A stretch of 38,600 nucleotides of DNA. Origin: a virus. The stretch lies in IMG/VR virus record IMGVR_UViG_3300036859_001048, positions 1-38,600 of that record, one strand, 5' to 3'. Of the stretch, positions 1-38,600 are shown in pieces. Below the pieces are notes generated by a model. It saw only the letters and a program-made list of their open reading frames with translations. It was not told the origin of the DNA and did no database searches. The first letter of the stretch is position 1. The number at the start of each line of letters is the position of its first letter. The position numbers and the translations under genes were made by a program.

Positions 1-204
1 ATGACTCTGTCCCTTCGTGAGGCGGCCGGCCAGCTCGACCGACTGGCTATGGAGCTTCGGCGGGAGGCGGTCCGGAGACTCCGTCTTGAGGGCAAGACGT
101 TCGCCCAGATCGCTGCTGACCTGGGGATCTCCCGAGCCCGGGCGCATGAACTGTGGGTCGCCGGTCAGCAGCCGGTCCGCAAGAAGGCGCGGGTGGCCTC
201 GTGA
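1..204 (+). CDS. small helix-turn-helix protein
   Basis: This 67-residue protein is strongly basic in its middle. Residues about 31-53 (EGKTFAQIAADLGISRARAHELW) read as a helix-turn-helix like those in sigma region 4 and small phage regulators, so DNA binding is likely. The ATG is the first base of the window, so an upstream start outside the window cannot be excluded. The stop overlaps the GTG of the next gene (GTGA), which suggests translational coupling. The role is unknown; a regulator or a stand-alone HTH subunit both fit. Confidence 0.6.
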   Translation: MTLSLREAAGQLDRLAMELRREAVRRLRLEGKTFAQIAADLGISRARAHELWVAGQQPVRKKARVAS

Positions 205-374
205 CGATCGCGCCGTGCTGGCGTTGCGGGGCTCTGGCTCCTCTGACCTCGCACTACTGCCCGTCCATCCCGCTCTCGGTCGCCCTGTGTGACCGATGCT
301 CCTCCGACGCGCCGTCCTTGACCAAGGAGGATGCCTTCCGCGGGGGAGCGCCCGAGCCCCAGGTGGCGCCGTGA
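201..374 (+). CDS. small zinc-ribbon protein
   Basis: A 57-residue protein that starts at a GTG overlapping the previous stop. It has a CWRCGAL pair near the N terminus and a CDRC pair about 20 residues later, with another Cys between, which fits a four-Cys zinc ribbon. The reading frame also extends upstream to an ATG at 153. The overlapping GTG is preferred because it matches the coupled starts of the neighbouring genes. Its stop overlaps the GTG of the following gene. No specific function can be assigned. Confidence 0.5.
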   Translation: MTIAPCWRCGALAPLTSHYCPSIPLSVALCDRCSSDAPSLTKEDAFRGGAPEPQVAP

Positions 375-562
375 CGCACGGACACTCCGGCCACGCGATC
401 GGATGTCGGTGCGACATCTGCCGCGAGGGGCACCGCGTCTACACGGCCTCCTGGCGCGCCGCCAACCGCGAGCGCTACCGCGCCGTTCACCGCGCCTGGC
501 AGAGGCGGAACCCCGAGCGACGCACGCGCTACCGCCGGAGAGCGAGGGCCGCCATGACGTGA
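371..562 (+). CDS. small Cys/Arg-rich phage protein
   Basis: A 63-residue, very basic protein starting at a GTG that overlaps the previous stop. The N terminus has a HGHSGHAIGCRCDICREG core, in which a histidine-glycine lead-in is followed by CxCxxC. Similar short cores occur in small actinophage proteins and recur here at 7298 onward. The remainder is Arg-rich and probably helical (ANRERYRAVHRAWQRRNPERR), as in regions flanking HNH nucleases. No HNH catalytic residues are seen, so a nucleic-acid-binding role is only inferred. Confidence 0.5.
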   Translation: MTHGHSGHAIGCRCDICREGHRVYTASWRAANRERYRAVHRAWQRRNPERRTRYRRRARAAMT

Positions 563-564
563 AA

Positions 565-593
565 CGAGCCCCGCTCGGGCAGGGCGGGGCTCG
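565..593 (+). terminator. GC-rich hairpin, possible terminator
   Basis: CGAGCCCCGC (565-574) pairs perfectly with GCGGGGCTCG (584-593) around a 9-base loop. It lies 3 bases after the stop of the 371-562 gene and about 63 bases before the next ATG. There is no T tract, so it may act as a weak or factor-assisted terminator or as an mRNA-stabilising hairpin. Confidence 0.55.
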
Positions 594-656
594 AAGGGGC
601 AACGCCGGCCGCGGTTTCCGCGCAGCCGGCAGGGATTGTAACGGGGGGCGACGCCG

Positions 657-1088
657 ATGGGCAGCAGCACGGTGATCTACCAGAGCCGGCGGATCGACGG
701 CCGGCTGTACGTCGAGCGATTCGAGTTCCGGTGGAACCGGCTCATGATTTCCGCGCTCCAGCACGTCGTGCGTCACTCGCCGACCGGCTTCGAGTGCGGC
801 TACGGCGGGTCCGGCCCGGCAGATCTGGCGCGCTCGCTGCTGATCGACGCGTTGGGTGAAGAGGCGCTCTGCGCGCTCTGCGGAGGCACCCGCGCCGATC
901 CCGACGGGCAGGGTCGATGTATGGAGTGCTGGGGGCAGGGGTTCTCCTCCCTCGTCGAATCCAACTACCAGGCGCTGAAGCGAGACATCATCTCCACTCT
1001 TCCGCAGGACAGGGAATGGCGACTCTCAGCCCCTGAACTTCTTGATTGGCTTGGCCAGCGCTCCGCCCGCGAGGAGGCCCACCGATGA
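657..1088 (+). CDS. DUF6166 protein carrying a zinc ribbon
   Basis: A 143-residue protein. Residues about 44-62 (GFECGYGGSGPADLARSLL) carry the hallmark of the DUF6166 family of phage and bacterial proteins of unknown function. Directly after it, residues 72-91 form a CxxC...CxxC ribbon (CALC and CMEC) with Gly-rich spacing like a DnaJ-type zinc knuckle. The C terminus then resumes a helical region. The ATG is preceded by a G-rich Shine-Dalgarno-like stretch. The stop overlaps the next ATG (ATGA). The family is recognised by motif; the biochemical role is unknown. Confidence 0.7.
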   Translation: MGSSTVIYQSRRIDGRLYVERFEFRWNRLMISALQHVVRHSPTGFECGYGGSGPADLARSLLIDALGEEALCALCGGTRADPDGQGRCMECWGQGFSSLVESNYQALKRDIISTLPQDREWRLSAPELLDWLGQRSAREEAHR

Positions 1089-1648
1089 GGCGCTGCGCCC
1101 GCTGCCAGCTCACGAAGCTGGCCACGCCCGAGTACTTCGCTCGCAACCGTCGCGAGTCAGACGGCCTCAACCGATGGTGCAAGAGCTGCTATCGCGCCTA
1201 TTATGAAGAGAACCGTTCCCGATTCATCCAGCGCGCGCGCCTGTGGTCTGCAGCCAACCCTGACCGCTCTCGCGTCTCGGCCCGACGGTCTTTTGCCCGC
1301 TACTATAAACGGCGCCCCGACTTCTTCAGGGCCCGGGCCGCCAACCGACGCGCGAGGGTCCTGGGCATATGCGGCAGTCTGCACGAGGCTGATGTAATCC
1401 GAGTTTTCCACCGTCAGGGCGCCCTCTGCGCCTACTGCGGCAGTCATTTAGGTCCAGGGTGGAACCTGGATCATCGCGTTCCGCTATCGCGCGGCGGCAG
1501 CAATGCCGTTGGCAACATCTGTTGTGCCTGCGATCGGTGTAACAGCCGGAAACACTCGATGACGGACACGGAATTCCGCGCCTGGCTCGCCTCCCGGTCC
1601 GACCAGCCCGGGCGCACCGCGGCGCCGGCACGGGAGGCGGGGGTCTGA
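1085..1648 (+). CDS. HNH endonuclease
   Basis: A 187-residue protein. It has an N-terminal CxxC...CxxC ribbon (C4, C7, C32, C35), a long Arg-rich helical linker, and a C-terminal HNH domain. In the HNH domain, C115/C118 and C149/C152 would bind zinc, and D129-H130 and N144 supply the HNH signature (LDHRVPLSRGGSN). The N-terminal ribbon followed by a basic region is common in phage HNH nucleases. The ATG at 1085 overlaps the previous stop and is preferred over an in-frame ATG at 1046. It could be a free-standing homing nuclease or a nuclease used in phage DNA metabolism. Confidence 0.85.
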   Translation: MRRCARCQLTKLATPEYFARNRRESDGLNRWCKSCYRAYYEENRSRFIQRARLWSAANPDRSRVSARRSFARYYKRRPDFFRARAANRRARVLGICGSLHEADVIRVFHRQGALCAYCGSHLGPGWNLDHRVPLSRGGSNAVGNICCACDRCNSRKHSMTDTEFRAWLASRSDQPGRTAAPAREAGV

Positions 1649-1971
1649 TGCGCGCTCGCGAGACGGTCCCCGCCTCCCTGCCCACCCTGACCGAGGAGGG
1701 CCGGCGCGTGATGTTCGAGGGCCTCATGCGCACCTGGCGCCGGATCCAGAGGGCCCCCACGCCGGGGTGGCGCCGGCGTTACGAGGCGTGGCTCCGCGAG
1801 CGGACCGACCTCTACGAGCGGGCGACCGGGCGAGTCGTCTACCAATGCCAGCGCTGCGAGCGGCCCTACCGGACCCCGAGCGGGATGGTGACCAATCCCT
1901 TCGGCGTCGGCTACATCTGCCGCCCCACGTGCGGCCTGTGGCCGGTCGTCTATCGCGGGAGGTCGGCATGA
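1648..1971 (+). CDS. hypothetical protein with Cys pairs
   Basis: A 107-residue protein whose ATG shares one base with the previous stop. The N-terminal half is Arg-rich and helical. The C-terminal half has a YQCQRCERPY knuckle and, about 27 residues on, a YICRPTCG motif, giving a plausible four-Cys zinc ribbon. It is not recognised as a named family. It sits between the HNH nuclease and the annealing protein and overlaps the latter's ATG by four bases, so it belongs to the same early operon. Confidence 0.6.
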   Translation: MRARETVPASLPTLTEEGRRVMFEGLMRTWRRIQRAPTPGWRRRYEAWLRERTDLYERATGRVVYQCQRCERPYRTPSGMVTNPFGVGYICRPTCGLWPVVYRGRSA

Positions 1972-3095
1972 CCGAGCAGCCGGCCGAAGCCCCCACCGAG
2001 CTGGTCCGTCAGGAGGACGGCGAGAGCTTCTCGCTCCCTGCATTGATCGTCCGCGCGGCCGATCAGGTCGGCGTCGACCGCTGGGTTGCCTTCCAGGCCT
2101 TCAAGAACCGCTTTGCCGGCGCGCCGATCGAGATGGTGGCCGCGGCGCTGCACAAGGCGGCGAGCTACCAGCTCGACGTGCTCGAGGACCTCGACGTCTT
2201 CCAGCCCAAGGCCAACGAGCCGTGGCAGGTCGCGATCAAGGTCGACGGGCGCAAGAAGCTCGCGAAGCGCAACCCCCTGTTCCGCGCCTACACGACCACC
2301 GATCCCGAGCTTCGCAAGACGGGCGAGACGCAGGAGTGGTGGGTCCACTGCACCGTCTACTTCTGGGACGGCCGGCCCGAGTACCGCACCTTCGGGCGAT
2401 GCGGGCTCAAGGGGCAGCGGGGCGAGCGCTCCGGCGGTGGAAGCTACGACATCGCCTGGGCGCCCGAGATCGCGCGGGCGCGCGCCATCCGCAACGCGCT
2501 ACGTGACTGCTTTCCGGAGACAGCACAGGACCCGGCGCTCGAGCTCGCCTACGAGCGCTGGGAGGCCGTCAGGACCGGCCTCTTCTCGCCCGAGCGCGAC
2601 CAGCTTGCCGCAGGCGAGCCCGTGGCAGAGGGGGCGCCGGCTGCCCCTCCTGAGCCCGACCAGCCCAGCGATGAGGCCGGCGCCCCCGACTTTTCGCCCC
2701 CTGGACCAGGCGCTGGGGAGCCGGTGCCGGCGGAGACCCCGCCGGGCAGGCCGCAGCCGGCTCCCCAGCAGGGGACGGAGACGGGGACGGCCTCGCCGGG
2801 CGTCCCGCAGAAAGCCGCGCCCGGCGAGGCCGTCCAGGCCACCCTAGAGGGGACAATCGCCCCGCCGGTGCCTGGGCCTGACGCCGACCCGGAGCTCGAG
2901 CGGCGCATGGACATCGTGCGCAGGGTCGAGGAGCTGGCGCGGTTCGCCTTCCGTGACGACGAGCACCGCCGGCGCTGGTTCCGCGACGCCTTTCGCCTGC
3001 TGAAGGTCTCGGGCTACGGCGAGCTCTCCGAAGCTCAGCTCTCCGAGCTGGCGGCGATCCTCCAGGACCTGGCCGCGGAGAAGGGCAGTCGGTGA
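1968..3095 (+). CDS. probable RecT/Bet-like single-strand annealing protein
   Basis: A 375-residue protein. The N-terminal ~190 residues resemble RecT/Redbeta-type annealing proteins. A helical start (AFKNRFAGAPIEMVAAALHKA) precedes WQVAIKVDGRKKLAKRNP, comparable to the sidGl..iAer core. Then comes a strand with a polar Gly-rich insert (GRCGLKGQRGERSGGGS) and a helix IARARAIRNALRDCFPE, which matches the A..RA.R.afPe ending of the family. Residues about 205-300 are a Pro/Ala/Gly linker. Residues about 305-375 form a separate helical domain. The start at 1968 uses the ATGA overlap. Neighbouring replication genes and RusA support a recombination role. The assignment rests on motif pattern only; another DNA-binding protein is possible. 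Confidence 0.5.
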   Translation: MTEQPAEAPTELVRQEDGESFSLPALIVRAADQVGVDRWVAFQAFKNRFAGAPIEMVAAALHKAASYQLDVLEDLDVFQPKANEPWQVAIKVDGRKKLAKRNPLFRAYTTTDPELRKTGETQEWWVHCTVYFWDGRPEYRTFGRCGLKGQRGERSGGGSYDIAWAPEIARARAIRNALRDCFPETAQDPALELAYERWEAVRTGLFSPERDQLAAGEPVAEGAPAAPPEPDQPSDEAGAPDFSPPGPGAGEPVPAETPPGRPQPAPQQGTETGTASPGVPQKAAPGEAVQATLEGTIAPPVPGPDADPELERRMDIVRRVEELARFAFRDDEHRRRWFRDAFRLLKVSGYGELSEAQLSELAAILQDLAAEKGSR

Positions 3096-3430
3096 TCGCG
3101 AGCCTGGAGCAGATCCGGGCGGCGTGCCCGCACACCGCCTGCCAGGAGACGATCAGCGGGATCACCTACTGCGCCGACTGCGGCGTTGTCCTGCGCACCC
3201 GGCGCCCGCGCGCCGGGCGGGGGACGGTCGTCCGGACGGTCTCCGCGGATCCGGATCTCGTTCAGTTTCGGTGCTTGGAGTGCGGATTGGACACCGTCAG
3301 GCGATCCTGCGACGTCGCCGGCGGGCGCTGCCCGGACTGCGAGGCGCGTTACGACTCTTTAGATCCGGTCTCGGCGCGGGGACTCGATCCGTGGGGCGGC
3401 CGTCGCGGAGGGAGCGAGCCCGGCGCGTAG
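3092..3430 (+). CDS. double zinc-ribbon protein
   Basis: A 112-residue protein starting at a GTG that overlaps the previous stop. Two ribbon-like units are visible. The first is CPHTAC followed by YCADCGVVLR, residues about 12-33. The second is FRCLECGLDTVRRSCDVAGGRCPDCEARY, with its CxxC pairs about 20 residues apart. The C terminus is Gly/Arg-rich. The arrangement suggests a small nucleic-acid or protein adaptor; no named family was recognised. Confidence 0.6.
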   Translation: MIASLEQIRAACPHTACQETISGITYCADCGVVLRTRRPRAGRGTVVRTVSADPDLVQFRCLECGLDTVRRSCDVAGGRCPDCEARYDSLDPVSARGLDPWGGRRGGSEPGA

Positions 3431-3464
3431 GGAAGCGATCAGGTGCGTCGGGTCAACACGACAG

Positions 3465-3479
3465 CGGCTCGGGGAGCCG
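3465..3479 (+). other. short hairpin upstream of the 3495 gene
   Basis: CGGCTC-GGG-GAGCCG forms a 6-bp stem with a 3-base loop, about 15 bases before the ATG at 3495. It is immediately followed by a purine-rich GAGGAAGGGGAGAGG stretch that supplies the ribosome binding site. It might set translation efficiency or end upstream transcription; it is too short to decide. Confidence 0.3.
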
Positions 3480-3494
3480 AGGAAGGGGAGAGGC

Positions 3495-3818
3495 ATGCAA
3501 CTGTACAGGCAGGGTGACGTTCTCATCGTCGCCGAGAAGCATCTGCCGCTCGAGGCGGCCCGCCGCGTGCGACGCGAGGGATGGGCACTTGTCCTGGCTT
3601 ATGGCGAGGCGACCGGGCATTCGCACGCGATTCTCGACCGGGGCGCCGAGCTCTACGAGCTCGAGGGGGTCGAAGATCGGTTCCTGCGCGTGCTCGAAGA
3701 GGGCGGCGTCACGCTCACCCACCAGGAGCACGCACCGCTCGTCCTGCCGAAGGGCGACTACCGAGTGAGGACTCAGCGGGAGTACAGCCCCGAGGCGATC
3801 AGGCGGGTGGCGGACTAG
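3495..3818 (+). CDS. conserved phage protein with GEATGHSHAI motif
   Basis: A 107-residue protein of a type found in many phages. The marks are an N-terminal RQGDVLIV strand, a central GEATGHSHAI motif (residues about 36-45), a HQEHAPLVLPKGDYRV segment and a final QREYSPEAIRRVAD tail. The pattern of short strands with conserved His suggests a small beta-barrel, possibly metal-binding, but I know of no established activity. A good Shine-Dalgarno (GGAAGGGGAG) precedes the ATG. It ends one base before the GTG of the DUF6745 gene. Confidence 0.7.
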   Translation: MQLYRQGDVLIVAEKHLPLEAARRVRREGWALVLAYGEATGHSHAILDRGAELYELEGVEDRFLRVLEEGGVTLTHQEHAPLVLPKGDYRVRTQREYSPEAIRRVAD

Positions 3819-3819
3819 C

Positions 3820-5019
3820 GTGGCGACCGGGATCCCAGCCGAGGCCCGCGCGATTATCGACCGCCTCGAAGCGGTGTCGCGCCACGCCGACGATCCTCGA
3901 ATCAGGCGCCGAGACATCGAGGTCGCGCTCGCGGAGCACTTCCGCAGACTGGGTCTCACTCCCCTACCAGTCCGATGGGTCAGCGACGCCGAGATGGGGA
4001 TCCGCGCGGCCCGGAGCGCGGCCGAGAGCGCGGCCCGGAGCGCGGCCCGGAGCGCGGCCGGGAGCGCGGCCGAGAGCGCGGCCCGGAGCGCGGCCCGGAG
4101 CGCGGCCTGGAGCGCGGCCCGGAGCGCGGCCTGGAGCGCGGCCGAGAGCGCGGCCCGGAGCGCGGCCTGGAGCGCGGCCGAGAGCGCGGCCTGGAGCGCG
4201 GCCGAGAGCGCGGCCCGGAGCGCGGCCTGGAGCGCGGCCCGGAGCGCGGCCCGGAGCGCGGCCTGGAGCGCGGCCGAGAGCGCGGCCGAGAGCGCGGCCC
4301 GGAGCGCGGCCTGGAGCGCGGCCCGGAGCGCGGCCCGGAGCGCGGCCGAGAGCGCGGCCGAGAGCGCGGCCCGGAGCGCGGCCCGGAGCGCGGCCGAGAG
4401 CGCGGCCGAGAGCGCGGCCGAGAGCGCGGCCGAGAGCGCGGCCTGGAGCGCGGCCCATCCGGCGATCGCCAGCTGGATCGGGGTGTGGCTGCCCTTCGTG
4501 GACGCTTACGAGGCCGGGCTGTGGCTGTTCTGGGTTCTCGAGCGCGAAGTGATCGCGGTGCCGCGTCCTGCTCTCCACCTCGCTGGCGAACAGCTCCACC
4601 GTGAGGACGGCCCTGCCATTTGGTGGCCCGACGGCGCGCGCTACTTCTTCTGGCGGGGCGTCCAGGTCCCGTCCAAGGTCATCGAGACGCCGGCGGCTCT
4701 CAGGCCCGCCGAGATCCGCGACGAGCGCAACGCCGAGGTACGGCGGGTCATGCTCGAGCGGTTCGGAACCGAGCGCTTTATCCGCGAGTGCGGAGCAGAG
4801 CGCGTCCACGTAGACGAGTACGGCAGCTTGTGGCGCGCCGAGCTAGCAGGCGACGAGGCCCTTGTCATGGTCGAAGTCGTCAACTCAAGCCCTGAGCCCG
4901 ACGGGTCTTTCAAGAACTACTGGCTCCGCGTGCCTCCGAGCATCCGGACGGCCCGCGGGGCGGTCGCCTGGACCTTCGGGATGGAGCCGCGCGACTACCG
5001 ACCGAGAGTCCAGACCTGA
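3820..5019 (+). CDS. DUF6745 protein with an Ala-rich tetrapeptide repeat
   Basis: A 399-residue protein starting at GTG. Residues 1-60 are a helical N domain. Residues 65-212 are 37 consecutive xSAA tetrapeptides where x is R (15), E (13), W (8) or G (1). Residues about 213-399 match DUF6745: LHREDGPAIWWPDGARYFFWRGVQVP, ERNAEVRRVMLERFG, NSSPEPDGSFKNYWLRVPP and AVAWTFGMEPRDYRP. DUF6745 proteins commonly carry Ala-rich repeats before the domain. The function is unknown. The repeat would form a long Ala helix with charged and aromatic residues every fourth position. The repeat DNA leaves other frames open too, but the conserved flanks fix this frame. Confidence 0.8.
   Translation: MATGIPAEARAIIDRLEAVSRHADDPRIRRRDIEVALAEHFRRLGLTPLPVRWVSDAEMGIRAARSAAESAARSAARSAAGSAAESAARSAARSAAWSAARSAAWSAAESAARSAAWSAAESAAWSAAESAARSAAWSAARSAARSAAWSAAESAAESAARSAAWSAARSAARSAAESAAESAARSAARSAAESAAESAAESAAESAAWSAAHPAIASWIGVWLPFVDAYEAGLWLFWVLEREVIAVPRPALHLAGEQLHREDGPAIWWPDGARYFFWRGVQVPSKVIETPAALRPAEIRDERNAEVRRVMLERFGTERFIRECGAERVHVDEYGSLWRAELAGDEALVMVEVVNSSPEPDGSFKNYWLRVPPSIRTARGAVAWTFGMEPRDYRPRVQT
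4012..4455 (+). repeat. 12-bp tandem repeat, 37 units
   Basis: The sequence is 37 units of NNG-AGCGCGGCC. Nine bases per unit (AGCGCGGCC, coding Ser-Ala-Ala) are invariant in every unit, including wobble positions. Only the first two bases of the other codon vary (CGG, GAG, TGG, GGG). The array is in frame inside the DUF6745 gene. Because the unit is a multiple of three and stop-free, long shadow frames run through it in several frames on both strands. Confidence 0.95.
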
Positions 5020-5067
5020 CGGGGAACAGACGTTCCGCGACACCTTGGCGCGAGGGAAGGAGTGGCA

Positions 5068-5295
5068 ATGGCAAAGACCCGACAGCAGACGCTCTTCGAC
5101 GGGCAGCCCGTCCGTTCGACCGCCTTCAAGGTGACCGGCGCGATCAAGGACGACACGGCCGAGCGGCTCCAGCTCGGTGACGCCGTCGAGATCACCGTCT
5201 CCTCCCACGTTGAGCAGATCGTGCACTACCGCAACGAGGCGGGCGAGCTCGTCCGCCAGTACGTGCTCAAGGCGGACACGGCCAAGATCGGGTGA
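5068..5295 (+). CDS. small conserved phage protein, unknown
   Basis: A 75-residue protein. The ATG at 5068 is chosen over a GTG two codons upstream because GGGAAGGAG (5054-5062) gives the better ribosome-binding-site spacing. It starts with a MAKTRQQTLFDG segment, then a beta-rich domain (AFKVTGAIKDDTAERLQLGDAVEITVSSHVEQIVHYRNEAGELVRQYVLKAD). The pattern of a GD.VEI strand and an R..VLKAD ending is seen in small actinophage proteins near replication genes. No activity is known to me. The stop overlaps the next ATG. Confidence 0.6.
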   Translation: MAKTRQQTLFDGQPVRSTAFKVTGAIKDDTAERLQLGDAVEITVSSHVEQIVHYRNEAGELVRQYVLKADTAKIG

Positions 5296-5420
5296 TGCGT
5301 ATGGACTTCAGCTACGAAGGCGACGCGCGCGAGTGCTCGAGGTGCGGGCAGCTGATCGAATCCGGAGACATCGCGGTCGAGGAGGGAGAGGACGAGATCG
5401 TCCATGAGGACTGCGCCTGA
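5295..5420 (+). CDS. 41-residue Cys/His zinc-knuckle protein
   Basis: The ATG at 5295 overlaps the previous stop (TGATG); a second in-frame ATG at 5301 is also possible. The peptide has CSRCGQLIESGD followed by an acidic stretch and a VHEDC ending, giving a C-x2-C...H-x2-C metal site. Its last 17 bases overlap the start of the helicase gene. It is acidic and very short, and could be a helicase accessory or an inhibitor; nothing more can be said. Confidence 0.5.
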   Translation: MRMDFSYEGDARECSRCGQLIESGDIAVEEGEDEIVHEDCA

Positions 5421-6891
5421 CACCGCGCCGCCGCCCCACGACCTCGCGGCCGAGCAGTCGGTGCTCGGCTCGATGATGCTCTCGGCGAAGGCCGCGGCCG
5501 CGATCGTCGAGGCTCTCGAGGCCGACTCCTTCTATCCCGAGGCGCATCGGCTGATCTTCGACGCCGGCCAGGCCCTGCTGGCCTCCGGGCGAGCAACCGA
5601 CGCGGTCACGGTCGCGACTGAGCTCCGCCAGCGGGGGCACCTCGAGAAGGTGGGCGGCCATGTCTATCTGCACACGCTGGTCGCCGCTCCACCCCTGGTC
5701 TCCAACGCGACCCACTACGCGCAGATCGTCGGGGAGCTCGCGCGCGCTCGGAGAGCTGACGCGGCAGCGATTCACTTTCGGCAGGAGCTCGCCGGCGGGC
5801 GCCCCTCGGCCGATGCCATCACCGGGCTGCGCACGAAGCTCGACGCGCTCGGGGGCGAGGCCAAGGCCTTCCGGCTCAGGCCCAAATCTGCCTTCGAGAT
5901 CCTGTCAAGACCCCCGACGGACGTCGTGACCCGACTGATGGAGCCCTCGATCATCGTGGCAGGCGGCATCACCGTGCTCGCGGCACCGACCAAGGTGGGA
6001 AAGACGAACCTGTGGATGCACATCTCCTGGGCGCTCACCGAAGGCAGGACGCTTTTCGGCTGCCTCGAGGTCGAGCGCCCCGTGACCGTTCTGCTTTTGG
6101 AGCTGGAGCTGGCCGAGCCGGTGATCGCCGAGCGGCTGGGCGCCCTCTCGGGGCAGCTCGGCTGGTCGACCGAGGCTCTGAAGCGCTTCTCGGTCGCTTG
6201 CTCGAGGTATCTGCCGGTCGACGTGGAAAGCGGCGAGCGGGACATCATGGAGGCGATCGAAATCATGGATCCGCGCCCGGAGTTCGTGATCCTGGACTCC
6301 TTCAACGCTGCGGTGCTCGGCGATCCGGACAAGACCTCGGACGCGAGACGCGCCATGGGAGCGCTGCGCCGGATCCAGGAACGGACGGGCGTCGCATTCG
6401 GGCTCACATCCGAGATCCGCAAGTTGCCGTCGGGCCAGCCCCGGCGCTGGACGATCGACGACCTCAAGGGGAACAACACCCTCGCCTACGACTGCGACAC
6501 GCTGATCCTGCTCAAGCCGCTCAGCGATGACCGGCGCCGACTCGCCGTGCACTTCGAAGGCATTCGCCACGGGGACGTCCCCGACTCCTTCACGTTGGTT
6601 CGCGATGGGCTCGACTTCACGACCGTCCGGGATCGGCCGGTTGAGCGGGCTGATGCCACCGCGAAGGAGGAGCTCGAGGAGTGGGTCACAAAGGTCGTCG
6701 CCGTGGTCCTCGAGCGGGGTCCGATCAGCAAGACGAAGCTTCGTCGTGCCGTCGGCGGAGCGACCCGCAAGATCGACGACGCCCTCAACGAGGCAACGGA
6801 ACGCGGCCACGTACAGCGTTCGGAGGTCGGGTACATCATCCCCGCGGACGACCCGTCGTCACCCCTGACTCTGCCGGTGGAGTCATCGTGA
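5404..6891 (+). CDS. replicative helicase, DnaB N-domain joined to a RepA-like ATPase
   Basis: A 495-residue protein. Residues about 10-115 match the DnaB N-terminal domain (PHDLAAEQSVLGSMMLS, FYPEAHRLIFDA, GGHVYLHTLVAAPP). Residues about 155-400 are a RecA-fold ATPase of the AAA_25/RepA kind, with Walker A APTKVGKT (194-201, first Gly replaced by Ala) and Walker B EFVILDSF (293-300). A Lys/Gln-containing strand (DLKGNNTLAYDCDTLILL) follows. The C-terminal ~75 residues look like a winged helix (EEWVTKVVAVVLERGPISKTKLRRAV). The first part should contact primase; the ATPase would unwind DNA at the fork. The start overlaps the preceding mini-gene by 17 bases. Confidence 0.8.
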   Translation: MRTAPDTAPPPHDLAAEQSVLGSMMLSAKAAAAIVEALEADSFYPEAHRLIFDAGQALLASGRATDAVTVATELRQRGHLEKVGGHVYLHTLVAAPPLVSNATHYAQIVGELARARRADAAAIHFRQELAGGRPSADAITGLRTKLDALGGEAKAFRLRPKSAFEILSRPPTDVVTRLMEPSIIVAGGITVLAAPTKVGKTNLWMHISWALTEGRTLFGCLEVERPVTVLLLELELAEPVIAERLGALSGQLGWSTEALKRFSVACSRYLPVDVESGERDIMEAIEIMDPRPEFVILDSFNAAVLGDPDKTSDARRAMGALRRIQERTGVAFGLTSEIRKLPSGQPRRWTIDDLKGNNTLAYDCDTLILLKPLSDDRRRLAVHFEGIRHGDVPDSFTLVRDGLDFTTVRDRPVERADATAKEELEEWVTKVVAVVLERGPISKTKLRRAVGGATRKIDDALNEATERGHVQRSEVGYIIPADDPSSPLTLPVESS

Positions 6892-7162
6892 GTCAGGGCA
6901 CGTCAGCGCGCGCTCTCAGGGTTCGTGGTGCGCCCCCCATGACTCCTGCGGTTTTGCCTCAAAACCCCTGCTCAAGGCCATGGGCAGCCTTGCGTGACCT
7001 ACCTGACCCCCCCGGAGGGGGGGGGTCAGGTATGGGGGCTTCGCCCCGCGGTCAAGCTGCGGGACTGCCCGGCGGCCGTCAGCCCGTCAGCGCCGCCCGC
7101 TGGCATGGGCCCGCTCGCAGGGGCGACAAGCTTGCTCTTCGACCACCACGCGCGGTGGGCGC
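6892..7162. other. hairpin-rich segment, coding doubtful
   Basis: About 270 bases between the helicase stop and the GTG at 7163. A GTG-started frame (6888-7166, 92 codons) is open across it and overlaps both neighbours, but its Pro/Gly/Arg-rich product has no domain-like pattern. The DNA instead shows three consecutive hairpins: GGTTTTG/CAAAACC (6950-6966, loop CCT), ACCTGACCCCCCC/GGGGGGGTCAGGT (7001-7031) and GGGGC/GCCCC (7035-7047). Candidate roles are a terminator cluster, a replication initiation region or processing signals for the tRNA that follows. I cannot choose between these from sequence. Confidence 0.5.
7001..7031. repeat. 13-bp inverted repeat with GGAGG loop
   Basis: ACCTGACCCCCCC (7001-7013) is fully complementary to GGGGGGGTCAGGT (7019-7031), leaving the five-base loop GGAGG (7014-7018). 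This is the strongest hairpin in the segment. No T tract follows. A second, 5-bp hairpin (7035-7047) starts four bases later. Confidence 0.85.
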
Positions 7163-8032
7163 GTGATGATGAAAAGTCGTGATCCAGCGACAAGCGGGAG
7201 CGGCCCGAAGGACGGGCGTCGGCAAACCTTGCCGAAGGTGGAGGTTCGAGCCCTCCCTCCCGCTCTGCGCCAGCCTTCCCCTGCTCGGGGGAGGCAACAC
7301 GGCACGCGCACGAAGTACGTGTGGGACCGGTGCCGGTGCGTTCCCTGCCGCGCTGCCTCGAGTCGCTACGAGTCGGAGCGAGCCCGACGCAACGGACTGT
7401 ACGGTCGTCCGTTCCGCGCCTACTACTCGCCGGCGGCGCGCGAGTTCGGGGTGATCGAGCGAGCGACCGGTGAGATCGTCTTCCGGTCATCCGAACAGAC
7501 GGACGCGTACGAGATCCTCGCCGAGCTCCTTGAGAGCGCGCCGCGACCCGAGGGGATCTTCGCGAGCAGCCGCGACGTCGGCCTGTGCCGCAGGAAGATC
7601 CGCGAGCTCGGCGCGGCCGGCGTCTCGCTTCGACAGGTCGCTCGCGTCTCCGGCGTTGCGCGCTCGAGGCTGCAGGAGCTTATGCGTGGGTATGCCCGCC
7701 GGCGCGATCGTCCTCGCCGGCGCCGGATGAAGCTGGACACGTGCGAGCGCATCTTGTTCGTGCCCCTGGACGCCTTCGCCTCCCATGCGCTCGTGCCAGC
7801 CGAGGGGACATGGGGCCTCCTTCGCTGCCTCCTCAGAGCGGGCTGGCGCCGGATTGCGATCGCGCGCGCCCTGGCGGAGCAGGCGGGGTGGCGCGGCGGA
7901 TCTTCACCGCGCAGCCTCCAGATCCGCGGCGAGAGGGTGTTTGGGCGCACCGCTCGTGCCGTCGCCTCCATCCACGACAAGGCCTGGCGGCTGGACCACC
8001 GGGTGCGGACTGCATGCGAGTGCTCGAGATGA
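7163..8032 (+). CDS. Cys-rich / HTH phage protein (start uncertain)
   Basis: The open frame from GTG 7163 (or ATGs 7166 and 7169) gives 289 residues. The first ~34 translate the tRNA-like gene and look non-natural. The recognisable protein begins near residue 46: HGTRTKYVWDRCRCVPCRAA, an HG..Y...CRC..C core found in many actinophage proteins. Then come a helical region and an HTH-like segment (GVSLRQVARVSGVARSRLQELMRG), followed by a basic linker and a second helical half with RIAIARALAEQAGW. A later non-ATG start, for example CTG 7265, is possible. It is probably DNA-binding; the target is unknown. The stop overlaps the next ATG. Confidence 0.6.
   Translation: MMMKSRDPATSGSGPKDGRRQTLPKVEVRALPPALRQPSPARGRQHGTRTKYVWDRCRCVPCRAASSRYESERARRNGLYGRPFRAYYSPAAREFGVIERATGEIVFRSSEQTDAYEILAELLESAPRPEGIFASSRDVGLCRRKIRELGAAGVSLRQVARVSGVARSRLQELMRGYARRRDRPRRRRMKLDTCERILFVPLDAFASHALVPAEGTWGLLRCLLRAGWRRIAIARALAEQAGWRGGSSPRSLQIRGERVFGRTARAVASIHDKAWRLDHRVRTACECSR
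7194..7264 (+). tRNA. tRNA-Gly-like gene with abnormal anticodon loop
   Basis: All four stems pair perfectly. The acceptor is GCGGGAG/CTCCCGC (7194-7200 with 7257-7263). The D stem is GCCC/GGGC (7203-7206 with 7214-7217) with a GG in its loop. The anticodon stem is TCGGC/GCCGA (7219-7223 with 7231-7235). The T stem is GGAGG/CCTCC around TTCGAGC (7240-7256). The discriminator T7264, the GCGGG start and CC in anticodon positions 2-3 are glycine-like. The anticodon loop is AAACCTT, so position 33 is A rather than T, position 37 is T, and the formal anticodon is ACC. Position 8 is C. No CCA is encoded. It may be degenerate, or a tRNA-like element. Confidence 0.7.
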
Positions 8033-8184
8033 CCGAGACCTGCTGCCCCGGCTGGAGCTACCACAGCCCCAAACGTCACGATCCCGGGTGCCCGTGGGCG
8101 GCCGACACCTGGCAGCGAGTCGCGCTTCGCCTGATCGACGCGCTCATGGAATGGTGGGAGAAGCGCGTCGCTGTGGGGAAGTAG
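8029..8184 (+). CDS. 51-residue Cys/His-containing protein
   Basis: The ATG overlaps the preceding stop (ATGA). The N terminus MTETCCPGWSYHSPKRHDPGC holds three Cys and two His within 21 residues and could bind zinc. The rest is one amphipathic helix rich in Trp and Leu (WQRVALRLIDALMEWWEKR). No family was recognised. It lies directly before the RusA gene, four bases away, so it is probably co-translated. Confidence 0.5.
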   Translation: MTETCCPGWSYHSPKRHDPGCPWAADTWQRVALRLIDALMEWWEKRVAVGK

Positions 8185-8187
8185 GAC

Positions 8188-8649
8188 GTGGCCCTCGACG
8201 TCTCCGCCGTCGTCCGGTTCCGCGTGGTCGGGCTCCCCGCCCCGCAGGGGTCGAAGAACTCCTTCCGCACCAAGACGGGGAAGACCGTGGTGGTGGAGTC
8301 CTCGAAGAAGACCCTCGCCCCCTGGCGCGACGACGTCCGGCGCGCCGCCCGCGCCAACGCCCCGCCGGCGCCGCTCGAGGGCCCGATCGACCTGAGGCTG
8401 ACCTTCGTCATGCCGGTGCCGAAGTCCGCGCCCAAGCGCCGACGCCTCTGGCACACGAAGAAGCCCGATCTGACGAAGCTGGTGCGCGCGGTCGAGGATG
8501 CCTGTCGGGGCGTGATCTACCGCGACGACTCTCAGGTCGTGGCGCAGCAGACGCGCAAGAGCTACGGCTACGGCGGCCAGCCCGGCGTCGTGGTAGTCAT
8601 CTACCAGCTCGACGGGGAGCCGGTGCTCTGGCAGGGGATGGAGCCGTGA
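8188..8649 (+). CDS. rusA: RusA-family Holliday-junction resolvase
   Basis: A 153-residue protein starting at GTG, close to the usual length of the family. It shows the N-terminal VVGLPAPQGSKNSFR, where the family has a PxpKgRpR-like strand, and a WRDDVRRAARAN helix. The diagnostic KKPDLTKLVRAVEDACRGVIYRDDSQVV stretch has acidic residues at about D94, D104, D113 and D114 forming the Mg2+ site. Such enzymes cut four-way junctions that arise during phage recombination and replication before packaging. The gene fits with the annealing protein and helicase upstream. The assignment is by motif and is firm. Confidence 0.85.
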   Translation: MALDVSAVVRFRVVGLPAPQGSKNSFRTKTGKTVVVESSKKTLAPWRDDVRRAARANAPPAPLEGPIDLRLTFVMPVPKSAPKRRRLWHTKKPDLTKLVRAVEDACRGVIYRDDSQVVAQQTRKSYGYGGQPGVVVVIYQLDGEPVLWQGMEP

Positions 8650-8698
8650 TCGAGGACTCCAACCCGGCGCTCGCCGTAGCGGGAGGGGAGCGCAGGCG

Positions 8699-8923
8699 AT
8701 GACCAACTCGTTCTCGTTCCACGCAGCCCGTCAGGCGGCCGTGTCGTCCAACCAGTTCCCGGCGAAACCGGACCAGCGCGCGTTCGTCAGCATCACGCTG
8801 CGGAACGGGAGCGAGGACGTGGTGCTGTTCGTGAACGACAGCGACCTGGCGATGGAAATAGGGCGCGCTTTTGGAGACGCCGCAGCGTTCCTGATGCGGC
8901 AGAAGGAGACGCGCAAGCGATGA
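8699..8923 (+). CDS. hypothetical protein, 74 residues
   Basis: A short protein of unrecognised family. Its middle (QRAFVSITLRNGSEDVVLFVNDSDLAMEIGRAFGDAAAFLMRQ) suggests two beta strands followed by a helix. A GGGAGGGGAGCGCAGGCG stretch before the ATG provides a ribosome binding site. The stop overlaps the ATG of the following gene, the first of a run of small accessory genes between RusA and the insertion sequence. Confidence 0.5.
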   Translation: MTNSFSFHAARQAAVSSNQFPAKPDQRAFVSITLRNGSEDVVLFVNDSDLAMEIGRAFGDAAAFLMRQKETRKR

Positions 8924-9168
8924 CCTCTGACCAAACCGGGCAAGTGCTTGTTGACTCGTGGCGGGCTCGCCGCGATCACGGGCAACCGGAGACATGCCCG
9001 GCGTGTGGCGACCCGGTGCTTACCGTCGGCATCACGAAGCTGGCCTACACCTATGAATTATGCGACACGAGGCTCATTGGCGAATGGGTAGCCATTCCCC
9101 GCGAGGACTTCGACCGTCTGTTTCGCGCCCTGCGCCGCCTCAACGAGACAACCGAAGGGAGCGAGTGA
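8920..9168 (+). CDS. hypothetical protein with a CxxC pair
   Basis: An 82-residue protein with CPACGDPVL near residue 26 and a single further Cys (YELCDTRL) about 20 residues later, so a metal site is possible but incomplete. The C terminus is helical (FDRLFRALRRLNETTEG). It overlaps the previous gene by four bases and directly abuts the next ATG. Function unknown. Confidence 0.5.
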   Translation: MTSDQTGQVLVDSWRARRDHGQPETCPACGDPVLTVGITKLAYTYELCDTRLIGEWVAIPREDFDRLFRALRRLNETTEGSE

Positions 9169-9399
9169 ATGAAGGCTGGCCATCCTCACGTCCACTTGCG
9201 AACGGTAACTGGAGGGAGCGCTGAGGAGCAACAGCAGCAGGGCGACGCGCTCATCGCCTCCCTGCCGGGAGGCCATTGCCTGTGGATTGGTGGATCGCGG
9301 ATGCTGCTGACAATCTCGGGCAACGCAACGCTGTGCGCGCTCGCGGAGATGATGCTGCGGGTAGAGCGAGGCCCGGGCTACTGGGACACGGATGTATGA
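9169..9399 (+). CDS. hypothetical protein, 76 residues
   Basis: The ATG follows the previous stop with no gap, and GGGAGCGAG upstream supplies the ribosome binding site. The same CCGAAGGGAGCGAGTGA junction recurs before the next gene at 9418. The product mixes strands and one helix (CALAEMMLRVERGPGYW) and has no recognised domain. Confidence 0.5.
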   Translation: MKAGHPHVHLRTVTGGSAEEQQQQGDALIASLPGGHCLWIGGSRMLLTISGNATLCALAEMMLRVERGPGYWDTDV

Positions 9400-9417
9400 C
9401 CGAAGGGAGCGAGTGAA

Positions 9418-9648
9418 ATGAGAGTCAACGTTTACCACGAGGAGATCACCACCGACGTTGTCGTCGTGTCCACGAGAGCATCTACGGGCAACGAGTACCT
9501 CGGCCTGCGCTTCTTCCTGGAGTCAACGCCTTCCCTTCACCGCACCGCACGCGACGACGACCGCTCCGCCGTGACGTTCTGGGTCGGCGACAAGGAATCC
9601 GCCAAGCGGCTGCTCAACGCTGCGCTGGCTGCGTTGGATCTCGTATGA
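9418..9648 (+). CDS. hypothetical protein, 76 residues
   Basis: The product is a small alpha/beta protein (MRVNVYHEEITTDVVVVSTRA, then FWVGDKESAKRLLNAALAALDLV). The leader repeats the ACCGAAGGGAGCGAGTGAA junction seen before 9169. The stop overlaps the ATG of the gene that was later split by the insertion sequence. No family was recognised. Confidence 0.5.
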   Translation: MRVNVYHEEITTDVVVVSTRASTGNEYLGLRFFLESTPSLHRTARDDDRSAVTFWVGDKESAKRLLNAALAALDLV

Positions 9649-9773
9649 ACCTCCTAGACCGTCTTGAAGCCGCTGAGCTAGACGGGGTGGACTACGTCGT
9701 GCTGTTCCCCCACCTGATAGCGGTAGCGCGGGCGGCGGAACCCGCTCGTAAAGTTCGGCAACTATACCCTTGA
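9645..9773 (+). pseudogene. 5' fragment of gene split by the IS
   Basis: The ATG at 9645 overlaps the previous stop. 37 residues are native (MNLLDRLEAAELDGVDYVVL and on) before the frame enters the insertion sequence at 9757 and stops at 9773 after about five IS-coded residues. Removing 9757-12108 (the IS plus one copy of the target duplication) joins this frame exactly to the 3' fragment at 12109, restoring 288 bases, or 95 codons plus stop. The left fragment alone would make a 42-residue peptide. Confidence 0.85.
9749..9756. repeat. left target-site duplication, TAAAGTTC
   Basis: TAAAGTTC occurs immediately outside the left inverted repeat and again immediately outside the right one at 12101-12108. 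Eight-base duplications are typical of the IS1595 family. Confidence 0.95.
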
Positions 9774-9781
9774 CGCCGGTA
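9757..9781 (+). repeat. left terminal inverted repeat of the IS
   Basis: 25 bp matching the complement of 12076-12100 at 22 positions (mismatches at repeat positions 10, 13 and 15). Both share GGCAACTAT at the outer end and GACGCCGGTA at the inner end. The -35 box of the transposase promoter lies inside this repeat. Confidence 0.9.
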
Positions 9782-9798
9782 CCGGCATCTGGTATCGT
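9770..9798 (+). promoter_or_regulatory. transposase promoter
   Basis: TTGACG (9770-9775) and TATCGT (9793-9798) are separated by exactly 17 bases, a good sigma-70/HrdB-type promoter. The predicted transcription start, about seven bases after the -10 box, falls on or next to the ATG at 9805. The transposase mRNA would therefore be leaderless, or nearly so. Confidence 0.65.
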
Positions 9799-9804
9799 TG
9801 AGGT

Positions 9805-10773
9805 ATGCCACCGGTCAATCGAAACAAGCCCCGCCGAGGCTCCGCGTCGGAGTCCCGATATTCCATCTTCGAGTTCGATCGGGAGTTCCCCGACGACGCG
9901 ACGTGCCTTGATTATCTCGTGCGGCGGTTCTACCCGCAGGGAATCTCCTGCCCAACCTGCCGGCGGGTCACGAAGCACCATCGGGTCAAGGCCCGGCCCG
10001 CCTACTCCTGCCAGTTCTGCGGGCACTACGAGTACCCGATGGTGGGCACGATCTTCGAGGGGTCGGCTACCTCACTGAGGCTGTGGTTCTACGGGATCTA
10101 TCTCATGGCGAGCACACGATGCGGAATCTCGGCCAAGCAGCTCGAACGGGAACTTGGGGTCACCTACAAGACCGCATGGAGGATGTTCAACCGGATTCGC
10201 TCCCTCATGTGGCAGGACGACGAGCTGCTCGACGGTGAGGTCGAGGTAGACGAGACCTTCATCGGCGGCAAAGCCAAGTGGCGCAATCGGGGCCTCCCGC
10301 TTGGGCGTGGCCGTGGAGGATCGGGCAAGACCCCTGTCCAGGGCATGGCGCGCCGTCCGACGCCGGCCCGGGGGCGCAAGATCGCCGCCCACGTCGTGGA
10401 GGACGACTCCGGGCGCACCCTGGCGGGTCGGGTCCGGCGTCGGGTCGTGCCCGCCTCCAAGGTCTATACCGACGAGCACCGTGCCTACCGCAACCTGGGG
10501 AGGATGGGCTTCGAGCACGAGTTCGTGACCCACGGGGCCAAGGTCTACGTGAGCGGGGTCGTCCACACGAATACGGTGGAGGCGTTCTGGTCGCACTTGA
10601 AGCGGGGGATCAGCGGCGTATACCACGGCGTCGGGCGGGCGTATCTCCAGAACTACGTGGATGAGTACACGTTCCGCTACAACGCCGCGAGGGACCCGGT
10701 TACCGGGCCGCGCGGCGTGTTCGACGCCGTGCTTTCGCGGGTCGTGAAGGCTTCGCCCGAGACTGCTTCGTAG
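9805..10773 (+). CDS. IS1595-family (ISXO2-like) transposase
   Basis: A 322-residue DDE-type transposase. The N-terminal zinc ribbon has C49/C52 (CPTC) and C69/C72 (CQFC), followed by the helical region typical of the family (ISAKQLERELGVTYKTAWRMFNRIR). Catalytic residues are D149 (GEVEVDETFIGG), D223 (VYTDEHRAY) and N256/E259 in HTNTVEAFWSHLKRGISGVYHGV, the IS1595 signature. A Gly/Arg-rich insert at about 160-190 separates the first two. It would cut and join at the 25-bp repeats and make the 8-bp duplication seen here. It appears intact, so the element may still be mobile. Confidence 0.95.
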   Translation: MPPVNRNKPRRGSASESRYSIFEFDREFPDDATCLDYLVRRFYPQGISCPTCRRVTKHHRVKARPAYSCQFCGHYEYPMVGTIFEGSATSLRLWFYGIYLMASTRCGISAKQLERELGVTYKTAWRMFNRIRSLMWQDDELLDGEVEVDETFIGGKAKWRNRGLPLGRGRGGSGKTPVQGMARRPTPARGRKIAAHVVEDDSGRTLAGRVRRRVVPASKVYTDEHRAYRNLGRMGFEHEFVTHGAKVYVSGVVHTNTVEAFWSHLKRGISGVYHGVGRAYLQNYVDEYTFRYNAARDPVTGPRGVFDAVLSRVVKASPETAS

Positions 10774-10887
10774 CGGTCCGGTCGAACGACCCCGCCCATT
10801 CGTCGCGCGTGGGTATGGGGATCTCCAGCCCGGTCTTGGTGCGCTGGCTGGGCTCGCCCGAGCGTGCGAGGGACCTTTTCCGTGCGC

Positions 10888-11103
10888 TCACCCGGGTCGC
10901 ACGTCCTCGGCAGGCCAGGGGATCCCGTCGGGCTCCCGGTCCTCCACTCGTGCCCGTTCCCATTCATCCTCGGTGCAGACCCAGATAACCGGGAAATCGT
11001 GTCCCTCGACTTCAACCCCAGTTAGAGCGCGCCGAGCGTGCTGATCCCCGAAGGCATCAAGAACCATGATCCTCTCCCCGGGTGCGATGCGTGTCTTGGC
11101 CAT
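10888..11103 (-). CDS. IS cargo: small conserved hypothetical protein
   Basis: A 71-residue minus-strand gene facing the transposase. The in-frame frame extends to 11139, but the ATG at 11103 (MAKTRIAPGERIMVLDAFG) gives the natural-looking start. It is acidic and Trp-containing with a beta-rich first half (VLDAFGDQHARRALTGVEVEGHDFPVIWVC). A WERARVEDREPDGIPWPAEDV tail resembles small hypothetical proteins of actinobacteria. No catalytic motif is visible. Its place inside the element makes it cargo; it may pair functionally with the divergent DUF5343 gene. Confidence 0.55.
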   Translation of the reverse strand: MAKTRIAPGERIMVLDAFGDQHARRALTGVEVEGHDFPVIWVCTEDEWERARVEDREPDGIPWPAEDVRPG

Positions 11104-11177
11104 GTCCCCATGGTCGTCCCGGGCCCGGCGTCCTCGCAAGGAACTCCGGGAAAAAGTTCCTGAGGCCGTTGGGCGGC

Positions 11178-11206
11178 TTGACGGCGTATATTCCGGGGCG
11201 TACCCT
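11178..11206 (+). promoter_or_regulatory. promoter of the DUF5343 cargo gene
   Basis: TTGACG (11178-11183) and TACCCT (11201-11206) are 17 bases apart. The predicted start near 11213 leaves a leader of about 44 bases containing GGAGGT (11245-11250), six bases before the ATG at 11257. Confidence 0.55.
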
Positions 11207-11256
11207 TAGGGACTAAAGGCCGGGGAATACCCTCGGCATAAGCAGGAGGTAGAGTC

Positions 11257-11940
11257 ATGGAGGATCCAAGGACAGACCAGCCGAGCTTCTCCCCGCCATA
11301 CAACGTCCCCTGGGCGACGTTCCTGAGCACCATCGAGAAGGTGGCCGAGGATCTGCCCAATAAGATCGACAGGAGCTATCTGGGTACGCGCTCTGGGAAC
11401 GAGCAAACTTACCTAATCGCGGCCTTCAAGGGCTTTGGGCTCATCGGGGACAAATTCGAGGTCACCGACGATCTCCGTGCCCTGGCGAAGGATTCCGAGG
11501 GGCGGCCTGGGCGGATCGCTGATCTCCTGCGCCAGTTCTATCCAAATGCGATCAAGCTCGGGGAGACGAACGCCACGCCGGGTGAACTGGAGGAGGCCTT
11601 CGTCCAGGCGTACCCGAGGATCACGGGCGCGTCCCGGACCAAGGCGATCCGGTTCTTCCTCTTCGCATGCGATTACGCCGGGCTGCCGAAAAGCCCGCTC
11701 TGGAAGGTCGCCAAAAAGGCTCCCTCATCGGGGGGGCGGCGGGCGGGCCGGCGACCTAGGGGTGAGCCGTCTGCGCCACCGACACCATCATCCGCTCGGA
11801 CCTCAAGCCACCGCGATCGCTACCTCGACATGCTCTTGAAGAAGGCGGAGGAGTCGGAGGAACTGAACGAGGTCCTGCTCGACCGAATCGAGAAACTTCT
11901 GCCAGACGGCCAGACAGCCGACGGAAGGGGGAAAGGATGA
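11257..11940 (+). CDS. IS cargo: DUF5343 protein
   Basis: A 227-residue protein. Residues 12-150 match DUF5343: PYNVPWATFLSTIEKVAEDLPNKIDRSYL, a YLIAAFKGFGLIGDKFEVTDDLRAL winged-helix-like segment, LLRQFYPNAIKL, and SRTKAIRFFLFACDYAGLPKS. A basic Ser/Pro linker (about 155-190) leads to a C-terminal coiled coil (DRYLDMLLKKAEESEELNEVLLDRIEKLLP). The domain's function is not established. It occurs as a stand-alone protein in scattered bacterial islands, which suits mobile cargo. It has its own promoter and a strong ribosome binding site. Confidence 0.75.
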   Translation: MEDPRTDQPSFSPPYNVPWATFLSTIEKVAEDLPNKIDRSYLGTRSGNEQTYLIAAFKGFGLIGDKFEVTDDLRALAKDSEGRPGRIADLLRQFYPNAIKLGETNATPGELEEAFVQAYPRITGASRTKAIRFFLFACDYAGLPKSPLWKVAKKAPSSGGRRAGRRPRGEPSAPPTPSSARTSSHRDRYLDMLLKKAEESEELNEVLLDRIEKLLPDGQTADGRGKG

Positions 11941-11991
11941 GTTAGTGCCCAGCGGCCGGGCGAGAATCCGGTCAAGACGCCATGTAGTACC

Positions 11992-12021
11992 GAGGGAGTC
12001 GGGCTGCCACCCGGCTCCCTC
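11992..12021 (+). terminator. hairpin downstream of DUF5343 gene
   Basis: GAGGGAG (11992-11998) pairs with CTCCCTC (12015-12021), with an inner GGG/CCC extension. It lies about 50 bases after the cargo gene stop and inside the IS right end. It would end cargo transcription before the interrupted host gene. Confidence 0.5.
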
Positions 12022-12075
12022 CCTATTGTCGGCACGATCAACGGAAAAGCAAGCGGCTCATGCCCGGTAATTCTA

Positions 12076-12100
12076 TACCGGCGTCTAAGGGATAGTTGCC
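12076..12100 (-). repeat. right terminal inverted repeat of the IS
   Basis: The complement of the left repeat with three mismatches over 25 bp. It ends ATAGTTGCC at 12100, directly followed by the second copy of TAAAGTTC. Confidence 0.9.
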
Positions 12101-12108
12101 TAAAGTTC
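12101..12108. repeat. right target-site duplication, TAAAGTTC
   Basis: Identical to 9749-9756, marking the right junction of the insertion. Confidence 0.95.
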
Positions 12109-12284
12109 TCGCTCGGCTGATCGCTCCATGCCCACAATGCCACACACTTGGAAACGATCCAAACTGCGGGATGAGCGTTCACGTCTTGCGTCGTCAGTTT
12201 CCCGAGGCTGCGAAAGATGCGTCTGAGGCTTCCTGGAACTTGTACCAAGCCTTGAAGCCTCTGCTCTCCGAGGAGGAGAAGTGA
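12109..12284 (+). pseudogene. 3' fragment of gene split by the IS
   Basis: This is the continuation of the 9645 gene. After TAAAGTTC the frame reads LARLIAPCPQCHTLGNDPNC and on to VHVLRRQFPEAAKDASEASWNLYQALKPLLSEEEK. The CPQC...NPNC-like pairs suggest a small zinc ribbon in the uninterrupted protein. A TTG at 12096 is in frame but has no clear ribosome binding site, so independent expression is doubtful. The end contains the direct repeat CTCCGAGGAGGAGAAGTGA, which also supplies the ribosome binding site of the next gene. Confidence 0.8.
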
Positions 12285-12493
12285 CCGTGCATATGGTTGA
12301 TGAGCGCTCTTTCGAGCCCCGCAAGGATGGGTGGTATATAGCGCGCTGCTCCTGCCGCCGCTTCAAATGGGGCCCGCTCCCGGGCTTGATGGAAGTTGTT
12401 GATGTCCTGATGGAGCACGCGGCCGAGATGGCAGCGAAGTCGATGCATCCGCGACGCAATCCTGGTCGGCGGCGACAGGAGCAGCGAGCATGA
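12281..12493 (+). CDS. hypothetical protein, 70 residues
   Basis: It starts at a GTG overlapping the previous stop, with GAGGAGGAGAA upstream as the ribosome binding site. The N-terminal half is beta-rich with Cys (WYIARCSCRRFKWGPLPG), the middle helical (LMEVVDVLMEHAAEMAA), and the C terminus strongly basic. It resembles small phage proteins that include a WxxxCSC motif, but I recognise no named family. It overlaps the next ATG by four bases. Confidence 0.5.
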   Translation: MTVHMVDERSFEPRKDGWYIARCSCRRFKWGPLPGLMEVVDVLMEHAAEMAAKSMHPRRNPGRRRQEQRA

Positions 12494-12690
12494 CCGACGA
12501 CTTGAAGCGCGAAGTGTTCGTGAGCGATTTGAGCAAGATCGCGGATGCCCTGCGAGAGGCAACAGGTTTCTTCAAGAAGCGCGATGAGATGAACGCAGCA
12601 GTCCACCTTGCCCATGATGTGCGCTATTCGCCGATCACCCACACGGTTGAGGCCGCCTACGAGCGCGCGCTGGGGATGATAGCTCCATGA
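12490..12690 (+). CDS. hypothetical protein, 66 residues
   Basis: A short, mostly helical protein (SDLSKIADALREATGFFKKRDEMNAAVHLAHDVRYSPITHTVEAAYERALGM). Its start overlaps the previous stop (ATGA) and its stop overlaps a tiny ORF at 12687. No recognised domain. Confidence 0.5.
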   Translation: MTDDLKREVFVSDLSKIADALREATGFFKKRDEMNAAVHLAHDVRYSPITHTVEAAYERALGMIAP

Positions 12691-12734
12691 CCGACGACGC
12701 CCGAGCGCCCTGGGCCTCCGAGGAGGAGAAGTGA
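12687..12734 (+). other. 15-codon mosaic ORF
   Basis: ATG 12687 to TGA 12734 encodes MTDDARAPWASEEEK. Its first 12 bases match the start of the 12490 gene (ATGACCGACGAC). Its last 19 bases (CTCCGAGGAGGAGAAGTGA, 12716-12734) are identical to 12266-12284 at the end of the IS-split gene. It looks like a deletion or recombination scar rather than a functional gene. Confidence 0.5.
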
Positions 12735-12855
12735 GAACAAAACTCCACCCCTGGCGCGCTACGGCCACCGCGCGCTATCGTTTCCCTGCTAGCACCTTGG
12801 GGGATCGCTTAAAAAGGCTGCCGAGGCCTGGCGACGAAGGAGTTGTAGGCAGCCG
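12735..12855. other. intergenic stretch, possible promoter
   Basis: About 120 bases with lower GC (CGCTTAAAAAGG at about 12806) before the gene at 12856. A GTG frame from 12731 is open but Arg/Ser/Pro-rich and overlaps the next gene; I do not consider it real. A promoter is possible, but no convincing -35/-10 pair was found. Confidence 0.3.
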
Positions 12856-13032
12856 ATGCCAGCTGAGAGCCCGACCAAACCGGCGACCCCGATCGAGCTC
12901 GTCGCCCTCCTCATAAGGGCGCTGGCCCTCGAAGCCGGCCAGCTCATCATCACTGTTCAGCACCCATCCAAGGTCGCGCTCGTTGACGTGCACAGACGCT
13001 TCAAGCCGCACGAACTGAACCGCATCGCCTGA
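12856..13032 (+). CDS. hypothetical protein, 58 residues
   Basis: It starts MPAESPTKPATPIELVALLIRALALEAGQLII and continues VQHPSKVALVDVHRRFKPHELNRIA. The central segment is an amphipathic helix followed by a strand. GAAGGAG (12836-12842) lies rather far upstream of the ATG, so the start is slightly uncertain. The strong inverted repeat at 13063-13119 lies just after the stop. Function unknown. Confidence 0.45.
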   Translation: MPAESPTKPATPIELVALLIRALALEAGQLIITVQHPSKVALVDVHRRFKPHELNRIA

Positions 13033-13062
13033 GAACCCAAAGGCAAGACCTCGGCCCGGCAT

Positions 13063-13119
13063 TCGGGAGGGGACTGGAGAACCGGCGCTCGGCAAGCCGG
13101 TGACCCGGACCCCTCCCGA
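13063..13119 (+). terminator. nested hairpin with T-rich tail
   Basis: The outer arms TCGGGAGGGG (13063-13072) and CCCCTCCCGA (13110-13119) pair perfectly. Inside, ACCGGC (13081-13086) pairs with GCCGGT (13096-13101). The right arm is followed by TTCTTGTCTCTT. This fits an intrinsic terminator or an attenuator, and it overlaps the beginning of the next open frame. Confidence 0.6.
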
Positions 13120-13565
13120 TTCTTGTCTCTTCGGTCAGCGAAGGGTACGACACGAAGCCGAACAACGGGGACCTGGTTCGCTACTCGCGGGACCGCCTCG
13201 AGCGGCTGGTCCGGGGCGGCCTGGCGACGCTCTACGACCAGGCGATCGACGCCAGCGCCCGTCTGGCGTACGCCGAGCGCGTCACCCTGAGCGCCGCCGG
13301 CGGATTCGACGTCATCGCCGAGGATCCGGCGGACCGAATCGTCGAGAAGGCCGACATCGAGCTCGCGCTCGGGCACATCGGCCTCACCGACAAGCAGCGC
13401 GCGATGGGTGCCCTGCTTGCGATGGGTTGGACCTTCGCCGGCGCGGCGAGAGTCCTCGGAGTCCACCCGAACACCGTCCGGCGGCTCGTCGCCGGCGAAG
13501 GGGAGCGTCCCGGGCTCGCGGCGCGGCTCGAGGCGTTCCTGAACGGGCGGGAGGAGGTGCCGTGA
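13104..13565 (+). CDS. helix-turn-helix protein lacking a clear start codon
   Basis: The frame is open from 13104 but contains no ATG, GTG or TTG until an ATG well inside the protein near 13404. ATT 13119 or CTG 13173 are the only weak candidates. The protein quality is good: a helical N half (DRLERLVRGGLATLYDQAIDAS), then LTDKQRAMGALLAMGWTFAGAARVLGVHPNTVRRLVAGEG, a clear HTH. A GTG at 13100 in another frame would need a frameshift near 13130-13140. A sequencing error, a rare start or real decay are all possible. The stop overlaps the next GTG. Confidence 0.5.
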   Translation, partial: PGPLPILVSSVSEGYDTKPNNGDLVRYSRDRLERLVRGGLATLYDQAIDASARLAYAERVTLSAAGGFDVIAEDPADRIVEKADIELALGHIGLTDKQRAMGALLAMGWTFAGAARVLGVHPNTVRRLVAGEGERPGLAARLEAFLNGREEVP

Positions 13566-13744
13566 TCGTCCGCTGCGAGCCGCTCTTCCCCGGCGATGTC
13601 CGACCCGAGGGGTTCTGCGGGCGACTGTACGACGACGCTGAGGCGTGGACCATCTGCCCCCACGGTCCCCTATGGGCAGCGCTCGACGCCTACTGCCGCC
13701 AGCACGACCTGGTCGACTGCCGTCTTCACGGAGACCCTCCGTGA
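13562..13744 (+). CDS. hypothetical Cys-containing protein, 60 residues
   Basis: It begins at a GTG overlapping the previous stop, preceded by GGGAGGAGG. Four Cys and several His (VRCEPLF, GFCGRLY, WTICPHGPLW, YCRQHDLVDCRLH) suggest a compact metal-bound or disulfide fold. No named family was recognised. The stop overlaps the following GTG. Confidence 0.5.
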   Translation: MIVRCEPLFPGDVRPEGFCGRLYDDAEAWTICPHGPLWAALDAYCRQHDLVDCRLHGDPP

Positions 13745-13992
13745 GCGGCCTCATCATCCCAGGCGGAGGAGGTCTCGCGGTCCCGCCGGAGATCGTGATC
13801 GAGCGGCTGCAGAAAAAGCTCGCAGACGCGATCGAAGCGAACCGGGAGCTCGCCCGAGCGAACGAGTTCCTGCGTCGACGTCTCGCTGAGCGGACCGGCC
13901 AGTCGGCCGGGGTGGCTACGCTCAGTCGCCAAGACCGTCGCCGCGCGGCGCGGATGGCCCGCAAGCCGCGATCCCCGGAGGCCCCGAAATAG
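13741..13992 (+). CDS. small coiled-coil protein
   Basis: An 83-residue protein from a GTG overlapping the previous stop. After a Gly-rich N terminus (VSGLIIPGGGGLAVPPEI) it has one long heptad-like helix (IERLQKKLADAIEANRELARANEFLRRRLAERTG) and then a basic tail (RQDRRRAARMARKPR). The layout suggests a dimeric nucleic-acid-binding or scaffold-like helper. Function unknown. Confidence 0.55.
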   Translation: MSGLIIPGGGGLAVPPEIVIERLQKKLADAIEANRELARANEFLRRRLAERTGQSAGVATLSRQDRRRAARMARKPRSPEAPK

Positions 13993-14075
13993 CCGCCTGC
14001 TCGGCTGGTCTGTCCGGGCTCGCCTCCTGCGCCGAGCCCACGTTCGGGCGTCGGCTCTGCTCCTATCACCGCAGG

Positions 14076-14393
14076 ATGGGCGCCGGGCTCATCTCGCTGC
14101 ACCCGGCGACGGTCCACGCCGTACGAACAGGCTCCGAGGGGGACCGAGCACGATCAGCCCCGTACGTTGTCGCTCTGCGGGCCGACCGCGCTGACATCGC
14201 GGCAGCCGGTGGCCGGGCCGAGCTGCGGGACCATCGGCGAGATCTCGAGGCGCTCCTTCTCCTCGCTGCGGCCGGCGAGCTCGCCGCCTGGCTGTCTACG
14301 ATCGTAGACAGAACCCTTCACACGATTTCCGTGCCGCCTGACCAGGCAAAACGAAAGACCCGGCGTCAGATTCGAGTGTGGCGCTCGCTATGA
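14076..14393 (+). CDS. hypothetical protein, possibly longer at the N terminus
   Basis: 105 residues from ATG 14076. The same frame is open upstream and reads ACSAGLSGLASCAEPTFGRRLCSYHRR, a Cys/His pattern that looks like a genuine zinc site. The true start may therefore be a non-ATG codon near 13989-14010. The visible part is helical (DRADIAAAGGRAELRDHRRDLEALLLLAAAGELAAWL) with a basic C terminus. The perfect palindrome at 14292-14311 lies inside its coding sequence. Confidence 0.4.
   Translation: MGAGLISLHPATVHAVRTGSEGDRARSAPYVVALRADRADIAAAGGRAELRDHRRDLEALLLLAAAGELAAWLSTIVDRTLHTISVPPDQAKRKTRRQIRVWRSL
14292..14311. promoter_or_regulatory. 20-bp perfect palindrome, candidate operator
   Basis: CTGTCTACGATCGTAGACAG equals its own reverse complement over all 20 bases. 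It lies 158 bases before the ATG of the sigma-factor gene. The length and symmetry fit a dimeric regulator site; an RNA hairpin is also possible. Confidence 0.55.
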
Positions 14394-14468
14394 TGTGAAG
14401 TGGAAGGCCCTCACGCTCCGGCTCAACCCCTCCCACGCCACGACCCCGATCCCCCTCGGAGGTCCTGC

Positions 14469-15146
14469 ATGGCCGCATCCAAGGCCCCCGAGGGGGCGTC
14501 GGGAGGTACCGTGGCGCCTTCCACGCCCCCGCCAGAGCCTTGGCTGCTCCCCATGCTCCGTCGCCTCGCCCTCCGCGTGAGCAGGACTGCGGGTTGGCTC
14601 CTGCCGTCCGGCTCGCACGACTTCGCCGATCTGATGCAGGCTGGCGCAGTGGCGGTCCTCGAGGCCAGGAGAGGGTTCGACCCCAGCCGCGCGAGCTTCC
14701 AGACCTACGCCCGGGCGCGAGCACGCGGCGCGATGCTCGATCATGTCAGGCGCGCCACCTGGGGCGGGCGATCGCTGGACTACCGTCGCCGCTCGCTCCG
14801 CCGGTGGCTCACCTCGCTCGAGGAGTTGGTCGCCGAAGAGCGGTGGATCGAGTCTCAGATCGACCAGGATCTGGGGCCAGAGGCCAGGGCCGAGCTCGCC
14901 GATTGCCTCCGCCGTCTCGCGCCGGCGCTGGCAATGCTGGACGAAAAGTCTCGCTACGTGCTCACCCAGTACTTCTTCGGCCAGCGCACGCTCCAGGACA
15001 TCGCTCGCGACTTCGGCGTCACCGAATCGCGGGTTTCTCAGATCAAGAGCGCCGCGCTCGCGACCCTCAGGAAAACCCAAGGAGGCCCCGATGGGCAACT
15101 GGACGATCGTGATCCACGGCACCGGGCAGCATCACAACAACCATGA
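14469..15146 (+). CDS. FliA/WhiG-like phage sigma factor
   Basis: A 225-residue protein. ATG 14469 is chosen because GGAGGT (14458-14463) precedes it; a GTG at 14400 is also in frame. Region 2 spans about residues 50-96 (HDFADLMQAGAVAVLEARRGFDPSRASFQTYARARARGAMLDHVRR). Region 4 spans about 155-202 (MLDEKSRYVLTQYFFGQRTLQDIARDFGVTESRVSQIKSAALATLRK). Both are typical of the flagellar/sporulation type of sigma-70. It would redirect host RNA polymerase, most likely to the late genes just downstream. The last 56 bases overlap the next gene. This is an unusual gene to find in an HK97-type siphovirus. Confidence 0.85.
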   Translation: MAASKAPEGASGGTVAPSTPPPEPWLLPMLRRLALRVSRTAGWLLPSGSHDFADLMQAGAVAVLEARRGFDPSRASFQTYARARARGAMLDHVRRATWGGRSLDYRRRSLRRWLTSLEELVAEERWIESQIDQDLGPEARAELADCLRRLAPALAMLDEKSRYVLTQYFFGQRTLQDIARDFGVTESRVSQIKSAALATLRKTQGGPDGQLDDRDPRHRAASQQP

Positions 15147-15294
15147 CCCGAGCGACGCCGACGTCCTGGCGGTCGAGATGGTCGAGATGGTCCTCCGCGC
15201 GGGCCACCGCCTCGACTACGCGGACTTCACCAGCGGTGCGCGGCTCCCGCTCTTCCCATCCGCCGAGCAGCCAGCCCAACCGACAGCGCAGTAA
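15091..15294 (+). CDS. conserved small phage protein (HGTGxHHN type)
   Basis: A 67-residue protein with CCAAGGAGG as its ribosome binding site. It matches a widespread phage family whose members begin with a strand, then HGTGQHHNNHDPSDADVLAVEMVEMVLRAGHRLDYADFTSG. The conserved His and Asp residues in that stretch are all present. Its activity is unknown to me. It starts within the 3' end of the sigma gene, so the two are translated from one message. Confidence 0.7.
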   Translation: MGNWTIVIHGTGQHHNNHDPSDADVLAVEMVEMVLRAGHRLDYADFTSGARLPLFPSAEQPAQPTAQ

Positions 15295-15300
15295 TCGCGT

Positions 15301-16038
15301 GTGCTGGAAGCCTGGCTCTCGTGGGTGCGCGACGAGAGGCGCCTCGCGCCGCCGACGGTATTTAAATACCACCGTCAGCTCGAGAAGCTGAGGGGCCGGG
15401 TCGACCGTGCCCTTGAGGCCCTCGAGCAGGAGGAGCTGCGCGGCTATCTCGTGGCGGCTGGCGGCACCCCGTCGACGCTGGCCGGCCGGCTCGCAGCGTT
15501 GCGCTCGTTCTACGGGTTCCTCGTCCGCCGCGGCGCACGATCCGACGATCCGACGGCCGGCCTGGACCGGCCGCGGCTCCCTCGGCGCCTGCCCCGTCCC
15601 CTCGACGGCATCGAGGCCACGTTCGGCCGCCTAGACCATCGGTCGCGGCTCGCGGCGATCCTGCTTCGCGAGACAGGACTGCGCATCTCCGAACTTTGTA
15701 CTTTGTACTCGCCCCCGCCGGCGCCGGCGGTCCTGGTCATCCGGGGGAAAGGCGGTAAGGATCGCGTCATCCCGCTCACTGAGCTCGCCCGCGCGACGCT
15801 CGACGAGCTGGGCGGTCGCGTCGACGTGAGCCCCCGCACGATCCAGAGGCGGTTCCGCGCGGCGGGGTTCACCCCGCACCAGCTGCGCCATACGTTCGGA
15901 TGCGAGCTCGCCGCCGGCGGCGCAGACCTGGGCGAGATCCAGGACCTGATGGGCCACAGCTCGCCGGCGACGACGCGCGTCTACACCGCTTATGGGCTTG
16001 ACCGCCTGCGGCGGGCCCTCGATCGGAGGCCACGATGA
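15301..16038 (+). CDS. tyrosine recombinase (integrase or XerC/D-like)
   Basis: A 245-residue protein from GTG. The N domain (about 1-90) is the SAM-like core-binding fold (LEAWLSWVRDERRLAPPTVFKYHRQLEKL). The catalytic domain has R128 (GLRISEL), K150/K153 (GKGGKDR), H193 and R196 (HQLRHT), H219 (GHSSP) and the nucleophile Y228 (TRVYTAY). All six catalytic positions are present, so it should be active. It is short, without an arm-binding domain, which fits a Xer-like or minimal integrase. It could integrate the phage or resolve concatemers or dimers. No att site was identified. Confidence 0.85.
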   Translation: MLEAWLSWVRDERRLAPPTVFKYHRQLEKLRGRVDRALEALEQEELRGYLVAAGGTPSTLAGRLAALRSFYGFLVRRGARSDDPTAGLDRPRLPRRLPRPLDGIEATFGRLDHRSRLAAILLRETGLRISELCTLYSPPPAPAVLVIRGKGGKDRVIPLTELARATLDELGGRVDVSPRTIQRRFRAAGFTPHQLRHTFGCELAAGGADLGEIQDLMGHSSPATTRVYTAYGLDRLRRALDRRPR

Positions 16039-16292
16039 CCCTCGTCGAGGCAGCAACGATCTGGGAAGAGAACAAGCGGCTGATCGAGCAGGCCGAGCCC
16101 AAGCTCAAATCCGCAGCCAAGATCCTCAAGGAGCACTTCCGCCGCACCGGCAAGAGTCGCCGCGGCAACATCGGCTACGCGCTCACCACGTACAAGGCGC
16201 TGGACGTCAAGGCAGTCCGCGCCCACCTCGGCGACGACGTCGCCAAGTTCGAGGAGCGCCGCGAGCGAGAGACGCTTTCCCTTCTGCGATGA
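16035..16292 (+). CDS. hypothetical protein, 85 residues
   Basis: It overlaps the recombinase stop (ATGA). The protein is basic and helical (EENKRLIEQAEPKLKSAAKILKEHFRRTGKSRRGNIGYALTTYKALDVKAVRAHLGDDVAKFEERRERETLSLL). A similar helical segment with the GYALTTYKALD core appears in phage proteins near replication genes, but I know no function. Its stop overlaps the next ATG. Confidence 0.55.
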   Translation: MTLVEAATIWEENKRLIEQAEPKLKSAAKILKEHFRRTGKSRRGNIGYALTTYKALDVKAVRAHLGDDVAKFEERRERETLSLLR

Positions 16293-16585
16293 ACCACCGG
16301 GCAACCTCGTATCACGTCAACCAGGTCATCAAGATCGCGCTGCGCGAGGTCGAGCTCTTCAACGTTGAAGGGGTCGGCTACGCGACCGTCCCGGTCCTCG
16401 AGGACGGTCGCGAGAGCGCAACCTGGCCGGTCTCGTCGCCAGCGTTCGCCGAATGGATCATCCGCCGGTTCATTGCGATCCACGGATTCCTTCCGCTCGG
16501 GGGCTTCAAAGCCCTGCTCCGCATCGAGGAGCTGACGCTCAGTAAGCCGGCGCAGCCTCGAGACGCGCTCCCATGGCTGGCCTGA
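16289..16585 (+). CDS. small protein resembling a primase/helicase-associated domain
   Basis: A 98-residue protein. The core ATVPVLEDGRESATWPVSSPAFAEWIIRRFIAIHGFLP resembles a segment seen within phage and island primase-helicase proteins (TWPvrS..Fr.Wl...f....G..P). Here it stands alone with no catalytic region. It may be a DNA- or nucleotide-binding adaptor, but the role is inferred from this motif alone. It overlaps the preceding gene by four bases. Confidence 0.5.
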   Translation: MNHRATSYHVNQVIKIALREVELFNVEGVGYATVPVLEDGRESATWPVSSPAFAEWIIRRFIAIHGFLPLGGFKALLRIEELTLSKPAQPRDALPWLA

Positions 16586-16586
16586 C

Positions 16587-16883
16587 GTGCCGAACCGGGC
16601 GCCGAGGTTCTGCCTGCGGTGCGGTGCGAAGACACCGCGCGGCGACTATTGCCCCGGGCACCGCCCGGGCCACCGCCGGCTCCGAGAGGATCCGGCCTAC
16701 CGGGCAGCGCAGCGTGCCTCAAGGGCCTGGCTCGGCCGACCTTGCCCCCTGTGCGGGCAGCTGATGACGTCGGAGAACCCGCCGACCGTCGATCATGTCG
16801 TACCCCTCGCCGCCGGCGGAGGAAACGAGCCGGGCAACCTCCGGGTCGTCTGCCGTCGCTGTAACTGCGGCCGGCGGGGGTAG
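16587..16883 (+). CDS. HNH endonuclease next to terminase
   Basis: A 98-residue protein from GTG. The N-terminal knuckle has C9, C12, C22 and H25. The HNH domain has CPLC (53-56), D69-H70 (VDHVVPLAAGGGN), N84 and CRRC (89-92). Small HNH proteins immediately upstream of terminase are a recurrent feature of cos-packaging HK97-type phages, where they help the large subunit cut DNA ends. It is a different protein from the HNH nuclease at 1085. Confidence 0.8.
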   Translation: MPNRAPRFCLRCGAKTPRGDYCPGHRPGHRRLREDPAYRAAQRASRAWLGRPCPLCGQLMTSENPPTVDHVVPLAAGGGNEPGNLRVVCRRCNCGRRG

Positions 16884-16935
16884 GGGGGTCGAATCGCTGC
16901 CGAGCGTTAATCCCCGCACCGCGCAGTCACGGCGC

Positions 16936-16953
16936 GTGAATTCGCGAGTTCAC
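16936..16953. promoter_or_regulatory. 18-bp imperfect dyad upstream of terminase
   Basis: GTGAATTCGCGAGTTCAC is a near-palindrome, with one mismatched pair, in an AT-richer patch (16936-16968) of the about 97-base gap before 16981. Further TTCAC/GTCAC words flank it. It is a candidate operator, late promoter region or part of cos; which one cannot be settled here. Confidence 0.4.
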
Positions 16954-16980
16954 CCGATTTATTCACCGCCGGAGGCTCTC

Positions 16981-17085
16981 ATGCGACAGGTGCGAGACGC
17001 GCTCCCGTGGATCCTGGTGACGCTCGCCGTGCTCACGGCGACGGTGATCCTGGCCTGGGCCATGGCGGAGCAGTTCGCTCCGTGA
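16981..17085 (+). CDS. 34-residue single-span membrane peptide
   Basis: The ATG has CCGGAGG upstream as ribosome binding site. The product is MRQVRDALPWILVTLAVLTA followed by TVILAWAMAEQFAP, one hydrophobic helix with a short charged N terminus. It overlaps the start of the terminase small subunit by four bases. No function assigned. Confidence 0.5.
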   Translation: MRQVRDALPWILVTLAVLTATVILAWAMAEQFAP

Positions 17086-17534
17086 GGCCGGGCCCGAAGC
17101 CGAAACCCAAGCTCCGCCTGGTCAGTGGCCGCTCGCCCGGACGCCGGCGGGCTCGGGGGAGCGTCAAGCCGAAGCCCCGGGCGCCGGCGCCGCCGAGCTG
17201 GCTGCGCGCCGAGGCCAAGGCCGAGTGGCGACGCGTGGCCCCCGAGCTCGATCGCCTCGGCCTGCTCGCGCTGCTCGACCGGGCCAGCCTCGCCGTCTAC
17301 TGCGAGGGCTGGGCCACCTACGTCGACGCGCAGCGCGACGTCGACCGCCGCGGTGCGCTGGTCAAGGGCCATCGCAAGCAGCAGGTCAAGAACCCGTCGC
17401 TCCAGATCGCTCGAGATCAGGCGCAGCTCCTGCGGGCGCTCGCAGCTGAGTTCGGCCTGACACCTTCCTCCCGAGCGCGCCTCGGGGCGCCGGAGGTGGG
17501 CGATGAGGGAGACGAGGACATCTTCGACGCGTAA
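17082..17534 (+). CDS. terS: terminase small subunit (P27-like)
   Basis: A 150-residue protein from a GTG overlapping the previous stop. A basic, Pro-rich N terminus (RPGPKPKPKLRLVSGR) precedes the helical core of the P27-type small terminase (SWLRAEAKAEWRRVAPELDRLGLLALLDRASLAVYCEGWATYVDAQRDVDRRGALVKGHRKQQVKNPSLQIARDQAQLLRALAAEFGLTPSSRARL). It recognises phage DNA for packaging. It ends inside the start of the large subunit (32-base overlap). The assignment rests on the PSLQIARDQAQLLRALAAEFGLTPSSRARL signature and the neighbour. Confidence 0.9.
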   Translation: MRPGPKPKPKLRLVSGRSPGRRRARGSVKPKPRAPAPPSWLRAEAKAEWRRVAPELDRLGLLALLDRASLAVYCEGWATYVDAQRDVDRRGALVKGHRKQQVKNPSLQIARDQAQLLRALAAEFGLTPSSRARLGAPEVGDEGDEDIFDA

Positions 17535-19146
17535 AGCACCACCGCGCCCGCCTCGCGGCGTCCCCCGTCCGCTGATCTGGACGGGCGAGCCCTGGCGGGT
17601 CCCCGGCGCCTGGTTCGACGAGGAAGCGGTCGCCCGAGTGCTGCGGTTCTTCTCTCACCTGCGCCACGTCAAGGGACGCTGGGCCGGGCGCGCGCTCGAG
17701 CTCGACCCATGGCAGGTCTGGTACCTGATCCGGCCGGTCTTCGGCTGGAAGCACCCCGACGGGACCCGGATCATCCGCACCGCCTGGTGGGAGTTCCCAC
17801 GCAAGAACGGCAAGTCGACGATCTCCTCCGGGATCGGGCTGTACTTGACCTGCGCGGATCGCGAGCCCGGGGCGGAGGTCTACGCGGCGGCGATCGACAA
17901 GGTGCAGGCACGCGCGGTCTTCGACCCTGCGGCGGCGATGGTCCGCGGCGCGCCGGCGCTGCGCCGGCGCCTGGTCCCCTACCGCGACGCGATCGCGTTC
18001 CGGGCCACGAACTCCAAGTTCGAGGTGCTGTCGGCGGACGCGCTCCAGAAGCACGGACTGAACGTCCACGGCGTCGTGGTCGACGAGGTCCACGTCCACA
18101 AGACCCGCGACCTGATCGACACGCTCGAGTCTGGAACCGGATCGCGCGACCAGCCGCTGGTGGTCTTCATCACCACCGCCGACGCCGGCGAGCCCGACAC
18201 GATCTACAACGAGAAGCGGAACTACGCCGAGCAGGTCGCCACGGGAGTCGTCGATGACCCCAGCTTCTACGCCGTCATCTACGCCGCGCGCAAGGGCGAC
18301 GACCCCTTCTCCGAGCGAACGTGGGAGAAGGCGAACCCCGGCATCGACGTCACCGTCAAGCGCGACTACCTACGCAAAGAGGCCGCGCGCGCCCAAGCGA
18401 CCCCGGCGTGGCTGAACAGCTTCCTCCGGCTCCATCTGGGGATCCGCACCAAGCAGGTCTCGAAGTGGGTGCCGCTCCTGGCGTGGGATCGCTCCGCCGG
18501 GATGGTCGATGAGGCCGAGCTGCGCGGACGTGCCTGCTACGGGGGCCTCGACCTCGCCTCAACCACGGACGTGGCGGCGCTCTGCTGGGCCTTCCCCTTC
18601 GACGACGGGCTCTACCGGGCCATCTGGCGGATGTGGATCCCGTCCGAGCGCATCGCCGATCTCGACCAGCGAACGGCCGGGCAGGCATCGGTCTGGGTGC
18701 GAGAGGGGTGGCTGCGCACGACGCCGGGCTCCGTCATCGACTACTCGGCGATCCGGGCGCAGATCGAGGAGGACGCCTCGAGCTTCGAGGTCCGGGAGAT
18801 CTCCTTCGACCCGTGGCAGGCGCACCAGATCGCCCAGGAGCTCGCAGACGACGGCCTCGAGATGGTGGAGCACCGGCAGTCGATGCAGCACATGTCGGCG
18901 CCGACCAAGGAGCTGGAGCGCCTGGTGCTCGCCCACAAGCTCGCACACGGGGGGAACCCCGTGGCGCGCTGGATGTTCGACAACGTCGCGGTGAAGGTCG
19001 ACGAGAACGGCAACGTCAAGCCCGACCGCCGCCACTCCGGCGACAAGATCGACGGCATCGTCGCGCTGGTGATGGCGATCGGCGCGGCTACCCGCACCGG
19101 CGGCACCGATGAGGCGTTCGCCATCATCGTCGGAGGTGACGAGTGA
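17503..19146 (+). CDS. terL: terminase large subunit, HK97 type
   Basis: A 547-residue packaging motor. The ATPase domain has Walker A PRKNGKST (99-106) and Walker B VVVDEVH (191-197) with acidic D194/E195. The nuclease domain begins YGGLDLAST (D350) with D356 next, and the late DKIDGIVALVMAIG carries a further acidic residue. The full-length match to the Terminase_1 family of HK97-like phages is clear. It overlaps the small subunit and is followed directly by a membrane-protein gene and the portal. Confidence 0.95.
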   Translation: MRETRTSSTRKAPPRPPRGVPRPLIWTGEPWRVPGAWFDEEAVARVLRFFSHLRHVKGRWAGRALELDPWQVWYLIRPVFGWKHPDGTRIIRTAWWEFPRKNGKSTISSGIGLYLTCADREPGAEVYAAAIDKVQARAVFDPAAAMVRGAPALRRRLVPYRDAIAFRATNSKFEVLSADALQKHGLNVHGVVVDEVHVHKTRDLIDTLESGTGSRDQPLVVFITTADAGEPDTIYNEKRNYAEQVATGVVDDPSFYAVIYAARKGDDPFSERTWEKANPGIDVTVKRDYLRKEAARAQATPAWLNSFLRLHLGIRTKQVSKWVPLLAWDRSAGMVDEAELRGRACYGGLDLASTTDVAALCWAFPFDDGLYRAIWRMWIPSERIADLDQRTAGQASVWVREGWLRTTPGSVIDYSAIRAQIEEDASSFEVREISFDPWQAHQIAQELADDGLEMVEHRQSMQHMSAPTKELERLVLAHKLAHGGNPVARWMFDNVAVKVDENGNVKPDRRHSGDKIDGIVALVMAIGAATRTGGTDEAFAIIVGGDE

Positions 19147-19310
19147 TGATCGGGAGCCTCGCTGAGATCCTCGGTTTTGGCTCGCTCGTCGCCGGAGTCG
19201 TCTACAGGTTCGGGGCCGGGTGGGGCCTGATCGTCGGCGGCGCCGGGCTGATCGTAGGGGCCGCCCTCGCCGGCGGCCGGCCCCCGGAAACACAGCGGCC
19301 TGAGGGATGA
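19143..19310 (+). CDS. small two-helix membrane protein
   Basis: A 55-residue protein from a GTG overlapping the terminase stop; an ATG at 19146 is the alternative. Two hydrophobic Gly-rich spans (ILGFGSLVAGVVYRF and GWGLIVGGAGLIVGAALAGG) precede a short charged tail. Small membrane proteins occur at this place in several siphoviruses; their job is unknown. Its stop overlaps the portal start. Confidence 0.55.
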   Translation: MMIGSLAEILGFGSLVAGVVYRFGAGWGLIVGGAGLIVGAALAGGRPPETQRPEG

Positions 19311-20506
19311 GCGTCCTCGGCCGTTGGCTGGCCTCCCGCGCGGACCCGGTCAGCCTCGAGGAGTTCGGCGCGCTGCTCGCGCAGGGGCTCTCGGAACAGA
19401 CCCGCGCCGGCGTCCCGGTCGGCGTCCGCCGCGCGCTCGGCATCGCCGCGTGGTACTCGGGGGTCAGATATCTGTCCGAGACGATCGCCGGACTGCCCGT
19501 GCACACCTTCCGCGACGCGGGCGGGCGCCGGGAGCGCCGCGCGGACCCAGAGTGGCTCCAGCGGCCGGACGTCGAGACGCCGCGCTTCGCGCTCTTCGAG
19601 CACGACATGATGTCGCTGCTCCACCGGGGCAACGGCTACGCCTTCAAGCTCCGAAACGACATCGGTCAGGTGACGGGGCTCCGTCCTCTGCACCCCGACC
19701 GGGTCAAGGTCGGCCAGGCATCCGACGGCACGAAGGTCTTCCAGGTCAAGGTCCTGCGCGACGGCCAACCTGAGGCCGTCCCCTACACCTCGCGCGAGAT
19801 CCGACACATCCGAGGGCTCTCCTTCGACGGTGTGGTCGGGATCGACCCGATCCGCTATCACGCGGAGACGCTGGGTACCGTCGCCGCGGCGGATGAGTAC
19901 GCCGGCCGGTTTTTCCGCCAGGGGATGCACTCCAAGGGCTACGTCTCCCTCCCGCAGAAGCTCTCGCGCCTGCAGGCCGACGAGGTCAAGCAGGAGTGGA
20001 ATCGCTTTCACCAGGGGCTCCTGAAGGCGCACGAGATCGGGGTGCTCGGGGGAGGCGCCGAATACAAGACGATCGGGCTCGACCCCCAGCAGTCGCAGCT
20101 GCTCGAGTCGCGCCAGTGGGGAGTCCTCGAGGTCGCGCGGATCCTGCGGATCCCGCCGCACAAGCTCTACGAGCTCTCGCGCGCCACCTTCTCCAACATC
20201 AAGCAGCAGTCGACCGAGGCCGACGTCGACTCGATCCGGCCCTGGCTGGTGCGGATCGAGGCCTGGACCAATTTCGACCGGGACCTGCTCGTCGAGGGTA
20301 ACTTCATCGAGTTCCAGATCGAGGGGCTCCTCCGGGCCGACGTCAAGACCCGCTTCCAGGCCTACGCGATCGCGACGGGGTCGCATCCCTGGATGACGCC
20401 GGCGGAGGTCCGCCGCATCGAGAACCTTCCCGAGGTCGAAGGCCTCGACTTCGTCCCCAAGCCGCTGAACATGGGCGGCGCCGTCCCGCCAGGAGGCGAG
20501 GAATGA
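19307..20506 (+). CDS. portal protein, HK97 family
   Basis: A 399-residue protein, the usual length of the family. Landmarks are the N-terminal GIAAWYSGVRYLSETIAGLPVHTF, the LLHRGNGYAFKLRNDIGQVTGLRPLHPDRV domain, and the conserved IPPHKLYELSRATFSNIKQQSTEADVDSIRPWLVRIE region. The dodecameric ring forms the DNA entrance and binds terminase and head-tail proteins. The C terminus is short and Gly-rich. It is flanked by terminase and protease and overlaps both neighbours by four bases. Confidence 0.95.
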   Translation: MSVLGRWLASRADPVSLEEFGALLAQGLSEQTRAGVPVGVRRALGIAAWYSGVRYLSETIAGLPVHTFRDAGGRRERRADPEWLQRPDVETPRFALFEHDMMSLLHRGNGYAFKLRNDIGQVTGLRPLHPDRVKVGQASDGTKVFQVKVLRDGQPEAVPYTSREIRHIRGLSFDGVVGIDPIRYHAETLGTVAAADEYAGRFFRQGMHSKGYVSLPQKLSRLQADEVKQEWNRFHQGLLKAHEIGVLGGGAEYKTIGLDPQQSQLLESRQWGVLEVARILRIPPHKLYELSRATFSNIKQQSTEADVDSIRPWLVRIEAWTNFDRDLLVEGNFIEFQIEGLLRADVKTRFQAYAIATGSHPWMTPAEVRRIENLPEVEGLDFVPKPLNMGGAVPPGGEE

Positions 20507-21669
20507 CCGAGACCACCGCGTTCGAGCGGGCTTTCCCGCTCGAGGGCATCTCGATCCGCGCCGGCGGCGAAGGCCGGACGGTCGAGGCCTACATAGGGGT
20601 CTTCAACCGGACGGCGGAGATCGACGACTTCGACGGGCACTACTGGGAGACGATCCGCCCCGGCGCCTTCGCCAAGTCGATCCGCGAGGGGCGCGGCTCG
20701 ATCGTCCCGCTGTTCAACCATGCGAAGACGGTCCAGGGCGTGCCGGCCGAGCGCTACTCAATGCCGCTCGGCGCTCCGGTCTGGGACGAGTGGCGGGAGG
20801 ACTCCCGCGGCCTGCTCACGGTCACCCGCTACTCCAACACGCCGCTCGCCGACGAGGTACTGGAGCTGATCCGGGACGGCGCACTGAGCGGGCACTCATT
20901 CGGCGGACGGTTCATCCGTTCAAACCTGATCCAACCGACGAGGCCCGGCGATCTCCCGACGATCGAGCGCCTCGAGATCGCGTTGCGCGAGTACGGACCG
21001 GCTCCGTTCCCGTCCTACAAAGACGCGAAGGTCGTCGGCGTCCGCTCGGTGCCTCGCTACCAGAACCTGCCGCTGGCACCGCGCGATCGTGCGTGGGATC
21101 GCCGCGCCGCCGATCGCCGATGGCGTGCGCTCTCGGACTCCGGCGACGAGCCATCGGACAGCTACTGGCGTGCGTTCCTGTGGTGGGATGTCCCCAACCG
21201 CGAGGACTTCGGCGCCTACAAGCTCCCAATCGGCGACGTCGTCGACGGGCGTCTGGTTGCGGTGCCGCGCGGTGTGTTCGCCGCCGCGGCCCGGCTCGAG
21301 GGGACCGACATCCCCGACGCCGACAAGGAGCGCGTGCGCTCCCAGCTCGCCCGGTACTACGCGAAGATGCGCGAGGAGTTCGACGACGACTCGCTCGTCC
21401 CGCCCTGGGAGCGCGCCGTGCCGCTCGTGCGCACGATCGCGCGCTCCATCGAAGAGCTCTCGCCCGAGGAGCGCACCGCGCTCGCGGGCCTGATCGCCCC
21501 AGGCACCCCGGCCGGCGCCGCCCCCCCGGGCACCCCGGCTCCGGCGCCGCCTGAGGAACCCGGCACCCAGCCTCCGGCCGCCCCCGCGGGCACCGAGGGA
21601 GCTGCGCCGTCGGTCGACGCACTCGCACTCGCTCAGGCCCAGCGCCGCCGGCGCCTGGCCGTGGGCTAG
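20503..21669 (+). CDS. prohead protease (HK97-type) with C-terminal extension
   Basis: A 388-residue protein. Residues 12-200 are the S78-type protease (VEAYIGVFN, ETIRPGAF) with H73 (LFNHAK) and S132 (LSGHSFGG) as catalytic residues. A second part (about 205-290: DSYWRAFLWWDVPNREDFGAYKLPIGDVVDGRLVAVPRGVFAAAARLEG and DKERVRSQLARYYAKM) is a known extension in some phage capsid-related proteins. A Pro-rich tail (about 325-375) follows. It trims the scaffold or delta domain of the capsid protein during maturation. The extension could stay in the head or scaffold. Confidence 0.9.
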   Translation: MTETTAFERAFPLEGISIRAGGEGRTVEAYIGVFNRTAEIDDFDGHYWETIRPGAFAKSIREGRGSIVPLFNHAKTVQGVPAERYSMPLGAPVWDEWREDSRGLLTVTRYSNTPLADEVLELIRDGALSGHSFGGRFIRSNLIQPTRPGDLPTIERLEIALREYGPAPFPSYKDAKVVGVRSVPRYQNLPLAPRDRAWDRRAADRRWRALSDSGDEPSDSYWRAFLWWDVPNREDFGAYKLPIGDVVDGRLVAVPRGVFAAAARLEGTDIPDADKERVRSQLARYYAKMREEFDDDSLVPPWERAVPLVRTIARSIEELSPEERTALAGLIAPGTPAGAAPPGTPAPAPPEEPGTQPPAAPAGTEGAAPSVDALALAQAQRRRRLAVG

Positions 21670-21697
21670 ACCAAGCCACGAGAAAGGAACCCCTCAG

Positions 21698-23449
21698 ATG
21701 TACGTGCCCAAGTACTTCGCGGCCCGAAAGGGCCGCAAGCTCCGTCCCTCCGCCCCGCCCGCCGGACGTCGCACCCTGCTCCGCGAGCGCTTGGACCGCA
21801 TGGTCTCTCTCGGGATCTCCGGCGGCGACGTGGCCGCCCCGCCCGCTCCTGGCGCCCCGGGTGCCCCCGTTCCGACACTGACCGAGCTGCGGGACCAGCG
21901 CGCGACGGTGGCGAACCAGATCGACGACATCCTCAACACCGCCCGCCAGGCGAACCGCTCCGAGCTCACCGAGGAGGAGCGGACGAACCACGACCAGCTG
22001 GAGACCCGCTTCACGGAGCTCACCGAGCAGATCCGGGCCGCCGAGAGCGCCGAGGACGACGCCGAGCGCTTCCGGCGGCAGGGCGAGCGCCACAGGATCC
22101 ACGCCCCGAACATCAACCGGATCACCACGCCGCCCCCATCGGCGAACCGGTCCCTCGACGAGCTCCTCTGGGCCTCCCCCGAGGACGTCGAAGCCGGCCA
22201 CATCACGCCGAAGGGCTTCTTCGTCCGCAACCGCTACGGCGCCCGCAACTCGATCGAGCAAGTGGTCGTCCGCAACGACGAGCAGGACCTCGCGCTGGCG
22301 CCGAGGATGGAGGAGTTCCTGCCCGAGCACCACGGCGCGATCCGGATGTTCCAGCGCACCGTCTCCGACATGGTGCTCTTCGGCCTGATGGTCGACAAGG
22401 ACGCCAAGAACAGCCGGGACGGCTTCGAGACGGCCCGGCGGCACAAGAAGCTCAAGGACCGCTGGCAGGCGTCGCTCCGAGCCCTCGATGTGGACACGGC
22501 AGCTGAGGGCGGGGACTGGGTCCCCACCGGCATCGGCATGGACCTCCACGCGTTGGTCCGCGCCGCCGGCAAGGTGGCCCCGCTGTTCAACCGGGTCGAC
22601 CTGCCCACGAACCCGTGGCGCTGGCCGATCGAGGGCGCCGACGCGACCGCCTACCGCGTCGCGGAGCCGACGACCGACACCGCCACGAAGGTGACGGCCT
22701 CGACGCCGGGCACCAAGAAGGCGGAGTTCGACGCCGAGATCTTCGGCGGGCGGATCCTGTTCTCCCGCTCGGTCGAGCCGGACTCGGCGCTCGCGATCCT
22801 GCCCTTCACCCGGGGCAAGCTCGCCCGCGCCTTCGTCGACGCCGAGGAGAAGGCGATCCTGGACGGTGACTCCGACGGCACCCACCAGGACACCGACGTC
22901 ACCGGGACCACGGACGCCCGCACGGCCTGGGATGGGCTGCGCAAGAAGGGCAAGGCCGAGACGTCGAAGGACGCTCTCAACGTCGCCGCGACGCTGGCCC
23001 TGTTCCGGGACACGCGCAAGCTGATGAAGAAGTGGGGCCTGAACCCGGCCGACCTCGCGATCATCGTCCCGGTGATCGTCTACTACCAGCTGCTCGCGCT
23101 CTCCGAGGTCACCACGCTGGAGAAGTACGGCCAGCAGGCCACCATCCTCAACGGCGAGCTCGGCCGTCTGGACGGGGTCCCGATCGTGGTCTCCGAGCAC
23201 GGCCGTGAGGATCTCGCGGCGACCGGCTTCTACGACGGGACGACCGTCAACCGCACCTACCTGCTCATCGTGAACCGCGGCGAGTGGGCGATGGGGCAGC
23301 GGATGGCGCTCGACGTGGAGGTCGACGACTCGATCTACCGCGAGACGTTCCAGCGGGTGGTCGTCGCCTTCATGCGCGAGGACTTCCAGAACATCGGGGA
23401 CGCCTCGACGAACGAGGACACCGGGTACCTCTACAACATCGCCAGCTAG
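21698..23449 (+). CDS. major capsid protein, HK97 fold
   Basis: A 583-residue protein, long for the family. The N-terminal ~200 residues include a Pro/Ala linker and a coiled coil (ELRDQRATVANQIDDILNTARQANRSELTEEERTNHDQLETRFTELTEQIRAAES), the delta/scaffold part likely to be cut by the protease. The shell domain follows from about 210, with motifs WRWPIEGADATAYRVAE, EIFGGRILFSRSVEPDSA, RAFVDAEEKAILDGD, LATLALFRDTRKLMKKWG-like helix and ILNGELGRLDGVPIVVSE. AGAAAGGAAC upstream supplies the ribosome binding site. It is preceded by the protease, and a hairpin follows. Confidence 0.92.
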   Translation: MYVPKYFAARKGRKLRPSAPPAGRRTLLRERLDRMVSLGISGGDVAAPPAPGAPGAPVPTLTELRDQRATVANQIDDILNTARQANRSELTEEERTNHDQLETRFTELTEQIRAAESAEDDAERFRRQGERHRIHAPNINRITTPPPSANRSLDELLWASPEDVEAGHITPKGFFVRNRYGARNSIEQVVVRNDEQDLALAPRMEEFLPEHHGAIRMFQRTVSDMVLFGLMVDKDAKNSRDGFETARRHKKLKDRWQASLRALDVDTAAEGGDWVPTGIGMDLHALVRAAGKVAPLFNRVDLPTNPWRWPIEGADATAYRVAEPTTDTATKVTASTPGTKKAEFDAEIFGGRILFSRSVEPDSALAILPFTRGKLARAFVDAEEKAILDGDSDGTHQDTDVTGTTDARTAWDGLRKKGKAETSKDALNVAATLALFRDTRKLMKKWGLNPADLAIIVPVIVYYQLLALSEVTTLEKYGQQATILNGELGRLDGVPIVVSEHGREDLAATGFYDGTTVNRTYLLIVNRGEWAMGQRMALDVEVDDSIYRETFQRVVVAFMREDFQNIGDASTNEDTGYLYNIAS

Positions 23450-23472
23450 GCAGTAACCCCGTAACCCCAGGC

Positions 23473-23508
23473 GCCGAGGCCTCCGCCCTTGCCCGCGGAG
23501 GCCTCGGC
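23473..23508 (+). terminator. 14-bp stem hairpin after the capsid gene
   Basis: GCCGAGGCCTCCGC (23473-23486) and GCGGAGGCCTCGGC (23495-23508) pair perfectly around an 8-base loop. It lies 23 bases after the major capsid stop. There is no T tract. Partial terminators here allow more capsid than downstream message in many phages; stabilisation of the capsid mRNA is the alternative. Confidence 0.7.
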
Positions 23509-23531
23509 CGCTCCCCTCCCCAGGAGGCGCG

Positions 23532-23828
23532 ATGGCACTCCGCGAACCGCAGGCCGGGCTCAGACCGGTCCGGCTCTACTTCGACTCCAACCAGCCGCAC
23601 AAGACCACCGTCCTCATTCCGGCCGGCGCCGAGCTCGAGGTGCCCGAGGCGATCGCATCGGTGCTCCGGCAGAACCCTCACTTCAAGCCGGTCACTGACG
23701 ATGCCTCCCAACCCTCGAGTCCAGCAGCCGCGCTCGGGCCGGGCGCAGTCATGGTCACGGGAGCCGACGATGCAGGCGTCGGTAAGCCGGTCAGGAACAA
23801 GCGAGCCCGCAAGGAGAGTGACGCATGA
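23532..23828 (+). CDS. small structural-region protein, unknown
   Basis: A 98-residue protein with CCAGGAGG upstream of its ATG. A compact beta-rich N half (PVRLYFDSNQPHKTTVLIPAGAELEVPEAIASVLRQNPHFKP) precedes a disordered, Ala/Gly-rich, then basic tail. The first half resembles short proteins encoded just after capsids, but I recognise no named family. It overlaps the next ATG. Confidence 0.55.
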   Translation: MALREPQAGLRPVRLYFDSNQPHKTTVLIPAGAELEVPEAIASVLRQNPHFKPVTDDASQPSSPAAALGPGAVMVTGADDAGVGKPVRNKRARKESDA

Positions 23829-24673
23829 CCACCGCTCCGCCGCGCTTCGACCGGGACGCCGGCAAGGGCACCAGCCGCATCATCCTGGAGAAGCACGCCT
23901 CCGAAGAGGCGGCGCGCTCCTCCGAGGCCCACGTGCGGCGGCTCGCCCGCGAGCTGTTTCCGCGGGCAGTCCAGGAGGCCGCGTTCCTCACCTACGGCCG
24001 GGCGCTCGCCGACGGCGGGGCCTCCCACAGCGCCCTGATCGAGATCGGGCGCCTCCTCGTCCAGGGGCGCTGTGACCCGCACGTCTTCGCCTGGGGCCAC
24101 CTGGGCGACGTCCTGGCGGTCGAGGAGGAGACCGCGGCCGGGTTGCTCCGAGCGGTCCCGCGCCTGCGCCTGCCCTCCGAGATCCGCCGCTTCGCCGACT
24201 CGACGGAGCGCTACCTGGCGCTGCTCGCGCTCGCCGAGACGTCCGAGATCGTCCTCGACCCGACCTCGAACATCTTCCTGAACCTCGGGACCGAGTTCCT
24301 GTGGCGCCGCGCGACAGGGGTGGGCACCCAGGACCAGCTCTTCGACAACGGCCACGCCCGGATCGGCGTCGGGGATTCGACGACCCCCGAGGACCGCACG
24401 CACACCGATCTCCAGGGCGCCTCGAAGACCTACCAGGCCGTCGCGGCGACCTACCCGACCATCACGGCAGGCGACGGCTCCGGCGGCGCGAAGTCGACCT
24501 TCCAGGCGGTGTTCGCCTCGGGCTCGGCCAACCACGGGCACAAGGAGTGGGTCATCGACAACAAGAACGGCGGGACTCCGGGCGTCAAGGTCATGAACCG
24601 CAAGCAGCAGGACTTCGGGACGAAGGCCTCCGGCTCGCAGTGGACCTACACTAACGACCTGCAGATCAACTAG
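23825..24673 (+). CDS. phage structural protein, likely decoration or fibre type
   Basis: A 282-residue protein. The N-terminal ~150 residues are helical (HVRRLARELFPRAVQEAAFLTYGRAL). The C-terminal ~125 residues are a beta domain recurrent in phage genomes: FLWRRATGVGTQDQLFDNGHARIGVGDSTTPEDRTHTDLQG, then a strand-rich part ending HKEWVIDNKNGG and VMNRKQQDFGTKASGSQWTYTNDLQI. It is probably a virion surface protein. Its position after the capsid fits a head decoration or collar role, though related C domains are also annotated as tail fibres. Confidence 0.6.
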   Translation: MTTAPPRFDRDAGKGTSRIILEKHASEEAARSSEAHVRRLARELFPRAVQEAAFLTYGRALADGGASHSALIEIGRLLVQGRCDPHVFAWGHLGDVLAVEEETAAGLLRAVPRLRLPSEIRRFADSTERYLALLALAETSEIVLDPTSNIFLNLGTEFLWRRATGVGTQDQLFDNGHARIGVGDSTTPEDRTHTDLQGASKTYQAVAATYPTITAGDGSGGAKSTFQAVFASGSANHGHKEWVIDNKNGGTPGVKVMNRKQQDFGTKASGSQWTYTNDLQIN

Positions 24674-24686
24674 GGGAGGGACGGGG

Positions 24687-24923
24687 ATGGCGCTTTCTGA
24701 TGACGCGGACCTGTTCATGGAGAGCGCCGAGTACGCCGCCTGGTTGGATCACGGCGAGGTGGTCATCTGCGCCTCCGGCAAGACCAAGGAGCTCGCCCGC
24801 GTCCCGATCGAGGCCCGCCAGCTGAACGCGCTCGACGACTTCGTCGCGCGCGCGATCGCGGCCGCCCGTTCTCGGCTCGAATCGTTCCGCTCGAATGACG
24901 CCGGTGGCGGCGCCGAGAACTGA
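24687..24923 (+). CDS. hypothetical protein, 78 residues
   Basis: GGGAGGGACGGGG precedes the ATG. The protein looks alpha/beta, with a strand core (AEYAAWLDHGEVVICASGKTKELARVPIEARQLNALDDFVARAIAAARSRLESFR). No domain is recognised. It lies in the capsid-to-connector accessory block. Confidence 0.5.
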   Translation: MALSDDADLFMESAEYAAWLDHGEVVICASGKTKELARVPIEARQLNALDDFVARAIAAARSRLESFRSNDAGGGAEN

Positions 24924-24924
24924 T

Positions 24925-25119
24925 GTGGCCCAGGCGGTCTACTGCGGGAGCTGCCCCGACCATGCCGACTCTCTCTGCGTTGTGACCCACAGCGATCACC
25001 ACACCATCCTGATCTCGGTCGCCACGGCGCGGACGCAGGCGGAGCGCGACGAATGGCTCCAGAGCACCGGGGAGATCGGCTGCGTGGCGTCCGATGGAAG
25101 CATCACGCTCGGGGGCTAG
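24925..25119 (+). CDS. hypothetical Cys-containing protein
   Basis: 64 residues from GTG 24925 (VAQAVYCGSCPDHADSLCVVTHSDHHTILISVATARTQAERDEWLQSTGEIGC). An in-frame ATG at 24895 would add ten residues but overlap the previous gene by 29 bases. Four Cys and several His could bind a metal. No family recognised. Confidence 0.45.
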   Translation: MAQAVYCGSCPDHADSLCVVTHSDHHTILISVATARTQAERDEWLQSTGEIGCVASDGSITLGG

Positions 25120-25122
25120 GGC

Positions 25123-27051
25123 GTGGCTCTTCTCGACTGGGTCGGCTGCGCGCTGCGGGACACCGGAGAGTTCTCGGCTGTATCCGCCGGCCTCGGCGGG
25201 GGCGCCGTAAGCTTCGAAACGGACCAGTCCCCTCCCGCGGGCACGGCCAGCCTGCGGCTCGACAGCGGAAATACCGTCGGCTCGGACACGACCGCGGATC
25301 TGAGCCTCGGGGCGGATCGCAACGCCTTTACCGCCCGGTTCTGGTTCCTCTGGAAGGCCGGGCACGACGAGGAGATCGCGCGCCTGGTCGCGGGCGCGGG
25401 AGGCAACGACGCTCGCATCTTTCTCACAAATATCCGGCAGCTTCTGGTCCGGGGCTTGGCTGGGAACGTAATCGGGTTCGTCCAGTTCACTGGATCCCAG
25501 CTCGCGGACGGCGATTGGATCCTGATCGAGGTCTCCTTCGACGACTCGGGTGGCGCCAATAAGTTCCGCATCCGGGGCGCCCCGCTCCGGGCCGGCTCGA
25601 TAACACTTTTGACAACCGAGGAGACGGACGCCGACGTCGTGGGCCCCTGGGCCACGCTACGGCTGATCGTCCCCGGCGGTGTGGCCGGCATCACGCACCG
25701 CTACAGCCAGGTCCTGCTCGACGATGCCTATGGGGCAGACCTGGGGCCGGCGCGGTGGGTCCACACGCTACGGCCCAACGGGACCAGCCAGTCCCAGTGG
25801 GACACCGTCGTGCCTTCCGGAGCGACGCACCACACCGTCCTGGACGAGGTGCCCCTCGATCACGCCGACTACATCGAGACCCCGACCAACGCCGACGAGG
25901 ACCGCTTCGATCTCGAGGACACCAACGTGCCGGCCGCGGGGGGCCCGGCGAACCAGGTCCTCGGCATGGCGATCGGCGCCGCGGCGAAGAACACCGGCAC
26001 GCTCGCCACCGGCGACATGGACGCCCGGGTGCTCGACTCGGGCGGGGCGGTCGTCATCACGGGCAATTTTGCCCCCTCCGCCCTGGCCGACGAGGTAAAG
26101 CGCGCGATCGCCCGCACGACCGTGTCCCGGTCCGCCTCGGCGGTCAACGGATACCGGGCCTCCCTGATCGCGAACATCGGCGCCCAGGAGAAGATCAAGT
26201 GCTCCGCCGTCTGGGTGACGCTCGTCGTGGACGCCGAGTCCAAGAACACCGAATCCGGCAGCGGCGTCGACAGCGGGAAGGATCTCGTCCGCGAGGGCCA
26301 GCAGGACACCGGATCGGGCCTTGAGTCGGCGAAGGACCTGCGCCGGGATTCAAACCCCGACTCCGCGGCGGGGGCCGACGTCGCCACGAGTATCGCTCGC
26401 GCTGGCGACAAGGATGCCGGCGGCGGGGGCGAGGCCGCCGACCTGCAGGCCGCGCTCACGGGCGCCGACGCCGGGGTCGGGGCAGAAGCGGTCTCTGTCG
26501 AGACCCAGATCGCCCACTCCGACTCCGCGGCCGGCGCCGAGGCGGCTGGTCTCGAGGTCGCCAACACGCCGGTGGACACGGCCGCCGGGCTCGAGGCCGT
26601 GACCGGGCTCGGGCGCGCCGGCGACAAGGATTCGGCCGTCGGCGCCGAGACGGCCAACCCCGCCCGCGAGGAGCATGACTCCTCCGCCGGCGCCGAGACG
26701 GCCAATCTCAAGGTCGACGTCTTCGCCGGCCTCGACGAGGCCACTGGCCGGGAAGAGGCGGTCGCGATCGAGCGCGCGGGCGATAAGGACTTGGCCCAAG
26801 GCGCCGAGCAGTCAAGCGGGCCGGGGTTCGAGTCCCGCGACCGGGCCCAGGGGGTCGAGGCCGTGATGATCGTGGAGAAGGAGATCCCGATCGGGACCGG
26901 GACCGGCGCGGATGTTGTGAGCACCGAGGTCGAGCCGGGCTCCGCGCAAGGCGAGGCCGAACAGTCGGGCGCCGCATCGGAGGTGGATCCCGGGAGCGCG
27001 ACCTTCGACGTCGAGCAATCAACCGGCGGCTCCGAGGTCGAGCTGTCATAA
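25123..27051 (+). CDS. large fibre-like structural protein with C-terminal repeats
   Basis: A 642-residue protein from GTG. Residues about 1-210 look like a LamG/concanavalin-type beta sandwich (FTARFWFLWKAGHDEEIARLVAG, SQVLLDDAYGADLGPARWVHTLRPNG). Residues about 225-370 resemble a phage domain with HTVLDEVPLDHADYIETP and the ASLIANIGAQEKIKCSAVWVTLVV ending, also seen in the 34673 gene. Residues about 375-640 are degenerate repeats of about 16-18 residues centred on D(S/T)AAG-E-A, such as DSAAGAEAAGLEVANTPVDTAAG. It is probably a virion-surface fibre or appendage. Its place among head genes is unusual for a tail fibre. Confidence 0.6.
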   Translation: MALLDWVGCALRDTGEFSAVSAGLGGGAVSFETDQSPPAGTASLRLDSGNTVGSDTTADLSLGADRNAFTARFWFLWKAGHDEEIARLVAGAGGNDARIFLTNIRQLLVRGLAGNVIGFVQFTGSQLADGDWILIEVSFDDSGGANKFRIRGAPLRAGSITLLTTEETDADVVGPWATLRLIVPGGVAGITHRYSQVLLDDAYGADLGPARWVHTLRPNGTSQSQWDTVVPSGATHHTVLDEVPLDHADYIETPTNADEDRFDLEDTNVPAAGGPANQVLGMAIGAAAKNTGTLATGDMDARVLDSGGAVVITGNFAPSALADEVKRAIARTTVSRSASAVNGYRASLIANIGAQEKIKCSAVWVTLVVDAESKNTESGSGVDSGKDLVREGQQDTGSGLESAKDLRRDSNPDSAAGADVATSIARAGDKDAGGGGEAADLQAALTGADAGVGAEAVSVETQIAHSDSAAGAEAAGLEVANTPVDTAAGLEAVTGLGRAGDKDSAVGAETANPAREEHDSSAGAETANLKVDVFAGLDEATGREEAVAIERAGDKDLAQGAEQSSGPGFESRDRAQGVEAVMIVEKEIPIGTGTGADVVSTEVEPGSAQGEAEQSGAASEVDPGSATFDVEQSTGGSEVELS

Positions 27052-27061
27052 GAGAGGCGCC

Positions 27062-27931
27062 ATGGAAGAGGTCCTCCGGTCCACCTCTCAGCCGATCGAC
27101 CTGACGATCCGGGACAAGAACGAGATCCTCCTGGACCCGGATGGGAACCTCGTCAACGCACTCGTCAAGGACTCGGCGGGCACGACCGTCATCGCCTCGA
27201 GCGCGGCGACGCGGATCTCTGCCGGGCTGTACCGGATTACCGTCGACCAGACGGTGACCAACATGCTCGACACTTATACGATCGAGTGGTCCGCCACCAT
27301 CTCGTCCAAGGCCAACAAGTACATCACCGAGTTCGAGGTGGTCGGGAAGTTCTTCTTCACGGTCAAGAACCTGCGGGACTCCCACCCCGACCTCGCCGAC
27401 ACAACTGTCTATAGCACTCAGGCGCTGACCGACGCGCGCGAGTTCGCCGAGGAGCTCTTCGAGAACGAATGCGGGGTCGCGTTCCGTCCCCGCGGGCGCC
27501 GCGCGACGCTCGACGGGTCGGGCACGAAGGAGATCTTCCCCGACGACCGCGAGCTCCGAAAGCTCGTCTCCGCCTCGATCGGCGGGACGGTGTTTGCCCA
27601 GGCGGAGATCGACGACGTCGCCGTCTACCCCAACAAGTTGCTCCGAAAGCTGAAGGGCTTCTGGACCGCGGGGGATAAGAACGTGGTGCTGCTCTACGAG
27701 CACGGGCTGGACGCTCCGCCGGAGCCGGTCCGCCGAGAGGCGATCGTCCTGGCCCGTTCCCGCCTGATCCAGAACCTCGGCAAGGCCCCCATCGATTCCC
27801 GGGTCATCTCGGTCTCAACGGACGATGGCACCTACCGCCTGGCCCAGGCCGGCCGGGACGGCCCGACCGGGATCCCTTCGGTCGACGCGGTGCTCGAGCA
27901 GTTCTCCCGGCAGCTGCCCGGGGTCGCGTAG
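27062..27931 (+). CDS. head-tail connector/adaptor protein
   Basis: A 289-residue protein. The first ~95 residues form a beta domain (PIDLTIRDKNEILLDPDGNLVNALVKDSAG), perhaps an Ig-like or adhesion fold. The rest matches connector-type adaptors: LRDSHPDLADTTVYSTQALTDAREFAEELFENECGVAFRPRG, EIFPDDRELRKLVSASIGG, and PPEPVRREAIVLARSRLIQNL. It would bind the portal and extend the channel to the tail. The order before tail terminator and tube supports this. Confidence 0.7.
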   Translation: MEEVLRSTSQPIDLTIRDKNEILLDPDGNLVNALVKDSAGTTVIASSAATRISAGLYRITVDQTVTNMLDTYTIEWSATISSKANKYITEFEVVGKFFFTVKNLRDSHPDLADTTVYSTQALTDAREFAEELFENECGVAFRPRGRRATLDGSGTKEIFPDDRELRKLVSASIGGTVFAQAEIDDVAVYPNKLLRKLKGFWTAGDKNVVLLYEHGLDAPPEPVRREAIVLARSRLIQNLGKAPIDSRVISVSTDDGTYRLAQAGRDGPTGIPSVDAVLEQFSRQLPGVA

Positions 27932-28384
27932 ATGACGACGTCGAAGCTCGGACTCGCGCAGGACAAGCTCAAGGAGCTCCTGGCTGGCCGCGCCGGGCTC
28001 GCCGGCGTGAAGGTCGACCTCGGCGAGCCCGGCGTCTTCGAGAGCGAGCACCTGTGGGTCGATGATCGCGTGGAGAACTGGACCCAGAGCTGGGCCGAGT
28101 CAGGCCCGCTGACCGGCGCGGACGCGGCCGAGCGCGAGGAGCACTTCACGCTTCGTGTGCACGCCCAGAAGTCGCTGCTCGGGGATAACTTTGCCAAGGC
28201 GCGCGATCGGGTCCTGGTCATCGTCGCCGAGGTGGAAAAGCTCATGCGGGAGAACGAGCGCCTCGACGCCACGCTGTTCTCCTCCGAGTGGTCAGCCGGC
28301 GGGATCGCGCGCGGCAAGACCCAGGACCAGACGATCGTCGGCGCCGTGATCGAGATCAGCTGCGTGGTCTACCTCGGCGGCTGA
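27932..28384 (+). CDS. tail terminator-like protein
   Basis: A 150-residue protein whose ATG follows the previous stop directly. The pattern of a helical start (LAQDKLKELLAG), strands (EHLWVDDRVENWTQSWAE), a REEHFTLRVHAQ strand and a central helix (FAKARDRVLVIVAEVEKLMREN) fits a tail terminator or neck protein of HK97-like phages. Position before the tail tube is the main support. No specific motif makes this certain. Confidence 0.6.
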   Translation: MTTSKLGLAQDKLKELLAGRAGLAGVKVDLGEPGVFESEHLWVDDRVENWTQSWAESGPLTGADAAEREEHFTLRVHAQKSLLGDNFAKARDRVLVIVAEVEKLMRENERLDATLFSSEWSAGGIARGKTQDQTIVGAVIEISCVVYLGG

Positions 28385-28409
28385 GCGCCCTTCTCAACGG
28401 AGGTCCCTT

Positions 28410-28622
28410 ATGACACCGGCTTACAGGATCGACGCCGACGTGGCCGGGAGCTCGACGCTCTCCGGCGGCGTGGTCTTCGACTTCAACTTCTCCGCCGGCA
28501 TCGTCAGCCCCCAGACCGAGGCCGAGGCGGAGCTTCTCGCGCGTCTCGCCGCCGCGGGCCAGGTGAGCGTTTCCGCCCCCGACAAGGCCGCCCCCAAGCC
28601 GGGCGGCAAGAAGGAGTCCTAG
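28410..28622 (+). CDS. hypothetical protein between terminator and tail tube
   Basis: A 70-residue protein with AACGGAGG upstream. It has a beta-rich start (STLSGGVVFDFNFSAGIVSPQTEAEAELLARLAAAGQV) and a disordered Lys/Pro/Ala tail. Similar short genes flank tail tubes in phages, but no function is known. Confidence 0.5.
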   Translation: MTPAYRIDADVAGSSTLSGGVVFDFNFSAGIVSPQTEAEAELLARLAAAGQVSVSAPDKAAPKPGGKKES

Positions 28623-28624
28623 AG

Positions 28625-29599
28625 ATGCCCATCAACCGCAGGCTCGCCTTCGTCGGCTACTCCAAGCAGACGGCCAAGGGGAGCGTCGCGACGGCCGCCA
28701 CGTTCGCGCACGGGATCCTCTCGGGGGCCGTCCTCTCCCACGAGCTTAACCAGGAGATGGAGGCGATCACACTCGACAAGCCGGCCTCCCCGGGGGCGAA
28801 CCGGCTGTCGTTCATCCCCTCCGTGGAATACCAGACGCGCTCGTTCATCCGCTCGATCGGGACACTGCTCCATGGGATCCTCGGCACGACGGTCACCACC
28901 GTCGGATCGCCCAACAGCCACCTCATCACCCCGGCCGACGACGTGCCCTACCACACGGCATTCGCCCGCCAGGACTCCAACTATTACAAGATCCCGGACG
29001 CACGGATCGACGAGCTGGTGCTGGAGTGGGAGGAAGCCGGGCCGCTGGCGGTCTCGGTCAAGATGCTCGGCCTGGACCTGACCTTCCTCGGCGCCGCCTT
29101 CACGATCACCAACAACGAGAACTGGCAGGACGGGATCCACCGCGCCGCCGGCGGGACGTTCAAGGTCGACACGGGATCGGGCGTCCCGGCGACGGCCAAG
29201 GTCAAGTCGGGCCGGATCGCGCTCAGGCGCAACCTCACCGCCTACATCACCTCCGAGAAGATCACCCCGGAGAACACCTCGCTCGGGGTGCTCGAGGGCG
29301 AGATCTCCACCGTGCTCGTCCCCGACAACCTCGACGAGTGGCGCAAGATCGTCACCGGCACGGCGGGAGGCACGAGCGTCAAGACCGACACCGTCTACGG
29401 ATCTTTCGAGCACAAGTTCGTGTATGACGCGACCAACGACCTGAAGCTGGAGGCGCCCCGGGTGCCCTTCGTCGCCGACTTCCCGGAGGCGGACGCGGCC
29501 GGTGGCGTCCTCGAGCTCGAGCTCGTCGGCGGGATCGCCCAACCGAGCGCGGGGGACCCGTTCAAGGCCACGCTGCGCAACGCGTTCGCCGGGTACTAG
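28625..29599 (+). CDS. major tail tube protein
   Basis: A 324-residue protein. It opens INRRLAFVGYSKQTAKGSVATAATF, the start typical of siphovirus tube proteins, followed by beta-rich core segments (HGILGTTVTTVGSPNSHLITPADDVPYHTAFARQDSNYYKIPDARIDELVLEWEEAGPLAVSVKMLGLDLTFL). It ends with a family-like PRVPFVADFPEADAAGGVLELELVG strand. It forms the hexameric rings around the tail channel. Position between terminator and chaperones agrees. Confidence 0.85.
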   Translation: MPINRRLAFVGYSKQTAKGSVATAATFAHGILSGAVLSHELNQEMEAITLDKPASPGANRLSFIPSVEYQTRSFIRSIGTLLHGILGTTVTTVGSPNSHLITPADDVPYHTAFARQDSNYYKIPDARIDELVLEWEEAGPLAVSVKMLGLDLTFLGAAFTITNNENWQDGIHRAAGGTFKVDTGSGVPATAKVKSGRIALRRNLTAYITSEKITPENTSLGVLEGEISTVLVPDNLDEWRKIVTGTAGGTSVKTDTVYGSFEHKFVYDATNDLKLEAPRVPFVADFPEADAAGGVLELELVGGIAQPSAGDPFKATLRNAFAGY

Positions 29600-29620
29600 G
29601 CCCGGCAGGAGGGTAGGGAG

Positions 29621-29959
29621 ATGACGGAGGCCACGACCGTCTTTTCGATCACGCTCGCCTCGGGCGAGACCCGCAAGCTCCCGGCGCCGCCCTATGCGGA
29701 CCTGGTCGCTTTCGAGCGGCGGTTCCGCAAGCCGTCGGCCACGCTCGCTGTCGAGCAGTACGCAGAGGAGATCGCCTTCCTCTGCTGGCTCCAGCTGCGC
29801 CGGCTCGCCCCGAGCTCCACGCCGGGGGAGTTCGAGCCCTTCCTCGAGCAGGTTGCCGGCATCGTCTACGGCGCCCAGCCGGACGGCGCCGGCGAGCAGG
29901 TCCCGGGGGAGGTCACGAACGAGGGGGAAGCCGCGCCGGCCTCGGAGCCGGCTCCGTAA
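29621..29959 (+). CDS. tail assembly chaperone G
   Basis: A 112-residue protein. It starts TEATTVFSITLASGETRKLPAPPYADLVAFERRF and contains the helical AVEQYAEEIAFLCWLQLRRL typical of gpG-like chaperones. An acidic Gly/Ala/Pro tail follows, in which the frameshift site lies. It guides tape-measure and tube assembly. It precedes the tape measure by one gene, as expected. Confidence 0.8.
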   Translation: MTEATTVFSITLASGETRKLPAPPYADLVAFERRFRKPSATLAVEQYAEEIAFLCWLQLRRLAPSSTPGEFEPFLEQVAGIVYGAQPDGAGEQVPGEVTNEGEAAPASEPAP

Positions 29960-30144
29960 CCCTCACGATCGCCGCGCTCGCTATCGAAACCGGGATCCCG
30001 ATCTCCGACCTCCTCAACCCGGACCACGACGAGGTGCTCTGCCAGATGGTCGACATCCTCAACCGCCGGCGCCAGGCAGAGGGGCGCGCCCGCCTCCGTG
30101 AGGAGCTGCGCCGGCGCCTCCGCGGCCAGGCGCCGGCCTTCTAG
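29923..30144 (+). CDS. T part of the G-T chaperone fusion, reached by -1 frameshift
   Basis: In the -1 frame relative to the G gene there is an open frame with no start codon of its own. It reads VTLTIAALAIETGIPISDLLNPDHDEVLCQMVDILNRRRQAEGRARLREELRRRLRGQ, a good T-domain. The likely slip is at GGGGGAA (29923-29929), read as G.GGG.GAA in the G frame; a second G run at 29905-29910 is an alternative. The full G-T product would be about 174 residues from 29621 to 30144. Programmed frameshifts here are a known siphovirus trait; the exact site is inferred. Confidence 0.7.
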   Translation, partial: GGSRAGLGAGSVTLTIAALAIETGIPISDLLNPDHDEVLCQMVDILNRRRQAEGRARLREELRRRLRGQAPAF

Positions 30145-30153
30145 CGTCCCCAG

Positions 30154-30660
30154 ATGGGCCTTACCGCTCGCCGGAAGGCGCTGATCCTCAAAGCACGCCG
30201 CTCGCCCCGTTCGGGGCGCGTGAGCCCCCTCCACGGCCAGGTGCTGGTCGAGGGGCTGGACGACCTCGCCCGGGCGTTCTCCCTCGCGCCGCCGCAGATC
30301 AAGGTCGAGCTGCAGACCGAGCTCCGAGAGGGGGTGCTCCTCGCCCGGGCCCGCGCGGTCCAGATCGCCCCGAGGGGGCGCGCCGGCGATAAGCGGGCAG
30401 GCCACCCGGGGCTGCTCGCGGCCTCGCTGAAGGTGATCCGCCGGCGGTTGGGTTTCGCGCTCGGCGGGACACTCGACTACCTCGGCGTGGTGCTCTTCGG
30501 AAAGATCGCCGAGCACCCGGGCCACGGGCACCGCGACGACCACGTGCGCCGCCTCACGCCGAACCCGTTCCTGCTCGAGGCCATCCGCGATACCGCGCCA
30601 CGGATCATCGCGCGCGTCGGCCCGGCGATCGACCGGGCCCTCGCGCGGCTCTTCGACTAG
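30154..30660 (+). CDS. HK97 gp10-like minor protein
   Basis: A 168-residue basic protein. Segments VLVEGLDDLARAFSLAPPQIKVELQTELREGVLLARARAVQIAPRG and NPFLLEAIRDTAPRIIARVGPAIDRALARLF match the HK97 gp10-type proteins, small tail-completion or neck components. Its position after the chaperones, not next to the connector, is a less common order. Function is by similarity only. Confidence 0.6.
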   Translation: MGLTARRKALILKARRSPRSGRVSPLHGQVLVEGLDDLARAFSLAPPQIKVELQTELREGVLLARARAVQIAPRGRAGDKRAGHPGLLAASLKVIRRRLGFALGGTLDYLGVVLFGKIAEHPGHGHRDDHVRRLTPNPFLLEAIRDTAPRIIARVGPAIDRALARLFD

Positions 30661-30673
30661 CCCTCCCCTCATC

Positions 30674-30704
30674 CCAGGAATTCCTGGAATTCCAGGAGGC
30701 CTCC
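30674..30704 (+). promoter_or_regulatory. three overlapping palindromes over the tape-measure ribosome site
   Basis: CCAGGAATTCCTGG (30674-30687), CTGGAATTCCAG (30684-30695) and GGAGGCCTCC (30695-30704) overlap in a row. The last contains the GGAGG ribosome binding site of the GTG at 30706. A fold could hide or expose that site; a protein operator is also possible. Confidence 0.5.
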
Positions 30705-30705
30705 C

Positions 30706-33315
30706 GTGGCGTCCCGCTCCCAGGTCTTCATCTCCGTCGTCGGCGACTCCTCCGGAGCGGTCCGCGCCTTCCAGGCCGCCGAGCGCGAGCTGGGGCGCCT
30801 GGGCGTCGCCGCGGCCGCCTCGTCCTCGGTCATCGGGAATCGCCTCCAGAAGGCCGGGGAGCGGATCACCGGCGTCGGCAAGACGGCGTCCCGCGCCGGG
30901 CGCTCGCTCACCCGCTCGCTCACGTTGCCGCTCGCCGCCGCCGGCGTCGGTGCCGCCAAGCTCGCCCTCAATTTCGAGGACTCGCTGACGAAGATCGAGT
31001 CTCTCGTCGGCGTCTCGCGCGAGCAGGTCGAGGCCTGGGGCAGAGAGATCCTCCGGCTCGGGCCGCGCCTGGCCAAGGGCCCGCAGGAGCTCGCCGATGC
31101 GCTGTTCTTCATCACCGGCTCCGGCATCAAGGGCGCCGCGGCCATGGACGTGCTCGCCGCCTCGGCGAAGGCGTCCGCCGCGGGGCTCGGCGAGACCAAG
31201 GTCGTCGCCGACGCCGTCACCTCCGCGGTCAACGCCTACGGCATCAAGAGCCTGGCGGCCTCCACGGCGACCGACGTCCTGGTGGCCACCGTCAGGGAGG
31301 GCAAGGGCGAGGCCGACTCCTTCGCCGGCGCGATCGGCCGCGTCATCCCGCTCGCCTCCGAGACCGGCGTCGAGTTCCACGAGGTCGGCGCGGCGCTGGC
31401 CGCGATGACCCGCACCGGGCTCGATGCCAACGAGTCCGTCACCGCGCTGCGCGGCTTCCTCGCGGCGCTGCTCAAGCCGACCGCCCAGGGCCGCAAGGAG
31501 CTGAAGAAGCTCGGGCTCGCCGAGGAGGACCTGGCCGAGCTCACCGGGGCGCTGAACCTCTCACTCACCAAGAGCGGGATCACAATCGAGCAGCTGCGGG
31601 ACACGGTCGGGCGCAAGGGCCTGTTCGCCGGCATGCAGCTGCTCAAAGCGGCGATTGGCGATAACCGCGACGCCCTCGGCAAGATCATCCCCAACGTCCG
31701 CGCGCTGACCGGGTTCCTCTCGATTACCGGGGAGAACGCCTCGGAGAACGCGGAGATCTTCCGCAAGCTCGCGGCCTCCACCGGGGACACCGACAAGGCC
31801 TTTTCGATCGCCTCGAAGACGGCGAAGTTCAAGTTCGGCGCGGCGCTCTCCTCGCTGCAGGCCGCGGGCATCAAGGCCGGCAACGTCATCATCCCGGTTT
31901 TCACCAAGATCGCGGCCGGCGTCGGGCGGCTTGCCGAGCGCTTCTCGCGCCTGTCCCCCGCCTCGCAGCGCACCATCCTGAAGATCGGCGCGGCGCTTCT
32001 GGTCCTCGGTCCGGGCCTGCGGATCGTCGGCGCGCTCGTTTCGCCGCTCGGGCGCCTCGTCGGCGCGCTCGGGAAGTTCGTCTCGGTCAGCAAGACCGCG
32101 GGGATCATCAAGGGCATCGGCGCCGCGCTCGGCGCGCTCGGGATCTCGGGGCCCGGGCTGCTGGTCGCCGGCACGATCGCCGGGATCGCGGGCGCCTTCC
32201 TGATCCTCCGGGGCCGGACCGACAACGCCACGGCCGCGCTGCGCCGCTACAGGGACGCAGCTCGTGAGTCGAAGGACGCGACGCTTTCACTCCAGGATGC
32301 CGTCCTCGGGACGAAGCAGGCGGATCTCGCCGTGATCGGGGCCAAGCTCCAGCTCGCGGTCGCACAGAAGGAACTCAATCGCCTCCAGAGGGAAGGTCAG
32401 AAGGGGAGCGACGAGTACAAGGCAGCCGAGCTCGGCGTGAAGGAGGCGGAGCTCGCGCTCGAGCAGGCGACGAGGGACCAGGCGCGAGCGCGGGACGCTG
32501 AGACCAAGGCCCGTATCGACTCCGCGAACAAGACCGCCAAGGCCCAGAAGACCTTCGGGGAGGCGATCGCAGCCGTCTCCGAGGAGGGGCGCTTCCTCCA
32601 CGAATCCCTGAAGACGTCCGACGGGACGTTGACGGCCCTGCGGCGGAACACGCCCGACTTCACCGCCGCGGTGAAGGATCTCCACGACTCGCTTCAGGCG
32701 CAGAACAGGGAGATCGACGAGAGCGCCAGGGCTTTCGACAAGCTTGGGCGACACGCCGACGCGGAGAAGCTGCGCGCTACGCGAAAGACGGTCCTCGATG
32801 TTTCCCGTGCACTGGCGAACATCGCGGATCTCCCACCGACCCTAAGGTTCGATATCCTGGCTGCGCTCACGCTGAAGATCCAGGGCGGGGTCAGCCAGTT
32901 CGACATCCCGATCACCCAGCGCCTCAAGGGCGGCGCCGTCGAGGGCGACACCCGAACCGGGATCCTCCGGACGGTCATCACGCTGCCGAGCACCACGATC
33001 AAGCCGAAGCCGCTCCCCGAGTTCGCCCACGGCGGCATCGTGACCCGCCCGACGCTCGCCCTGGTGGGTGAGGGCGCCGAGGACGAGGCCGTCATCCCGC
33101 TCGACAGCGCACGCGCGCGCCGGCGCCTCGGTGGATTCGGCGGGATGTCCCCGGACGATCGACGAGCACTCGCCCGCGAGATCGCCGCCGAGATCGCCGC
33201 CGTGCTCCGCGAGCTGAAGGTCGAGATGAATGACCGCGTCGTCGGCCAGGTCGTCGCCCGGGTGATCGGCCAGGAGACGGCGCTGAAGAGCCGCAACCGC
33301 GCCCGGGCTCTGTGA
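30706..33315 (+). CDS. tail tape measure protein
   Basis: An 869-residue protein from GTG, long and helical. After an N-terminal coiled coil it has the tape-measure core (FEDSLTKIESLVGVSREQVEAWGREIL, ADALFFITGSGIKG, VTSAVNAYGI, AIGRVIPLASETGVEFHEVGAALAAMTRTG). A hydrophobic Gly-rich stretch follows (about 420-510), then a coiled coil (about 520-620). The HGGIVTRPTLALVGEGAEDEAVIPLD ending is typical of these proteins. It sets tail length and leaves with the DNA. It is preceded by the triple palindrome. Confidence 0.92.
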   Translation: MASRSQVFISVVGDSSGAVRAFQAAERELGRLGVAAAASSSVIGNRLQKAGERITGVGKTASRAGRSLTRSLTLPLAAAGVGAAKLALNFEDSLTKIESLVGVSREQVEAWGREILRLGPRLAKGPQELADALFFITGSGIKGAAAMDVLAASAKASAAGLGETKVVADAVTSAVNAYGIKSLAASTATDVLVATVREGKGEADSFAGAIGRVIPLASETGVEFHEVGAALAAMTRTGLDANESVTALRGFLAALLKPTAQGRKELKKLGLAEEDLAELTGALNLSLTKSGITIEQLRDTVGRKGLFAGMQLLKAAIGDNRDALGKIIPNVRALTGFLSITGENASENAEIFRKLAASTGDTDKAFSIASKTAKFKFGAALSSLQAAGIKAGNVIIPVFTKIAAGVGRLAERFSRLSPASQRTILKIGAALLVLGPGLRIVGALVSPLGRLVGALGKFVSVSKTAGIIKGIGAALGALGISGPGLLVAGTIAGIAGAFLILRGRTDNATAALRRYRDAARESKDATLSLQDAVLGTKQADLAVIGAKLQLAVAQKELNRLQREGQKGSDEYKAAELGVKEAELALEQATRDQARARDAETKARIDSANKTAKAQKTFGEAIAAVSEEGRFLHESLKTSDGTLTALRRNTPDFTAAVKDLHDSLQAQNREIDESARAFDKLGRHADAEKLRATRKTVLDVSRALANIADLPPTLRFDILAALTLKIQGGVSQFDIPITQRLKGGAVEGDTRTGILRTVITLPSTTIKPKPLPEFAHGGIVTRPTLALVGEGAEDEAVIPLDSARARRRLGGFGGMSPDDRRALAREIAAEIAAVLRELKVEMNDRVVGQVVARVIGQETALKSRNRARAL

Positions 33316-33316
33316 A

Positions 33317-34669
33317 ATGGCGAACATCCTCCGCTTCACCGATCCGAAGAACGACGCGACCGTCCGCCTGGACATCTCAACGCAGATCCTGGGCCTGGAG
33401 GAGCCCGACTTCGGCTTCCCCGAGGGCGACCGGCGCCGGCTCGTGCTCCCGATGCTGCTCTCCGGGACCTCCAAGGACAACCTGATCCAGCGCTGGCGGG
33501 ACCTGGTCGCCCAGGTCGAGGACGCGAGCGCGCTCGAGGTGCGGCTGGACGGCGCGACCTCGAGCGTCTGGTTCGACCCCCTGCTCGTCGACCTGAACGC
33601 CGCCGCGCGCTCGGTCGCCCCGGCGGAGGACCGCGGGGTTGCGCGGCCGCTGTATGACTGGGCCCGGGGCCGCTCGCAGATGATGCGGGCCGACCTCGAG
33701 CTCGTGTGCCGGCCCTACGCGCGTGGCGCCGAGGTCTCCCAGACGGTGGCGACGATCGCCAATGCGCCCGATGCCTCGAACTTCTTCGAGGTCGCCTCTC
33801 CCGCCGGCGACGTTCCCGCGCCGGCGAGGATCCAGGTCGACCTCGATGTCGCACCGAACCGGCTCGCCGCTCGCTTCTACCGTCGGACCGCCGGCACGCT
33901 CGCGAACTACGTCTCGATCTACGAGGCCGAGTCGGCGTCCCTGTTCAACGGGACCGCGTCCCAGGGCGAGGGCTCAGCGTCGGGAGGGAACTCGACCAGG
34001 ACCACGCCCGCCAACCAGACGCTCAACAAGACCCACGAGTGGTCCGCCGCCGCCAACACCGCCGACCGGACCGGGCTCGTGCACGTCTGGGCGAAGATCA
34101 AAGACGGGGGCGCGACGCCCGGCCAGATCGAGGCTCGGGCCGAGCTGGAGTTCCCCGGCGCCGCGAAGCCCCACGTGGGCGACACCGTCGTGGTCACCGC
34201 CGACGCCGACCACGACGGCAACACCGCCTACGAGCTCTGGTACCTCGGATCGTTCCGGATCCCCGACGACCCGGCGCCGGCGTCCTGGACCTGGCGCCTG
34301 GCGCTGCGGCGCACCGTCGGGGTGGCAACGATCGACGTGGATTACCTGCTGGTCACCCCGGCGGAAGAATCGGTCGGCGGCATCGACTGGCGCGCCGGGT
34401 CCGACATCACCGCCAACACCGTCAAGAGCTTCTCGCTCGATTCGGAGAAGGCCAAGGCGTGGTACGGGACGCTCAGTGAGTTCCGGGCCCATGCGACCGC
34501 CTTCGGTCGCGGGCTGTTCCTCAAGCCCGGCGTCACCAACCGAATCATCGTCGCGGCGTCCTCCGACGCGCACGCGACGCTAGACCAGCCGCCCTCGATC
34601 ACCGTCGACCCCATCACCCAGATCGTCATCAAGCACCGACCCCGCTACGCCTTGGTGAGAGGAACCTGA
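33317..34669 (+). CDS. distal/minor tail protein
   Basis: A 450-residue protein placed just after the tape measure, where distal tail (Dit-like) proteins sit. The N-terminal third (MANILRFTDPKNDATVRLDISTQILGLEEPDFGFPEG, DLELVCRPYA) fits such a domain. The middle and end are beta-rich (VQVDLDVAPNRLAARFYRR-like strands and EYSFSLD-type turns). The order and length give the call; there is no unique motif. Confidence 0.6.
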   Translation: MANILRFTDPKNDATVRLDISTQILGLEEPDFGFPEGDRRRLVLPMLLSGTSKDNLIQRWRDLVAQVEDASALEVRLDGATSSVWFDPLLVDLNAAARSVAPAEDRGVARPLYDWARGRSQMMRADLELVCRPYARGAEVSQTVATIANAPDASNFFEVASPAGDVPAPARIQVDLDVAPNRLAARFYRRTAGTLANYVSIYEAESASLFNGTASQGEGSASGGNSTRTTPANQTLNKTHEWSAAANTADRTGLVHVWAKIKDGGATPGQIEARAELEFPGAAKPHVGDTVVVTADADHDGNTAYELWYLGSFRIPDDPAPASWTWRLALRRTVGVATIDVDYLLVTPAEESVGGIDWRAGSDITANTVKSFSLDSEKAKAWYGTLSEFRAHATAFGRGLFLKPGVTNRIIVAASSDAHATLDQPPSITVDPITQIVIKHRPRYALVRGT

Positions 34670-34672
34670 ACG

Positions 34673-35689
34673 ATGTCGGCGATCATGGCAGAGTCCTTCG
34701 ACGGGATCGGTACGAACTCGAGCGATTACCGGTCGGGTCTGTGGCAGAGTTCCGGAGGGACGCCCGCCATTAGCCGGGGTCGGACCGGTCGAGGGACGAA
34801 CGGTCGATGGGACTGGCGGATCAAGGACTCTCTTCGCCACGCAACGCTTTTCGCGGGGATGTGGGCTCATTCAAACCTCCTGAACTCCGGGTTTCTGTTC
34901 AGCTTCGTTGACGTGGCGACCGGTGGTAGCAACGGCAGGCTGGAGATCGACACGACGGGACGCCTCCGCCTCATCAACGATATTACGGGCGTTGTCGCGC
35001 AGACAGACATCAACTACTGGAACCAGGGGCAGCGCCACTTTGTTGAGATGAAGCACGTCGTCAGCGATACGGTGGGGCTTCTACAGGCGCGGATCGACGA
35101 GGTCGTGGTCTTGACGCAGACTAACGTCGACACAAAGCGGACGGACGCCACAGTGGGGGAGGTTCAATTCGGGGACGCGAATGGAGACAACCTCTGGATC
35201 GACGAGGTCTACCTCGTCAACGGCGACGGCACGACACCGAACGATTACCTCGGGGACGTTACGGTCCTCAACAAGCGCCCGATCGGCGCGGGGACCTTCA
35301 CCGACCTGACGCGGGGCGGGACCGACAGCGGCGCCAACTGGTCGCAGCTTGACGACGACGGGCTCGGCGAGGCTGATGACGTCCGCTCCGCAACGGCCGA
35401 CGCGAAGGACACCTACGACTTCGGCGCGCTCGGCGGCACGGGCACGGACCCCGTCCACTTCGTCATGCTGCGCGCGCGGGCGCAGAAATCCGACGCCGGC
35501 GCCAAGTTCGGCCGGGTGATAATGCGCTCGGGCGAGGCGGGCAACGCGATCGAGGAGAGCGCCTCGGAGACGCTCGGCCAGGGCTTTGCGCACTTCCACC
35601 ACGCGTATAACCAGGACCCGGCCGGCGTCGCCTGGACGCGCGCCAAGGTCGACGCGGCCGAGCCGGGCGTGAAGGTCAAAGATGCATGA
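34673..35689 (+). CDS. LamG-like minor tail/fibre protein
   Basis: A 338-residue protein, less GC-rich than its neighbours. It begins MAESFDGIGTNSSDYRSGLW, continues with a concanavalin-like fold (GFLFSFVDVATGGSNGRLEIDTTGRLRL, HFVEMKHVVSDTVGLLQARIDE) and NLWIDEVYLVNGDGTTPNDYLGDVTV, and ends with FHHAYNQDPAGVAWTRAKVDAAEPGVKVKDA. This layout recurs in phage surface proteins that follow distal tail genes. It could bind surface glycans of the host; the ligand is unknown. Confidence 0.65.
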   Translation: MSAIMAESFDGIGTNSSDYRSGLWQSSGGTPAISRGRTGRGTNGRWDWRIKDSLRHATLFAGMWAHSNLLNSGFLFSFVDVATGGSNGRLEIDTTGRLRLINDITGVVAQTDINYWNQGQRHFVEMKHVVSDTVGLLQARIDEVVVLTQTNVDTKRTDATVGEVQFGDANGDNLWIDEVYLVNGDGTTPNDYLGDVTVLNKRPIGAGTFTDLTRGGTDSGANWSQLDDDGLGEADDVRSATADAKDTYDFGALGGTGTDPVHFVMLRARAQKSDAGAKFGRVIMRSGEAGNAIEESASETLGQGFAHFHHAYNQDPAGVAWTRAKVDAAEPGVKVKDA

Positions 35690-37563
35690 CCGAGTCTCGG
35701 TTCGCGCGCGAGGACCTCGAGGCGGTCGTCGACACTCCGAGTGCACCGTCCGCCGAATTCTCCAGGGAGGATCTCGAAGCTGTTGTTGATAGCCCAACGG
35801 CTCCGAGCGCCCAGTTCGCCCGAGAGGACCTCGAGGCGGTCGTCGACACATCGACCGCGCCAGCGGCGCAGTTCGCGCGGCTCGACATGGAGGTCGTCGT
35901 CCCGCGCGATCTCGTCAAGGCACCGCCGGCCCCGGCCGCGGCTCCCTCGCTCGGCGCCTGCTCCGTCCAGGTCCTCATTCGGCCGGTCGGCTCCGAGCCG
36001 ATCGACGTCACCGCGGAGAAGCGGAACCTGTTGTTCTCACAGGGCTCGCCGGGGGGCTACGACTACGCGAGCTTCCGCCTCCCGCGCCAGTTCCCGCTCG
36101 AGTACCCGGAGTGGCGCGCGTGGGCCGAGGTCGAGGTCCGCGACAACGAGGAGATCGTCTGGCAGGGGCGCCTGGAGAGGCCGGGCATGGAGGACGTCGG
36201 CTCCACCGAGTGGCGCACCTTCCAGGCGTTCGGGTGGCAGGCCCACTCCGACGACGACCGCTACCGGGGGATCCTAAAGGACCGGAGGCTGACCAGCTTC
36301 CTCGAGCGCCGGCAGGGCCCGTCTGACTACAAGAACCAGGTCGAGGCCTCGCCCGAGGAGGACCCCACGCTCGGCGACGTGCTCAAGGTCCGCATCCCGA
36401 AGAACCTCGACGAGGCGCCACTCGCGTCCACGCGCCTGGAGCTCGTCTACACGATCCCGGACACCTTCCCGCGCCGGCAGATCAGCCGGGTGCACTTCCG
36501 CTGGAAGGCCAACGTCGCCTCGGCGAGCCTTCTGTTCAAGGTCCGCAACCAAACCGGGGCCGACAAGTACTCCGTCGCCTACACCACGACCGAGCAGGTG
36601 GTCGAGCTGGGCCCGGCCAACTGGTCGGGCACCGACCGCTCGGTGATCCTGGTGCCGTTCTACGTCGGGGTCGATCTCGCCCAGATGAACCCGGCCTTCG
36701 AGGTCCTGATCTACGACTTCCAGGTCTTCGGCACCGTGCTGGACGGGGGCGGCCCCAACAAGCTGCGGGCCTCCGACGTCGTCAAGGAAGTGATCGCGGC
36801 CTCTTGCCCGCGCTTCGACACGACCTACATCTCGGAGACGCCGGCCTCGGTCGACCCGGCGGTCTACGAGGAGCCGACGAACCCGCGGCAGGTCTTCGAC
36901 GAGATGCTCCCGCTCTCGGTGTCGGACCCGCTCAACAACTCGGTCTCGGACCCGCCGTGGCACTGGGGGGTCTACGAGAAGCTCGAGGCCTCCGGCAAGT
37001 ACCGCTTCGTGCTGGAGACGATCGAGGAGAAGGTCACCTACGAGGCCCACGACGTCGAGGTCGAGCCGGTCGAGTTCGACTACCAGGGCCAGTTCAACAA
37101 AGCGATCGTCTCCTACACAGACTCCAAGGGTCAGCCCCAGGAGGTCGCGCGCACCCGAGCCGTCGCCGCGCTGGATGATCTCGGCATCACCCGGACGGTG
37201 ACCTTCTCGGGAGAGTTCCGCGCCACCGGCAAGATCTCCGAGAAGGCGCTCGCCGAGCGGGTCGGCGACTTCCTGCTGCGCGACGCGGCGAACCCGGTGC
37301 GCTCGGGTCAGCTGACGGTCCGCGACAGCGAGCTGCTCGACGTCGCGACCGGCACGCCGGTCCACATCTGCCGGATCAAGGCCGGCCGCTACATCCGGCT
37401 TACCAAGCAGCGCTCGATCGAACCCGGCTCAACCGTGCGGGGCGAGTTCTCGGTCTACCTCATCACCCACGTCGAGGTCGACGAGGACTCCCACGTCGCC
37501 CGGCTGACGCTGGATCGCCCGCCGGCGCTGCTCCCGAACCTGATCGCCCGCATCTCCGCCTGA
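35686..37563 (+). CDS. baseplate hub / tail-associated protein with N-terminal repeats
   Basis: A 625-residue protein. The first ~75 residues are four copies, three complete, of a 19-residue unit (FAREDLEAVVDTPSAPSA-type). A long hub-like part follows: VQVLIRPVGSEPIDVTAEKRNLLFSQGSPGGYDYASFRLPRQ, a VRDNEEIVWQGRL strand, and RASDVVKEVIAASCPRFDTTYI. It ends with a beta domain (SGQLTVRDSELLDVATGTPVHICRIKAGRYIRLTKQ). The pattern fits the tail-tip hub of HK97-type phages. The repeats would sit as a flexible N-terminal arm. It ends in the tandem duplication described separately. Confidence 0.65.
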   Translation: MTESRFAREDLEAVVDTPSAPSAEFSREDLEAVVDSPTAPSAQFAREDLEAVVDTSTAPAAQFARLDMEVVVPRDLVKAPPAPAAAPSLGACSVQVLIRPVGSEPIDVTAEKRNLLFSQGSPGGYDYASFRLPRQFPLEYPEWRAWAEVEVRDNEEIVWQGRLERPGMEDVGSTEWRTFQAFGWQAHSDDDRYRGILKDRRLTSFLERRQGPSDYKNQVEASPEEDPTLGDVLKVRIPKNLDEAPLASTRLELVYTIPDTFPRRQISRVHFRWKANVASASLLFKVRNQTGADKYSVAYTTTEQVVELGPANWSGTDRSVILVPFYVGVDLAQMNPAFEVLIYDFQVFGTVLDGGGPNKLRASDVVKEVIAASCPRFDTTYISETPASVDPAVYEEPTNPRQVFDEMLPLSVSDPLNNSVSDPPWHWGVYEKLEASGKYRFVLETIEEKVTYEAHDVEVEPVEFDYQGQFNKAIVSYTDSKGQPQEVARTRAVAALDDLGITRTVTFSGEFRATGKISEKALAERVGDFLLRDAANPVRSGQLTVRDSELLDVATGTPVHICRIKAGRYIRLTKQRSIEPGSTVRGEFSVYLITHVEVDEDSHVARLTLDRPPALLPNLIARISA

Positions 37564-37579
37564 TCGCCCGCATCTCCGC
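37540..37579 (+). repeat. 20-bp tandem duplication at the end of the hub gene
   Basis: CTGATCGCCCGCATCTCCGC occurs twice with no gap (37540-37559 and 37560-37579). The new junction creates the in-frame TGA (37561-37563) that ends the hub gene. The copy beyond it reads the same last residues and then meets TAA, so the C-terminal amino acids did not change. Confidence 0.9.
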
Positions 37580-37597
37580 GTAAACAGGAGAAGCCCC

Positions 37598-38128
37598 ATG
37601 ACCGCGTTCGCGCTCGGCTGGCCGCTCGAGGTCGGTGCCTCCGGCTACAAACCGCTGCCGATCGAGGACTCCTTCTACCGCGACGGCTACGGGACGACGC
37701 GAAGCAACCCGGACGGGTTGCACCTCGCGATCGATCTGCGCACCGGCGGGGTGGTCGGGGTGCCGGTCCTGGCGCCCGAGCCGGGGTTCGTCTGCCTGGT
37801 CGATCCCGACCCTGGAGGCGGCGAGGGCAAGGTCGTCGGGGTCCGCGGCGCCTACTCGGGCTGGATCATCGCGCACTTCCACTGCGCGGACGTCATCGTG
37901 AAGCCCGGGCAGACCGTCGGACTGTTCCAGCGGCTCGCCCATGTCGGGATGACCGGCAGCACCACCGGGCCCCACGACCACATCGAGGCGGCTCAGCCGG
38001 GCACGCGACTCCCCTATGCGCGCGTGATCTCGATCGGGGACTACCTGCGCAAATATCGCGACCCCAGAGTGAACCTGCTGCCGTTCCTGCTGCAGGCGCT
38101 CCGCGAGCGCCGCTGGCGGGCGGCATGA
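37598..38128 (+). CDS. M23 (LytM-type) peptidase
   Basis: A 176-residue protein with ACAGGAG upstream. It has the M23 zinc signature: H42 and D46 in DGLHLAIDLRTG, H93 in GWIIAHFHC, and H126xH128 in GPHDHIEA. There is no signal peptide or separate cell-wall binding domain. Such enzymes cut peptidoglycan cross-bridges. It could be the endolysin or a virion-associated lysin; the following membrane proteins favour a lysis module. Confidence 0.85.
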   Translation: MTAFALGWPLEVGASGYKPLPIEDSFYRDGYGTTRSNPDGLHLAIDLRTGGVVGVPVLAPEPGFVCLVDPDPGGGEGKVVGVRGAYSGWIIAHFHCADVIVKPGQTVGLFQRLAHVGMTGSTTGPHDHIEAAQPGTRLPYARVISIGDYLRKYRDPRVNLLPFLLQALRERRWRAA

Positions 38129-38343
38129 GGCTCGCGTGGCCCGGCGCGATAGCGGCCGCGGCGATCGCGCTGTCGTTCTGGCGTCCCGTCTCACCCGAGA
38201 TCCACGTCCAGGTGCCGCGAGAGCTCAAGGTCAGCCTCGAGCTCCGGCCGGCGGGCCCGGTGGAGGTCAAGGTGACGGGGATTCCGGAAGAGCTACAGCT
38301 GCGGCCGGGCACGGTTTCGCTCGAGGTCAAGGGCGCGCCGTGA
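38125..38343 (+). CDS. small membrane-anchored protein
   Basis: A 72-residue protein overlapping the peptidase stop. An N-terminal hydrophobic helix (WPGAIAAAAIALSFW) is followed by a beta-rich outside part (EIHVQVPRELKVSLELRPAGPVEVKVTG and GTVSLEVKGAP). It could be a lysis accessory or an anchored peptide. No family is recognised. Confidence 0.5.
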   Translation: MRLAWPGAIAAAAIALSFWRPVSPEIHVQVPRELKVSLELRPAGPVEVKVTGIPEELQLRPGTVSLEVKGAP

Positions 38344-38600
38344 CCGGCGACCTCGCCGGTGTCGCCGCGCTCGTGACCGCCCTCGGCGGGGTCGTGTTCA
38401 CGGCCTACGGCCTGTCCCGATCCGGCCGGCGTGTCCGCGGCGTCGAGGGCGACCTGTCCGGCGCGCGGATGCAGCTCGAGGTCGAGATCGCCTCCGTCCG
38501 CGCGCACTACGAGCGCCAGGTCCGCCTGTGCCACGACGAGCTCGCGCAGGTTCACTCCGAGTTCGCAGTGCTCCGCCGCCAGATCGGGGATAGCGGATGA
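38340..38600 (+). CDS. holin-like protein with coiled coil
   Basis: 86 residues from a GTG that overlaps the previous stop. One hydrophobic helix (GVAALVTALGGVVFTAYGL) is followed by a basic loop (SRSGRRVRG) and a coiled coil (LEVEIASVRAHYERQVRLCHDELAQVHSEFAVLRRQIG). The single span plus coiled coil and its place after a peptidase resemble small phage holins. The stop is the last three bases of the window, so the gene looks complete. Confidence 0.55.
   Translation: MTGDLAGVAALVTALGGVVFTAYGLSRSGRRVRGVEGDLSGARMQLEVEIASVRAHYERQVRLCHDELAQVHSEFAVLRRQIGDSG

Follow-up and report, generated by a model that had tools for sequence, protein, structure and literature searches.

A cargo-bearing IS1595-family element in an actinobacterial siphovirus that is probably temperate

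The locus and the boundaries of the element

The window (the whole stretch of DNA that was analysed, a 38,600-nt IMG/VR virus record) has no terminal repeats. It encodes a DnaB-like helicase and RusA to the left of the element described here, and an integrase, terminase, portal, capsid and tape measure to its right; the phage also encodes endonuclease VII-like and sigma-factor-like proteins, a protease and a peptidase. The element is located in the early arm of this phage. The terminase shares 50% identity with its counterparts in Gordonia and Arthrobacter phages. An initial annotation of this DNA had pointed to a prophage or a recent event, and since an integrase is encoded, a temperate phage or a prophage is indeed plausible. 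Two tandem repeats were seen elsewhere in the window: a 12-bp repeat in about 38 copies (4004-4456) encodes a run of SAAR/SAAE/SAAW type in a phage gene (ORF 3820-5019), and a 57-bp repeat in about 3 copies (35700-35876) lies at the start of the phage gene 35686-37563.

Table 1. Features of the element and of the phage genes around it (window coordinates)
Feature	Position	Strand	Details
Upstream phage gene	9418..9648	+	76 aa, unknown function; homologues in Gordonia and Brevundimonas phages
5' part of the split gene	9645..9756	+	Codons 1-37 and one base; would now read into the element
Target-site duplication, left copy	9749..9756	.	TAAAGTTC, 75% A+T
IS1595-family element, cargo-bearing (tIS type)	9757-12100		2344 bp, between the two copies of the 8-mer
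Left terminal inverted repeat (IRL)	9757..9781	+	25 bp, GGCAACTATACCCTTGACGCCGGTA
Promoter-like site	9770..9798	+	TTGACG-17-TATCGT; -35 in the left repeat, -10 ending 6 bases before the transposase ATG (9805)
IS1595-family transposase	9805..10773	+	322 aa, zinc-ribbon and ISXO2-like DDE domains; PF12762, PF12760, NF033547
Cargo gene, DUF5343-related	11257..11940	+	227 aa; predicted helical, possibly tandem-HTH, N-terminal domain and a C-terminal helical tail
Right terminal inverted repeat (IRR)	12076..12100	-	25 bp, GGCAACTATCCCTTAGACGCCGGTA
Target-site duplication, right copy	12101..12108	.	TAAAGTTC
3' part of the split gene	12109..12284	+	CPQC motif
Downstream phage gene	12281..12493	+	70 aa, unknown function; GTG start overlaps the stop of the split gene

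The transposase frame is intact, and its product matches the IS1595-family model NF033547 (E 6e-61, 206 bits, cut-off 75), the IS1595 DDE domain PF12762 (E 1.1e-41, 142.8 bits, cut-off 27) and the N-terminal zinc-ribbon PF12760 (E 4.3e-8, 33.4 bits, cut-off 25.4). An antisense ORF (10888-11139) received no support from family matches or coding statistics.

The initial annotation had described an IS insertion with 25-bp inverted repeats at its ends and two copies of TAAAGTTC around it. Both copies are confirmed to the base, and the repeats are present, with 22 of 25 positions in agreement between IRL and IRR, so that they are imperfect. The insertion, with a target duplication and a split phage frame, is therefore upheld; what had been overlooked is the second (cargo) gene, and with it the tIS nature of the element. 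The joint score of repeats and duplication is 29 at the element; in 60 Markov-shuffled regions the best score averaged 24 and never exceeded 26.5.

Relatives of the transposase in bacterial genomes, in plasmids and on viral contigs were collected and scanned for repeats and 8-bp duplications. This yielded 83 elements with both, the present one counted in (the duplications of the 82 relatives being accepted at 7/8 or better), and the family trait of an 8-bp target duplication with terminal inverted repeats of about 25 bp is thus found here as it is in 82 relatives. The duplications of these elements are 76% A+T, versus 49% for their flanks (Wilcoxon p 2e-13). The present phage has a G+C content of 69%, and only 0.7% of its 8-mers attain the 75% A+T of TAAAGTTC. 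Since the target is one of the rare A+T-rich 8-mers of the phage and the duplications of the relatives are A+T-rich as well, the site is as expected for the IS1595 family, whose targets are A+T-rich.

Passenger elements of the IS1595 type, such as MTnSag1 (tISSag10) and tISCpe8, have 25-bp repeats, 8-bp direct repeats and A+T-rich targets, and a circular intermediate has been observed for MTnSag1 (2017 review, PMC5704250). The present element resembles them in repeat length, duplication length and A+T-rich target, and also in its size of about 2 kb and in the association of an IS1595-type DDE transposase with one passenger gene (PMC5704250). It differs in that their cargo is lincosamide resistance, on a chromosome or plasmid, whereas here the cargo is DUF5343-related, the carrier is a phage genome and the repeats agree at 22/25. 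Because of the shared traits, we consider it a member of this already described tIS type. As an event, the insertion is nothing unusual for the IS1595 family; it is the cargo family and the carriage by a phage that are of interest.

The interrupted phage gene

It had been proposed that deletion of the element and of one copy of the 8-mer restores an ancestral gene, and the arithmetic is right: the two flanking parts join into 288 nt, that is 95 codons and a stop. The rebuilt frame overlaps both of its neighbours by 4 bp, forming ATGA with the stop of the upstream gene and GTGA with the start of the downstream one, as occurs at 8 of 37 gene junctions in our rough gene calls for this phage (these two junctions counted in). 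Of the three frames of the right half, only the one that continues the left half is open. Because of the overlaps with both neighbours, we think that the 95-codon frame was very probably a real gene before the insertion. Codon statistics give -6 bits for the joined frame versus -33 and -90 for the other forward frames; they are neutral rather than decisive, since one reverse frame, at -5 bits, equals it.

The rebuilt 95-aa protein has no homologue in phages, viral contigs or related phage contigs and no match in Pfam, NCBIfam or PHROG. Against 396 Actinomycetota genomes the best E value was 1.8e-4 per genome, from short pieces mostly of larger frames, and looks like chance. Neither the empty-site 30-mer nor the upstream 30-mer occurs in viral contigs, and no synteny with Gordonia phage SweatNTears was seen around the upstream gene. 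A homologue or an empty site across the join had been suggested as a check; the searches were made and came back empty, which speaks neither for nor against the gene. Since nothing in the collections searched spans the join or preserves an empty site, we call the gene an orphan, and it is the anatomy of the site that argues for its existence before the insertion. The idea that it is zinc-ribbon-like is not supported: instead of two Cys/His knuckles there is one CPQC with a single further Cys, and there is no family match.

An insertion beside a gene, rather than into one, would also account for the missing homologue across the join and for the neutral codon scores, with a reverse frame scoring as well. 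The right frame would then be a gene of its own, beginning at TTG 12096 or at ATG 12171, the left stub would be noncoding, and there would never have been a 95-codon gene; the in-frame TTG with AAGGG just upstream would be a possible start. However, this TTG and its AAGGG are inside the right repeat of the element and were thus absent before the insertion, and the coincidence of the ATGA and GTGA junctions with two halves in phase is more easily understood if the halves were once joined. We therefore regard a separate right-hand gene as unlikely.

If a 95-codon gene was indeed split, its left part, as it now stands, would run to a stop inside the element after 42 aa. Translation could restart for the right part at TTG 12096, which is in frame and would give 62 aa. 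The split gene would be dispensable, or its function already lost, with a product shortened to 42 aa.

Putative promoter, relatives and cargo of the element

Of the 84 elements compared, 54 have a -35-like TTGAC in the left repeat and only 17 have one in the right repeat; on the left it is usually accompanied by a -10 box just inside. The full arrangement, with 9 or more of the 12 consensus bases, was counted at the left end in 41/84, where shuffling of the sequence beyond the repeat gives an expectation of 5.6 and a maximum of 12; at the right end the count was 8/84 versus 2.9 expected, with no clear association with cargo in reverse orientation. Judging from this enrichment at the left end, it is very likely that the left repeat also serves as part of the transposase promoter. 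The short distance in the present element between the -10 box and the transposase ATG suggests a leaderless message.

The ends of the elements are similar to each other (GG-N-AA-T/C-TAT...TTGAC), and the exact pattern of the present ends has no match in viral contigs. The median length of the 83 elements is 2063 bp, and most have about 1 kb in addition to the transposase. This additional part varies: a passenger gene within the terminal repeats, which defines the tIS type, is found here as elsewhere, and among the relatives it often encodes a DNA methyltransferase or an endonuclease (MvaI/BcnI and NgoFVII-type), or else an HNH, trypsin-like or IrrE-like protein. At IS1595 loci that include L059, L089, L095, L115 and L135, several elements with intact repeats and 8-bp duplications have a DNA methyltransferase as cargo; in some of them it is accompanied by a restriction protein of type I-like kind or by an endonuclease of the MvaI/BcnI type.

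The nearest transposase found (57% identity) is that of L114, on the viral contig IMGVR_UViG_3300031576_000147. This element likewise resides on a phage contig, next to a DnaB-like helicase gene, with repeats matching at 17/20, a duplication of 8/8 and a -35 in its left repeat; its cargo is different. It lies beside or inside a repetitive ORF with Ala-Ser runs (L114 3710-3927), which recalls the repeat gene of the present phage (ORF 3820-5019), possibly by coincidence.

The cargo protein has no direct match in Pfam, NCBIfam or PHROG, and the DUF5343 HMM run directly on the 38,600-nt window gave none either. Nevertheless, 13 of 17 aligned members of its family match PF17278 (DUF5343) at E <= 0.01, and the cargo protein has in common with DUF5343 an N-terminal pattern around PPY...P..ID.S. 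As the protein of the present phage is itself below the PF17278 cut-off, we use only the label "DUF5343-related". No paper naming this family was found in the literature searched.

Relatives of the cargo occur in at least four other IS1595 elements. Three of these relatives, near transposases, were detected by tblastn (L100, L122, L127) and one came from a genome search (L225). L100 and L225, both from Gemmatimonadota, are complete, with repeats of 20/20 and duplications of 8/8; in L122 and L127, repeats (18/20) enclose the transposase and the cargo relative, with no duplication. L100 and L225 differ from the present element in being in a host genome and not a phage, in the sequence of their terminal repeats and in their length (2.6 and 3.6 kb). 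The family is sparse: it was found in 2/396 genomes of Actinomycetota and, in the phyla to which a Gemmatimonadota and an Acidobacteria genome belong, in 8/298 and 18/297, respectively. An IS1595 transposase is nearby in only 2 of 29 fetched loci, one of them the genome of L100; the other 27 genes stand alone, and by eye no consistent gene neighbour could be recognised.

The position of the 227-aa ORF between the repeats, together with the transposase, and its relatives in four other IS1595 elements could be taken to mean that it is a second transposition protein, required by this subgroup of IS, and not cargo. We give this little credence: most relatives of the element bear unrelated cargo, and 27/29 of the fetched cargo-family genes have no neighbouring IS1595 transposase. 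Since the family mostly stands alone, the cargo is not a core part of these elements; its distribution is that of a host-type gene repeatedly captured by IS1595 elements. The unrelated cargo of the relatives also suggests that the passenger gene would be dispensable for transposition.

A first structural model of the cargo protein, from 4 sequences, was poor, and Foldseek returned nothing with it. A second one, from 17 sequences, is good (mean pLDDT 85, residues 11-150 mostly >90), and again Foldseek gave no significant match. When the top 1000 Foldseek chains were realigned to it, the DNA-recognition region of FokI was best (Z 6.8 over 142 residues, rmsd 3.5 A, a weak match below 8), followed by BrxA (Z 6.7) and PaqCI (5.5), after which the scores fall to 3.8. 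BrxA and FokI are themselves structural relatives through paired HTH lobes (PMC9240713), so that the two matches are mutually consistent. The likeness has no support at the sequence level, where profile comparison with BrxA (hhalign) was not significant (probability 2%). With Z below 8 and this profile result, a double-HTH DNA-binding protein is a hypothesis drawn from the model; our leading guess is that the cargo may bind DNA in a regulatory or defence-like capacity, for the phage or for its host.

Carriage by a phage

The initial annotation considered IS elements uncommon in compact phage genomes. The picture is mixed: tblastn with the transposase gave matches in 2 of 50,697 phage records, both short unverified scaffolds, but IS1595 transposases are encoded on hundreds of contigs in IMG/VR. 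That the element and its flanks are different molecules, joined by repeats during assembly, is very improbable: the contig is metagenomic, and the only near-identical one (L002, a 100% identical fragment from another metagenome) covers 14.9-19.2 kb of the window and not the insertion site, but a chimera would not be expected to have an exact 8-bp duplication of the family's normal length at both ends, nor to keep the gene overlaps across the site.

We think that the best explanation, with a probability of about 0.88, is that a cargo-bearing IS1595-family (tIS) element moved by transposition into a short orphan gene, in the early/replication arm of an actinobacterial siphovirus that is probably temperate. 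The element would have picked one of the rare A+T-rich 8-mers of the phage and duplicated it; its transposase would be expressed from the promoter whose -35 is in the left repeat, and the putative DNA-binding protein would be carried along. One may go further and suppose that IS1595 cargo elements shuttle small DNA-targeting genes in general, among them methyltransferases, restriction endonucleases and the DUF5343-related protein with a FokI/BrxA-like double-HTH fold, the phage delivering a defence-related DNA-binding gene to its host; this broader idea is speculative, and we hold it to be rather doubtful.

The locus is a clean example, resolved to the base, of a phage that harbours an IS1595 element with cargo, and shows a route by which such cargo may be moved between hosts. 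The analysis also indicates that in many IS1595 elements a -35-like box for the transposase is located within the left inverted repeat. Finally, it links the uncharacterised family DUF5343 to repeated capture by transposons, with a structural hypothesis that is testable.
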